The notes under the pieces were generated by a model. That model made no database searches, was not told where the DNA came from, and worked only from the letters and a program-made list of their open reading frames with translations. A DNA stretch of 64,000 nt from Exobasidium rhododendri (lineage: Eukaryota > Basidiomycota > Exobasidiomycetes > Exobasidiales > Exobasidiaceae): assembly GCA_026210745.1 (NCBI GenBank), contig CP110632.1, positions 1,859,001 through 1,923,000 on the forward strand, read 5' to 3'. Below, one piece after another: positions 1-64,000 of the stretch. Both the position numbers and the translations under genes were made by a program. Each line of letters begins with the position of its first letter. Position 1 is the stretch's first letter.

Positions 1-3000
1 CACTCCGATGACACGCAAGTGATGATGGCAGGCCTGGAAGATCTCAAAGCAGCTTCTTTCGCTTGGGAAGATGGTGGAGATACAATCGTCGTCACGGGCA
101 ACAAAGGCAAACTCAGCAAGCCTGCCGGTAACAAGGAAATTTACCTTCAAAATGCAGGTACCGCTGCCCGTTTCATGACTACAATCTGTGTCCTCGTGGG
201 CGGAGATGAGGCAGTCACAATCACAGGCAACAAGCGAATGAAGGAAAGGCCAGTGGGAGCTCTGGTGGATGCTCTACGATCCAACGGCACTTCGATAGAT
301 TACGTCGAGAGCTCGGGCTGCTTGCCTCTGCAGATCAGAGGGTCTACCTCAGGACTGCAAGGAGGAAAAATTGAGCTGGCGGCAAGCATCAGTTCGCAGT
401 ACGTCTCCTCCATTCTACTGTGTGCTCCTTATGCGAAGGAAGATGTCATCCTGGATTTGATCGGCGGATCCGTCATCTCACAACCCTACATTGACATGAC
501 GATTGCGATGATGAAGACGTTTGGAATCGAGGTAGAAAGACTGCAAGATGTTAATACAGGCAAACCGGGCAACTCCTATCGAATTCCTAGAGGGTGCTAT
601 GTGAATCCGGCAGTCTATGACATTGAGAGTGATGCAAGTAGTGCTACATACCCCTTGGCCTTGGCTGCCATTCTCGGAACAGAATGTACCGTCCCTAATA
701 TCGGAGCAAGCAGTCTGCAAGGAGACGCACAATTTGCAAAGCAGATTCTCGAGCCAATGGGATGCAAAGTGACGCAGACAGCCTCCAGTACGACTGTATC
801 TGGACCACCGATTGGACAACTGTGTCAGATCGGCGTAGTAGACATGGAATCAATGACGGATGCCTTCCTGACCGCTTGTGTCTTGCTCGCGGTTGCACCG
901 ACACCGTCCAAAGATGGCAAGAAATCGACGAGGATTACGGGCATTGCCAATCAACGTGTCAAGGAATGCAACCGGATTCGAGCCATGATGGATGAACTGG
1001 CAAAGTTCGGGGTGAAGACTGCAGAGCATGAAGACGGTCTGGAGATCTTTGGTATGGACTACACTCACCTTCGCGATCACGTCACTGTCCACTGCTACGA
1101 CGATCACCGAGTCGCTATGGCTTTCACCGTCTTGGCCACACTTGCACCCAATCAGGGGGCGATTATCGACGAGCGAAGATGTGTGGAAAAAACTTGGCCG
1201 AATTGGTGGGACGATCTGGAGACGAGGCTGGGCATCAAAGTGCAAGGCTTGGACACTCCTGCAACTGCTTCCTCTTCCAGTCGAGCGACTGCTACCCTGA
1301 GTCGCATCAGCAAGAGTCTGACTCCAGTGCAGTACGAAGCAGATGCCACCATATTCTGCATCGGGATGAGAGCGTCCGGAAAGACGTACTTGGGTGGATT
1401 CGGTGCCGCTGCCCTCAAAAGGCCCTTCCTGGACGCCGACGTCCTGTTCAACGAGAAGTACCACTTGAACAACTTCGTCCAAGAGCATGGATGGCCAGCC
1501 TTTCGTCAAGCAGAGACAGACATCTTGCGGGATTTGATGGAGAACAAGTCGAAGGGGTACCTTGTCTCACTGGGAGGAGGCGTGGTGGAGACGCCGGAGA
1601 ACAGAAAGCTACTACAGGAGTACGCAAAGAGTAAAGGGCCGGTGGTGTACGTTGTTCGAGACATCGATGAAGTGGTTGCTTTCCTTTCGACGAGTGACCG
1701 ACCTGCTTACGGTGAACCAGTTCGAGATGTGTTCAAGCGAAGGCAGCCATGGTTTTACGAGTGCTCCAGCTATGAATTGGTCAGCTACTCTGGTGATCAG
1801 GACGTCACCGACACTTTTGACGTGGACAGGAAACTGGAGCTGTCAAGGTCTCCGTCGATGCTCTCCATGTCAGAGAGTCAAAGGATAGCACCCGGTCCAC
1901 CCAACAAAGCTGCATCGATTCGGAAGCCAGTCGGATTAGAGTCTGAAGTTTCTCGATTCTTCAAGTTCATTGCCGGGGAAGAATCGAATCAGGTTGCAGG
2001 TCTGAGCAAGCGTCTCACGTACTTTGTCTCTCTCACCTTTCCAGACATCAAGGCGGCTCTCCCCATCATGGAGAGGATCACGGTGGGAAGCGACGCGATT
2101 GAAGTTCGAGTAGACCTGCTCCATTCATCCGGCGAAGCTGTCAAGGCTGCCCACATTCCACCACTGAATTACGTCGCTACGCAGTTGGCTGCACTACGAC
2201 AGAGGACGAACCTGCCCATCGTGTTTGCCATCCGCACGGTGTCGCAAGGCGGAATGTTCCCAGATGAGGCAGAGGATGAGTACTTTGAGTTGCTCAAGTT
2301 GGGTCTGCGGACCGGCTGTGAGTACGTCGACCTGGAGATCGGCTGGAAGAGCGAAAGGCTGGAGGCAGTCAAGATCCACAAAGGCCACAGTCACATCCTT
2401 GCTTCGTGGCACGACTGGAGCGGCGCCTGGAGATGGAACAGCGTTGAAGCACTGGAAAAGTACCAGGTTGCTGCCAAGTACGGAGACATCGCCAAATTGG
2501 TGTCGAAAGCTACCGCATTTGAAGACAATCTGCAGCTCGAAGGCTTCCGCAAGAAGATCCAGTCACTTCCGCATCCTCTTCCCCTCCTGGCGATCAACAT
2601 GGGAGAAGAAGGCCAGATCTCTCGAATGCTGAACCCAGTGCTGAGTCCGATCACGCACGAGCGCATGCCATTCAAAGCAGCAACCGGTCAATTGACATAC
2701 AAGGAGATTCAGCTTGGTCTCCATCTGATGGGAAAGTTGCCTAAGCAAAAGTTTGCCCTGCTCGGAACACCAATCAGTCACAGCTTGAGTCCTTGCCTGC
2801 ATAATAGCGCTTTCGCCGAGCTTGGCCTACCCCACCACTATGGACTGTTGGAGAGTCAGAAAGCAGACGATCCGATTGTGGAAGCATTCATCCGATCGAG
2901 TGATTTCGGTGGTGCTAGTGTCACGATGCCGCATAAGCTGGCCATCATCCCGCTGTTGGACGTCATCACACCGCAGGCAAAGCTGATCGGAGCGGTCAAT

Positions 3001-3672
3001 ACCATCACGCCTCTCCGTGACGGCAGCGGTACTGTAGTCCGATTGGAGGGAGACAACACAGACTGGATTGCGATCAAGGAGCTGTGCGTCAGGAACTTGT
3101 CACCGCTTCAGCTCTCTGCCAACGACTTTTCTGCCTTGGTGATTGGAGCGGGCGGTTCAGCGAGGGCTGCTCTGTTCGCCATGAATCAGCTAGGTGCCAA
3201 AACGATCATGCTCTACAACCGAACAAAGGCCAATGCAGAGAGGTTGGTGAGGGAGATACCGAGAGAATGGAACGTGATTGTAGTGGACGACTTGAAGAAC
3301 CTGCCCAGCAAAGCAAGTGCAATCGTAAGCAATGTCCCTTCGACTGGAACGAGGTTGAGTAGAGGAGAGGGAGAAGGGATCGTCTTGCCCATAGAGATCT
3401 TGTCCCAGCCGATGGGAGGCGTGGCGATCGACATGTCGTACAAACCTCTGGTGACGCCGTTGATTGAATTGGTGGAAGAGGCGAATGAGACCTTCAACGC
3501 CACAACAAACATTCGAGATCAGCACAACTTGCGACAAGGAAAGCTCTGGACCGGCATCACAGGTGTCACGATTGTGCTGGAACAGGGTTGTCACCAATTC
3601 CGCAAATGGACAGCGAGAGAAGTACCAAGAGCGTACGTGGAGAGTAAGGCGTGGGAGCAGTACTTGAAGTGA
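1..3672 (+). CDS. ARO1: AROM pentafunctional shikimate enzyme, 3' part (5' end outside window)
   Basis: Cytosolic fusion enzyme catalysing steps two to six of the shikimate pathway towards chorismate. The frame is open from base 1, so the dehydroquinate synthase domain and the start of the next domain lie upstream. With the first in-window codon as residue 1: EPSP synthase to about 410 (AGTAARFMTT near 55, DDHRVAMAF near 367); shikimate kinase about 447-625 (P-loop GMRASGKT near 455); type I dehydroquinase about 675-895 (SWHDWSG near 802, Schiff-base lysine probably in IAKLVSKA near 830, GEEGQISR later); shikimate dehydrogenase about 915-1217 (SHSLSP near 925, NADP loop GAGGSARAA near 1050, DMSYKP near 1144). 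Domain order matches the fungal AROM family. No intron is visible over 3.6 kb, unlike most neighbours. It ends 213 bp tail to tail from the next gene. Identity is very secure. Confidence 0.97.
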   Translation, partial: HSDDTQVMMAGLEDLKAASFAWEDGGDTIVVTGNKGKLSKPAGNKEIYLQNAGTAARFMTTICVLVGGDEAVTITGNKRMKERPVGALVDALRSNGTSIDYVESSGCLPLQIRGSTSGLQGGKIELAASISSQYVSSILLCAPYAKEDVILDLIGGSVISQPYIDMTIAMMKTFGIEVERLQDVNTGKPGNSYRIPRGCYVNPAVYDIESDASSATYPLALAAILGTECTVPNIGASSLQGDAQFAKQILEPMGCKVTQTASSTTVSGPPIGQLCQIGVVDMESMTDAFLTACVLLAVAPTPSKDGKKSTRITGIANQRVKECNRIRAMMDELAKFGVKTAEHEDGLEIFGMDYTHLRDHVTVHCYDDHRVAMAFTVLATLAPNQGAIIDERRCVEKTWPNWWDDLETRLGIKVQGLDTPATASSSSRATATLSRISKSLTPVQYEADATIFCIGMRASGKTYLGGFGAAALKRPFLDADVLFNEKYHLNNFVQEHGWPAFRQAETDILRDLMENKSKGYLVSLGGGVVETPENRKLLQEYAKSKGPVVYVVRDIDEVVAFLSTSDRPAYGEPVRDVFKRRQPWFYECSSYELVSYSGDQDVTDTFDVDRKLELSRSPSMLSMSESQRIAPGPPNKAASIRKPVGLESEVSRFFKFIAGEESNQVAGLSKRLTYFVSLTFPDIKAALPIMERITVGSDAIEVRVDLLHSSGEAVKAAHIPPLNYVATQLAALRQRTNLPIVFAIRTVSQGGMFPDEAEDEYFELLKLGLRTGCEYVDLEIGWKSERLEAVKIHKGHSHILASWHDWSGAWRWNSVEALEKYQVAAKYGDIAKLVSKATAFEDNLQLEGFRKKIQSLPHPLPLLAINMGEEGQISRMLNPVLSPITHERMPFKAATGQLTYKEIQLGLHLMGKLPKQKFALLGTPISHSLSPCLHNSAFAELGLPHHYGLLESQKADDPIVEAFIRSSDFGGASVTMPHKLAIIPLLDVITPQAKLIGAVNTITPLRDGSGTVVRLEGDNTDWIAIKELCVRNLSPLQLSANDFSALVIGAGGSARAALFAMNQLGAKTIMLYNRTKANAERLVREIPREWNVIVVDDLKNLPSKASAIVSNVPSTGTRLSRGEGEGIVLPIEILSQPMGGVAIDMSYKPLVTPLIELVEEANETFNATTNIRDQHNLRQGKLWTGITGVTIVLEQGCHQFRKWTAREVPRAYVESKAWEQYLK

Positions 3673-3885
3673 ATTTATCGCTCAAGAAAATGTAGGAGGG
3701 AAGAGGGGCTGAAATCTATGTATGTATTAGACAGAACATCTCTTCTTTTGACTATGATTACAAGTTGATTGACATGGTGTGTTTCTGGGTGGGAACAATG
3801 GTGGTGGCGTGATGTACATGTTATAAATTAGACGTGAGCACACGTAAGCTGGAGGCGCACTTGTTGACAGTGACACTCGATGATC

Positions 3886-6800
3886 TCAATATCTTGCCAT
3901 CATCTTGGCGAGCTTGCTGGTTCGAGGCTTCTTTTGTTGACCAGCTAGTTTGCCGGAGGGGAGAGAAGCAGAAACGCCGCCGCTTTCCAAGTCGGAGTCG
4001 GACTCTTCCTCTTCTTCGCTTGAGGTGTCGGAGTCTTGGTCGGCGTCATCATCTCTCTTCCTCTTCATGGCTGACGTGGGTGTTTTTGCAAGTGCGCTAG
4101 GGCCAACAGCATCGACCTTACCGCCTACGGGTGTTCCAGGCTGAGAAAAGGCTTTCTTGAGCGCTGTAGTGTCAAGTTGAGATAGGCGTGCGCCTCCAGT
4201 CGGTCGAGGTCTAGGTCGGGGCAGCCCACTGGGGGTAGTGACGGTGGAGGGAGCAGGTAGAGGTGTGCTGGAAGTAGGTGGCAGCTGAGGAAGTCTTTGA
4301 GCGCTCGTGGGTGGTGGAAGCGGTGACTGAGGACGTCTATCATCCTGACTGCTTCGGAAGCCGAGCATCTGACTGAGGCCATCTCTCCAACTTCCTCGAG
4401 GGGCCGAGACAGGCGTGGACTCGATCTGATCTTCTTCTTCGTCGTCTTCGACCTCCCCTTTGCCTCTCTTGTCCTTCTCATCGTCGCTGTCGTTGCCAAT
4501 GGAAGAGGAGGAGGAGGAAGGCGTCAAGTCGATCACATCTGCCTCCTTTTGGCTTTCTTCGATCTCCTCGTCCATCTCCCTATCCTTTTCCTGCTGCTCC
4601 TGGGCCCGATCCCTCTCTTGCTGAGCTTGTAGACTGTCCAGCGACGTGCTAATGTCGTCGTCGTCATCGTTGTTGAGAAGGGCATGACGGGAGGGGGATG
4701 CCGGTCCAGCCGAGTCCATGGAATCGACGGACGTTTCTGAACTGCCGTCGGAACCAGCTCGATCATAATGCTCCTTCACCGCTTCTGTCAGTGTCAGATC
4801 TTCCTGCACATCTCCATTCTTGCTGTCTCGAACGCCACCGCCACCATTCGAGACTTGCGCCATCAACGCTGGACTTTTCGCGAGCTCCAGTTCCGACATC
4901 GTAGGGGAGATGCGCGTCCCTGCACTGCGACCGTTGATGATGAGGCTGTCTCGTGGTGGTATTACATCCTGCGTGTACTCTAGCTCGTCCACCTCACTGC
5001 TGGGTGTGTCGTAACTCCTGGCCTTGTCTCTCTTCGCCTGAGCTGCTGCCGCTTCCACGGCTAGTCGCACCCTCTCTTGGTGGTATCGCGACGCATTTGG
5101 ACCCTCCAAATCGCGATCTCTTCTGGCTTTACTCAAGATTTCTTCCACTCCTGCCTTGCCCTTGGTAGGCGACACGGACTTCTCCTTGGCTTCTCTTGCC
5201 ATCTTCAGAAAGTAATTCCTCTGTGCCTCTTCTGCGGCGGCCGTCATCTCCCTGGCTTCAATTCGATCCAGCAGTCTTTCGACCAGCTGCTCATTCCCGT
5301 CTCTCCGTGCTTGTGCAAGTTGAAGATGAAGTGGGTAGGTACCTGCAAAGTTGTCGTGTGCGAGTGTGGGAACACAGAAAACATTGTATTACAAAAAAGA
5401 GCAAAGTAGGAAAAGGGAAGGGGGGAAAATTGCAAGCAAACAATGTCAGCGGTATTACAGGGTACTACAACAGTCCTGGCGAAATATATATATACAATCA
5501 TTCTGGCACCCCGATCCTCCTCCTCTCCTCTCTTCTTCTCCTCTCTCTCCTCTCCCCTGCCCTTCCTCTAGCCCGTTCTCCCCCACACCCGCCCATCACC
5601 CAGCATCCACAATAGAAAGAAAATCACGCACCATTCGTTTTCTGGAGGCGTATACTTGCCGCTTCTTCTCTGTCGGCAGCCGCGCTTGTCTTCAGCCAAG
5701 TCTCCAGGATCCTGCAAGCCTCATTCTCTGGCTTCGTCTTCTTGTGCTTCTTTGCTTTCAACTCTGCCAGTCGGCCTTCTACTGCCACCTTTCCTTCTTC
5801 GATGATGGGGCACTTCAGCTTGTCGTGCTCGGTAGTGAGACAAATCGTACAAGGCGGCACTTTTGGCTTGCGCATCTTTTTGCTGCTAGTATCACTACTG
5901 GTACTGCTATTCTGTTCGGTCGCTTGGGTGGTATCGCCGGGAGTGGAAGGATCCGTTGCCTTCTTGGCCTCGCTGTCCGCTTTCTTCACGCTGAGATCTA
6001 CCTGCTCCTCCACCGCCTTAATGTCTGCCTTCTTCTCTGCCTTCTTTTCCTTCGCCGCTGACTTGGGAGTGGCGGGCAAAGCTGCCTTCTCTTGTACACT
6101 GCCGTCCTGTTGCTCTGCCTCGCTTCCCTTCTTCGCGACGTCCCCATTCACTTTCTTCTCCACGTCTGCTTTCTTCAAGGGTGTCGACAAGACCTCCTTT
6201 GGTTGTGTCTTGGCAGCAGTCTCCTCGCCAGCCTTGGAGTCAGGCTTTGCAGCTTCTTTGCCCTCTGCCTTCTCTGCCTTTGTTTTGGCTTCCAACTCCT
6301 TGGCTTCTTGCATCTCCAGCGGAGTTCTACGCTTCCTCTTGCGCTTCTCCGGCACTTTTCCGTTGATGCTCTGATCGCCTTGATTGGCCTTCGTCTCTCC
6401 CTTTTCCTTCTCATCACTCTTGACGGCATCGTCCACTACAGTATCATCGCCTCCATCTCCTTTGATTAGTATTCGTGCCATGGGAACATCTCCACTCGAT
6501 TCTATGCTAATGACCGAATCTTTCGCAGCAGGCTTTCCAGCAAGAGGAACATCTGCACTCGAGGATGTACTCTGATCTGCACTTGCTGCTCCTACCGATG
6601 CAGCCGTCTTCTCCATCGTCGCTGCTGGGTGTGCATTCTTCTTGGCCTTTCTGGCAATCTTCTTTTCCGCTTTGACGCTCGTCGTTGCATCCTTACTTGT
6701 GGTGGGAGGTGGTGCGGGCTTGCTAGCTTGAGCTTTCGAAACTATTTCAGGCTCGACAGGCTTTGCCGCTTCCACCTTCTTCACGAAGATCTGAATCATC

Positions 6801-7603
6801 TTGTCACCATTGACAGACGCAGCTTTCAACAGAGCGTCATAGTCATCAGCATCCCGTAGGCTCAAGGTAATATCTAACATCACATAGGTGAGTTCCAGAG
6901 AGATAGCTTGACTGATGTTGCAGGCCGCATAGACTGTTTCCATTAATTTTGGGAAGGGCGTCCCGACCTTTATACATCTCATCGAAGCCTGTCCACTAGG
7001 TTGTGTGAAAGCCATAAAGATTGGCTGGTCACCTCCGTCAATGTCTTTGTTGTTGTTGTTGTTGTCATCATCGCTATCACTGTCTTCACTTTCACTGTAT
7101 CTGGCTCTGCTTTTGCTTCTTCCTCTCTTCTTGACCTTCTCACGAGGCCTACTTCTGCTTCTACTTCTTCCTCTCTTTCTCCTCTGCCTCTCCACTTCAG
7201 AATCAGAGCTATCGCTATCACTGTCATTTGAAGATGCGACTGTGGAGTCACTTTCGCTATCACTAGAGATCTCTCTCCTTCTCGACTTCGACTTCGATCT
7301 TGAATGAGTCTTCTTTGGCTTACCTGCCTTTTCCCCCCTTCTTCGCTTGGAAGATGAAGTGCTGGAATGCATCTTGACGGCCTTTTCTTCACGAGCAACG
7401 GGAGCCGGCTTGGCTACAACCTCGACTGCCTCTGTCTTCTTTGGTACGCTCTCCTGCTCTGCGGCCGCTTTTGCTTTCTTCGCCGGCTTACTTCTTGAAG
7501 CTCGCTTGTGCGGTTTCACAACGGCTGCAGCTGGCAATGGGGGTTGCGGTGTGATGGATTGGACGTACTCAATGGTAGGGTTTCTGCGCAACAAAGCATC
7601 CAT
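3886..7603 (-). CDS. Large SR-rich zinc-knuckle nuclear protein, two exons
   Basis: Exons by inspection: 7603-5632 and 5342-3886, joined across a 289-base intron (donor GTGCGT, acceptor TTTGCAG) with matching phase; 1142 aa. The first ATG of the frame is at 7603. If the intron is not used, the first exon ends at a stop near 5624 and the rest is a separate gene. In order: a basic Lys/Ala-rich start; an Arg-Ser/Asp-Ser stretch around residues 100-180; a folded-looking segment about 197-275 reminiscent of a PB1 or ubiquitin-like domain (inference); a long Lys/Glu/Ala-rich linker; one CCHC zinc knuckle near 583-596 (spacing C-x2-C-x4-H-x4-C) followed by a helical stretch crossing the splice junction; then an acidic Ser/Pro-rich tail ending in a basic patch. 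This composition suggests a nuclear RNA- or chromatin-associated protein. I do not recognise the family. Confidence 0.72.
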
Positions 7604-8115
7604 TGCCCAGTCCACCGAATGGGGGGGATTATAAGGGCGAGGTTAGTAGAAGACGAAGCGGCTGGTGGGCGTAAAAAGCGCGACTCAAAGGGACACACGA
7701 ATCTCTCGAGGAGCGCCTCTGTTCTTTATTTCCTGCACGTCAGTCCATACGCACACAACGAAGAAGTGCAGAGTATTTATTACCCGTGTTTTTTTGGAAT
7801 AAAAAACTGAGAGAGGGAAGAGGAGTCTTTATGCTACAAACTGCCTGGGTTGACACGACAGAGCGCGTTTTGAGAGTACGACACGGCAGGCGTGTGAACC
7901 TGCGTCAAAAGACAAAGGCAAAAGAAGTGATATTACAGACGCAGCGGTGATTGTTGTGTAGTAAGCTTGTGCGCAGAGGCATCCACCAGCGCGACCAAAA
8001 GAAAAGACACTGGGATCCCTGCGCTTTTGCAAGCAGAGTAAAGTATACATACAGTACAGAGATGAACAGGGGTGAAACGACATTGGCAAAGAAAAAAATG
8101 CGTCAAAGACGTTCA
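7604..8115. other. Spacer between NudE stop and zinc-knuckle gene start
   Basis: Both flanking genes lie on the minus strand, so this holds the NudE 3' untranslated region and the zinc-knuckle gene promoter. I see no convincing ORF, RNA gene or repeat. Confidence 0.6.
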
Positions 8116-10046
8116 TTACGAGTTGGTTCCGATGGAGCTGCTACTACGCGGCCTATCCGATGGCTGTCCTGCTTTGCTCGACGGTGCTAGAGTGACTGCC
8201 GTCCTGCCGTTCACAGGATAGACAGATCTTCGAAAGGAGTCCGTTCGTGACGGGTGACCTGCTCCCTGCGTTAGTGTACTCCCTCTAGGTCTGCCACCTG
8301 ATCCTGAACTTTGTCCAAGCGCAGAGGGATTGTTCGTGGAGGCAACCATTGCAAGATGGCTTCTCCGTCGTAGCTTACTTGGATCTTGATCGAGAAAGTC
8401 CAGCGTTGCCCCGCTTTCCAACGTGGGAGTTTGGCATCGGATCGAGGAAGGGTAATGATGAATTGTGGTGTCTACTCCCGCGCCTCCTGCTGCCGCCATA
8501 GAGAGTCTTGAATGTGGGGGACGAGACGTCGATTTGCTCAATGGGACAGGGATGGAGCTGGGCGTGCCATGGTCGTCGCCTCGCCTGGATTCGTTCATAC
8601 TCTTCCTCGGCGTGAAAATTCCATTGCCTGCTCCTCCACCTGGACCGATACTTGAGCTCAGACGTGAGGACGGCCTTGGAATGGCACTCTGTACATCGTT
8701 GATAGCCAAGCCATTTCTTGTGTCTGCCAATCTCTTCTCCAGTGCTCTCATTCTCTGGAACATGTCACCGATCATGAACTTGGACCCACCAGGCTGCTGA
8801 TCTCGCGGCGTGAGGGAAGTCGAAGCAAAACGAGGATTGGCACGGACTCCTGTTCTAAGACTGCCGGGTCCCGGAGACTGTCTTGCTCGTAGAGAGGTGG
8901 AAGATGGGCTGTTGATGAGGTGAGGGGAGAGAGCACCGTCCAAGGCAGCTTTCGCTTCTCGAGAATCTGTTCGCGTGTGTGAAGATAGACCGATGCGAGT
9001 ACTGCTGCTGAATCTCTTCTGTGTGGCATTGGGGAGTATGTTGGAGGAAGGTAATGCTGATCGCGGCGTAGGAGGGGAATGTTTCGCGCTGGATCTCGAA
9101 GGCGGCCGTCCTGAGTAGAGACCATTACTGCGTGAAGAAGGCCTCTGTCGGCTCATCAGATCGTTCAGTTGCAGCTCATCTACAGAACTGCGTCCGTTCG
9201 ACGAGGAGGGTCCAGCTGGTGTGCTCATACGGGTCATTGGTCGATTAGCGCTGAGTGAGTCACGAAGAACGGCAAGCTCTTCATTGACCTCTGCGAGTGG
9301 GAGAGTACAAGCCGTCAGTAGTTGTACCTCTACTCGCCGTCATCTACGATCCAGGACTCACCCTGTAGCTCGTCCTTCAATCGCTGATTTTCCTCCTCCA
9401 GTCGACTCTTTTCGACCAGCTCCTCCTCCAGCAGTGCTGTGCGCTCTATAGTCTTGTTGTACCGACTCTCCATGTCGTTCAAAGAAGACGCTACCATTCT
9501 CTCTGCATTCTCAAGCTCATCATTATCCAATTCCATGTCTCGTAACTTGTTCTTGTAATTGTTGTGCGAATCTCGGAGTGTAGTGAGCTCTCGATTTAGC
9601 TCAGCGAGCGTTTTGTTGTGGTCAGAGAGTGCTCTTTGGTATTTGGTCTTTGTGTGGGAAGAAGAGTCAGTCGCACATAAAGGCATACACACCCCTCCCC
9701 TAGCTACTTAGTTTGTAGCTAGCTTTCCACTCACCTTCCACTCATCCACATCGCCTTTAAGCTTCTCGGAGCGTAGCTGATAGTCGTCTCTCTTTGCGTT
9801 GGCTGCACTTATCTCCCGATCCATCTCCTTCTCCAGCTCTTTGCTACTGTCCATGAACTCATGTAGACTGTTCTCCGTATCTGTCAAGGTATCCTGCAGA
9901 TCCTGACATTGTGACTTCCAGTACCGAGCCTCGCTCTCCTTGTCGGCAAATTGGCTGTACATCAAGTCCCGGTGAGTCTTCTCCGTCGTCATCAACATCA
10001 CCATCGCACCTCTCTACACTCACGGTACAGCATCTTCGGCAGGCAT
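8116..10046 (-). CDS. nudE: NudE/NDEL1-family dynein regulator, four exons
   Basis: Exons 10046-10024, 9954-9735, 9647-9362 and 9290-8116 (567 aa); all junctions keep phase. The short first exon encodes MPAEDAV and splices into PQFADKESEARYWKSQ, the expected start of the family coiled coil. Residues about 8-200 are continuous heptad-rich coiled coil, which in NudE proteins binds LIS1 (PAC1/NudF) and dynein intermediate chain. The remainder is Ser/Pro/Arg-rich and disordered, also usual for fungal NudE. By family knowledge it works at microtubule plus ends and the nuclear envelope in dynein-driven nuclear migration. It is divergent from RPL39, 434 bp from that gene's ATG. Family assignment is strong; the exact start rests on one 23-base exon. 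Confidence 0.88.
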
Positions 10047-10480
10047 GGCGCAATGACCACCGACCACGCTCAAATCGTGTCGTGCCTTATTACTATGCAC
10101 CCAATGTTTCTTTCACTGTGTTGCCCGCCGACTCACTTGCTGCACATCGGGTGGAGAAGCGCGTAACTCTAAAGAACAATGTCTTACCGGTAGCGTACGC
10201 ATTGAGCCACGTGTCTGTGATCGCTCTTTCTCCTGGAACTTGGATTCAAAATTCTCAACCTTAAATTATCCCTTCGTCCTTTCCGAGTCCCGGCCAAAGT
10301 ATATCGAGTGAAACGTGGTGCGCCGCAGCCTGGACAAGAAATATTCAGTGTTCTATCCAAGCGCGCCTCAAGGCTTGTCTGGGTGACGAATTCGCAGTGC
10401 GGCTTCAAGTATCAATTTGGAGATCGAAGGTAGTCGTTCTTGATCACCAACTGTCTCAACTTCTCAAGCCGACAGCAAAG
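10047..10480. promoter_or_regulatory. Shared divergent promoter region of NudE and RPL39
   Basis: This 434-bp spacer lies between the two start codons and must carry both promoters. A pyrimidine-rich stretch directly precedes the RPL39 ATG. No individual factor site can be named with confidence. Confidence 0.5.
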
Positions 10481-10923
10481 ATGGTGAGTTGACGGCATAT
10501 ATTGAGGATGGTAGGGACGGGCATGAGAGATATTAGGAGATTGGAGGGAGGGAGGGACAGTGCAGGGGAATCGAGAGACCCACGGATCGTGGAGGTTAAA
10601 GGAGAGGGTCAAGATCCTACCATGGAATATGAATGACTACGTCTTCAAGAAGAGTGAACACCGACACTAACGTACATGATTACTGTTCCTTCTTCAGCCA
10701 TCTCAAAAGACTTTCCGAACCAAGGTCAAGTTGGCCAAGGCCCAAAGACAGAACAGGTAAGTAGTTCGAGGTAAATATGAATAGTGTTCGGAGGAATATG
10801 GCGCTGATCCCTCTTTTGAACTGTCTCAGACCCATCCCACCGTGGTTCCGAATGAAGACTGACAACAAGATCCAGTACAATGCTCACCGACGACACTGGA
10901 GACGAACGAAGTTGGGAATCTAA
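10481..10923 (+). CDS. RPL39: Ribosomal protein eL39 (RPL39), three exons, 51 aa
   Basis: Exons 10481-10483 (only the ATG), 10698-10756 and 10830-10923. The ATG is followed at once by a GTGAGT donor. Exon 2 reads [19 protein letters not shown] and exon 3 continues [11 protein letters not shown] to end in RRTKLGI, the invariant layout of this small basic protein. It sits near the exit of the large-subunit peptide tunnel. A start codon alone in its own exon is common in fungal ribosomal protein genes. The first intron is 214 bases, long for this window, and could hold regulation; I looked for box C/D snoRNA signatures and saw none. It is too short and too split to appear as a plain ORF, but length and sequence make the call secure. 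Confidence 0.96.
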
Positions 10924-11221
10924 ATACAGAGAATCGACATACTTCATTTGGACGGTCTTCACACCAGAACTTTCGTTTTCAATTCGTCTTTTATTCTCAT
11001 GATGTACACCAATCAGGCTTCTATCGTGTCTCCTAGCACCGAGAGGCAGGCAAACTAGATCATATTACACTTCGATCAATATCCTGATGGTTATGTGGTA
11101 GCAGCAGAGGATGAAAGGTTGGCAATTTAGTGCAGGGAGGGTGGGAGGAAATTGGGAGCATAGTCGAAAGCAAGGGAAAGGAAGGGCGGGGGAAGACAGA
11201 GGTGATGTGCGAATGGAGGCG

Positions 11222-11991
11222 TTATGACTCGACTTTTGCTTTTTTCGAAGAGCCGTTCTTGCTGCTTGCTCCATCGGCATCATCGTCGTCGTCGTCGTTG
11301 CCGTCCTGCTTCTCCAAAGAGTGCTTGGAAGTGGGTGCTTTGGCTGCAGCTGCATCTGGGTAGGTACAATCATTTATCGAGCTTAGGACATCACTCCACA
11401 GGTCGACCTCACCTTTCGATCTTCCAGCTGAGCCTTCTGCTTCATACTCCTCGTCATCGTCGGTCTCCCCTTCGTGCTATTTAAGATATAATGATCCTCA
11501 ATAAGTATAGACTGCTCTACTCCCTCCAATGCTCTCACTCACATCCTCGATCAGATAGCGCAGTCCAGGCCCGTCATCTTCATCGCTTTCGTCTTCCTCA
11601 TCGTCGTCCTCTTCCTCATCATCCTCATCCCCATCATCATCATCAATTTCCTCTTCGTCATCGTTGTCGCTATCGTAGCTCTCCTCTTCTCCCTCCTCCT
11701 CCTCCTCTTCATCTGCACTCCCTGCTTCAAGTGATGTAGCGTGTTCCGCGTCGCTGCTTACAGTAAATGCATCAGTACGTCACACTTTCATCCTTCTCTT
11801 CTCTAGTATTAAGGACAGTCATCTCACCTCTATTGAGGAGTACAGCATGAATGATGCAGTCTGGATCGTCAGCCTCACCCTCTCATACTTTCTCACAGCC
11901 GGTCCCTCCTCACCTCTATCGCGGCTTCCTTTGCATTACCCTTTCCCGTGTCAGTCGTAGAGCCGTTCGAGCTCTTCTCTGCTTTCGACAT
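11222..11991 (-). CDS. Small acidic nuclear-type protein, four or five exons
   Basis: Clear coding exons: 11991-11914 (starts MSKAEKSSNGS), about 11756-11543 (Asp/Glu-rich, ends GPGLRYLIED), 11476-11413 (HEGETDDDEEYEAEG) and 11355-11222 (ends SKKAKVES, a short basic nuclear-localisation-like tail). The last three exons join in frame. Between exon 1 and the acidic exon the phase does not fit directly. A small exon starting at 11862 (TASFML) with an unusual GTACTC donor would repair it, but I am not sure of it. The protein would be roughly 160-170 aa and extremely acidic, like histone-chaperone or ribosome-biogenesis acidic proteins. No family is recognised. It ends 298 bp tail to tail from RPL39. 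Confidence 0.62.
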
Positions 11992-12220
11992 GGTGTCTAG
12001 ATGTCGTGTCGTGTCTAGCAGATTTTGTTGCGTCCTCAGACGAAGGCGTATCGAGATGGTAGGTACAGGGGACGGCCGCGAGTACTGCAGAGCCTCTCAG
12101 AAGCCCGATTGTCCGTGCGCGGTTTCAGCAGGCGATCAGACGAACCTCGGCGCGAACGTTCTACGTATGAACCAGGACGAGACAGGTAAATGTGAATGGC
12201 GACGGGGCGGGACCCCGTCC

Positions 12221-13162
12221 TCATCTTGTCATTGATAATAGTAGCAGAACTGTACAAATGCCTATAACGCAGCCCATGATGACGCTGTCCCTCCTCCTTC
12301 TCCTGCTGATTAATCGAATAAGGTTGTTCAGACCAGGAATCTGATTGGCTGTCGTCGACATCCTGCCCGTCATATCCTGCAGTGTGGATCGCTGTGAGGC
12401 TAGATCGGCACGGGTCGCATATGCTTGACTGTGCATGGTAGTCAGCACTCGATGCTTTGCAAGAAAGTAATCCTCCGCTGCCACTCACTCCAATGTCCCG
12501 TCGATCATCTGGTGTGAATTGTCGATGTGGCCTCGCTCTGCCAAGAGTGAGTTTGTGTCGTTGGAATGCTGAGCTCGATATTTGCTGAAGGAGAACATAG
12601 AGGATTACGATGGAGTCAGCCTGATTCCGCCTTCCACATCGATCATTCTATGAACTCACTCGATGTCCACTTTGACGCTGCCTAGCAAGTTTTGCCGGTC
12701 TAGTGCCTGTTTGACATTTGTGTGAGACCGCCGATAGTCCCGTTCGAAGTCGAGCAGTACCTCTCGATGGCGCTGTATTGCGTACAGCTGAGATGACGAT
12801 GGTGGCACGAGAGGATCGTCTAGAGTAGTCGTCAACTTGTTGACTGCTATAGAGAGCTACTTTCCCCATCAAAAGTCAGTAAATTGCGGCAAGAGCACGT
12901 CTCCAGCACAGCTCTATCTATGCCTCACCTCATTGAGCAACTTCTCAATCTCTCCCTCCAGTACTGCATTCTCGTTGGCCGTCGACTCCCCAGCTCCTCG
13001 CGATGTTCCTCTGCGACCTTCTTCTACATCTGACCCGGGCCATACTGATGCACCTTGGTCTGATCTGGTGATGTTGACTGCTAAGCGAGAATACTGATTC
13101 AGTGACGCGTCCAGCGTTGTCTCTAGGCTTCGCACTTGTCGTCGTGTCACATCCCACGACAT
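12221..13162 (-). CDS. GOS1: Golgi Qb-SNARE Gos1 (GOSR1/GS28), four exons
   Basis: Exons 13162-12929, 12856-12660, 12584-12489 and 12428-12221 give 244 aa, normal for the family, with every junction in phase. The N-terminus (MSWDVTRRQVRSLETTLDA) and the conserved middle segment (LDDPLVPPSSSQ, then QRHREVLLDFERDYRR) are characteristic. The C-terminus has the SNARE helix, a polybasic RRRRRD stop-transfer signal, and a single tail-anchor membrane segment (VIMGCVIGICTVLLLL) followed by only a few residues. Gos1 acts with Sed5, Ykt6 and Sft1 in intra-Golgi and endosome-to-Golgi fusion. The gene is in tandem with the acidic-protein gene, 229 bp away. Confidence 0.94.
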
Positions 13163-13696
13163 GGTCTGATGCCCGATCGTATACAGGGGAGGGAGAAGGG
13201 ATGGTCAGGTCGGTGAAAATGTGTTACTTTCGTGAACGAGCTTAATAGTGTCGAAGGATCAAGGTTTTACTTGCTTTAGAGGATTCGACGCTTCTCCACG
13301 TGTAGAGAACAGGCGAAGGTCTCCTGAGTCTCTCTCAGCTCCGTTTCCCCCTCATGATCAAGTGTACTAGTGCAATACATAAGTCTTGCAGTGTGGGAAG
13401 GGGCCTCGCAAGTAGTGCTCTGAAGGATGATATCAATCATGCAATCTGGTCCTGTCAGGAGTAGTTGTCCAAGACAGGGAGAGCCTTGACAGCCCTCTAT
13501 CCCACCTAGCGCCAATGACGTAGATCAACAACGGCGTACGCGCGCCAGAACCCCCCAGGTCCTTAAGGTTTTCCTTCTTCTTCTGATTCTTAGTCTTATC
13601 TCTTCTATCACACTACATCGACGTAATTTCGAACCTTTCCATCTCTTTACACCCCACTCTTAAGCCTGGCCCCTTCCCTCATCACTTGGACCGACA
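13163..13696. promoter_or_regulatory. Divergent spacer between GOS1 and the repeat membrane protein
   Basis: 534 bp between two start codons on opposite strands. The right side (about 13560-13690) is CT-rich on the plus strand, as expected just upstream of a fungal start. Short ORFs here do not look coding. Confidence 0.5.
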
Positions 13697-16537
13697 ATGC
13701 CCAGGAAGGCAATGGGCAGTGTGCCCCCGTCGGGAAATCCAAAGGTGCCTACCCCACCAGTACGATTCGACGAAAATGAGACTTCTCAATCTCTCACCGC
13801 TACAGCAAGAGGCTCAAAGCAGAATCATGTCTCCTCGTCGAGGATCACGAAGAGGAAGAGCGGTGGAGGGTTCACTGGTTTTATCACGTACTTTGCCGTG
13901 CGGATATTTGCTCTGTATGCCATCGTGGCCGCCCTCTTCACCTGCAGCTCACACCCCTTTCAATTCAACTACTCCGCAAAAGATCCACGAGCCGTTTGCC
14001 GCTCGCTTGCTCACGGAAAGAGTCATCTAGTTCCTATCGTCACTCCCCTGCTCCATTCTGCTCATGAAAAAGTCGATCCCTATACTGCACCGTACATCAA
14101 GATTGTCAAGCCGTACACTGACTCTGCGTGGAAGACAGCTAGACCTTTTGTCCGCCAAGCGGAGAAGCAAGGCAAGATTGTCTACAATCGGCATCTGGAA
14201 CCTATGAGGAAGAAGGCCTTAAAGAAGGGAAAGACGTACACGGACCCGCACGTCAAGAATTTCAACAAGCACTACAAGAAGCAAGTTCAGCCTCATCTTG
14301 ATCGTGAGTTCCGCTCGTCCTCCTCCCTTTAATTGCTACGGTGTGAGTAGGTAGGCTGACTCTTCTCTCCTTGGGCCAACGCAGACTTTCAAAAGGCAGT
14401 CGAGCCGTATCAGGATATCTACAAAAGAGACGTCGCCCCGTATCTCAACAATGGATACAGCTACAGCCTAGCAGCAGCAGGGACTTCATACGCCTTTTAC
14501 GTCAAGCAAGTTCACCCTCGTGTCATGGCAACATTGCGTCGACTTTATTCCTTCTACCTTTACCATGCGAAGCCAGCGGGAAAAAAGGCATTCAGTGTAT
14601 ATGTTCGACCGCAAGTAGAAAAGCTTTCGGCGAAGGTATTTGAAAGGAAGGCGCACGTACAAGGTAGTGAGGCGATTGCTGAAGCCAAGCTGGAAGTCAA
14701 GGAAGCTGCTAAGGAGGGAAAGATCCGCAGCAAAGAGATGCAGGCTGAGGCCGAAAAGGAGGCCATTCGCAAGCAGGAGGATCCAACTCTTGTCGAAAAG
14801 GCGCAACATGCCACAAATCACCTCCTGGGCCTGACCGAAGAGGCAGACGAGGTCGAGGTGGCCAAATTGGATGCTCAACTTGACGCTGAATTGGCAAAGG
14901 TCAGCGAACAGGTCGAAGCTTGGGAGAACGGATTAGACAGACTGATCGCACAAGAGTACAAGACTTTTACAGAGCGCATCTCTGACTTGCGCAGTCGAAG
15001 ACTTGCAGACCTGCCGGACCACTTTGCCTTGTTGACCGAAACATATGTTGAGGATGAAGTAGCCGCCACCTTGACCCGACTGGAAAGAGTGTACAAGAAG
15101 CTGTCGAAGTCTGATCTTTCTATCGGAGACCAGGTGACAGAAGCCAACAAGCAACACAGCAAGCAAAAGCAAAGATTGATCGATTCCCAGGCCTCCTTAG
15201 AGAGACAAATTGAAGCGTATGCCGACGACTTGAAGAAGGATGAATCGTCGTCTTTGGATGCCAGCGTGGGTGAAGTGCGAAGGTACATCGTCGAAGCTCA
15301 GAAATCGATTGGCAAAATTATGAATGATGCCAAATTTGTGCAGACTGTGGAGAACAACGAAGGGTGGTCCGCCGGTCTGGTGTCAAAGGGCGAAAAATTG
15401 GAGCAGGACCTCCACAAGTTGCTCCAAGGCGGCAAGTTGGACAAGAGTGTGACAAATGCAGTCGACCTGCGAAAAGAAGCAAAGATGGACTCTCACATTA
15501 CTGACTTGCAGAGTAAAGTGAAGAAGCTCTACTCGACTGCCACCTCTCAAGTCGATTCCTACTCTACTTCTGGAAACTTACATCTGCGTGGAGAGGGGAC
15601 ATTGAATGCAATCAGTGATGCGACCGAGGCAGTGGCAGAGCAGGCAAAGCAGCTAGCTGAAGATGCCGCTTCTAGTATGCTTGGCGTTGCCTTGGCGGCT
15701 CGACAAAAGCTAGGTCTAGCACCGCGAGAGACTCCTGGAATTCTAGAGAGAGTTCAATTGAGTCTGCAAGACGCCACAAAGTCAGCCGCCTCTCTCGTCG
15801 GTGCTACTCCTACATCGAAGGGCGCCGTCGACAGTGCCACGTCCTACGTTGCCTCAGCAGTGGGCTACAAGACAGAGCCGGAAAGCTACCTCGAGATCAT
15901 TGGAGAGAAAGCGCAAGAGGTAATGGACTCCGCCGCTTCCTCCGTCGAGAAGGTGGCCAAGGGCGCGAATGAGAACTACGTGGCTGCCGTCTCGGTCGTC
16001 GGGGAAGGCTTCACGGCTGCTACTACCTCGGCTGGAAATGCTGTTCGCAGTGCTAGTAGTTCTGCTAGTGATGCCTTTACTGCCGCCACCACGTCGGCAG
16101 GAAACGTGTACAAGGCAGCGAGTAGCTCAGTCGTGAGTATTCTACCAACCGAACTGCCTAGCCTGCCAACCGAATTGCCGAACGGGGACGCAGCCGCCTC
16201 CATCTTTGGGCTCGCTCAGGAACAGTTTGCTTCCATCTCCGTGTCTGCTGGTAAAGTGGCGGAAGCGGTGGGAAGTTCTGGATCCTCCGTTGTCGATCAA
16301 GTTGTCAGCAACGTCGTCGACACTGGTTCAAAGGGTCTGAAGCAAGGAAGCGACTCGGCTCAGGATCTTTTCGCTTCAGTCAAGGCGGGAGTGGAGAGTG
16401 CAAAGGAGGCGGTGGTGGGTGTGGTGGGCGGAGAGGAATCGCATCTAGTCGGCAAGAAACCAGAAGATGACGACTACAATACAATCGGCAAGACGGCGGA
16501 AGCCATCAAGGAAAGACTGGTGCACCTCGAACTGTGA
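13697..16537 (+). CDS. Membrane-anchored Ala-rich amphipathic repeat protein, 919 aa
   Basis: Exons 13697-14303 and 14385-16537, joined in phase (a His codon is split). Residues about 1-55 are polar and basic. One hydrophobic segment follows (about 56-85, containing FITYFAVRIFALYAIVAALF). Then comes a run of degenerate repeats spaced by Pro-Tyr or Val-x-Pro (KVDPYTAPYIKIVKPY, AVEPYQDIYKRDVAPY), a helical coiled-coil-like middle (about 300-560), and a long Ala/Ser/Val/Gly-rich tail with repeated TSAGN-A-SS units. The pattern recalls proteins that coat membranes or lipid droplets through amphipathic helices (perilipin, LEA and apolipoprotein types), but that is structural analogy, not recognised homology. 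It ends 159 bp tail to tail from NOP53. Confidence 0.8.
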
Positions 16538-16696
16538 TTCTGATGAGAAGAAGTGACAGAAGCGGGGATCTGATGGAAGAAGAAAACAAAATGGTGTGAC
16601 ACTTAAATCTAAATTGTTAGTGATGGGATCGACAAAAGGACAAAATAAAATCAATAACCCTGTAGACTACATTGGAGGAAGAGCGGGAGGCAACGA

Positions 16697-18238
16697 TCAT
16701 GAAAAGCGCTTGTAGGCATGAGTTTCGTATTCCTTTCTATTGCGCATCGAACCTCTCTTCCTCTTTGATAATGTATCTCGCTTCTTCGGCTCAATGATAC
16801 CATGCTTTTGGAAGCTGTGCGATCGATCTTGGAGCAGGTTTCCTTCGGGCTGTGGGAGAAAAATAGGAATGAGAAGACAAGATCAGAACGCAAGCCAAAC
16901 ATTCGGGACATACCTTGAGCAGTCTCAGTCCCTCTGCTAAGTCTTCCTCCAGCTGTACATCTTCGTCTTTCTTTGGCACTTTGTACACTCCTACCCTCTC
17001 ATCCGATCTCCTTTTCCTCGCCAATTGCCGTCTCTCTGCTGCTTCCACCTTCTCCTGCTCCATTGCCAATAGTTGCTTCTTCAGAGATCGCAATGACTGA
17101 ATTTCTGACATGGACCTCTTGTTAGCCTTCAGAGCCAATCTAGCTCGATTTTCATCCTTCAACTTCTTGGCTTTTGCCTTTTGTTGCTTGGTTTTCCTCT
17201 TGACCTCCTTAGCTTCACCCTCTAGCTCACTTTCTGCATCTTCTTCTTCTTCCTCGTCATCATTGGGATCAGCCTCGCCCTGCCCAATCTTGAGCCCCAA
17301 TCGATCCTCAATCTCATCCAGTCCCTTTCCTCTAGCCTCCTTTGCACCTTTGTCCCACGCCTTCTTCCACTCCATCTCCTTTTGCCTCTTTTCATTCTCC
17401 CTATTGGCATCTTGAATAGCTCGATTGAGCAGTGCTTCGTGTGCTTCAGCTGCTGGATTGTACGACTGTCCCGGGTCAGGAAGCGACAGAGACCTGCCTT
17501 TGCTCTTCTTGGTCGCATCAACGAAGGAAGCAGGTAGCTGTTGGGAGGAACTAGGTCAGATCCTTTCGAAACAAGCGAAGAAGTAATGTCTCACGATAGA
17601 CTCACCTGTATTTTCTTACTCTTGTTCACTTCACTCCACCCTTCTGCATCATCGTCCTCTTCGTTCTGCCTCTTATGCTTTCCCTTTCCTTCCGAATATT
17701 CAGTCCAGACATCGTAGGTGCTCGGTCCGATTGATGCCTCTGCCCCCCTCTTCACTGGTGCATCTTCGCCTTCTTCGACAATGACGCCGAATGCACCCTT
17801 GACGTCCCTCCCCGCCACTCTGCGTAATCTCTCAATATCCTTCTTACTCATCCCAGCTCTGACGGCTCTTTGCTCCGGTGTCAAGCCAGAAGAAGAGGTC
17901 TTCTTGCCATCGTTCCGCCCATCGCTAGTCTCTTTCACGAATAGTCCCTTTCTAGCTCGACTGGTCAGGCTTGACGCTCCTGAGTTGTTCTTCAGAATTT
18001 CAAGGCTCTTCAGTGTCTTCTTTACTGGTCTTCCTTTCACGACGTTGTTGCTGCCTTCATCGCCCTTTCGGTCCTCAATAAAGATAGAAGAGGATTCTGT
18101 GCCTCCATGAATCGCTTCTTCTCCAAGTCTCTCTGCCGCTCTTTTCCTTTCCAGATTCTGTTCGACTTTCTCTAGGTCGATGTTCTTCCTCCAATTCACC
18201 TTGTTCTTTCTCGACGGTTGCTGCTTGGCTTTTGGCAT
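16697..18238 (-). CDS. NOP53: Ribosome biogenesis protein Nop53 (GLTSCR2/PICT1 family)
   Basis: Exons 18238-17606, 17537-16914 and 16849-16697; 469 aa with intact phase. Family signatures are visible: an N-terminal basic WRKNIDLEKVE segment, the central LPDPGQSYNPAAEAHEALL motif, a Lys/Glu-rich helical region, and the C-terminal EGNLLQDRSHSFQKHGIIEP block followed by a basic tail. Nop53 binds pre-60S particles in the nucleolus and, in yeast, recruits the Mtr4 helicase and exosome for processing of the 3' end of 5.8S rRNA. An internal acidic stretch (DPNDDEEEEED) is typical. The assignment is strong because the two most conserved blocks occur in the right order. Confidence 0.92.
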
Positions 18239-18576
18239 CTCGGACTAAGGTGACAAACGGGGCTCGGCTCCCTTCTTAGTGACGCTCACAGCCAAGAATA
18301 GTCTAAACAGGAAGAGGTTTGGATCGACACAATTTTTTTGGAATTTTATCAGAAATTACTAAGAACACGTGAGAGTAGCGGGGTAGGCGATCGGACAAAC
18401 ACTGCTTCTGCCATTACAGTACCATGGTTGCGGTGGGGTGGGAGGGGAAGGGACGGTCTAGTGTATTCTAAGGTATAGACGATGCGAGCATCGTTCTCTC
18501 CGTCTTTGTATGTATATGTATTCAGGGAATGCTTCGCGAGGCAAGTAGCCTTTCGTAGAGAGGGAAGCGATCGTAT
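18239..18576. other. Spacer between NOP53 start and unrecognised gene stop
   Basis: 338 bp holding the NOP53 promoter and the 3' end of the next minus-strand gene. No further feature is seen. Confidence 0.5.
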
Positions 18577-19792
18577 CTATGGCAATAAGCTCCTGTTTTC
18601 TCTTTCCATTCGGGCAATAGCTTCGAGGAGATAGTCTGTATTGCTCTTGCAATTATAGACACCTGCGCTATCATCTATTTGATTGGACGACTGGAACACA
18701 GGATGCACTTCGCTGTTTGCGAGCAACGGTCCGTATCCGTCGTCTTCGTAATGGCGTGGATCTTCATGAATTTTCAATCGGCCCCTTCCTTGGCCGAGAT
18801 GAGGAGGATAATCTCGACTTGTCTGCTCGTTGAGATCAAGCTTCTGCAGCACACGAGAGCATGTCGTTGCCTCGCCTTGGCCACATCTAATTCCTAATGC
18901 TGTAGAGGTCGCTCCACTCGACTTCAATGGCTTCTGTACTCCTCTGCTATATTGGTCATTGCCGTCATGAATGCTGCGCTCCATCGTCGGGGCAAGACCA
19001 TATGTGTCATTGGGAATGACATGTTTTACCTTTAATCCTACAGTCTTCTTTGAGTATCTTTGCTGGTCCTTGGCAGCTCCGGGCGGAGGATCTCCAACTT
19101 GTCCTCGAAGTGCTTTGTCAATCGATACTCCACGATTGCTAATATTTGGTCTCGTTTTGAGCGACTCCTGACCTGAGAAAGAAGTCAAGAAGTTCTTTGA
19201 ATTGAGAATTTTTCCCTCGTCAGGCTTGACAGCCCATCGACTGGCCATAGTTGAGCGACCTTCGGCTAGGTCTTTCACTTTGGTCATACGAAAAGCCGAG
19301 TCGGCCACTGTGGGTGAAGCGTGAACCTCTTTGGAAGCGGTGTCCGTAGTGCCAGCGAAGAGCGGGACACTGACTTCCTTGCGAGGGGGTCCTGGCTCAA
19401 CTTGAAGCTGGCATCGATTGCTGAGAAGATATTGAGACATTTCAGATACACAACGAGCTTCCACCATGATATCGAACAAGTATCATTCACTGACAAATTG
19501 ACATCAAAACTACTATCTTTGTCCGAATCGCTCTCATCAAATTTAAGCTTGTACCCACACTGTGACAGCAGAGTCATGAATTCGGCATAAATGGAGAGAT
19601 ACGACTGGTGCCCAAATGCGATACACACTGTTCGGCAACTGCTTTTGCATGGATCTCTTCGACTAGATCTAGGCCAATTGGCTTTGGTCAGTAAGAGCCA
19701 CTGACGGCATTCATAGCTGCGGGACAACACAGGGTAAAGAGTCTTACTTCGTCAGATTGCGACGCACACTGAATGCGAGCGGGACTCGCCAT
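18577..19792 (-). CDS. Unrecognised protein, four-exon model, 336 aa
   Basis: Proposed exons: 19792-19748 (MASPARIQCASQSDE), 19681-19629 (PIGLDLVEEIHAKAVAE), 19559-19491 (VGTSLNLMRAIRTKIVVLM) and 19420-18577. The last exon is a long open frame; the others are short, but donors and acceptors agree in phase at all three junctions, which supports the model. The N-terminal 60 residues look helical and partly hydrophobic. The remainder is polar and disordered-looking, rich in Ser, Lys and Gly. I see no catalytic motif, signal peptide or zinc ligand pattern. It lies upstream of NOP53 on the same strand and is divergent from the PRA1 gene. A fast-evolving scaffold or kinetochore/meiosis-type protein would fit, but this is only a guess. 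The weakest junction is intron 1, whose branch site is very close to the acceptor. Confidence 0.5.
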
Positions 19793-20607
19793 TGTTTGAG
19801 AAGAGGGGCATGTTTAGGGTCGTCCATCTCAAGTCCCCAGAGTTACTTGCAAGGGAGATAGGTAGAGCGTGGTAGTCTTTGAATAAGATGGGAGGTAATC
19901 GCAAGACAAGGCCAGTGAAGGAAGACGGCTTCTTGGAGACTGTAGACACGTAACACAGTAGAAGAGAAGGCACTCTAAACCTTCCACTGGCTAGTCAGTG
20001 CAGTCCACTTTTGCTTTTGCTGGTCTGCATTACATGAGTCGTCCTCTGTATCTCCGCTGATCTCACCGCGAACTAGTCTACACGCACTCCCGGTCACTCT
20101 GTCTCCGCCACAAGATGGCTGGTCATTGATTACATTTTGACATAAGCACTGCAGCAGGAACAGCTATTTAGTAGCACTTGCTATCACTCCTCATAGGCTC
20201 CCTTCTGGCGTGTCATGCGCTTCCGACATCAGGACGCCTGCCTCTAGACTGTTGTATTGCGCCTGAGATTGACGTTAGTTGTTTCAATTTTCGCAACCTG
20301 GGATTGGCAGGCGACGAACCACGCGAGCAAGCCTGGTGTCACTTCGACCTTAAGAGGAATGGGAAACGCCCCTTGCGTGCCCACATTTGCAGACGGCCAT
20401 TTTAAGTTTTAGCACGCACCCCGGCAATCAACATCGTCTCAGCTTCCCTGCATCATCGTCTCCTCTACCGCTCCGGCCTTTGTCCTCCCTCTCCTTGTTG
20501 CCGCCTTTGCAACCTCGGCAAGAGACAAAGCTGCGACACCCTAATCACAGACCGACTCTTTGATCTTACTTTGAGAACATTATTGCGACCCTGTGTACCT
20601 GCCCAAG
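19793..20607. promoter_or_regulatory. Divergent spacer upstream of the PRA1 gene
   Basis: 815 bp between two divergent starts. The last 200 bp before the PRA1 ATG are CT-rich. A 75-codon plus-strand ORF (20178-20405) shows no coding character. No RNA gene is seen. Confidence 0.45.
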
Positions 20608-21418
20608 ATGTCCAAGTTCATTGAAATTACGATGAGAAGTAAGTACAGGTAGGAACTCTGACCTAGCGTGGATGAAAGAGATGAGCATCATGCTGAGACC
20701 ACTATATTTTGCCTCTTTGTAGTCCCAGAAATAGTACGTGGGTTCCGTCAAGAGAAGCTGTCAACGCTGCGACCACTGTCCGAGTTCTTTGATCACCAGA
20801 GAATCTCGCGACCTGCCGACCTGAACGAGGCTACTCAGGTGTGTATAGTCGTTCCTTCTCAAGATTTAGATAGCGGATGGACGTCGCATCGCTGACTCTA
20901 CCTACTGTCTAGCGCATCACCTACAATACTCGACACTTCTCCGGCAACTATGTCATCATAATCTTCCTCTTGACTGTGTACGGACTGTGAGTATGACTTG
21001 GGATATTGCTCTTGCTCCTGTACAGGCATTCGAGGAGACTGACATGGCCTACCTCAACAGACTCACGAGTCCGCTTCTACTTGTTGCTGTTGCTTTCTTG
21101 GTGGGAGGATTTGCCCTGATCAATAGATTTGCACCAGAGCCCACCACGCAGATTGGTACCTACACCATCACACAGCGAGGTCTATACACCGGTCTCTTTT
21201 GCATCGGTGAGTGCATATTCTCTTGCCGATGTCCTACTTTTTTTCACTTGCTGACGATCGTGCCATCTCTTGTCCCAGGCTTGCCCATGCTATGGTGGGC
21301 GTCACCGGTCGCACTGATCTTCTGGCTTGTCGGATCTTCAGCAGTCTTGGTTCTTGGTCACGCCAGCTTCATCGAACCACCAGTGTCGAGCGAGTACTCT
21401 GGCGTCGAGACTGTGTAA
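20608..21418 (+). CDS. YIP3: PRA1/Yip3-family prenylated Rab acceptor, five exons
   Basis: Exons 20608-20638, 20723-20838, 20913-20986, 21061-21206 and 21279-21418; 168 aa, all phases consistent. The N-terminal cytosolic part (IPEIVRGFRQEKLSTLRPLS, then EFFDHQRISRP) leads into the PRA1 domain, with NTRHFSGNYVIII and two paired hydrophobic stretches (LLTSPLLLVAVAFLVGGFAL, and LPMLWWASPVALIFWLVGSS). PRA1 proteins are four-helix ER/Golgi membrane proteins that bind prenylated Rab GTPases and aid their membrane delivery. The C-terminus (EPPVSSEYSGVETV) is short and acidic, as in other members. High intron density for a small gene is in keeping with this genome. The symbol is by family; a paralogue name cannot be excluded. 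Confidence 0.9.
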
Positions 21419-21963
21419 TGGAGCTATGGGGTTGAGATATACCTGCAAGGACGGCAGTCAGAACAGGTTCAGAATTATGTGCTGCGTGCAGAGTCATTAG
21501 TGAATGGAAACGAACATCGTGTCTTTTATATCAACACTCTGACATCAACGTCTTTACAATAGATAGAATTGTGGTGAAGATTGTGTACCTGAGAAGACTG
21601 AAAGCTGACGGAACACTGGTCATGTCCTCCCCACCCGCCTCTGAGATTAAGCAGAAGAACTTCATTTTAGAAAACGTACAAAGCGAAGACTTCTGATGTG
21701 CGTTGGACAAGCGTGTTTCCCTCCTAAAATCTCTTAGCCGCCGGGCCTGTCACACAGAACGCACCAATGCAGGCCTACACACTAAAGCTAAATTTGCTAA
21801 TGGTCGATTCTGTCGTGTGCTTCTTCGCCTGAAATCCTGCTCTCCTCTATAGCTACGTAGCATCCGCTCTCAGTCACTGTTCCATTCCCAAGTGATCAGC
21901 TTCTTCATCGATTGGAAAATTTCGGTGGACAGGGAGGGGGAGAGCGGAACAATAGGAAGAAAG
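21419..21963. other. Spacer between PRA1 and arrestin-like genes
   Basis: 545 bp on the plus strand: PRA1 3' untranslated region and the next gene's promoter. No ORF or RNA gene is supported. Confidence 0.5.
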
Positions 21964-24006
21964 ATGGCGCTATCTGTCTCGACGGCTCAATTCTTTGCCA
22001 GTTTTCGAGACAGTAGTCGATCGCTTCAGCTTGGACAGTCTCACGCCAGCCTGGTTCGACACTATGCTTCCAAGTCAAGTTCGGGGAAGTTTGCCCAATT
22101 GGGTGTAGATTCGGATCGTTTGTACCTACCCGGAGAAGAAATAAAAGCTGTCGTAAATATAAGTCCTGCCACTGTCGCCGATCTCGAGTCAATAGAAGTG
22201 GACTTCAAGGTGAGGGAGAGGAGGGAGGGAGGGAGGAGATAAGAGGTTTGACTGGGAGTATAGCTCACCATCTATTGAGATCTTCTCCCCAGTGCGAGAT
22301 ACACACGTTCGGCTGGGTGCAAGGTGGGCCAGGGAGGGGTGGAGTGGGCGGCGCAAGACAGAGGAAGCTTCGAAAGGAGAAGCAGGTGAGTTTGAAATTT
22401 GGCGGGGTAAGGGAGCATGTAGTTGCATCGCGCTCACTGTGGTACGAACAGGTCCTCTTTCAAAGTAGCAGTATTATACAAGTCCCATCTATGGCAGCAC
22501 AGCAAAAAGTTGGCATCATGACTGTTCAACAGAGAAGTGCAGACAATCCACTATTATTCGATGCGGTGTCCAGGATACCAGCTTCACTGGCGCCAAAGAG
22601 GAACTCCAACATCCGGATGCCTCTCCCACCCGTATACCACGATGGATCTGACGAGCCGTGCGCCTTCATCACTTATCACTGGAAGCTGACAGCGCATCGA
22701 AAGTCGAGCATGAAGACCGACGAAAGGTTGTGGAAGCCTATCATGGTCATGTCACTAGCGCAAGAACCAAACGATAATCCACTTTTGGCCCAGTCAGTTT
22801 TATACCCGCCAAGTAATCTCTTTGCTGTGCGGGGAATGTACAGAGAGGTGAAGAAGGTAAGGATGGCTCGGTGCGTAAAGGTCTAAAGACTGTGACTCAT
22901 TTCGGATGTTTCCCCATCTGCAGTATATGGTCAAGACGGCGGCGCTGATGGAGATTGAGGTGAGCAGCAGATCAGATGGGGAGACCAACACCTTCAGGTG
23001 ACCTTCAGCTAATCACGACGCCCCTAAACTACTTCCTCCTCTTCACTAGCTTGCTGTTCCCTCTTTGACCAATCACCCGATCTTTCGACCTGTACCTGTC
23101 ATCATCCGATTATCGGTACGAGCCAAGGCGCCGTCCGATTTACTGGAGACAGGCGTCTTGACCCTTCCAACACTACCAGGCGGCGCTATCACAAATGGGT
23201 CAGGGCCCGGATCGAAAGACAAAGCCACCCCAAGTGGTCCACAATTTGTTCTTCGAAGGATACGAAGATCGGAAGTGTCTGGATCGCCTATAGAGGAGTC
23301 AAGAGAAAAGAGCGTCTGCAATACTCAATGGGACACCGGACATGTTGACAATGGCTTTACACAACAAGCTGATGGAAAGGGGTACGAAGGCGGCAGAGAA
23401 GGTAGTACGCCTGTCGCTGATCAACGAGCTCATGCAGGCTTGTCGCACGGCTGGACCTGGCCTGCGCGTTCAGATCCAGGTCAAGACGCTGCTTTCTTCT
23501 CGACACCCACCGTACCGTTCGGCAAAGGTCCTTTAAGTAAGAATCAGCTGACTGGCTCCTCCGGTACACCCACCATGGATATGCTCAAGAGCTTCCACTA
23601 CGTCACCACTTCTACCCTCTTTGCAAAGGTGTACCTGGGAGCTCATCCAAGTGTGAATGTGCCTAATCTACTGGTCTTTAATGACTTGAGCCTGAATTGG
23701 CAAATGGAAGGTGCTCGAAACGATGTGGATGCACGAATTTGCGGAGTAGAAGTCAATCTCGGCTTAGATGCTTCCCAAGCCATGGTGATAGATCAAGAAG
23801 AGTTGAAGAATGCAGTACTGCAACCCGAAAATTTAGGGGATGAAAGCCTGCTCTTACAAGGATACGCCTACGACCCACCTGCTCCCCCGCCATTCTCGAG
23901 GGACGACCAGCTGCCCTCTTATCCGGGACCGTCGACGTCGGCGTCCTCTTCGCAACCCAATCCTTCGTCAGATCTGCCTCCATCATCGCCTCCGCCCCCG
24001 CCCTGA
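21964..24006 (+). CDS. Arrestin-related trafficking adaptor-like protein, five exons
   Basis: Exons 21964-22209, 22293-22385, 22452-22856, 22924-22959 and 23050-24006; 578 aa. An upstream in-frame GTG is ignored in favour of the first ATG at 21964. Residues about 40-250 look like an arrestin-N beta-sandwich: LYLPGEEIKAVVNISP, LESIEVDFKCEIHTFGW, AFITYHWKLTAHRK. A second arrestin-like half follows (PVIIRLSVRAKAP). The C-terminal tail is Pro/Ser-rich and carries LPSY near residue 546, which fits the L/P-P-x-Y consensus read by WW domains of Rsp5-type ubiquitin ligases. By family knowledge such adaptors link plasma-membrane transporters or pH sensors to ubiquitination and endocytosis. The cargo cannot be told from sequence; a Rim8-like role is possible. 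Confidence 0.78.
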
Positions 24007-25516
24007 GCGCAAGAGGGAAATGGAAGATTGTCCTTGCCTTTTTGACAGGGCAATACACAACCCTCATCATCGAAATGAACGTCTCCATAGCAGCTCATAT
24101 CTAGAAGTGGGGGCTAGCCGAGGCGAGAGCAGTGTGGACGATCCAGTGCTGTGCTGCCCTTGTGACTAAGGAGGAGGAGGGGCCCAATGCAGTGGAATCT
24201 GGGAATGACACCCCATATTAATTAACGCATAAAGCTGACACAAGCACACAATAAAAAAAGGGCCCTTCATTCGACGCATAGAGAGAAGCGAAGAAAGGTG
24301 GAGACAAAATGCAACTCATCGAACCCTCTGCCAAGCGGCTACCCTTTACAGGTGTATTGCACCTTGCTATCCTCCCACTTGCAAGATTCATATGCTGCTG
24401 TGCGTGAATTTGTAATGGTGGACAAATCCGACACCCTTTGGAACAGCTTCCTTGCACGCTCGGATCGCCACGATCTGGTGTTTGTGTTGAATTTTTTCGC
24501 TCGTAGCTCGGACCTTCTGTTCCAAATAAGCAGATCAACGAAAGAGGAGTCTGGATCAGGGTTTGGGCAATGTAGAGGAAGTACTTGCTGCTCTCAAGCC
24601 CTTTTCGAGGCTTGATCACCGCGTCGAGCAATGACTGCGATAAAAATCACTTTGTCCCTGCAATACAGCACCCGCTACAGCGCGATCCACACGCAATCTC
24701 ATCATACCCTTTTGAACGGGGCAAATTAAACGTCCTATATGTTCGACACAAAAAGCACAAGCTGTCTACGCAATGAAGCGAGCTCGGCCAAACTCTTCTG
24801 GCAACCCATACACAGCATAGCCTCGCCAACTCTTTATCTTGTCACCACTGTCATTACAGCCTTTTCCTTACTGCCCTCGCCTTCACGCTTCATCCACGTC
24901 ACGGCTCCGCTACTCGAGTCAATCTCCGACACGCAAGGCATCGTACCAGTCTTCGATCGTCTGCCACTTCCACTATTCGTCGACGCCCACCAGCTATTGT
25001 GTATCTGCCCCTTTTTACTATTCAGGTCACTATAATCCACCACCCCATCACGAAAGCGCTCACGGTCAGATTGGTAAATCCTTGTAGCGCCCCTCCAACT
25101 ACTTTTCACTGCCGCAACACAGGTGCACTCCTCTCTTACCTTGGGACCCCTTTCTCTTTGCTTGAAAATCCTGCTGCACAGTGGTGCTATCTTCTCACTC
25201 CGTCGACACTGCCGTTCAACAGTGGCAACGCTAAGTTCACACAGCAAAGAGGGGGAAGAGGGAGTCTCCTTGTGAAGGTGGAAAGGGAGCTTTAATTTCT
25301 GACAACCAATCAGGACGTATTTTTGATCGCTCCCGATCGTTTGTATAATCGGGCTTCGCTTCCACTTCGCTGCCTGCTCAAAGTCTCGCTCTGGGACAAC
25401 CGGAGATCGCTGCTTTCCGTGTCTACTATAACATTGCTCAATCTATCTCTCTTCTCCTCCATCGTCTACGGCAAAGGTTCTTTTTTTCGGCCGCCAGTAC
25501 GCCGTCACTCCCTCAC
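24007..25516. promoter_or_regulatory. Long spacer upstream of the divergent kinase gene
   Basis: 1.5 kb on the plus-strand side of the kinase. The final 200 bp are CT-rich on the sense strand (5' leader character). Two 137-codon minus-strand ORFs (24218-24631, 24834-25247) lack a convincing ATG start, domain or splice context. No tRNA-like cloverleaf or repeat was found. Confidence 0.5.
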
Positions 25517-28500
25517 ATGATCACTACGGTGTCAGCAGAATCAAGTCGAATGGCTCAGATCACTCAAGTGCAGCCACAACAGTGTCTACCTGTCACACCT
25601 GCCACTGATGAGTTGTCGCTCCCGATCCCGCCTGTTGCTGTCTATCTCTCCGTCCGAAAGGGAGGCAGTCCAGACGGTCACTTGCAGAGATACTTACGAC
25701 GAGGTGACAACCGCGATGCAACTTCTGCCGTCATAGGAAAGGGAGGATTCGGAACAGCATATCGTTTTATTCGAGACGACTCTTTCACACCACCCAGCAG
25801 TCAGCCTGAGACGGCGTACAGCGGTGATACTAGACAGCTCAACAGCAGTGAAGAAGAAAGCATTGAAGCCTTGCGAAGAACTCCATCAGAAAGGGACATC
25901 GACACGTCCAATCATCTATTGACAGAAGGTGCCCTGAAGGTGCTGTATGACAATCGTGCCGCTGTCGAGAGTCATCAACATCCGAAGTTCACAACACCAA
26001 ACCAACGTGATTTGATCCCGAAGCGAGCACCAGCTGTCATAGTGATCAAAGTGTGCAGGACGCCCACCTCTGGATCATACGATGAGCTTCCAAAGACGGG
26101 CAAAGGAAGAGAAGAAGCAAAGATTGCAGCACACGAACTAGCAGAGGGAAATCCAACGGGCGAACATACTAGAATCGTTCGGGGAGAAGCAAGGCTGCTG
26201 AGGTTCTTACAAATAGCGCAGTCATTAAAGGGGAAGAACAGAAGTCCGTCGTATCTGGTCAAGCTGCTGGCTGACGTTCCTATGCCGAAACAAGACAATA
26301 GCCTGGGTGACGAGGAAGAAGACGAAACTGGGCCTCCTATACCGCGACTACTATCATTTGAAAGACTGGTAGACTTGGACTCGGAGATGAGCGCAAAGGG
26401 GTGGGTGAAGAACAAGCGGTTCTGGACGGTGGAGAAGGTAGAGATGGTATCCAGAGATGTTGTTGCTGGTTTGCGGGTGAGTGCTGAGTATCGCACACCG
26501 CCATCACACGTCTAGACTTTCTACTCTGACCCGCCATTTCCTCTTCCTATTTGCTACAGTTCCTGCATGAGCACCACATTGTACATGGTGACTTGAAGCC
26601 TAGCAATTTCATGCGTGACCCCAAGACGGGTGTCGTCAAGCTGATCGATCTCGGTGCCTCTCGCCGGTGGGTTCGACTGCCCAATGTTGCCAAGGAGCGC
26701 ACTTCAGCAGTCGAGGAGCTAGACCAGGCATACAAGGAAGGTCTCGCTACCATTCCCAAGATCGGCGAAGTACTGTGTGAAGGGCTGGGGTCCCTGACTG
26801 GATCGCCTCAGTGAGTATGGCATTGCTTGATCTCATACATACTGTCTCCTCTAACTGATCTTATTGATCCCGTCCTCACCAGCTTCATGGCACCGGAGGT
26901 CTTGCTTCAGGCTGGTCGCTACCTGTCTGCTGATGGACACGCGAAAAGCATCCTAGATGATTATCTAATGGACCGATCCTACCTCCCCAAAGTACCTTCG
27001 GCATCGCTACTGGAACCGGCCTACCGGGACTTCAAACGTGGATGGGGTATCAAGGCGGATGTCTGGTCTTGGGGCTGCTCGGTGATCTCCTTGCTTCTTC
27101 GAACGATTCCCAGTGATAGACGGCCGTCGTCCAACTCGATCTGTGCATTCGACTTTTCCTTTGAAGAAGAGGAAGATTCACTATACCCTGCCTGGCCGCT
27201 TCACATCTCAAATGAATCACTGCCTCGCTTCCACCAGTGGGCCCGAATGTACCCACTCCGTATCATGAGTGTATTGCAAGGCGGTGTCAAGCTGCCAGAG
27301 ATCACGTCTGCTTTCAGCAAGCCGATGGTGCGGATCCTTCAGGCTGTTTTTCAACAGCAAGATCACCGTCCTCCTGCTCACATCATTCTTCAATACTTGG
27401 ACACCAATCTGACGCACGCAACAAAGGTACAGCCTCGTGTGAAAATCGCAAAGATGAGCGCAGAGAGTTGCAGCAGCAGCAATGGCAGTACGGCCGCCAA
27501 CTCGTTGGACATGTACCAGAAGCCATCACTGACACGGTCAAGCACTTCGACTCCTTCCAATCCTGATGAAGCTCACAACGTCGATCTATCAGACTCGGTA
27601 GCCATGTCAGCAAGTCAATCGGTCACTGGTCAAGAGGGTATGGGCAGGCACAATGGATCCTCACAGAACTTTGTCATGCTTGGACCGGCTCCGAAGAGGA
27701 ACGACTACCTTACCGCTTCGCCTGTATCGATGACACCAAAGGCACTGACGACCAAGCCCACAATGGGTCACGCTCAACCCAAATACCTACAGAATCGACT
27801 GGTTCACTCTTCGTTGGCTTCTCCTAGCTGCTTGAGTTCGCCTCTACCGACTGTCTCGCCATCGCCGACTACGAGCAAGCGACTCACGAGAGCTCAAACT
27901 GTGCAGAGGGCCGCTACGTCTGCTGCGGAATGCACGCCGCCTCCTCAGACGATCACTTTGCCTTCTCCCTCCTTCCAACCGTTGACGTCTTCTCCTATGA
28001 TTCGATCGTCTGGATCAGTGTCTCGCCCAATCTACTCTCAGAGATCGCTGTCACTTGCTGATGAAGTCTTCATGAATGCATACGAGCAGGAAAGAAAAAA
28101 GATGTCCCCTGTTTCTCCCCTGGTGCCCACTGTGCAAGTGAGACAGCTCGATTCGATGCCAAGTCTAGATCATCGACATCCATCGCAGCTGCAGCAGAAC
28201 TCGCCGTACCTGTCGAACAACGGCGACGGAGAGAAGAGGGAGATTCCGTCTTTGCAAGAGTGGGATCAAGGGATGGGAGTAGATCGAACACTTCGTCAGA
28301 AGCTTTCTTTTCCCTCCCTTCACCTACCGAATGGCTCCTCCTTCTTGTCTCGAGTCGCTTCTCACCTCTCATCACGACCGCCGCTCCCTCATCAGGATAC
28401 GTCAATGTCAGTATCGCAGAGGCGAGACTGGCCCTCTAGCGATGAAATTATGATCGATGAATTGTGTGCCGATCACAAGAGGAGCAATTCCATCACGACG

Positions 28501-29223
28501 AGAAGCGACAATTCCATCGCTCAGAGCACGCCTAGCAGCCTCCTTCACAGTCACACTAATGGCCAGAACAACAGTCACATGAATGTAGAATTGCTGCTGG
28601 ATCAGAAATCGCCGGCCGTTTCCTCGCAAGCAACATTCTCAACAAGCAACAGCAATATGATGCCAGCGAGCACATCTTCCTCCTGCTCGGGATCTTCCTC
28701 CTTCACTCGATTGAAGCTGCCTGCAAAGGAGTACAGCGGCAGTCTCCGGAGCGACAAAGGATCGGCGAATGCGTTCGGGCTGGGCATCAACCTCAACTTA
28801 CCGCCACTCCGCTCCACAAAGAGCTTCTCGTCGACGTCAATCCACAACGGCGGCGGTCTGCCTTCCATCTTCAACAGTGCAAACAGCAGCAGCAGCAGCA
28901 ACAACAACAACCATCACCATCATACCATCAATAATACCCTTTCGAGCAACGCGAACCTCAATGACTATGCTCATCCGTCGCATCAAGAATCAAGACACTT
29001 GAATGACTTCTTGCATCATGATCCGTTTGCAGCAGCGACAACGACCTCGACCGCATCAGCCCGCGCGGCCGACTGTACCAACAACACTAATTCCCATAAC
29101 CTAATCGGCAACAGTTGTGGTGGCATCTCTTCCAGTGACCTCAATGTTCCTTTTTCCCCTTCGTCACATCTGCAAAGGAGGGGTAGAAGCTGGTCCTCGA
29201 TCTTCAAACGCAAAAAGGTGTAG
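25517..29223 (+). CDS. Divergent Ser/Thr protein kinase with large inserts, 1183 aa
   Basis: Exons 25517-26476, 26560-26810 and 26883-29223, in phase; a second in-frame ATG at 25550 is an alternative start. Kinase landmarks: glycine loop IGKGGFGTAY near 73-84, a candidate VAIK-type lysine in VIVIKV, catalytic loop HGDLKPSN near 329-336 (HGD replacing HRD), metal loop DLG near 350-352 (replacing DFG), MAPE near 406-409, and DVWSWGCSV further on. Unusual insertions lie between glycine loop and lysine, between DLG and APE (about 52 residues), and between APE and DVWSWG (about 50 residues). The C-terminal 600 residues are Ser/Thr/Asn/Pro-rich and disordered, ending in a basic RSWSSIFKRKKV patch. 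Catalytic Asp residues are retained, so activity is likely. I cannot place it in a named family. Confidence 0.85.
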
Positions 29224-29751
29224 ACTCCTACATCTTCCCTTGTTCCATCACCGCTTAGTCTATCTTTCCTCCTTTACCTTTTTCATCTTTCTTTCTCCTC
29301 CTTTTTCCCTTTCTGCCCGCTGCTACTGCCTATCATCACCCTTCAGACCATGTCACATATACTTTTTACATGTCGCCTATCGCTCTTCTCGTGCTCGAAC
29401 TTGATGCGTTCGCCACACCTTCCCTTTGCTACTTTGTCAATCGGATTTATAATAGTAGCATGATCATACACACTGCACAGAGAGAGAGAGGGGGAAAAAG
29501 GGGAGAGAGGAGACATGAAAAGAGCGCAAAGATCTAAAGAGAATCCACAAAAGACGAGCTAGAAGTGGGCATATAAATGGGAGCAAAGAGAAGAGCAAAG
29601 AAAACCAAGGAAAAGGAGAAAGCAGTCCGAGGCTCGTGCGATGATGGTTTCTTTGGGAGAAAGCGAGACTCTGTGATACATCTTGAGATCATCCTTGCAT
29701 TTCTGAGTATTGGACGTTGTTTTTGTCGGTCAGTGTCCATAAGGGAGCCTC
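29224..29751. other. Convergent 3' region of kinase and HMG-box genes
   Basis: 528 bp between two facing stop codons. It contains a CT-rich run after the kinase stop and a GA-rich run near 29480-29520. No gene is seen. Confidence 0.5.
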
Positions 29752-30852
29752 TTAGCCAGGAGATGACCACGTCGACCTGTTCTCCCGTGATGAATCCAAG
29801 TCAGTAAAGCTCTGTCCGATCTCACATTCTGCTCAAGGATTACTCACCCGCTGGACTGGTGGCTCTTCTTCTCCTGGTTCCATCGAGCCATGCTCTCGAC
29901 CGTCTTGTCTTGGTAGACCTGTACGTGAAAAGGGAGAAATTCGTCAGCACAATGGGCTCCTTGTCCTTCCTCAGAGCACATACTCCCTCTCCACTCACCT
30001 TTCTCTGCTCTTCTGTCAAGGCCTTCCATGCCTCGGAGATCTTTCCCAAGACTTCACTGTAGGTAAGTTCCTTGTATCGTTGTCTCATGTCTTCACGAAT
30101 CTCATTCTGGAAGAGGAGATAGGCGCTCGGTGGTCTCTTGGGAGCGTTGGGATCTCTGTTTGCTTTCCTTTCCTTTCTCAGCGCCTTCTTCTCTTCCTTG
30201 GACATGGGCTTTCGACCTGGTGTCCCGGAAGTGGGTGGTGGGGCTACCATGGCAGGATTGCCAGCGTGATGATGATGGTGAGCTTGCGGTTGAGTAGCAG
30301 ACGGATGAAGTCCACCGCCACCTAGCCCGTTACCGTTGGCCAAAGCAAGAAAGTCGGCGCCGACGTTGGAAGCAAAAGCGGTCGCAGCTGCACTGGGGTG
30401 ATGTCGTGAAATCACCTTTACAAACGTATCGCACTGATTTGCTGCGTTTCGCAAAGAAGCAGAAAGCTGATGGACAGAGTCGAACATCTGTGGACGACAA
30501 GACATGACAGCAGGAGAGTGGTAGAGAAATGATAGAGAAGAAGCGTGACAGCGTCAGTGACTGGCTCCTCATGATCTCAGCAATTCGCGACCGCTCTCCT
30601 CCTCTCCTTGTGTACACAGCCGCCAACGGACCCTCACTTTCTGTTCCGCCACAGTGATGTCGCCTTTTTGCTCCAAACATCCTGTTCTCAGAACTGTTTA
30701 CTCACCTGCGAACGGGCCAATGCAATTTCTTGCTCGGGTGAAGGCATATATTGCGGTTGCGCTTGGTTCGCCTGAGGAGGAGCGTGATGTTGTTGGTGAT
30801 GGTGATGGGTTTGCTGGGGCTGAAAGCCACCCATGGTCCACTGATGATCCAT
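29752..30852 (-). CDS. HMG-box DNA-binding protein, four exons
   Basis: Exons 30852-30706, 30487-29999, 29918-29848 and 29776-29752; about 244 aa. The first exon is Gln/His/Pro-rich (MDHQWTMGGFQPQQTHHHH). Residues about 163-232 form one HMG box starting NAPKRPPSAYLLFQNEIRED, with KISEAWKALTEEQRK continued over an intron into VYQDKTVESMARWNQEKK. A Lys-rich stretch (MSKEEKKALRKERKANRD) precedes the box, as in NHP6/HMGB proteins that bend DNA non-specifically and aid chromatin remodelling. The long low-complexity N-terminus differs from plain NHP6. The terminal exon has two possible acceptors (exon start 29776 or 29809), both in frame and reaching the same stop; the first gives a normal 71-base intron, the second only 38 bases. 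Confidence 0.87.
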
Positions 30853-32018
30853 CGCGACCGAGTTGTGAGCTGTTGAGAGAAGGGGGGGAAACTTGTCAAC
30901 AGACGATCGCTTGACGGTGTACGCGCGCAAGCAGTTGAGGGAGTGATCGGTCTCGGAGAAGAGACCGCAAGGAACGGGAAGGAAGGGAGGTAGCACCGAT
31001 CTTCTCCCATCGCCAGGCACGATCATCACAATCCGTCATACGTAAAATCGTCCATAATCGAATTGGAAAAAAACAACCACGATGGAACGACGATGGTGAT
31101 GAACGATCGTCGACACCTCGACCAACACCTCTCCAAGGTAAGAGAGTTGGTGTTGGTCGAGGGCGTAGCCATTACATATTTTTCATTTTGAGTTTCGCAA
31201 GGTAAAGAGAGGGTCCTATGTGTTACTACTACTACTCACGTTGGAGATATACCAAAATTGTGTTAGTATCGGCCTGAAATATTGACCAAAAGCGGTATTA
31301 AGTTGAAGTAAGTAGTAAGAGTAGGTTACTAAGTGGGAGGAGGGGGGGGAAAAAGGTCGAACAAAAGGTTGTAAAAGCCAAACGCAAGGAAATCTGGTAA
31401 TATCGAGAAAGAAGGTGTATAAAAGAAAAAAAGCTTGACAAAAGAAAATTACAACCCACACCATTTTAAAGGGAGAAAAAGAAGGAAATCGACCAACTCG
31501 CCCAAAAGAAGGAACCAATTTTCTTTTTCTAAGTCGGAAAATCAGAACGCGTCAACGAGATTTCTACTCGAAAGTAAGGCACTGGAGGACACTACAAAAA
31601 TAAAAGGTATGGAAAGAAACAAGCAGAAATCGCAAAGACCGCTGTTGCGTAACCACGTCGAGGATTAACTGACCGTACCCAGGCACTGCAGCAGTGTCGC
31701 TTCGTCCATTCGAAGTAAACAAAAATGCCGTAAAGGTGAAGTCGGTGCGAAAATAATTCAGCACTGATCTTGCTTCCCACGCGAGCAGTGCGGGGACCGT
31801 GCACAGCCGCAAGGAGGATGGGATCAGGATGGGGTGATCAACCAACGAGAAGACATCGTCAGCCCGAAGGTCCAGTCTGATGGACGAGAGGTGGTGGTGT
31901 CTAAGATTATGTTCATTGGACAAGCATAAGTAGCGCGAGTGAGGTATCAATAGAATTCGCTTGCCATCGTTCTGTCTGCTACGACATTCGGTGGAGGGAA
32001 GGTATCACAGTAAAGGGC
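30853..32018. promoter_or_regulatory. Long spacer upstream of HMG-box gene, CT-rich on its sense strand
   Basis: 1.17 kb with no supported ORF. From about 31280 to 31560 the plus strand is strongly purine-rich, so the HMG-box gene's sense strand is CT-rich. It also contains the inverted repeat listed separately. Confidence 0.5.
31116..31162. repeat. Perfect 13-bp inverted repeat (potential hairpin)
   Basis: CCTCGACCAACAC at 31116-31128 is exactly complementary in reverse to GTGTTGGTCGAGG at 31150-31162, with a 21-bp loop whose CTCT and AGAG edges can pair further. It lies about 265 bp upstream of the HMG-box start, so it could fold in that gene's leader or act as a palindromic protein site. 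Confidence 0.7.
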
Positions 32019-32974
32019 TCAGAAAAGACAATCGAGCATCTCTGATTGGAGGGGAAGCAATGGGTATGGGAATAGTAATGAGCATCTCCTCGACGTGCCT
32101 TACTGTGTCGTGTTTCGAACTGTACTCACCGGCGCAGCAAATATCCTCCAAACAGCAGCAGGCGCAGAGTCCAAGCTATGATAGGAGAATTAAGAATCAG
32201 CCATCGCACTGGAGTGAGAAATACACCTCGAAACTTACGCAACAGGCAGCACTGTAACGTCGAAACGGCGGAGGGAGAAAGGGAGGAAGAGGGGCGAGAA
32301 TAGGTTCGGGGGGGTCAGAGCCTCTACTACGAATGAGTCAGTATCAATGCCTCGCTTACCAAGGTCCACAGCATCCGTGCTGCAAGTGAAAAGCAGGGTT
32401 CAGTCAGTCGCAACTTACGACGTAATCCTCCCATCACCAAACTCACCTTCTCTGTTGGATCGTACGACATCATGAGAGAAGGCGAGGCAGGGTCAGTGAT
32501 CTTCGTCTATATACTTTGTACCTTAGCTTCTCTCGCAAATCGACTCATCAAAAACCCCAATTCTCACCTTTAGCGGAAGCTTGCTTTTGTTGAAGACCGC
32601 TCATTTGCTGTTGTCCTCCATACTCTGCAAGGGACGAGAAGGGGAGAAAGATGGTAACGATGCTCAGATCTGGTCACTGAGGGATTGCATGAACAAGAGC
32701 ACGACTCACGTTGTTGCATGGGTTGATTACCACCATAGCCCTGCTGTTGTTGAGGGTAGCCCTGTTGCTGCTGAGGGTATCCACCTCCACCCTGTTGATA
32801 GCCACCTTGCTGTGGAGGGTACTGCAAGGAAAGAAGAAGGACGCAATGTGAGATGGTTTAGCGTCATGATCTCTAGTGGTGCGCCGAATCGTCTCAGGTA
32901 AGGCTCACATAGCCGCCCTGTGGTGGGGGACCGCCTTGTTGACCTCCACCGCCGTAGTATCCTTGTGCTGACAT
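32019..32974 (-). CDS. CYSTM-type Cys-rich membrane-tail protein, eight small exons
   Basis: Exons 32974-32909, 32821-32710, 32624-32568, 32451-32447 (5-base micro-exon), 32379-32360, 32251-32239, 32175-32130 and 32041-32019; total 342 bases, 113 aa, and the frame only closes with all eight. The N-terminal two thirds are Gln/Gly/Tyr/Pro repeats (GGYQQGGGGYPQQQQGYPQ). The last third is HGCCGPCCAACC, LGLCACCCLEDICC and AEMLDCLF, the dense cysteine pattern of the eukaryotic CYSTM module, a membrane-associated tail linked to stress tolerance. No plain ORF covers this domain because the coding sequence is so fragmented. The micro-exon is the weakest point; skipping it breaks the frame. Confidence 0.75.
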
Positions 32975-33641
32975 GCTGAACTGTATATCTTAGTCGAGCT
33001 GAAAGTCGCACTAAAGGGGTCCCTTGATGAAGAAGTGAGAAAGAGAGCAGACAGAAATGGGAGCAACAGAGAAGCGAGGAAGGGACAAAAAAAAGCAAAG
33101 GATCAAGTGTCTATTGGCGCAATCAGGAATAATCGAATCACTTTAGATTTGTTTCACAAGAAGCCCCCGGCTCTGATGGCAGTACGTCAATCGTTGACAC
33201 ATTCTACTGACAGAGTTCATACAGTAATTGCAATTACAACAGCTTTCTAGCCGCCGGGGAAAGTTTCTACTGTATGCTTTATCTATCCTGAATTCTTAAA
33301 GTAGTGCCTTTCTATCATTCGGTGCACATTAATAAGCGTCATCAACATACGGCCGCCGTCAAATTAACCAAATCAGTCAGATTACTTTAGCGTCAGATTC
33401 AGAGTAGGGGGACGAGCTTTGAGGGGATGACGATGAAGAGTGGATTTCGACCTCCAGGACTCGGTCCTTTAGTATGAGAAGAGCAACGAGAGTGAAGTCC
33501 GTCATTTGGCGCTTTCGGCATCATCATTCACAAAGAAAGGACTAGATAGATCTAGAAGAGAAATGAACGAGCCCAAATGAGACTGTAAATTCAGTTGATT
33601 CTAAGAATAGATGGACAGGGAATCTTGTCTACCGAAGTATT

Positions 33642-33707
<66 letters not shown>

Positions 33708-33790
33708 TGTAGATGTACAAAAAAGAGGGATATCTTGGAAGGTAAGAGAGAGGGACTAAAAGAGAGTGGAGACGCACAAGAGATGACACT
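32975..33790. other. Spacer between Gln-rich gene stop and CYSTM gene start
   Basis: 816 bp on the minus strand: 3' region of the Gln-rich gene (including the TG repeat) and promoter of the CYSTM gene. No ORF is supported. Confidence 0.5.
33645..33703. repeat. (TG)n microsatellite, 59 bp
   Basis: Uninterrupted alternating TG over 59 bases, about 90 bp beyond the stop codon of the Gln-rich gene. In that gene's sense orientation it reads (CA)n and probably lies in the 3' untranslated region. Such repeats vary in length and can adopt Z-DNA. Confidence 0.97.
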
Positions 33791-35336
33791 TCAGGCAATG
33801 ACGGTAGAGCGAGACACATTGCTAAAGCTGGCGACTCGAGGACTGGCGCACAGCTTGGACATAGCTTCTCGGCGAGTTCGAGCAGAAAGTCTGCTTGTGA
33901 AGTTGATGGAGTGGAATTCGGTGGGAGGTCCTTTGGGCTGGCGAGAGACGCCACTCGTCGTATTGGATCCATTGGCCTGTAGTGCCATCTTTGCTTCGGA
34001 AGTGAATGCTCGAGTTCGAGGAGCTTGACCTAACGAGAGTGGCTTTGGTGAAGACGTGCCTGCTGAGGGGGTAGAAGGGAGTCTTCTCTCTGCAGCAAGT
34101 CCACTCAATCGACGAGAGGCTGTTTTTCCTGCCACTGTGGCAGGTGCTCCACTGAAGACAATGACATTCTCTTCACTGGTGTCAGGCGTTTCGTTGTCGC
34201 TACCGAACCCGGCAGCGCTGCCTGTTTCACTTTGCTCCGATGCACTTTCATCAACGACAATCGAAGGTGTGGCCTCTCTTTGCGGTAGCGAGGTAGAAGT
34301 AGATCGCCAAGAGGTAGCATTATTGGCCGCAGTGTGGCTTGCTTGACGAACTCTTCGCATCTGCTCTTTGGCTGCCGCATTGCTTGGTGAATCAGATCGG
34401 GGAGAAGCTCCATTACGACGGAGCTCATCCTGATCTTGCGCACCTTGCATTTGAGTCACAGCAGCTGCTTGAAGTTGGAGGAATTGGAGCTGCTGAAGAA
34501 GCTGTTGTTGTTGGACAAGAGCATCCTCTCCTTGTTGAGCTTGTTGTTGTTCCATCATCTGAGCGTACATTTGTTCTGCTTGACGCTGACGCATGCTCGC
34601 TTGAAGGTTTGCGCGTGCGGCCATACGTTGATCTTGAGCAGAATATGCTTGTTCCTGTTGTTGCTGCTGATACTCGGCTTGCATCTGAGCAAGAAGAAGG
34701 CGCTGTTGACCAGCTACTTGTTGCAAATGCTGCTGTTGTTGGCTGGCAGCTTGCAAGCGATACAAGTCCATCTGCACGGGAAGAAAGAGTGGAGAGAGAG
34801 GAGGTCAGATAATTGTCATGTTGAAAAGTCAACTCCTGCTCTTGTGGACTCACATGTTGTTGCTGTTGATGAGCGAGCATCTGATTCTGCAGAATTTGAG
34901 CTTGCTTTTGACGTACCATCAGAGCGATCTCTTGTTGTTGTTGCTGCTGATGTTGTTGTTGCTGTTGTTGTTGATGCTGGTATTGAGGTTGACCTTGGGA
35001 AGCGCCATACAATGCAGCAAAGTCTTGATGTCCTTCCGGAGATGAGACTTGATGTTGAGAGGCAGCAGCTGCAAGGACTTGCTGCATTCGCACGGTAGCT
35101 GATTGTCCATCCTCCCCACTGTATTGCCTACAGGCGGGTGGAGACACTAGACTGCCAGGTGTAAAAGGGGCCGCATTAGCCTTAAGACCTCTGCTACCTA
35201 GAGCAGCAGCAGGAGGGGAGCCTCCGTCGGAATGAAGGCTGGATTGGTCCTGATCAGATTCATCACCTTCCATGGGAGTACTGAATCGAGGTCCACCGGT
35301 ACGCAACCCAGAAAGAAGATGAGCTCGAGAAGCCAT
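33791..35336 (-). CDS. Gln-rich low-complexity protein, two exons, 487 aa
   Basis: Exons 35336-34854 and 34771-33791, in phase. The start MASRAHLLSGLRTGGPRFST is followed by a Ser/Pro/Ala-rich stretch, then poly-Gln/His runs (about residues 115-165) and a long Gln/Met/Ala-rich helical region (LQAASQQQQHLQQVAGQQ, AYSAQDQRMAARANLQASM). The last 40 residues (FHSINFTSRLSARTRREAM, then SKLCASPRVASFSNVS) are the only compact, non-repetitive part and may be the conserved functional motif. The composition suits a prion-like RNA-binding partner or transcription co-regulator, but no domain is recognised. Gln codons mix CAA and CAG, so the runs are not a pure triplet expansion. Confidence 0.78.
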
Positions 35337-36975
35337 TTAAAAATAACACCAGAGTGAGACGGGTACGGTGTAAGAGTTTCTGGTATGCCTGATGGGGATA
35401 TACTGGCAGGAAAAGTGTCTGATGGTGGCCACCTACACTAGCTTGATGATCTTGTTGATGGATATGTTTGTTGATGGCTTATTGTCTGGTAATGAATTTC
35501 TATTTGAATGTTTGAGCGCCTGCGATGCAATCTTCAGGTAGCCGTTTCTAGTCCAATGATACCTGTCAAAGGTCAGAGAAAAGGGGGGGACAGGAGGGAG
35601 AGAGAGTGTGATGATGGGTGTGATTCGAAGCGCGCTGAGTCTTATCGTGCGACTTGTCGAGAAAAAGGCGGTTTGTGATTGGAGTTCTGCTTGTCGATGA
35701 GCGATTCTGATAGAGGAGAGAAAGGAACTTTGAAAGTGTGTAATGGATTTTGGACTTGAAAAGAGAAATATAAGTGTTCTTGAAGGGAAGTATTGTCGAA
35801 ATAGAAGAAGACGAGTCAGGAGAAAGACGAAAAAAAGGTGGAACAGTGGCCGAATTACCAAATGTGAAGAGGACAGTCGACGACACGTAGCTGTACGAGA
35901 AACCGAGAAGGCTGAGGAGAAGAGAAGAAGAGAAAGACGAAGACGGAGTGTTAGTGGGATCAGAATCAGGAGGGGACTGGGAAGGTGAGAGAGAGAGAAA
36001 GTGAAAAAGGAGGGCAAATTGGGTGTGGTACCGAGGGCGGCGCGCCCAGACGCCATTGGATAGCGGGGCGCGAGACGACTGTCTCAGACACAAGACTTTC
36101 ATTAGTTTTTAAAGCAGGACTGATGTGCTACAATAAGCGCATCTATCTTATCCCACAGGGAGGGCGTGCATTTAAAAAGGATAGTAAAATAGATAATGTT
36201 TAAGCAGATCTTGAGAGTGTCGGAATGATAATAAGACTCACATTCTATTCAGATTCCAAGAACATTACAGTTTCTGGAATGGCGTCAAGACAGAGGGCTT
36301 GAGAGGACTACGTGTCGATACGTTGAGTATGAACTCGCACCGGTCTCGCGGACCCATCGTGTTGAGTGGTCCTTGATGGAAAACCACCCATGTTGCAGAC
36401 GTGAAGCAAGTTGCGTTGCCGCTCACTCGTCCGGATGCTCATGTGCGGCACGATACCTCCACGATGACAGCCTTTGAGCACTCGAATCTGCATGTTCTTC
36501 ATCATCAAGCTTTCTCGTACGTGTAAGCTTAAACTCGCGATTACCATCATCTCAATACTGCTTCCCTGGCAGTGTTGGTCGGAGAAGTACTCCCCCCACT
36601 GGCCAGGCCTTCCAAGATGTAGTATACACAATTGGCATTACTCCTCGCTCAGCTGAATAGAAATATGCAACTACTACGCGAAGAAGATATACCACGCGCC
36701 AGCTATTGTTGGTATCAAATTTAGCATTGCTTACTTACACCTTTGCCCACTTTGTTAGTAAAAGCTACTTTCGTAGGCTTACGTATGAAGCCTTGTGTAA
36801 GAGCCAAATGCTGGAGCCGTTGCGTTTTATCCGAGTCGCTTCTCCGCAACTTTTTCTTCGTTTTCCCCTCTCCGCACGTCTTCCCCTCATCCCCACAACC
36901 GACCTGAGCCGCCTCTGGATCATTTCTTCGCAGCCTCCTTCCATTTCCCTCTTTTTCATCTCTTTTCCCGTCAGA
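35337..36975. promoter_or_regulatory. Long divergent spacer between Gln-rich and P450 reductase genes
   Basis: 1.64 kb with no supported gene. From about 35560 to 36010 the plus strand is strongly purine-rich, so the Gln-rich gene's sense strand is a pyrimidine tract, probably its leader. The 120 bp before the reductase ATG (36840-36975) are CT-rich on the plus strand. Minus-strand ORFs within the tract reflect composition only. Confidence 0.5.
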
Positions 36976-39270
36976 ATGGTATCTCAAACTGACTTGGTCA
37001 TACTGGGTGAGTCGAAGAGAGATGATGAGGACAGCCCGGAAATGTGAGGCCAGCGTGCTGAGACAAGTTCTCTTCATCTTGCGTAGGAGCCGGAGCAGTG
37101 CTCGCCTTCTTGTACCTTTACAAAGATGTCATCTTTTCAGGCAGTGCCAAAGCTGCCGCTGCTTCTTCCAAGCTGGGGAACGGAGCTGCGATTGGCAGCG
37201 CAGATGATGGCGCTTCCAATGATTTCGTGTCAAAGTTACAATCTCAAAAGAAGCGGATTGCCATCTTTTACGGCTCTCAGACTGGAACAGCAGAAGAGTA
37301 TGCCATCAAGATTGCAAAGGAGGCAAAAGCTCGCTTTGGAACGTCATCACTAGTATGTGATCCTGAAGAGTACGAATTTGAGAAGTTGGATGCCTTACCT
37401 GAGGATGCTGTTGCTGTATTTGTCATGGCCACTTACGGAGAAGGTGAGCCGACTGACAACGCGGTTGGCTTCATGGAGTTCATCGGCGACGAAGGGGTTT
37501 CCTTTACAAACGGAGATCGCTTGGACACACTCAAGTACGTCATTTTTGGTCTAGGAAACCGCACTTACGAACACTATAATTCTGTTGCAAGGAATCTGGA
37601 CAGTCGTCTAGAGGCGCTCGGAGCGAAGCGAATCGGCGAACGTGGAGAGGGTGACGACGACAAGAGCATGGAAGAAGACTACCTGTCCTGGAAGGATGGT
37701 ATGTTTACCGCTTTGGCAAAGGAAGGAGGATTCGAAGAAGGTGGTGGCGGCGAAGTTGAGGACTTCAAAGTGACCGAGCTTAGCGAACACTCGGATGACT
37801 CTAAGGTATATCGAGGTGAATTGAGTGCTCGTGCACTGCTAGGCACAAAGGGCATTCACGATGCAAAGAATCCCTACCCTGCAACAGTCAAGGTCGCAGA
37901 GGAACTTTTCAGTGTCAGTGGCGAGCGATCTTGCATCCATGTCGAATTTGACATTGAGGGAAGTGGTATTTCATATCAGCATGGAGACCACGTAGCTGTT
38001 TGGGCGAATAATCCGGAATCTGATGTGGATCGCATGTTGGCCGTTTTGGGATTGCTAGAGAAGCGAGATGGGATTATTGATGTAGAAAGTCTAGATCCCA
38101 CCCTAGCCAAAGTGCCCTTTCCCGTGCCAACGACGTATGAAGCCGTCTTTCGACACTATCTCGACATCTCTGCACATGCATCTCGTCAAGCTGTCGGCTC
38201 TCTTTCCAAGTATGCGCCGACTGAGGAAGCTCGTAAGGAATTAGAAAAGATTGGATCCGACAAGGAATATTTTACCGAAAAGGTCTCCTCCCGCTGTCTC
38301 AAGACGGCAGAGGTGTTGATGTTGGTAGCAGGCGATGATCTTAAAGGTGACCCAACGAAGGCGACAAAGTGGGACATTCCCTTTGATCGAATCTTGTCCA
38401 GTGTCAACCGATTAGGACCTCGATACTACTCCATCTCTTCTAGTCCGAAGTTACATCCAAAGACAATTCACGTTACTGCCGTCGTCTTGCGATACTTACC
38501 AAAGGAGGGAGATCAGCATGTTCATGGTCTAGCCACCAATTACCTGAGTCTTGTCAAGGCGCAACTCAACGGTGAAGGCCCTGACCCTCGATTTGACTCG
38601 CCAAAGTACAGTCTGGAGGGCCCTCGAGGTGCCTACACGAAGGACAACTTGATCCGTACACCTATTCATGTTCGCAGAAGTAACTTTCGATTGCCTACTT
38701 CACCCAAGATTCCTATCATCATGATTGGACCTGGAACCGGAGTTGCCCCCTTCCGATCTTTCATCCAGGAGAGAGTCGCATCTGCTCAAAAGAGCAAGGA
38801 AAAGAATGGGCCTGATGCCTTGGCAGACTGGGGTACTATTTATCTTTTCTATACTTCCAGAAAGAAGGATGAAGACTTCTTGTATGCCGAAGAGTGGCCA
38901 AAATATCAAGCAGAATTAGGTGATAAATTCAAGATGATAACGGGATTCAGTAGAGAGCAATATAAGCCAGGTGGTGGCAAGAAGTATGTTCAAGATTATA
39001 TCTTAGAGCACAAGAAGGAACTTGCGGAAGATATTCTGCAACGCAAGGGTGAGTCAGATACATTGTCCTAAAATTTATGCAGATAAGAGAGGCTGACGAC
39101 TTGCCGCCCCCTTCCTAGCCTACGTCTATGTCTGTGGTGCTACCGATATGAGTCACGATGTTGAGAAGGCGTTCATTCAAGTGTTGGGTAATGGCAGTGA
39201 AGAAGAGGGCAAGAAAGAAGTGAAGCTGCTCAAGGATCGTTCGAGATTCTTGCAGGATGTCTGGAGTTAG
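36976..39270 (+). CDS. NCP1: NADPH-cytochrome P450 reductase, three exons, 714 aa
   Basis: Exons 36976-37006, 37087-39048 and 39119-39270. The N-terminal membrane anchor (LVILGAGAVLAFLYLYKDVIF) is split by the first intron. The FMN flavodoxin domain follows (IAIFYGSQTGTAEEYA; MATYGEGEPTDNA; FGLGNRTYEHYN), then the FAD-binding region (RYYSISSSP), NADP-binding motifs (IMIGPGTGVAPFRSF; LFYTSRKKDEDFLY) and the terminal exon (AYVYVCGATDMSHDV). The C-terminus QDVWS has the expected penultimate tryptophan that stacks on FAD. It transfers electrons from NADPH to ER cytochromes P450, including those of sterol synthesis, and to heme oxygenase and squalene epoxidase. Length and motifs are complete. It ends 268 bp tail to tail from the dioxygenase gene. 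Confidence 0.97.
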
Positions 39271-39538
39271 ATCGTGCGCTCTCGTAGTAGATATCTCTCA
39301 TCATATTGCTCCCCTCCCTCCCCCTCCCCCCTCTATCACCATCATTGCTTGTCCTATCAATACATTACGCTTATTCGCACGTTCATACATCTTTGGCCAG
39401 CAGCCTTCATACGCTTTTGCATTCACGAGTACGTCTCGCTCAACCTCCTCGCGAGATAGTCACCCGTTGCTGGATTTTGGGAAGAAGTGTGTGTCAGACT
39501 GAAGGAACCAATTGTCTAGAGATGACAGTCTTGATGCA

Positions 39539-40744
39539 CTACTCACTGACTGCCTCGTACCTCTGCGGCTGTTGTTCACTGATGCAGGAAGGTAGACCTT
39601 GCACGACTTGCTTCTCGTTGGGGTTCATGAAATAGGCAATCGAGCTATTTGAAGAGGAAAGAAGAAGATGTTCAGCCCGGTCATGTCTGGCTTCTGCCGA
39701 TGTAGCTTCTCCCACTCACAATCTAGCCGGTGTCATGCCAGTCTCTGCAAGACCTTCAGGCGCTACCACTCGATGTAGAGTACTCTTGAGAGTGTCATTG
39801 CTCCATCTAGCCAACAAGTCGCCAACGTTGATGACGATGGTATCTTCAATCGGAGGTGCTGTAACAAAATCTTGCGATAATGGGTCTTGTACTTGAAGAC
39901 CACCAACGTTGTCTTGGAAAAGTAGCGTTAGAGAACCGTAATCTGAATGTGAACCAGCTCGAGATCCTTTCCCACCGTGCAGCAACGAAGAGGGTATGGA
40001 AGGATAGTGCAACAATCGTAACGTGTGCCATTCTTCATTGCATTTAGAGTCAAAAAAGTCCGACTTCAGATCTAATCCGATAGCAATCGATCTCAATACT
40101 TCTATGTGTAATCTGTCTGCTCTTGTTCTGAAGTCAAGCATGGTTTGACGAAATCCAGGTAATTCGTCTTGGGTAGGCCAGTCGTTCTTAAACTCTGCAT
40201 CGATCTCTCTGCCGATTTCTAGACTCTCTTTGTAATCGGGTGCTGATGCACGTAAAGCCGCAATTTCATTTTCATCTGTACTGTCAGTGACCCGCTCCCT
40301 CCCCTGCGCTACGTAGCCTCTGTTTGCTCTAGGATCTTTCCAAGCCAGTCTCTCTTTTATAGAAAACGGTAGTGCAAAGAATCGTTTGGAAGCTTCAAAG
40401 ACTGTGGATACCTCCTCTCGAGAAAGTCCATGATTCTTGAGGTAGATGAACCCACTTGTCTTGAATGCTTGTACGACTTGACGTGAGATCTCCTGTCTAG
40501 CGTCATCACTCGTGGAGGACGTTAGAAAGGGAGCAAAGTCGATGATTGGGATATTTGTGGTACCAGCAGTGGACAAGTTGGAAGAGGATGTCGGATCCGA
40601 TCGCTGTTGCGGTTGCATGGGCTGTTGTACACTGGAGTAAAATCGATGAGGCGCGGGTATGGCAGTACTATAGCGAAGTGACCGCAACAAACATGCACCG
40701 GTTGACTCTCTGCAGCGTGTCACTGCGACGGCATTGAAGATCAT
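39539..40744 (-). CDS. Thymine-7-hydroxylase-like Fe(II)/2-oxoglutarate dioxygenase
   Basis: Exons 40744-39720 and 39644-39539; 376 aa. An in-frame TTG upstream is ignored in favour of the first ATG. The fold is isopenicillin-N-synthase-like: start IPIIDFAPFL and FKTSGFIYLKNHGL; iron ligands His and Asp in GSHSDYGSLTLLFQD (about 265-267) and His in STLHRV (about 323); 2-oxoglutarate-binding Arg and Ser in RFSIAYF, formed exactly across the splice. Segments RANRGYVAQGRERVT, APDYKESLEIGRE and GDLLARWSNDTLKSTLHRV resemble fungal thymine 7-hydroxylase closely, as I recall that family. That enzyme oxidises thymine stepwise to 5-carboxyuracil. The first 60 or so residues are Arg/Ser-rich without acidic clusters, a likely mitochondrial presequence. 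The neighbouring iso-orotate decarboxylase supports the substrate call; a related dioxygenase with another substrate cannot be excluded. Confidence 0.82.
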
Positions 40745-40924
40745 CGAGGACAACTACTACAGCGCAGGGAGGGGATCTGGACGCCAAGAGATTAAGGTTG
40801 TTGGCGGGGGAGGGAAGGGCGAACGACTCAATGCACCGATAAGCTTTCTCGACGCTGATCCGTGCGCGCTTCCTGCCTGTCTCCCTTCCCTCCTAAACCC
40901 TCTTGGCCTCACCACCGGGCGCTG
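40745..40924. promoter_or_regulatory. 180-bp bidirectional promoter of dioxygenase and aldehyde dehydrogenase
   Basis: The two start codons are only 180 bp apart and face away from each other, so core promoters and control sites must be shared or interleaved. Co-regulation is inferred, not shown. Confidence 0.6.
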
Positions 40925-42872
40925 ATGTTGAGGACGACAAGAGCAGCATCAAGACGTCTGTTCAGCAGCATACCAGATGCCAGACCTTTCGTTGGCGGTG
41001 AATACCACAAAGCATCAAACGCAGAAAAGCTCGAGATCCATGAACCAGCGAGTGGAGAGCATCTATCTACCCTCTTCCTACCTACCTCTGCTCAGGTGAA
41101 TGCTGCTCTACATCAGTCTCATGAAGTCTTTGCAGATGGGCACGGCCCTTGGTCCTCTCCAAGTGCACTTCCTCTACGTTTCAACGCGCTGCTGAAGCTG
41201 GCCAACCTCTTACACGTACAAGCGCCTGTCTTAGCCGAGCTTGAAACAAGACAGACGGGAAGATGTATTCGAGAGATGAGAGCTCAATTGGCAAGAGTGG
41301 GCGAATGGTTTGAATACTTTGCAAGCCTCATTCGAGCTCAAGAAGATAGTCTGATCAAAGTGAAAGGGGAGATGAGAAATGAAGTGAGAAGACTCCCCCT
41401 TGGTGTAGTGGTGCAATGTACACCTTGGAATCACCCGTTGCTCATCGCTGTCAAGAAATTAGCGCCAGCTTTGGCGGCCGGTAATAGTGTGGTACTGAAA
41501 GGTTCGGAGCTGACTCCTCTTACTGTATTGGAACTAGCGGCTCTAGCAAAGGAGGCAGGTGTTCCAGATGGTGTGCTTCAGGTCTTGCCAGGCAAGGGAA
41601 GTACCACTGGAATGGAGCTCATCACTTCCCCTCTTGTTCGCAAGATAGACTTGACTGGATCGAGTGAGCAAGTCTTCAGATCTGACTTGCAACACCAGGC
41701 CCGACTGATTTTCCTCCTCTTTCCCTCTACTCCCCAGCTTTGACTGGCAGGACTATTGGCAAGATCGCAGGCGAGAATCTAGTACCATTTACAGCGGAGC
41801 TGGGCGGAAAGGTGCGTCGCAAGAGTGTGAAGTGGATTATATGCTACAGCACACCAGTTCACAGAAGCTTCAATGTCCCTCGCAGGCTCCTCTGATCGTT
41901 TTCGAGGATCAATCACTGGATTTGAGCGTAGCAGGTGCGCTCTTTGCTTCATTCATTGCATCGGGTCAAACTTGTGTATCCTCTACCAGAATCCTGATAC
42001 ACCACAGCATCTATAATGAATTCCTCAAGCGTTTCACTCAAAGAGCAAACGAGATCCAACATCAAATAGGCGATCGTGAGTGGAGCTGAAAACGCTACTA
42101 GTGAAGGAAGAGAGACGAGAGGGAGACTGACCTTGTCTGGCACTTATGATCAATGCAGCCCTGGACGTATCATCATCCATGGGTTCACTGATCTCTCCTG
42201 CCCATCTGAGCAAGGTTGACACCCTCGTACAAACGGCAAAGCAAGGCGACAATGGTCTCGTCTGCCTCAATGGTGGAAACACAATGAAGGGCAAGTCGTC
42301 GACTACTGGATATGACTTCAGTCACGGGTCCTTCTACCCACCTACCATCTTCTCTCTTGATCAAGCCGGCAATACACTCCAATCCGAAGCCAAGATGCGA
42401 AGCAGTGAGATTTGGAAGAAAGAAGTCTTCGGACCGGTCGTCGTATGCTGTCCTTTCAGGGATCAGGAGCACGCCATCGAGCTAGCAAACGATAGCGAAT
42501 ACAGTCTTGGCGCAAGTGTGTGGACGAAAGACGTGAGTGTCAAGTTTTTGCGATACGCCGTTCTGCTGTCGTGTTACAATGTTCTAATCGAGCACAAATT
42601 CGTCCTTGCAGCATGCACGGGCAGCACACTTGACAAGCAGACTAAAGTCTGGCGTCATCTGGGTCAATACTCATCATCGAAACGACCCGGCAAGTCCATG
42701 GGGCAGCCTGCAGACGAAGAACAACGCTTCCGGACTAGGAAAGGAGAATGGTCTCTCTGCTCTACATGCGTACTCTCAATTACAATCAGTAACGTACAAT
42801 CTCGCAAACGAGGAAACTAGATTACAAAATGAGGACTGGTTCAGGTTGAGTGGTAGCAGTCGGTATGGTTGA
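40925..42872 (+). CDS. NAD(P)-dependent aldehyde dehydrogenase, five exons, 545 aa
   Basis: Exons 40925-41663, 41738-41811, 41886-42075, 42159-42532 and 42612-42872; phases agree. The first 18 residues (MLRTTRAASRRLFSSIPD) are Arg/Ser-rich, a likely mitochondrial presequence. Landmarks: cofactor segment QCTPWNHPLLIAVKKLAPAL, LTGST with GRTIGKIAGE, general-base Glu in TAELGGKAPLIVF, nucleophile Cys in ASGQTCVSSTR, and KEVFGPVVV near the C-terminus. Fungal aldehyde dehydrogenases act on many aldehydes. Here the context suggests oxidation of 5-formyluracil to 5-carboxyuracil, between the adjacent hydroxylase and decarboxylase. This is inference: the hydroxylase can perform that step alone, and the gene could be a broad detoxification enzyme. 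It ends 36 bp from the decarboxylase stop. Confidence 0.93.
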
Positions 42873-42908
42873 TGTTCCCAGGTCAGCGTCTCCCCCTTTT
42901 CACCGCGG

Positions 42909-44336
42909 CTAGTCCCAAAACTTGAAGAGCTCTTTAGCGTTTCCGCCACGGATCTTGGCTCTGTCTTCTGCGTCAAATGAAGTCACCATGTTGATCGCGT
43001 CAAGGTTCTCAGTGACGCTCCTCCAGATTGGGTGTTCTGCACTCGACTCATCCGTCTCGGAGGATAGAGGCCGGAAGAATGGATGATCAGTCGAGAATCC
43101 GATGATGCGGTCGATTCCCCGTTTCAGCTCAGCAGCTTCACTTGTAGATCGATTCCTACCGCCTCCAAGCATTCCTACTCCGCCGCGTTTGTAACGCTCA
43201 CTCCTACCAATCATCTTTGCAACAAACTCTAATTCCTCCGATCCATAGCTTGCAGAGTCGTAATAAAATTTACCCATATAATAATATCGAGCGTCGTGTT
43301 GAAGGCGAGAAGCAACGTGAGGATCGTGGAGAATGCAAGACGACAGACGGGAGGACAAGACGGGTAGAGCACCTCCAGAATGAGCGAGGATAATTTTGAG
43401 CGAAGGGTAGCGATCGAATACTCCCGCCAGGATCAGTCGAGCAGCAGCCTGTAGCTCAGTATTAGGAAGGAGGAAGGGGTCAGCAAGCAGAAGTCCGATT
43501 ATGTGAATCGTATCACTTGACTCACCGATGCAGTCTCAAAGGGGAAGCCCAAAGCCAATGGAAGGACGTGGCCATTGTCCCTCGTGCCAAAGAGCCCATC
43601 TGCGTTTATAGAGTCGGATCCCACTCCATAATGAGGGTGCAGAAATAAAGGCTGACCAAGCTTTTCTGCACACGCCCAGACAGGATCGAGTTCAGGATCG
43701 TCCAGACCTTTGCCCTTACCTCTACTACCTATGATGGCTCCTTTGAGAAAGGCAGAGTCGGCTATACGTTCCAGGCTTGAGACTAGTTCAGCAGTTGGAA
43801 CACCTTCACTGAATGGCAGGATGCCAAAGGAACGAATCCGTAGAGATGGTGGTAACGCTGCTTTAAAATTCGATCGAGCATCACCTGCTGAAAACACTCC
43901 GGATGGATTATCTGTCGACTCAGACTCGCTAGCACTAGGTTGACACCACTCTTCCAAGTCTTCATTTGCTAATTTGGCAGCTTCAATAGCCTCGGAAGCG
44001 GGTAAGAAATCTAGCCATGGCTGTGAAGATAAGAGAAAAGGTAAGGAAAGGTTCCCCCTCTTTCTCGCTCGACTGTGTACCTCCCATCTTACTTACATTG
44101 GCTATTGAGATTATGCTCGCATCAATGCGGTGGCGATCCATGAAGTTTAGCTTGACGCTTCTGTCCCAATACTGAGGCCCGACCGGTCTTCCACCATCTA
44201 CCTCGTCAGGCAGGATAGCCAGCTTCTCGTTGCCATGTGAGCCGTGTATTCTTGGATTATGTGTTCGCTTCCGAAGAAGTTGAATGAGACGCGGCGTGTA
44301 GATGTGCGTGTGGACATCAATCAGAAGAGGTCGCAT
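42909..44336 (-). CDS. Iso-orotate (5-carboxyuracil) decarboxylase, ACMSD-type amidohydrolase fold
   Basis: Exons 44336-44097, 44020-43526 and 43448-42909; 424 aa. A metal site of the ACMSD/amidohydrolase-2 superfamily is visible: His9 and His11 in IDVHTHIYTPR, His in FLHPHYG (near 207), His in LAHSGGALP (near 268) and Asp in FSTDHPFF (near 364). Stretches DASIISIANPWLDFL, GKGLDDPELDPVW, RDNGHVLPLALGFPFET and ARLILAGVFDRYPSLK match the fungal iso-orotate decarboxylase pattern better than kynurenine-pathway ACMSD, as I recall both families. The reaction is 5-carboxyuracil to uracil plus CO2, last step of thymine salvage. It appears longer than relatives because of Ser/Glu-rich (about 107-140) and Gly/Arg-rich (about 320) insertions. 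There is no obvious targeting signal. Confidence 0.88.
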
Positions 44337-44490
44337 GGTGTAGTGATGATGTACCGGAGATGAAGGGGTGTGCGCCTCCTCTGTCCAAAGAGCTTAATTT
44401 TCGTGGAGAGCAAGGATGAAACAAGCAACACCTTCGCTCAAATAAACGCTAATGCTGATCTGTGCGAGAAAGATACACACGTGGGAAAGC
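44337..44490. promoter_or_regulatory. 154-bp bidirectional promoter of decarboxylase and Sir2 gene
   Basis: Head-to-head start codons leave 154 bp for both promoters. An in-frame upstream ATG at 44452 would shorten it further. No specific site is recognised. Confidence 0.55.
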
Positions 44491-46311
44491 ATGTCTTTTG
44501 GAGGTGATCCCGGAGGACGACGTACCTGTGCATATGCTGTCCATCGATGCCGTCCACGTACTATGCAGAGAGCAAATGGATCTGGCACTGAAGAGGACCA
44601 GGTAGATGGCGGCACATCACTGCATGCAGCTAGAGGAGACAGCCTTGACTGCGATTCAGACGAGCTCGAAGCGTTGGAGGATGCGGCAGAATTGGAAGGA
44701 GCAAGTGATGATGAGCTAGACAGGGTGGTTGAGGAGGCGACTCTACTGTATCCACCCGAAAAGGTAGCTGATCTGCTAGAAGACCTCAAGGAGGGCGGTC
44801 TTGTCAACTTCCTCCAACTTCATGTGGTTGGTAAAACAGAGACAAGCATCAAAGCTTTGTTCGTTGCCTTGGGCGTGCTCTTGCCAAAGGGGCTACGTGA
44901 AGGTAGCGTCACACCCGCGTTTCTAATCTCTATTCTCAAGACTGTTCTGGCCAGGCATCTGAGACAAAGGATTAAGTTGGAGCAATACAACACAGTGGAT
45001 GATGCAGTAAGACTGATAGGCCAATCGAAGCGAATCATAGTGCTCTCGGGAAGCGGCATCTCTACCTCCGTAGGTATTCCTGACTTTCGCTCAAAGGACG
45101 GCATATACGCTCAACTACAGCGTGAAGGCAAATACCACTTAGCTGATCCTCAAGAGATGTTCGATAAGGACTTTTTTCTTCATGACCCTTCATGCTTTTT
45201 CTCCTTTGCAAAGTCCATCTTCCCCTCCAACTTCATACCCTCTCCTTCTCATCGTTTCATCAAACTATTGGAAGATCGAAATATTCTACTGAGAAATTAT
45301 ACACAGAACATTGACACTCTGGAACAAGCAGCTGGAATCGAGAGAGTTCTCTATTGTCACGGTTCTTTTTCGCAAGCTCAATGCACCACAGTTGGATGTG
45401 GATATAAGGTGGCCGGATCTGTCATCAAACCGGATATCTTTGCGCAAAGAATACCATACTGCCCTCGATGCATGGAAGCCGAGGAGTGCAAGAAGATTGC
45501 AAAGAAGAAGAAGAAGTTGAGCGGGTCCAAACCGTCACAACGCTGGCGAGAGGAAGAAGATAGTGATGGTGACGATGATGATCGTTTGGCAGGATTGGGC
45601 GTCATGAAGCCTTGCATCACCTTCTTTGGTGAGAAGCTGTCTGATGAATTCGACCAAAATTTGCTACTGGACAGGAACGAGGTCGATCTGCTGATTGTAA
45701 TGGGTACTTCCCTCAAAGTTGCGCCAGTATCTGAGCTAGTTGGTCATATACCCCATCGTACACCGGTCATCTTGATCAACAAGACACCGGTCCTTCACAT
45801 GGGCACTCTGGACATCCAACTTCTCGGAGACGCAGATGTGGTTGTGGAATACATCTGCAATCAACTAAAATGGTCCTTGCCGTCACCTGAACCAAACAAG
45901 GAAGTGGTGGGTGGCCAGGCAGTTGCGGAAGAAATGAATGAGAGTGGCATCCCTGGTGAGAAGAAGGAGAACCATCCAAAGAGAGTCGGCGAAAGGTGAG
46001 TTACGATTGCAGCTTGCTTGGCGGCCATGCTTGTTGACGACTCTTCTACGTATTCTTTCAGCCACTATTGGTTGTTCCCAGGCGCAGAAGCAGACGGTCT
46101 CTCCGCCGTCTTAGAAGGCGAGGACGACGACAGTGATAGCAGCGGCAGCAATAGTAGCCTTGACGCGGACTCGGACAAGCGAGAGCAGCAAGAGCGGCCA
46201 CCACCGGCATCATTGAACGACAACGCCAAACGGGGTGTGAAAAGAGCAGGCGGCACAGACACCCTCGAGTCTCCTTCGGAAGAGTCACGCAAGCATCTTC
46301 GCCAAGGGTAG
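44491..46311 (+). CDS. SIR2: Sir2-family NAD-dependent deacetylase (sirtuin), two exons
   Basis: Exons 44491-45995 and 46062-46311; 584 aa (597 if ATG 44452 is used). The N-terminal 150 residues are acidic, with a conserved helical block (LYPPEKVADLLEDL, FLQLHVVGKTETSIKALFVA) as in class I Sir2/Hst1 proteins. Core: SGSGISTSVGIPDFRSKDG near 185, NYTQNIDTLEQAAGI, catalytic His in LYCHGSF near 289, zinc ligands C-x4-C near 297 and CPRC near 324, then FFGEKL and VMGTSLKVAPVSEL. The common GAGIS motif reads GSGIS here. The acidic/basic insertion after CPRC and the Asp/Ser-rich tail are disordered. By family it deacetylates histones and other nuclear proteins, consuming NAD. It is tail to tail with the nucleotidase gene (120 bp). 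Confidence 0.93.
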
Positions 46312-46431
46312 AAGTGTGCATTGTCTTTTACTGTAATAGCGATACCTGATCTCCCCACCCCAACGATCCATCATGCCGTCGTGTAAAATAGATCCCTCTT
46401 TCATTATTGCAATTAAGTGGTACATTGTCAT

Positions 46432-49098
46432 CTATGCTTTGGCCTTCCTCGTCCGTGCTACATTGACCATCCGACCATCTATCAGGGGGGCAATGACGGC
46501 CAAATCCCCTTCTAATTTGCGAAGCTCTTCCGCATCCTGTGGGCTGAGATCCAGGTGTCGACGGAAGAAGAGCTGACTGTCCGTCGAGACATCACCATTG
46601 TTGCCTTCATCGGCGACCCCCCTTGCATTTTTCACGTTTCTGCTGTCTCTGGGAGAATAGGTTGTTGATGACTGCGTGTTTATGTCGTTGCTCTTGTGTT
46701 CCTTGTCATCGGCGCTTGGTGTATTGCGTGACACTCGACTGCCACCTTTGAACAGCTTGGAAGCAGCGTCGTATTCACTGTGGTGCTCACTGGCCCCAGC
46801 ATGGATAGCGTCTCTTATACCTCCAGGACTCGAATCTATCACGACTCGAGAGCCAGGATCAAAGCTACTTGGGGTCGTGGAATGACTTCTCTTCCTTGCA
46901 TGCCCATTACTTACATCTTCCTGCTCTTGCTGTCCTTCGCACAGCGCATTGGCTCTCTCTACAGCTCGTCTCGTCTTGCTGGACAAGGTGCTGTATCTCC
47001 CCACCGCCCCCTTTCCACTCTCGTCCGTGTTGTCCCTGAACGCCTTGAGCCGCCAAATCAACGAGGCTCCCAAGAGATACTTACGAACCAAAGTGCTCAT
47101 CAAGGAGCCACTCTCATGGTCAACAATATCTTTGCCCCTCGAAAGGGCCTCATACCCGTCATGGCCAGCAGCCATGTATTCTCTTGTACAGACTCGATAT
47201 GTCTTGCCCATCTCCAGCTTATTGCCCTTGCGAATCTTTGGTCGATTAACATCGACAGAGTAACCCCCTTCCTCGCTGCGTTGGAAAGCGTAAGAGGTCT
47301 TCTCCTCTGCTTCAACTTCCGATTCTTTCTTCTTGGAACCATCAGGATGAAATAGATGAACGTCTTCAAGTAGGTGAACCTCTATCAGTCGTTTCCCAGA
47401 CGGCTTGCTTGAGTCCCAAAGAATAGAAAGACCGGCTACTTGCGGAAAGCGGCCCTCTTGGCTGGGATAAGCGCCGAATCCACTTTCGAGCGCATCCCAA
47501 ACGTCTTGACCTTTGAGCTCCTTGACCACAATCGAGTCCTCAAAAGGCATGATGCTAAGGACGTCCCTCAGAGCGATAGCTAGCACATTTGAAGATAAGA
47601 AGTGGTGTCAACCTAAGATATTCAGTGTACGATTGCCCCCTTCAATCACACTACTCACTGCCAGGACCGAATACAGCATCTCCTCGCAGACTTCCTCCAC
47701 AAATAAGAGTCATGTCGACTTGACGCTCACCTCCCGATCTGCTTTCCGCTAGATCGCCCTGTCGGTCTCTTTCTCGTATCGCATCTTCGTATGAATGCAT
47801 CAGAATGTCGGCTATAAGATTACCTGTCGCTGACTCCTCCGTCCTCACTTGCTCCATTCTACAGTCCAGAGGGGTCAGACTGAATGCTACTGCCTGTCCT
47901 GTCGCGTTATCTACTCTTTCGATCAGCTCGTCGATGTGCTCTTTGAGCTCAGGAAACGTCGGATCCGATGGCTTGGTAGAGTGTCTCTGCACCTTCACGC
48001 CCACTATTCTACGCCTTCTCACTTTCCCCTCCTCTTCTCTGCTGATCTCAAGTTTAATTTCGCTGAGATCGTGGAAATCTGTCCCACTCTTGACCAAAAG
48101 ACAATCGGTATCTTTTTCCAATCCGGGCATATCTGTATGCCATTCCTCTCCCTTGTACTCATCTACTCCTTTCCCGATGTAGTAAGTGTGATCATGACCT
48201 CCCAAGACAAGATCCACCCCATGCTCGTTGCTAGAAGCACTTTTTGTTGCTCCCAACTCGTTGGCTAGGTCAATGTCATTCGGGAGCCTGCAGTGGGTCA
48301 GAGCGATGACAATATCACACCTTTGTTCGCCTTTGGGATCTCGAAGCTCTTTAGAAAGTTTTCGAGCAACGGCCACCATGGATCGATACCGGAAAGTAGG
48401 TGGAAAGGAAGGCACGGTAGCAATCCAGTCTCTATGTACGGAGAAGGAGATGGAAGAGTGTGGCCAGCATTCAGCAGAGGGGATCAGAGAGCCCTACACC
48501 TACACTTCACTCACCTCTCTACCAAGCCAATACAGCCTATTCTGACTCCTTCTACTTCGCAAACCCACGATCGGAGAGTCCCCTCTACTTGCTTATCACT
48601 CTCCTCGATTTCATCCGACTTGCCAGCCTGGTCGTCACCTACATCGGCGATATTCGTAAAAGTCCAAGGGAAATTTGTCTGCTGCATCAGGGTTCGCAAG
48701 TGAGGGTATCCAAAGTCAAAGTCATGGTTTCCAAGACAAGCACAGTCTATCGAGCATGCATTCAGAACATCCACCATGTGTTCTCCTCTGGTAACACTGC
48801 TTTCAATACTAGGATTGAACACATCGCCCGAGAAGAGCACCAGTCCTTTCAATGGTCGCTCCCCTTCTTGAAAGGGACTCTGCTTACTGTCCCGATCTTG
48901 CGACTCCTCACCACCCTTTTTTGCTTGCTTGTCAGCCGATAGAAAATCAAGCGCTCGAGAAGATTCGCCCCAGGAAGTACGAATAGTAGAGATCTTGGCA
49001 GCGAATTGATCTGCGGTGATCGTGCCGCCCAGCGATCTAGATGTCTGCTTCACTCTGTAGACGTCATTGAAGTGCAGGATTGGAATCATCGTCGTCAT
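46432..49098 (-). CDS. 5'-nucleotidase/UshA-type metallophosphoesterase, three exons, 834 aa
   Basis: Exons 49098-48515, 48431-47659 and 47579-46432. The frame is open upstream of 49098, but ATG 49098 directly precedes the conserved IPILHFNDVYR. Calcineurin-like metal motifs: HFNDVYR, GDVFNPS, CLGNHDFDFG, ALTHCRLPND and LGGHDHTYY. The C-terminal substrate-specificity domain of 5'-nucleotidases follows (SATGNLIADILMHSYEDA, then CGGSLRGDAVFGPG, and VLSIMPFEDSIVVKELKG). No signal peptide is evident at this start, so it is probably intracellular. The last 250 residues are polar and disordered, longer than in bacterial UshA. By family it hydrolyses nucleoside 5'-monophosphates or related phosphoesters; the true substrate is unknown. 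Confidence 0.9.
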
Positions 49099-49542
49099 CT
49101 TGGCTGATGTGTGACAAGGAGAGAGATGTACAACAGTCAGCGGTATTCTTGCCCTTTGATATGGAGTGTCGGCCAAAATATTTTCAAAGAAGATGCTGCA
49201 CGGTAGCCGATCTGAAGATAGCGGAGGGCATGGCCTTCCCTGGTAGAGTGTGCAGTATGAGTCAGCGAGTGCGAGTGACCTTGTACCTTGCGAGTCGCTA
49301 GTCAACTAATAAGACTCCGCCTAACGATGTATGCAGACAATCAAGAGGCGAAGAAGCCCATACAATGAATCTGTGTCCTGTTGGTCATCTTACGCTGGAA
49401 GAAGGCACTTTAAAGAAACGCGTCGCGGAGATGTCGATCCTTAGAAAGGCGGTCGAAAGAGAGAATTACAATAGATCAGGTCCGAGGGGGCTCTTCTTCT
49501 CTCACAATACGACGATCACTTCATCATAGACGAGTGTCACTC
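49099..49542. promoter_or_regulatory. Divergent spacer between nucleotidase and Nudix genes
   Basis: 444 bp between opposite starts. The nucleotidase frame stays open to 49305, so an upstream non-ATG extension or unspliced leader is possible. Otherwise empty. Confidence 0.45.
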
Positions 49543-50040
49543 ATGACGATACGAAGTCAGGACGTCGTTTGTGCATTCATTCTTCCGCAAGAGACAGACG
49601 CAGAAGCTGGAGCGAAAGGGGAATTCAAATTGCTTTGTGCTCAGCGACCAGACGACGCAGAGTACTTTCCCTCTCTCTATGAATTCGTAGGAGGCAAAGT
49701 AGAGCAAGACGAGCATCATCACTCAGCATTGATACGGGAGGTCAAGGAAGAGTTAGACGTCAGGATAGAAGTCATCCAGTCCAAAGCAGCATTCACCTTC
49801 CATCATCCACCCAAGTTAGACAAAAAAAGCGGTGGACAGGTACTCTTCCAACTATACTTCTATTGGGCTAGGCTGCTGCCGAACTTGGATGGATCTGCAC
49901 CTAATCCAAAGGCACTAGCTAGTCAGAAGGTTGTATGGCTCACGCCTCAAGAGATGGGCAATGTGTCGTTTTGCTCAGGGGATGAAGACATCATTGCAGC
50001 ACTCGGGAAGGGTACCCTTCGACCAGGCATGGAGTCATAA
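49543..50040 (+). CDS. Nudix (MutT-like) hydrolase, single exon, 165 aa
   Basis: The start MTIRSQDVVCAFILPQE at ATG 49543 is preferred over an upstream GTG. The Nudix box is GGKVEQDEHHHSALIREVKEELDV-like: Gly, five residues, Glu, seven residues, then REVKEELD, spanning about residues 49-71; the usual Gly near its end is replaced by Asp. After it come SGGQVLFQLYFYWARLL and VVWLTPQEMG, typical of small NTP-cleaning members such as 8-oxo-dGTP or CTP pyrophosphohydrolases. The substrate cannot be fixed from sequence. No targeting signal. No intron, unlike most neighbours. Its stop lies 51 bp from the stop of the glyoxalase gene on the other strand. Confidence 0.88.
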   Translation: MTIRSQDVVCAFILPQETDAEAGAKGEFKLLCAQRPDDAEYFPSLYEFVGGKVEQDEHHHSALIREVKEELDVRIEVIQSKAAFTFHHPPKLDKKSGGQVLFQLYFYWARLLPNLDGSAPNPKALASQKVVWLTPQEMGNVSFCSGDEDIIAALGKGTLRPGMES

Positions 50041-50091
50041 GATGCTTACGCATTGTATTGCATCGCTAAGGGTTGTGGTAGAGGAATACTC

Positions 50092-50731
50092 CTACTGCTT
50101 CGATTTCGAGTTGGGAATAATCTCACTGTATGAACAAAATGGGCATCGTCAGCTTTGTACCAAATATGTGATAAACTTAGGACAAAAGCCACACTCACAT
50201 CCAGTAACGGTCTGGGTCGTAGATGAAGGCAATGTTCCTCATCTTGCCGTCCTGAGGGCGCTTCTTGAACTCCACTCCCATCTTCTCGAAGCGAGCACAG
50301 GCTTCATCTAAGTTAGCAACGGAAATACAGGTGTGCCCAAAGCCCTGTGGCTCGTCATTGCCATTGTGGTACGAAAAGTCAGCCTTCTTCTCGGTGCCCT
50401 TGTTCCAGGTCAACTCCAAGATGCCCTCTCTTTCGCCTCGGAAGCCAACCTTCTGGTGATCGTACGCCAGGAAGAAAAGCTTGAAATCGTCTGCATCATG
50501 CTCATCAATAAGGTCCATTCCAAGCACGTCCTGATAGAACTTGAGACTCTTCTCGGGATCCTTGATGCGGAGCATGGTGTGGTTGAACTTGTACGAGGCA
50601 GTCTCGGCAGAGGCAGGCATCTTGAGAATAGTACTGGGGCTGGTGAAAAAACGGGGAAGTTGGGTAGTCTGTGGTGCTGTAGTGAAAGCTGCTCGAAGTG
50701 GTGCTCTCAAGAAGGTTGCTCTGGTAATCAT
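50092..50731 (-). CDS. GLO1: Glyoxalase I (lactoylglutathione lyase), possible dual start
   Basis: Exons 50731-50199 and 50125-50092. From ATG 50731 the product is 188 aa with a presequence (MITRATFLRAPLRAAFTTA) of mitochondrial type. From the internal ATG 50620 it is 151 aa and starts MPASAETASYKFNHTML, the usual cytosolic form. It converts the methylglyoxal-glutathione hemithioacetal to S-lactoylglutathione. Metal ligands of the single-domain family are in place: His in FNHTMLRIKD, Glu in ILELTWNKG, His in GFGHTCISV, and Glu in DRYWIEII, which is formed only by splicing. The open frame upstream of 50731 contains further in-frame ATG codons but looks non-coding. Catalytic identity is firm; use of two starts is inferred. 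Confidence 0.93.
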
Positions 50732-51444
50732 GCAAAGGGTCGCGGTAATAGAAGTCTTGTGGAGGAGGAGCAGGAGTGATTCCTCACCTCCCTCACATCC
50801 AGCCCCCGCTCGCATACACACACGCCTTGCTTCCATAATTCTAGCGCACAGTGAACTTTTCCAGTGCGACCGTCATTTCATGTCCAGGTGGAGGCCTGCC
50901 ACGCGAGAATAGGTACCTACATCCCCCTCGCACCAGCCAGTCTCCACGATGCGACTGATTTTCCACTTTAGCCGGTTGAATCCAGTTTAGGAAGTCGAAG
51001 TGTGTGTGCTCGGTGTTGGTTGAACGCGCTTCTACTTTTTCTGTCTCGACTTGTCGTTACCTGGCGGGGGAAAGATTGCTTTTAAACTTTTTGGGAAGTT
51101 CATTTTCTCGATTGTGTGACATCAGTTCTATCTCGACGTCTCGACGGATTGACTTACCACGAAAGGTAGTTCATTCTTCACAGGTTTCGGGAGCGTTTAG
51201 CAACTTGCCCATTCTCTCCTCAGCTGGACACTGATTGAAAGCCACTGTTTAATTCTCACAATCTTTACCACCACCATCGAGAAATCCGTTCTTGTCTCCA
51301 ACCCGTGTTTGCTTGATCGATCGAAGGTTCGCATCGACGAAGAAGGAGAGAAAGGTCCGATAGCAAGATCAACAATCGATAGGCAACAGCAAAGTCCCGA
51401 AGTCGCTTCTCTCCGACCATCAACATCAAGCTACATCACTCACC
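50732..51444. promoter_or_regulatory. Divergent spacer between glyoxalase and NIMA-kinase genes
   Basis: 713 bp between opposite start codons, including the leader of the kinase gene. No other coding or RNA feature is supported. Confidence 0.5.
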
Positions 51445-54235
51445 ATGGCTTCCCGGAAGTCGCAACAGAATTCAGCAGCATCTGTTCTCGATGGGTGTGA
51501 GTTTATCGTTCACAGTACTGCTTGAAGGAGGGCATCACTGACACTTGCCTTTCATTCTCTCCTCACAGATGAGCCCCTCGAGGTGATTGGGTCAGGGACA
51601 TTCGGACTGATACGTAAGGTGAAGCGAATAAGCGACGGCAAGATTTTTGCAAGGAAGGAACTCCAATTCGACAGGATGACGGATCGTGACCGCAAGCAAA
51701 TAGTAGCAGAGGTCAACATCCTTCGTGGCCTTCAGCATGAAAACATCGTCAAATATGAGGAGAGATTCATCGACCGGGAAAACCAGTGAGTCACAGTGAT
51801 CTTGGGTGTCATGAGGATGCCAGCGTTCGAACATGTCAGCGAATATGTCAGTTGGTCAGTTGGCTAACATTGTCTTTCATCCTAGGATACTGTACATTGT
51901 CATGGAGTATTGCGAGGGCGGTGACCTAGGCTCCACAATAAAACGGTGCCGAAAGACCAGTACATTGCTACCGGAAGAGATGGTGTGGTCATATGTGTCT
52001 CAGATGGTCTTGGGGCTTGATGCATGTCACTATCGAGGACAACAGCCGCCAGCAGGACCATCATGCAACAATAATGGCGGGTCAGCATCGCCTACAGAAG
52101 AGATGACGATCCCTTCAAGCGCCGTACTCCATCGAGACTTGAAGCCCGAGAACGTTTTCTTGGATGGTAATCAGAACATCAAGATCGGCGACTTTGGTCT
52201 TTCCAAAGAGGTGGCCGCTCAAAGTTTCGCTTGTACGTACGTAGGCACACCATACTACATGAGTCCTGAACTTGCCACTGGATCACCTTACGACATCAAG
52301 GCCGACATCTGGGCACTCGGATGCGTTGCATTTGAGCTATGTGCCCTTGCTCCACCCTTTGACGCACAAGACCAAGCAGAACTCACTCGAAAGATCAAAT
52401 TAGGCCACATTCCCGAACTACCAAGAGGGTATTCGAGTGAATTGGGCAACTTGATTCGAAGTATGATGGACTTGAATCCTAAAAGAAGACCGACCACGAA
52501 ACATCTGTTGAGAGAACATCCCGTTCGCTTAGCATGTCGGACGATTGAGCTGGCAACGATGTCACGCAAGATCACTCTGGAGAAGACCAAGCTGCGAGCG
52601 CAGTACTTTGAGTTGGAGATGAGGGAAAGAGCTATCACCACTCGAGAGCAAGAAGTAGCCTCCTATCAAGCGTCTTTTAGCCATAATGAGGAGAGAATGC
52701 TAGCGCTCGATCACAGGGAAAGGCTGCTGCAAGCGAGGGAACAAGTCATACTACAGAAGGAACAGGCTTTGGAACAGCGAAAGAGTCGCGAAAGCCGGGA
52801 AGATGACAAGGTGAAAAGTAGTGTCCGGCATTCGGAAGGCAGTAGTGGCAGCAACAGTCACTACCACCACCACCATCACCATGCTACTTCTGGTATGGGA
52901 ATCCGTAGACCTGTAGCAGTCAAGCGGGTTTCCTCTGGCACAGTCGCTCGATACTCGAGTGGCGGAGCAGCAGCGGCAGCAGAGAGCAGTGGCAGTGGTG
53001 CGTTTGAGGGCAACCATCATGCTCGTCCTGCTGCCATTACACCTCGATCGCTCAAAGCAGAGGCGATTCGTCAAAGGTTCGGTAAAGTGGGGGGAGGTCA
53101 GATCACACTCGGACCGTCTCGTCTTGAAGTGGAAAAGTCACTGCAGCAAGGACGACGGAGAAGCAGCAGCAGTGAAGGTAGTGAAGAATGGGTCGACAAC
53201 GAGTTCGAGACGGATAACGAGAACGGCAAGAGCAGGCCAAGCAGCAGACCAAGCAGCAGTCAAGATGTGCAGAGAAGAGACACAACAGCCACCGTGGCAT
53301 CCCAACGCAGTCGGCGATTCTCCAGCAACAACGACACTTCCACAAACTCCATCGCTGCTACACAAGACAAAGTCAGCCCCTCTGAATCAATTGAGGAGAT
53401 GGCTTCTTCTGTACGTAGCGTACCTCGCCCACGCTCGGTTCGAAAGAGCATGACGACCTTGACGCCATCTGCTAGAGCGTGGGTGAATGAGATCATGAGG
53501 GGAAACACTACCGATCTAGGCGAAGATGTGTCGATGAGAGACGCTTCCGTATTTTGGCACGGCAGTAGCGAAGATAAGGAGAACCATGAAGTGCGAGGAG
53601 ATGACGAGGAAGGAGGCGGCGGAGATCATAAGGGATTCTCATTGCCGCTTCAGGGTGAAACAGCAACACGTTACGTCAAGAGCAGACCTACCCTGACTTC
53701 ACGGGCGACGATTGCAACAGAACACCCGGAAGCAGTCTTACCTCCCGCCGTGTACGACATTTCGAACGATGAAGATCTCCCCTCCCCTTTCCTACGCAAG
53801 GTCACTCGACACAACAATGAAGTGCTCAACAAGAGAGGAGCTCCGAAGAATGGTAGCAACGGTCTGGTGGGACCTACCAACTTCCTGGCAAGAGCAGCAG
53901 CAGCGGGAGCGGCAAGGCAATCCATACAAGCCGTCAAAGACACTTCTACGTCGTCCAAAAAGACAGCCATTCCTGCGCTTGCAACTTCGCCCGTCAGAAG
54001 AAAGTCTGCCATGGCCGTCGCTCTTACGGGTCGCTTGGCGATGCCTGCCTCGTCTAGCCTTACTGACATCAAGAATGGAAACGTCTCCCCTGCACCACCA
54101 GTCATCAAGAGGAGAAGTAGTGCACTGCCAGGTGCGACTGGCGCTCCTTCCAGTAAAGGAATCAACTCCCTCTCCTCTGCCCGGAAGAGCTGTCTTCCCC
54201 CTCCCATGCCCACCCTACGACAGAGGGCAGCGTAA
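51445..54235 (+). CDS. nimA: NIMA/NEK-family mitotic Ser/Thr kinase, three exons, 872 aa
   Basis: Exons 51445-51496, 51569-51785 and 51886-54235, all in phase. The kinase domain occupies about residues 20-310: LEVIGSGTFGLIRKVKR, FARKEL (lysine), ILYIVMEYCEGGDLGSTIKR, catalytic HRDLKPENVFLDG, metal loop IGDFGLSKE, activation segment ending GTPYYMSPE. An insertion of about 25 residues (Pro/Gly/Asn/Ser-rich) precedes HRD. After the kinase lies a coiled coil (EKTKLRAQYFELEMRERA, EQEVASYQASF) typical of NEK2/Kin3 dimerisation, then a long disordered tail with poly-His, Ser/Arg-rich and basic-Pro stretches. By family it promotes mitotic entry and spindle-pole function. The last residues LPPPMPTLRQRAA resemble the end of other fungal NIMA kinases. 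Confidence 0.95.
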
Positions 54236-54477
54236 AACATCTCCCTTCCTCCCACCGTGACCTCTTAATAGTATTGCGCGAGACCTCATTCATCATCACT
54301 CCTGTCCATTGTACCATCGCATGATCCAGCTTTTTCACTTCCTTCGCACACCAATTCCGTCACCTCCTCTCCCTTTACCTACTTTTCCAATAATTGTATT
54401 TGATATTTCGAGCATTTACTTCACCCGTTGCTACACTATTATCAATGTCGTCGGTACTCTGTTTTGTCTCGCTACAA

Positions 54478-55448
54478 TTAAACGCTCTGTTGTAGGAGAG
54501 TGTTGAGTCGGTTGACACGGCTGCTGACGCTCAAGTCGATTGATCGTTCACCAAAGTCGACAACGAGACCACCTTGAAGGGCTGGGTTTACCTTTTGGAC
54601 AATCTTGACACTTTTTCCTTTGCTGGCGTATTGAGATCCTTTGATGGCAGCTTCAAGACGAGAGCTGGTAGATTTGTCGAGAGGCTAGAAGATGGAGAAA
54701 GGAAAGAAAGAAAAAGGATCAGAAAGGGCATGGAGAGTAAGATGTAACGACAACATTGTACATGGACTCACACTAGCACTGGTCACAATGACTTCGACTT
54801 CTCCTCGGTGTGCACTCATCAACTCCAAGAATCCATCAATGACCTTCTCGGTCTCTCCCAAACGTCCGTGGTCGGCAAGAGCGGAGAACAAGTTCCTACA
54901 AGAAGCGAAAGAAGGAGAGAAAGGGGACGTCACAGGTTAGAAAGTGGGAAATCACTCCAACTCCACACAATATATACACACTTGGTGATCTCAGCTTCTT
55001 TACCTCCCACAATCTCGTTGAGGGTCTTTGTCTTGTCGGCACCGGACAATGTTGGGTTTGCAATGAAGTCTCGGAGTTTCTTTGCTTCAGCAGTCGAAGA
55101 CGAAGGGTGAAGCAATTGCTTCAATGCCTTTAGGTCCTTCTCGACCAAGTCTAGAGTCTTGGCATCTTTGTTGGCAGCAGCTACAAAGGCGCTTGAAGCG
55201 TATTTCCCTGTGCGTTTAGGAGTGTTAGCCGCTGCCTTACCATGCTAAAGTCTTTCAATGATGAGACACGTACCTGGCAATCCGTGCAGAGGAATTGGAG
55301 GTCGAATGGCTGCTTGGGAAGCATAGCTTCGGGTGGCCTGAACGAGCGCAAGGGTAGATCTTCGTCAGCATAGCTCCTACCAGATCTACTGAAGCTCTCG
55401 AAGCGTACGTACCTGCTGAGCAAGGCGAGGTGTGAATCGGGCAGCCAT
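54478..55448 (-). CDS. ATP5: Mitochondrial F1Fo ATP synthase subunit 5 (OSCP), five exons
   Basis: Exons 55448-55413, 55337-55274, 55207-54982, 54895-54772 and 54684-54478; 218 aa, normal for OSCP. The presequence (MAARFTPRLAQQATRSYASQ) leads to AAIRPPIPLHGLPGKYASSA, the classic OSCP start. It continues NPTLSGADKTKTLNEI, NLFSALADHGRLGETEKVI, VIVTSASPLDK and the signature KVNPALQGGLVVDFGERSID before the stop. OSCP forms the top of the peripheral stalk that holds the F1 head against rotation. The gene shares a 356-bp divergent spacer with eIF3c. Five exons in under 1 kb is typical for short genes in this window. Confidence 0.96.
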
Positions 55449-55804
55449 AGCGATTTGTGGTGAGGTAGGTGAGCTGTGAGGTAGATGCTGCAACCGAGGC
55501 GCAACGGGACCAGCCGCGATGATCTCAAAGCAAGCCAGTTCGATAAAGCCACGTGTTTGAACAAGATACAAATTCAAAGTGAAAGGCAATGACAACTGGA
55601 CAATACTAATTCCGCAGCTCAGATAGAATAGATTTACAATCTAGAAGCCCTATATTCATTACAAGCCGCGATGATTAGTCTTTCCACACTAAATGCTACA
55701 GGAAGCGCGATTTTTGGTTTTTTTGCTTGTGAAGCTTTCTTCCTTTGTCGACAGGACTGAGCCAACGCAATCCCCTTTCTTGAAAGACATTATCATCGCC
55801 CAGC
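55449..55804. promoter_or_regulatory. Divergent promoter of ATP5 and eIF3c genes
   Basis: 356 bp separate the two opposite ATG codons, both of constitutive housekeeping genes. No specific motif is named. Confidence 0.55.
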
Positions 55805-58619
55805 ATGTCGTTCTTTCGAAAGGTATCCGACTCGGAATCGGAGTCTGACTCTGAAGAAGAGCGAATGTCAGATTATGAAGAAGATGCAGACAAGGAAACA
55901 ACGACGGCACCAGTCAAAAAGTCGGCTTTTTTGAAGGGAGGAGACAGCGATTCTGAATCAGAAGAAGAATCTGACGATGATGATGACGACGACGATGACG
56001 ACGAAGATTCCGAAGCAAGCGGTGAAGAGAAGAAGGCGGGTGCAAAGAAACCAAGTAGATTCTTGAGGGGGGCTAGCGACGAGAGTGATAGCGAAGAGGA
56101 CGTGAAGAAGATCATCAAGAGTGCAAAGGACAAGAGGGTGGATGAGATGGACGCCATTGTAAAGACAATTGAGAATGCTCAGAGAATCGATGATTGGGTC
56201 GCCATTTCAAAGGGTGAGTATCTCGACGTAGACGCCTGGTGGGCTTCTTCCTATAGACTGACGAGAGAACATCGCCGTGCCAGAATTTGACTCGTTGAAT
56301 CGACTCAATGATCGTATCAAGGTCATGAACGAACCAATGCCAGCCACTTACACCAAAGCACTAGTCAGCCTAGAAGACTTCTACAACACCTCTTCAGCAA
56401 AGGAAAAAGCGGCCGACAAGAAGATGAAAGCACCAAATGTTAGAGCAATGAACACGATGAAGCAAAAGATAAAGAAGGTTGCCAAGGAGCATGAAGAAAC
56501 TATTGCGCGGTATCGAAAGGATCCAGAGGCCTTTGAGGCAGAGTTCGCTGCTGCTTCTGCTCCTGCCGCACCATCAGCAGCTGCTCAAGCTGCTCGAAGT
56601 GCTCGTAAGGCAGAAGCAAAAGCCAAAGGTGCTGCCTCGACTGCCCTCGATGAAGAAGACGACGACGATTTCCAGACTGTAGGCCGAGGAGGCAAAGCAG
56701 TCACTTACACAAGCGAAGGCCTCTTTAAGAGTTTAGCCGCTGTCATGGAGGCTCGTGGTAGGAAATCGACAGATCGAAATGAGCAAGTGGAGATTCTAGG
56801 TAAATTGCTGGATGTAGCCGTTTCGACGTATCAGAAGATCCGAGTTCTATTGGCCTTGGTAGCTGCACGATTCGACTATAACCAGAGTGCGACTGCATAC
56901 ATGAACGTGGAAATGTGGCAACAAGCCAAGAAAGAGATAGACATCCTTATCCGAACGTTGGATGAAGATCGAACGTATACCGTCAAGGAGATTACAGAGG
57001 ATTACGATGATGAGATCGACCGACTGCCCAATCAAAACGGAGAAAAGGGGGTCGTGGAGGTTCGAGGTAGCATAATCAGTTTCGTAGAAAGACTTGATGA
57101 TGAATTCACCAAGAGTCTGCAGAACATCGACCCACATACGACGGAATACGTGGAGCGACTACGCGATGAAAAGTTGCTCTACCAGACCATCATCCGAGGT
57201 CAAAAGTACTTTGAAGCGGTGAAGCAAGTCGACTCCTTGAGCAGGATCATCATGAGAAGAATAGAACACATTTATGCAAAGCAAGACACCATCATCCAAG
57301 CTCTAGAGACGGCAAGTTCAGGCGAGGGAGACGACAAGACAAGCTCCTCTATCACACCATCAGCTTCCGAGATAGCTGCAGATTCAAAGGGGCCGAGCAA
57401 GTTAATAAGGTTATTGTGCGTTCAATTGTACAAGACACCTGGTCTGGCCACCGAACGACTGCGAACTCGAGCCATGCTTTGTCATATCTATCACCATGCC
57501 TTGCACCGCGATTATCACATTGCTCGAGACATGTTCCTGATGTCTCACTTACAAGACTCGATCGGAATGGCAGACGCTGCTACTCAGATCCTCTACAATC
57601 GAGCGGTCGTGCAATTGGGAGTGTGTGCTTTCCGAGTCGGTCTCATCAAAGAGTCGCAAGGGGCACTGCAGGAGATCTTTGCCTCGACGAGAGTGAAGGA
57701 GCTCTTGGCGCAAGGTGTGTCCAGAACCAACCCTTACTCTACCGTGTCTCCCGAGCAGGAGAAGCTGGACCGTCAACGACAACTGCCCTTCCACATGCAC
57801 ATCAACTTGGAGCTGCTGGAGTGCGTCTATCTGGTCGGCAGCATGTTGCTGGAGATTCCCAACATTGCCTATGCCGGAAACGATCCGGAGCTCAAGCGAA
57901 ACGTCATCAGTCGAAATTTCAGAAAGATGCTCGACTTCACGGATCGTCAAGTTTTTTCCGGCCCTGCAGAGAGTACGAGAGACCACATCATGTCTGCTTC
58001 CAAGGCCCTTCAAAACGGCGATTGGAAAGAGTCACAAAAACTCATTTCCGAGATCAAGATTTGGAAATTGATGGTCGGCAGCGACGAGGTGATTGCCATG
58101 CTTCAGAACAAGATACAAGAGGAAGGCTTGAGGACGTATCTCTTCACATACTCGAATTACTACAAATCACTTGGTCTGAAACATCTTGCCGAGAACTTTG
58201 AGTTGCCAGTCAGCAAAGTCAAGAGTATCATCAGTCTCTTGATCTGGAATGAAGAACTACAAGCGAGTCTGGATTTCAAGAAAGGCTCCAATCAAGACGG
58301 AGAAGACGGTTTTATCATCTTGCATCGACTGGAGTTGAACAAGGTTCAACTGCTTGCTCAACAGCTGGCTGAAAAGGCCAATGGTTTGTTGGAGCAGAAC
58401 GAAAGAAGTTTGGATGCGAAGTTGGGTGAGAACAAGGTCGGCGGAGGTGGTGGCGATCGAGCGGAGAGGGGAGACAGAGAGGGTAGAGAAGGTGGTGGAG
58501 CTCGTCGTGAAGCAAGGCGCGGGGGTGGCGGAGGAGGTCTATCAGGAAGAGGTGGTGGTAGGGGTCGAGGTCGAGGGCGAGCACAATTCAATGCTCTACC
58601 GGGTCAACAAACAGCGTGA
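55805..58619 (+). CDS. NIP1: Translation initiation factor eIF3 subunit c (Nip1), two exons
   Basis: Exons 55805-56213 and 56284-58619; 914 aa. The start MSFFRKVSDSESESDSEEE and the long acidic Asp/Glu/Ser segment are diagnostic for eIF3c, which there contacts eIF1, eIF2 and eIF5. Conserved blocks follow (RIDDWVAISKEFDSLNRL across the splice, KALVSLEDFY, YHHALHRDYHIARDMFLMSH, IQILYNRA-like ATQILYNRAVVQLG) and then a PCI domain at about 640-820 (SLGLKHLAENFELPVSKVKS). The C-terminus is a Gly/Arg-rich RGG tail (GRGRGRGRAQF). It is a core scaffold of eIF3 on the 40S subunit. Nothing is missing. Confidence 0.97.
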
Positions 58620-59211
58620 TTGGCAAAAAAACCACCCCTCCTTTCTTATTCTCCCCACACGCATGCATGTCATACACCCCCAACATTCTTGTTCACTCCC
58701 TTTTCTCCCATCATCTCCCATCATCTCCCATCTTCGTCACTGTCACTAGATAGATTGATTGAAGACCGAAATTGTATTTCAAATGTCAAGTCGTTTCCCT
58801 TTCAGCTGAGTGAAGAGGGTAAGAGGAGGGGGGGAGAAAGGGAAAAATTGCGAGAGTGAGGAATGGTATGACGTTCATGAGAAAAGAGAAGAAAGATTGA
58901 TGGTATGTAGGTTGCGCGGAATACATTGGATGATTGATGGACTCTTTTGATAACGATGTTGATGGCTAGTAATAAAGATGATGGGTCTGGCTGCTTGATG
59001 TTGTCTGGACTGAGAATGACTTGGGGAATTGAAAAGAGTGAGAACGGGAGAGGGGGCTCCTACGAGGGGAGGAGAGAGGAACGTATAGATAGGTGTCACT
59101 TTAATAAGATATGTGGATGGCCCATTGCGTTGCCTGATCGGGGTGGAGTGAGTAAGGTAGGGAATGAGGGTGAGGAATTTGCTTTGCCCCCCCCCCTCTT
59201 TTTTTCAACGC
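58620..59211. other. Convergent 3' region of eIF3c and Dbf4 genes
   Basis: 592 bp between facing stops, with a CT-rich run after eIF3c and poly-C followed by poly-T near 59187-59206. No gene is supported. Confidence 0.5.
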
Positions 59212-62200
59212 TCAGATGGCGTTTGCATAGCTGTATTCACGATTGTCGATTTCATACTTCTGCGGTCCGCCCACTTGTTGCGGTCGTAATTGATGGTGAT
59301 GGTGGTGTACATGTGGGCTGGTGTCTGGACTGATCTGAACACGTTCCTCCTCATCTTCTTCTTCTTCTCCTTCAGTCTGGGGACCTATGGTAGTCGTGGC
59401 AGTTGTGTTGCCTGCCGTGGTGACACTCTGGTCGCCGTGCGAGGAAGTAGAGTCCCCCTCTTCCATTCCTATTTCCTCCATGTTACCGCCGTAGCTGACG
59501 CTTCCTTCACCACCCGCCACTACGACGGGAGCCCCTTCCACGGCTTTCGAGCGAAACTGGTGATCTTCAAATCGTGGATGGGCATGATGGTGGCAAAAAG
59601 GAGGGGTAATGGGAGTGTGAGGGTCCTGCTTTTCTAAGTAAGTCTTCTCTTGCCATTGCTGCATTGCATCCCTGAATTCACGAGGAGACGGCGCAATTCT
59701 TTCATGCTCAACAGTGTCTGCCCCTTTATCGAATTCCACTTCCTCGTCTTCGTCTTCCTCCTCCTCCTCCTCCTCCTCCATCTCCAACAGGGAACCACCT
59801 GCGGCCAAGAGACTGCTCGTAGAGGAAGCTGCCGGCACCTCTGCTGCGTCGCTTCCCAAACTCGGCGTCGACACTTCCAATGCCCACGACGCAATCGGTC
59901 TGCTGACTCGATTCAGCAGTAAGTCTATCTCCGTAAAGTAGCTGTCGTCTTCTGCAAATTTACGATGCTTTCGACCAGCGATGTGCTCTTCAAAGTCTTC
60001 ATACTTGCTTCGACAATTCTCGCAGTAGCCAGGCTTCTTTTCACGCCGTAATTGGTGACCAGCAGAAGCGGTGCTGACGGATCGACGCATTCCTCCTGCT
60101 CGAGAGGCGTCAAGCAGCTGATCGTTCATGCCCAGCATCCTTCGAACAAGTGACCCACGACGGCATTCGCTTCCTGCTCCTCCTGCTTCTTCTTTGCTCT
60201 GAATTGTGTTGAGAGGGCTTCTCGCCGCACTACTTGGCATTGAACTAGGTCTTCCCAATCCGAGAACGTTTGCTTGCGTCAACTTACGACCGAGCGCTCC
60301 ATAAGGAGGTATTAAACCCAATCCCATCGGTCCAGCCATTGCCGTCGAGGTAGTCGTACTCGTCATGTTTGAATGCACGCTAATACTGTTGCCTGAAGCG
60401 AGAGGATAGGGACTTGCTCCACGATTGATGCTATACCCTCCTCCTCCCCCTCCCCCTCCTCTGCTATCGCCGGATGGCGCAGGACTGTACGCGAGACTCG
60501 GATTATAAAGGTGATGGTTCTTGACATGAGTCAGGGAGACGGATCTCTTTAGTGTCTCGTGTCGATTGGGCTTCATTCTCTTGCGAATGTCGCCTTCAAA
60601 GTCAAACTTGGTGAACGGGCAACGACCCTCCAATTCACCGTACAGTATTGGCCAAGGAACTTCTTCATCTTCCGAAGTTGGCTTCTTCCATTCTTGGACC
60701 ATGATCGATCGATGTTCTGCCGTTGCGTCCTCTATCAAGATATGGATTGAATTCTTGGAAAAGTAATGGAAGTTGTCTCGAGATATCAGAGGATCCCGTT
60801 CAATCGTTCCTTGCACCTTCTTCTTTTCCAATAATTGCGACAGATTCGGTTGCTTCTTGAAGTCAACATTCGTCTCATTCCCGATCAAGCTCTGGATCAC
60901 CGTGCGAAACTTCTCCAACGTCCAAACCTTGATGCCAAATTCTCGAGCCTTGACAAGGATGTCATTCGAAGGCAGAGGTGGACCACATTCCTCAAAAGGA
61001 TTACGATCAGAATGCAAGGGAACGTTCGTGTTCTTCTTGCGCAAGGAGGGCAAACGTGAGAAGCGACTGGCACTGGCAATCGGTCGAGTCGAGGCAGAGG
61101 AGACACCGCGATTTGGTCCGACTGCTGCCATTTTGTTGCTGACCGTCACTTCTGTCGTTCGATGGCTCGAGAGCAAGAGCGACGCCGATGGTGCCTGTGA
61201 ATCAGGGATTGCACCCATAGGCATCTTGCGTGTCGTGACGAGGTGCGTGACACTGGTTGAGAAGAACGGCTCGATGGTCTGGCGAGGAAGCAAGAAGATA
61301 TGTTAGTCAAAGGGGGGCGACTCGTGCAGAACACCGACACAACTCACTCCACCAAGCTGTTCAATACAAGACGTCACCTCCACACTTGTGCTCTGATCGA
61401 AGCCATCAAGATGGAAGCGAAAGTGAGGAAAGGCTTTCAGAAATTTCTTTCTCCATTCCTTTTGGTTTTCAGTTTTGTGCTTTTCTCGAATTAAGCGGTC
61501 ATTTTCAGTCATTCTAGATTGTTTATCGATTCGAGTCGTGGTGGGCCTTGGATGTGGTGGATTGTTTGTCGCTCGAGGCACTTGTGAGCGGATGTGAGAA
61601 GGTGGAAGGGCAGGAGTAGGCTTGATTGTTGAAGTAGAAACCGATGCCGTCACTGCTCCTTGACTTTGCAAATTGACGTCTCCCATACCGGCAGCAATAC
61701 TCAGACTAGTACTCGTGCTTGGATCATTAGCACTACTACTGTTCTTTGACGAGCGACTACGCTTGCTTGGATTAGGACTATCGTTGTTAGCATCCTGACC
61801 AGGAACGGTATTTCGAACGTGAATGTCTTCCAGAGGAATCGCTCGCTTCTTGGGTGTCTTGACCACACTTGGCGAGTGAAGTGTTGACACCATTTGCGAA
61901 GAATGCGAGTCCTTTTCATCACTACCTTTGTCTGCTTCTGTAATCCCGAGAGGAGAGGGACACAGCGAAGTATAGTATCGTGGATTGAGAAGTGTGGGAA
62001 CAGAATTGGAAGCAGATATCGAGGCCCCAGCAGGTGTTGTGTTTGGCAGATTGTCGGACGGGCTAACGTTCACAGGTTTTCGAAGTCGAGAATTGGGAAG
62101 TAGGTAGGAAGGAGGTGGAGTAGACTTGACTGGTGCGCTATTCTCATCCGTCATAGCGACCTCTACAATTGCAGCCTCCTTGGAGAGGGTGGAAATGGAC

Positions 62201-62322
62201 ATTGAATTCTTCACGCCTAAGGGCTGTCGAACCGGACGCTGAAGGTGGTTGCTCGGTTGTGATGCTTGCTGTGACGCTTTATTGTCTCCAGCCCACTTCA
62301 GCCTTGTAGCTTGTGAAGACAT
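59212..62322 (-). CDS. DBF4: Dbf4/Dfp1 regulatory subunit of Cdc7 kinase, two exons, 1013 aa
   Basis: Exons 62322-61348 and 61278-59212. The N-terminal 280 residues are disordered. A BRCT-like region follows, crossing the splice (KEWRKKFLKAFPHFRFHLDGF, then TIEPFFSTSVTHLVTTRK and IKVWTLEKFRTVIQSL). Motif M is represented around WPILYGELEGRCPFTKFDF. Motif C, the CCHH zinc finger diagnostic of Dbf4, lies near 741-766 (PGYCENCRSKYEDFEEHI followed by HRKFA). The protein activates Cdc7 to phosphorylate Mcm2-7 at origins. The C-terminal 250 residues are acidic and His/Gln-rich. Identity rests on motif order N/BRCT, M, C and is strong; exact start is the first ATG of a long open frame. Confidence 0.93.
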
Positions 62323-62910
62323 GACGCCGACACCTCACCGCTGACCTCCTCCCCTTCCGCAGGCCTGCCACCACCTCTTCAACAGGGGCCGAAAGGAGCG
62401 ATGATGACACCACCACAGAGAGACAGCCGGGAGGGGGAAAGAAGGGGGAGGGGCGAATCGGGGGAAAGAGAGAAAGACGTCGTCAACAGACAGACAAGAG
62501 GTTCTTTGCGGGGGAATGTCGGGTAAGGTGCAATCTTTCGCTCGATGCAATCGAGAGACTGACGAGGAAAGCTGAGATCAAGAGGAGCGTACAAGGATGC
62601 TCTTGCTTTTTTTTTGGTGCTCAACGTACGCCCCCTCCAGTTCCAAGTCGCAGGTTCTAGAGGCGAGGCCATTTCACGCTTGTTGAGACGCGTGCAGTCA
62701 CGCGCGCTTGCAACCAACACGCAACAGAAGTCAAGCACGACTCCCCCACAGCTCTACATCGGTGGGGAATCAACATAGTGAAAGTATAGTAGTGTGTCGT
62801 TCTCACTCGCTTCGAAGATTGCACATCAGGCTATGTGCTTTATCGATGATCCAACATTCATTTAAAGCGCTCGTACGAAAGAAGAAAGGAAGGAAAAGAG
62901 GGGACAAAAT
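62323..62910. other. Spacer between MET10 stop and Dbf4 start
   Basis: 588 bp: Dbf4 promoter plus the MET10 3' region, both on the minus strand. It is GA-rich near 62400-62480. No ORF or RNA gene is supported. Confidence 0.5.
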
Positions 62911-64000
62911 CTAATACACCTCATACACGGCACGTTCGTTTTCCTTGAGAGATTCTAGCCATTCTTCGCCTTCTTTGTGCGACTTGCCGGTCTTGGCAAT
63001 GAACCCACCGATAAGAGCTTCTTGGACATCAGGCAAGGGATCCGTCGGACCACAAAGTGTGAACAGTCCTTGCACTTCCTCTCCACTGCCCTCGGACGGC
63101 ATTAGCAGATCCAAGATTTCACTCTGATTTTGTTCGATTCGATGTTGAATGTAAATCTTACTCTTCTGATCTCTGCTGAAGGCGGTGAGTACTTTGACGA
63201 TTCCATCTCTTTCGTAAGCTTCAAGTTCTTCACCGTACAAGTACTCTGCATGCTTGTAACGAGATCCAAAGATGTAGATCAACGGTCCAATCTTCTCGCC
63301 GTTCCTCTTTTGAACAGCACGAGCTTGAAGGTAAGCACGGAAAGGAGCTGCTCCCGTTCCCAGACCACTCATGACGATTGGCTGAGTGGTGAAAGGTGGT
63401 AGTTTCATCACACTTGGCTTCAAGCTAACAGTGACTTGTTCGCCTACTTTCAAGTTCGCCAGATAACGAGTGCACTGACCGTATCTTGGACTTCCACTCG
63501 GTGTCTTCCAGTCGACAGTCACGATGAGGAGGTGTACACTCTCTCCGACAAATGACTGGGCGCTTGCGATACTGTAGTGACGGGGCTTGATTGGTTCAAC
63601 TTCCGACATGAGCATGTCCAGCGGCATTCTAGCACTAGGGAACATCTGAAGAACGTTGGCGTAGTTGACTGTCTCTACTTCGGCCAACTTTCTAAAGGTA
63701 CTGGAACCCTCGGGCGAACTGATGAATCGCAACCACTTTGCCTCATCCTTATTGATGGCCAATTTGGACAAGACTTCATAGAATCGCTTCGGCGGCTTAC
63801 CGAAAATGTCTAGTCGCTGTTGCAATATCTGATACACAGTTCGGCTTTCGAATCTCGTCGTGCTACCGAGACTTGGAACGCTGATAATCTCATCCGGGTT
63901 GTAGCCGCTCCACTTGATGAATTCTCGTACTTCGTCGATGTCATTCCAGCCGTGGATACCCAGTGCTTCACCGACTTCGTACTTCAATCCAGTGCCGACA
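62911..64000 (-). CDS. MET10: Sulfite reductase (NADPH) flavoprotein component, 3' part
   Basis: The frame stays open to base 64000, so the N-terminal part lies beyond the window; 362 residues are present. This is the ferredoxin-NADP-reductase-like half: start LKYEVGEALGIHGWND, FAD-binding RHYSIASAQSFVGE, glycine-rich GQCTRYLANLKVGEQVTV, NADP-binding VMSGLGTGAAPFRAYLQ, IYIFGSRYKHAEYLYGEEL and LFTLCGPTDPLPDVQ. It ends with an aromatic residue (AVYEVY), as diflavin reductases usually do for flavin stacking. With Met5 it reduces sulfite to sulfide for cysteine and methionine synthesis. Motifs distinguish it from the P450 reductase at 37 kb (RHYSIAS and GLGTG versus RYYSISS and GPGTG). Confidence 0.95.
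   Translation of the reverse strand, partial: VGTGLKYEVGEALGIHGWNDIDEVREFIKWSGYNPDEIISVPSLGSTTRFESRTVYQILQQRLDIFGKPPKRFYEVLSKLAINKDEAKWLRFISSPEGSSTFRKLAEVETVNYANVLQMFPSARMPLDMLMSEVEPIKPRHYSIASAQSFVGESVHLLIVTVDWKTPSGSPRYGQCTRYLANLKVGEQVTVSLKPSVMKLPPFTTQPIVMSGLGTGAAPFRAYLQARAVQKRNGEKIGPLIYIFGSRYKHAEYLYGEELEAYERDGIVKVLTAFSRDQKSKIYIQHRIEQNQSEILDLLMPSEGSGEEVQGLFTLCGPTDPLPDVQEALIGGFIAKTGKSHKEGEEWLESLKENERAVYEVY

What the first reader, a model, noticed from the sequence alone, without database searches (positions are those of the whole stretch)
39539..44336. Compact thymine-to-uracil salvage cluster: hydroxylase, aldehyde dehydrogenase, iso-orotate decarboxylase
Seen: a dioxygenase with thymine-7-hydroxylase-like blocks (RANRGY, KESLEIGRE, DLLARWSNDT), an aldehyde dehydrogenase, and an ACMSD-fold enzyme with iso-orotate decarboxylase-like blocks (HVLPLALGFP, GKGLDDP), adjacent with 180-bp head-to-head and 36-bp tail-to-tail spacing. 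Known: thymine 7-hydroxylase makes 5-hydroxymethyl-, 5-formyl- and 5-carboxyuracil, and iso-orotate decarboxylase yields uracil; both genes are described in fungi. Inferred: the three form a functional cluster, with the dehydrogenase taking over the 5-formyluracil step. I do not know of a description of this three-gene arrangement, but could not search.
Basis: partly seen in the sequence, partly recalled or inferred. Interest (0 to 1): 0.8.

Follow-up and report, generated by a model that had tools for sequence, protein, structure and literature searches.

The report
Fungal thymine-to-uracil gene cluster
Three neighbouring genes of a rhododendron-gall fungus look like a pathway that turns thymine into uracil; two of the enzymes are known kinds, and the third, an aldehyde dehydrogenase that other fungi often carry on the same stretch of DNA as the first enzyme, may be an unrecognised helper.

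Summary
The window is Exobasidium rhododendri. Three intact genes encode a dioxygenase, an aldehyde dehydrogenase (ALDH) and a decarboxylase, spaced 180 bp head-to-head and 36 bp tail-to-tail. One correction: the stop at 39539 lies in an intron; the true last exon (39469-39423) carries the C-terminal helix that thymine 7-hydroxylase (T7H) needs.

The dioxygenase keeps 19 of 20 named residues of Neurospora T7H. The decarboxylase keeps 11 of 11 of iso-orotate decarboxylase (IDCase), including the uracil-reading Arg and Asn; an ACMSD identity is disfavoured.

T7H-IDCase linkage is already on record for two ascomycetes. The new part is the ALDH. IDCase linkage is looser (14 of 29; 2 of 9 on short contigs). 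The compact trio could be seen only here.

Best reading: the ALDH oxidises 5-formyluracil released by T7H. This is inference: Neurospora T7H can do that step itself. Side result: two bacterial MAGs encode IDCase candidates, one near a T7H-like dioxygenase.

The parts
39720..40744 (-). Thymine 7-hydroxylase (T7H), exon 1 (the deposited protein P0241 starts at an internal Met)
39547..39644 (-). T7H exon 2
39423..39469 (-).
40745..40924 (.). 180-bp divergent intergenic region between T7H and ALDH start codons; possible shared promoter (one HGATAR site, not more than chance: 501 of 2000 shuffles reach it)
40925..41663 (+). Aldehyde dehydrogenase exon 1
41738..41811 (+). ALDH exon 2
41886..42075 (+). 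ALDH exon 3 (holds the GQTC block)
42159..42532 (+). ALDH exon 4
42612..42872 (+). ALDH exon 5 and stop
42909..43448 (-). Iso-orotate decarboxylase (IDCase), exon 3 and stop
43526..44020 (-). IDCase exon 2
44097..44336 (-). IDCase exon 1

Best explanation
The locus encodes the thymine-to-uracil part of the fungal thymidine-salvage pathway. T7H (Fe(II)/2-oxoglutarate dioxygenase) oxidises the methyl group of free thymine to 5-hydroxymethyl-, 5-formyl- and 5-carboxyuracil. IDCase removes CO2 from 5-carboxyuracil to give uracil, for uracil phosphoribosyltransferase or uracil catabolism. The ALDH most likely oxidises 5-formyluracil that T7H lets go, with NAD(P)+, sparing one 2-oxoglutarate/O2 turnover and removing a reactive aldehyde. 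Shown here: gene models, active-site residues, family placement, linkage by contig. Inferred from characterised relatives: the T7H and IDCase reactions. Inferred from linkage and chemistry alone: the ALDH substrate.
For: T7H: 317 bits to N. crassa thymine dioxygenase, next different PDB enzyme 135; 49% identity over 319 aligned residues (155) and 19 of 20 functional residues named in PMC4787775 identical, against 11 of 20 for ucsF, the next PDB enzyme. IDCase: 198 bits, ACMSD 71; 11 of 11 active-site residues including Arg68 and Asn98. The genome holds no second close T7H (next place 36%). Other ALDH pieces of the genome are at most 38% identical, save short pieces at 42% (85 residues) and 40% (120 residues). 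T7H-ALDH same contig in 18 of 24 other species, 1.1 expected; both contigs 600 kb or less 9 of 13, 0.2 expected (genome sizes assumed). T7H P0252 and ALDH P0124 both list a contig of 5,793 bp. NcT7H releases its product after each oxidation and has its highest Km for 5-formyluracil, 253 uM. Uracil phosphoribosyltransferase, IU nucleoside hydrolase and PF07958 families have matches elsewhere in the genome.
Against: NcT7H converts 5-formyluracil alone, so an ALDH is not required. IDCase linkage is weak on short contigs: 2 of 9 with T7H, 3 of 6 with ALDH. Of 10 species with all three listed, 5 have all on one contig, 3 have IDCase apart and 2 have T7H apart (in Pseudozyma the T7H row is an SY62 record and may be another strain). 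Linkage was judged from equal contig lengths, not from gene order, and many contigs are 1-3 Mb. All 25 NCBIfam models shown (of 43 matched) score the ALDH below their cut-offs, so its substrate is not told by family. No ALDH was found among nine genes scanned around the bacterial IDCase of L029, and none was seen by eye among the reading frames listed for L028.
Confidence: 0.6

Rival explanations
1. T7H and IDCase work as known, but the ALDH is a neighbour with another job (for example a general or betaine/aminoaldehyde-type dehydrogenase) whose proximity reflects old basidiomycete synteny.
For: T7H alone completes the oxidation in N. crassa. Many same-contig cases are on contigs of 1-3 Mb. 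Printed locus tags are often tens of genes apart: T7H/ALDH Agrocybe 5171/5117; ALDH/IDCase Stygiomarasmius 1835/1862, Sporobolomyces 4052/4086. The ALDH subfamily also occurs in ascomycetes, where linkage could not be examined.
Against: With both contigs at 600 kb or less T7H-ALDH linkage stays at 9 of 13 with 0.2 expected; a 5.8-kb contig length is shared by both genes; Gymnopilus tags are 6 apart (525/531); here the genes are divergent with 180 bp between start codons.
Confidence: 0.33
2. Kynurenine-type cluster: the amidohydrolase is ACMSD and the ALDH is aminomuconate semialdehyde dehydrogenase.
For: Some deposited relatives are named ACMSD (P0001, P0005, P0060, P0080, P0097; 5 of 120 listed, names cut short). 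ACMSD followed by an ALDH is a real pathway order (recalled).
Against: IDCase outscores ACMSD 198 to 71 bits. Arg68 and Asn98, described as the ring-binding residues whose places are empty or different in LigW and gamma-RSD, are kept here and in 120 of 120 listed relatives. The window protein groups with crystallised IDCases against three PF04909 paralogues of its own genome (no characterised ACMSD row was in that tree). 3-hydroxyanthranilate dioxygenase lies on another contig.
Confidence: 0.03
3. The dioxygenase is not T7H but a T7H-like enzyme on another heterocycle, as HxnY is in nicotinate breakdown of A. nidulans.
For: HxnY also keeps the cosubstrate, iron and ring-stacking residues of T7H (PMC9304392 passage), so those residues are not unique to T7H.
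Against: 49% identity to NcT7H over the catalytic part; Asn87, Glu122, Asn294 and the C-terminal Tyr324/Arg328 are all kept; adjacency to an IDCase, a family that acted only on 5-carboxypyrimidines among the substrates described in PMC6305744. HxnY itself was not aligned.
Confidence: 0.04

Closest known systems
[quoted passage not shown] 2005, as cited in PMC6305744)
   Same: Same two enzyme families next to each other, same pathway
   Different: No ALDH is mentioned in that passage; here the ALDH sits between the two and the genome is a basidiomycete. The 2005 paper itself was not read.
N. crassa thymine-7-hydroxylase (PDB 5C3O-5C3S, PMC4787775)
   Same: 19 of 20 named residues, Fe/2OG fold, C-terminal helix
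   Different: One conservative change (Thr215 to Ser); N-terminal extension of about 50 residues in the longest model; activity not assayed here
Cordyceps militaris and Metarhizium anisopliae IDCase (PDB 4HK5-7, 4HJW, 4LAK-O)
   Same: 11 of 11 active-site residues
   Different: About 41% identity over 321 aligned residues to the C. militaris enzyme; longer loops; FSTDHPFF in place of FGTDHPFF with one extra residue before it
Betaine/aminoaldehyde-type ALDHs (PDB 4O6R, 2WME; NCBIfam TIGR01804)
   Same: Same superfamily, about 300 bits to the best PDB chains, GQTC and ELGGK blocks
   Different: Below the curated cut-offs (best 390 against 668.6 bits); groups in a separate fungal subfamily often on one contig with T7H

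Membership tests
Thymine 7-hydroxylase | HxD..H iron ligands and 2OG-binding Arg/Ser/Tyr | tested here: met
   His214, Asp216, His271, Arg190, Tyr194, Arg286, Ser288 equivalents identical
Thymine 7-hydroxylase | Thymine-binding residues Phe292, Tyr217, Asn87, Glu122, Asn294 | tested here: met
   All identical; ucsF control keeps none of these five
Thymine 7-hydroxylase | C-terminal helix with Tyr324 and Arg328, needed for activity | tested here: met
   Present once exon 3 is added
Thymine 7-hydroxylase | Placement with NcT7H in a tree | tested here: inconclusive
   Groups with NcT7H against one outgroup only, ucsF, on long branches; bit scores 317 against 135
Thymine 7-hydroxylase | Oxidation of free thymine to 5-carboxyuracil | not testable with these tools
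   needs enzyme assay
Iso-orotate decarboxylase | Metal ligands and catalytic Asp (His12, His14, His195, Asp323) | tested here: met
Iso-orotate decarboxylase | Ring-binding Arg68 and Asn98, Phe222/326/327, His251, Arg262 | tested here: met
   All identical; Arg and Asn in 120 of 120 listed relatives
Iso-orotate decarboxylase | Clade with crystallised IDCases rather than other PF04909 proteins | tested here: met
   against three own-genome paralogues only; no characterised ACMSD sequence was in the tree
Iso-orotate decarboxylase | Decarboxylation of 5-carboxyuracil | not testable with these tools
   needs enzyme assay
ACMSD / aminomuconate semialdehyde dehydrogenase pair | Closest relatives are kynurenine-pathway enzymes | tested here: not met
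   PDB ranking and residues
Aldehyde dehydrogenase superfamily | Aldedh domain with catalytic Cys and Glu blocks (motifs recalled) | tested here: met
   PF00171 417 bits over 31-519; ELGGK and GQTC in the translation
A dedicated 5-formyluracil dehydrogenase | Activity on 5-formyluracil | not testable with these tools
   only linkage supports it

The most novel reading that the evidence does not exclude
Fungi have a dedicated NAD(P)-dependent 5-formyluracil dehydrogenase, of old origin in Basidiomycota, genetically paired with T7H. Thymine salvage would then be a three-enzyme pathway in which the dioxygenase mainly makes 5-hydroxymethyl- and 5-formyluracil and the dehydrogenase commits them to 5-carboxyuracil.
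Probability: 0.45. Interest if true: 0.55.

Novelty: new variant of a known kind. Interest (0 to 1): 0.42.

Why it matters
T7H is a free-base model for TET enzymes, and IDCase a model for a sought 5-carboxycytosine decarboxylase. A partner dehydrogenase for the formyl step would add a route not raised in the sections of those papers that I read, and gives a named gene to assay. It would also give a function to a widespread fungal ALDH subfamily now named only in general terms, and would correct some fungal genes named ACMSD.

Tried and rejected
ACMSD/kynurenine reading: disfavoured. Dioxygenase ending at 39539, and an alternative 31-nt intron ending at 39460: rejected after the C-terminal exon was found. 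Mitochondrial co-targeting of T7H and ALDH: a crude N-terminal charge count did not separate the families (78 of 120 T7H, 26 of 120 ALDH, 93 of 120 IDCase rows pass; the window's own ALDH does not), so I make no claim. Nitrogen-control GATA site in the shared promoter: one site, reached by 501 of 2000 shuffles. Viral-contig scans for T7H and for the bacterial IDCase gave no relative. The first ALDH tree used wrongly picked reading frames for the genome's other ALDHs; it was redone with 45 rows. In one search the row own_L004 is a spurious 62-aa frame and is ignored. Trees used parts of the lists: T7H 34 of 120 hits, IDCase 30 of 120, ALDH 35 of 120.

Limits of the linkage count: only the best 120 rows of each search were listed, and only about 8000 candidates per search were scored; species in more than one list were picked by eye; genome sizes of 30 Mb (17 Mb for smuts and red yeasts) are assumed. 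Of 46 equal-length pairs between lists, 45 are of one species and one is unnamed, which supports the proxy.

Literature hits not opened: searches (PMC6114979; PMC8886221, Leishmania proteomics) and three of the four (PMC4666366, PMC7042692, PMC10607815) were seen as listings only.
Full report
What is there. The window lies in Exobasidium rhododendri: its ALDH and dioxygenase match deposited proteins CBS101457_005768 and _005767 at 100%, on a contig of 4,981,867 bp, the length of G000 contig C3 that holds the window. Three intron-containing genes without frame defects lie at 39423-44336: a dioxygenase (-), an aldehyde dehydrogenase (+) and an amidohydrolase-fold decarboxylase (-). The dioxygenase 3' end was not: the stop at 39539 lies in intron 2, and the last exon is 39469-39423.

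Identity of the dioxygenase. Its best PDB match is N. crassa thymine dioxygenase (317 bits; next different enzyme 135), 49% identical over 319 aligned residues. Of 20 residues that PMC4787775 (outline and sections 3, 11, 13, 15 read) assigns to iron, 2-oxoglutarate, thymine or the C-terminal helix network, 19 are identical and Thr215 is Ser. The next PDB enzyme, ucsF, keeps 11 of 20 and none of the five residues Asn87, Glu122, Tyr217, Phe292, Asn294. Among the 120 listed relatives each of the 20 positions keeps the window's residue in 108 or more. The helix residues Tyr324 and Arg328 appear only with the corrected exon. No second close copy is in the genome; the next protein is 36% identical. 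Against exclusivity: HxnY of A. nidulans, in nicotinate breakdown, is also T7H-like (PMC9304392, passages only).

Identity of the decarboxylase. Best PDB matches are fungal uracil-5-carboxylate decarboxylases (198 bits; ACMSD 71). The 11 residues taken from PMC6305744 (outline, introduction, section 8 and part 1 of the results read) are all kept, including Arg68 and Asn98, which bind the uracil ring. In a tree it falls with Ustilaginomycotina proteins, in one group with the crystallised IDCases and apart from three PF04909 paralogues of its own genome; characterised ACMSDs were not in that tree. The name ACMSD carried by 5 of the 120 listed relatives is therefore probably wrong. 3-hydroxyanthranilate dioxygenase of the kynurenine pathway lies on contig C2.

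The dehydrogenase. It is a full ALDH (PF00171, 417 bits) with its catalytic blocks (motifs recalled). It scores below the cut-offs of all 25 NCBIfam models shown (of 43 matched). Other ALDH pieces of the genome are at most 38% identical, save short pieces at 42% (85 residues) and 40% (120 residues). Its nearest relatives form a fungal subfamily in Basidiomycota and Ascomycota whose tree broadly follows taxonomy, with two exceptions: the chytrid noted below, and red yeasts beside the ascomycetes.

Linkage. The protein search reports the longest contig for each hit, and equal lengths serve as a proxy for the same contig. T7H and ALDH match in 19 of 25 species found in both lists, T7H and IDCase in 14 of 29, ALDH and IDCase in 12 of 17. 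Without the window's species T7H-ALDH is 18 of 24 against 1.1 expected. With both contigs at 600 kb or less the counts are T7H-ALDH 9 of 13 (0.2 expected), T7H-IDCase 2 of 9 (0.15 expected) and ALDH-IDCase 3 of 6 (0.11 expected) (genome sizes assumed). One metagenome pair, T7H P0252 and ALDH P0124, shares a contig length of 5,793 bp. Printed locus tags differ by 1 (Exobasidium T7H/ALDH), 6 (Gymnopilus T7H/ALDH), 54 (Agrocybe T7H/ALDH), 20 (Tricholomella T7H/IDCase), 27 (Stygiomarasmius ALDH/IDCase) and 34 (Sporobolomyces ALDH/IDCase). So T7H-ALDH is the more tightly conserved pair and IDCase is often on the same large contig; the compact trio could be seen in this genome only, because gene order elsewhere was not readable. 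Of 10 species with all three listed, 5 have all three on one contig, 3 have IDCase apart and 2 have T7H apart.

Function. T7H makes 5-hydroxymethyl-, 5-formyl- and 5-carboxyuracil and IDCase makes uracil. NcT7H acts on 5-formyluracil itself (kcat/Km 0.181 per min per uM, thymine 0.177) but with the highest Km, 253 uM, and releases its product after each step. An ALDH that captures released 5-formyluracil is chemically sensible and fits the linkage; it is not shown. Downstream, the genome has matches to uracil phosphoribosyltransferase, IU nucleoside hydrolase and PF07958 (recalled as URC4 of uracil catabolism), so uracil could be salvaged or degraded.

What is known. T7H and IDCase are characterised enzymes, and their neighbouring genes in N. 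crassa and A. nidulans are on record. My searches found no paper in the library that joins the ALDH to them; a few of their hits were seen as listings only. Most subscription papers are not held, and older enzymology was not checked.

Side results. A scan of bacterial and archaeal genomes with an IDCase alignment gave 6 loci. Two, from Acetobacteraceae/Rhodopila MAGs (L028, L029), encode proteins 41 and 43% identical to Pseudozyma P0001 in the best segment, with all 11 IDCase residues; the other four are 27-32% and were not studied. The L029 protein scores 249 bits to IDCase against 107 to ACMSD. In L029 it follows genes of an NMT1-type ABC transporter and precedes a flavin oxidoreductase, a ureidoglycolate lyase-like protein and a dioxygenase with 17 of 20 T7H residues. 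That dioxygenase scores higher to two other PDB oxygenases than to T7H (259 and 220 against 162 bits). The gene is rare: at E 1e-60, 1 of 299 genomes drawn from that family has it, namely the query genome. The chytrid Cladochytrium replicatum groups with Ustilaginales in all three family trees (supports 100, 94 and 98), which suggests transfer or a mixed assembly.

Noticed in passing
L029:2253-10974 and L028:1382-4389: Putative bacterial IDCase in two Acetobacteraceae/Rhodopila MAGs beside a flavin oxidoreductase and a ureidoglycolate lyase-like gene; L029 also has an NMT1-type ABC transporter and a T7H-like dioxygenase (17 of 20 residues). Looks like a bacterial pyrimidine operon.
   Followed up: partly
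P0007, P0122, P0248 (Cladochytrium replicatum): A chytrid's T7H, ALDH and IDCase group with smut fungi in three trees (T7H and ALDH share a contig length); horizontal transfer or contamination.
   Followed up: partly
window 46435-47607 (-): 5'-nucleotidase C-terminal domain two genes from IDCase; could feed nucleoside salvage, linkage elsewhere not tested.
   Followed up: no
window 44446-45996 (+) and 37062-39071 (+): Flanking genes: Sir2-family protein and a flavodoxin/FAD/NAD reductase resembling NADPH-cytochrome P450 reductase; apparently housekeeping, bounding the cluster.
   Followed up: partly
G000:C1:7042856-7071643: Two PF04909 paralogues lie within about 30 kb of a Transp_cyt_pur permease gene.
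   Followed up: no
window 42909-43448 (-): IDCase reads GFSTDHPFF where the 13 aligned relatives read FGTD, with one residue more: Gly to Ser two residues before the catalytic Asp. The deposited E. rhododendri IDCase protein was not among the 120 listed hits.
   Followed up: no
P0001, P0005, P0060, P0080, P0097: Five probable IDCases carry an ACMSD name, many others 'amidohydrolase 2' or hypothetical; likely misannotation.
   Followed up: partly
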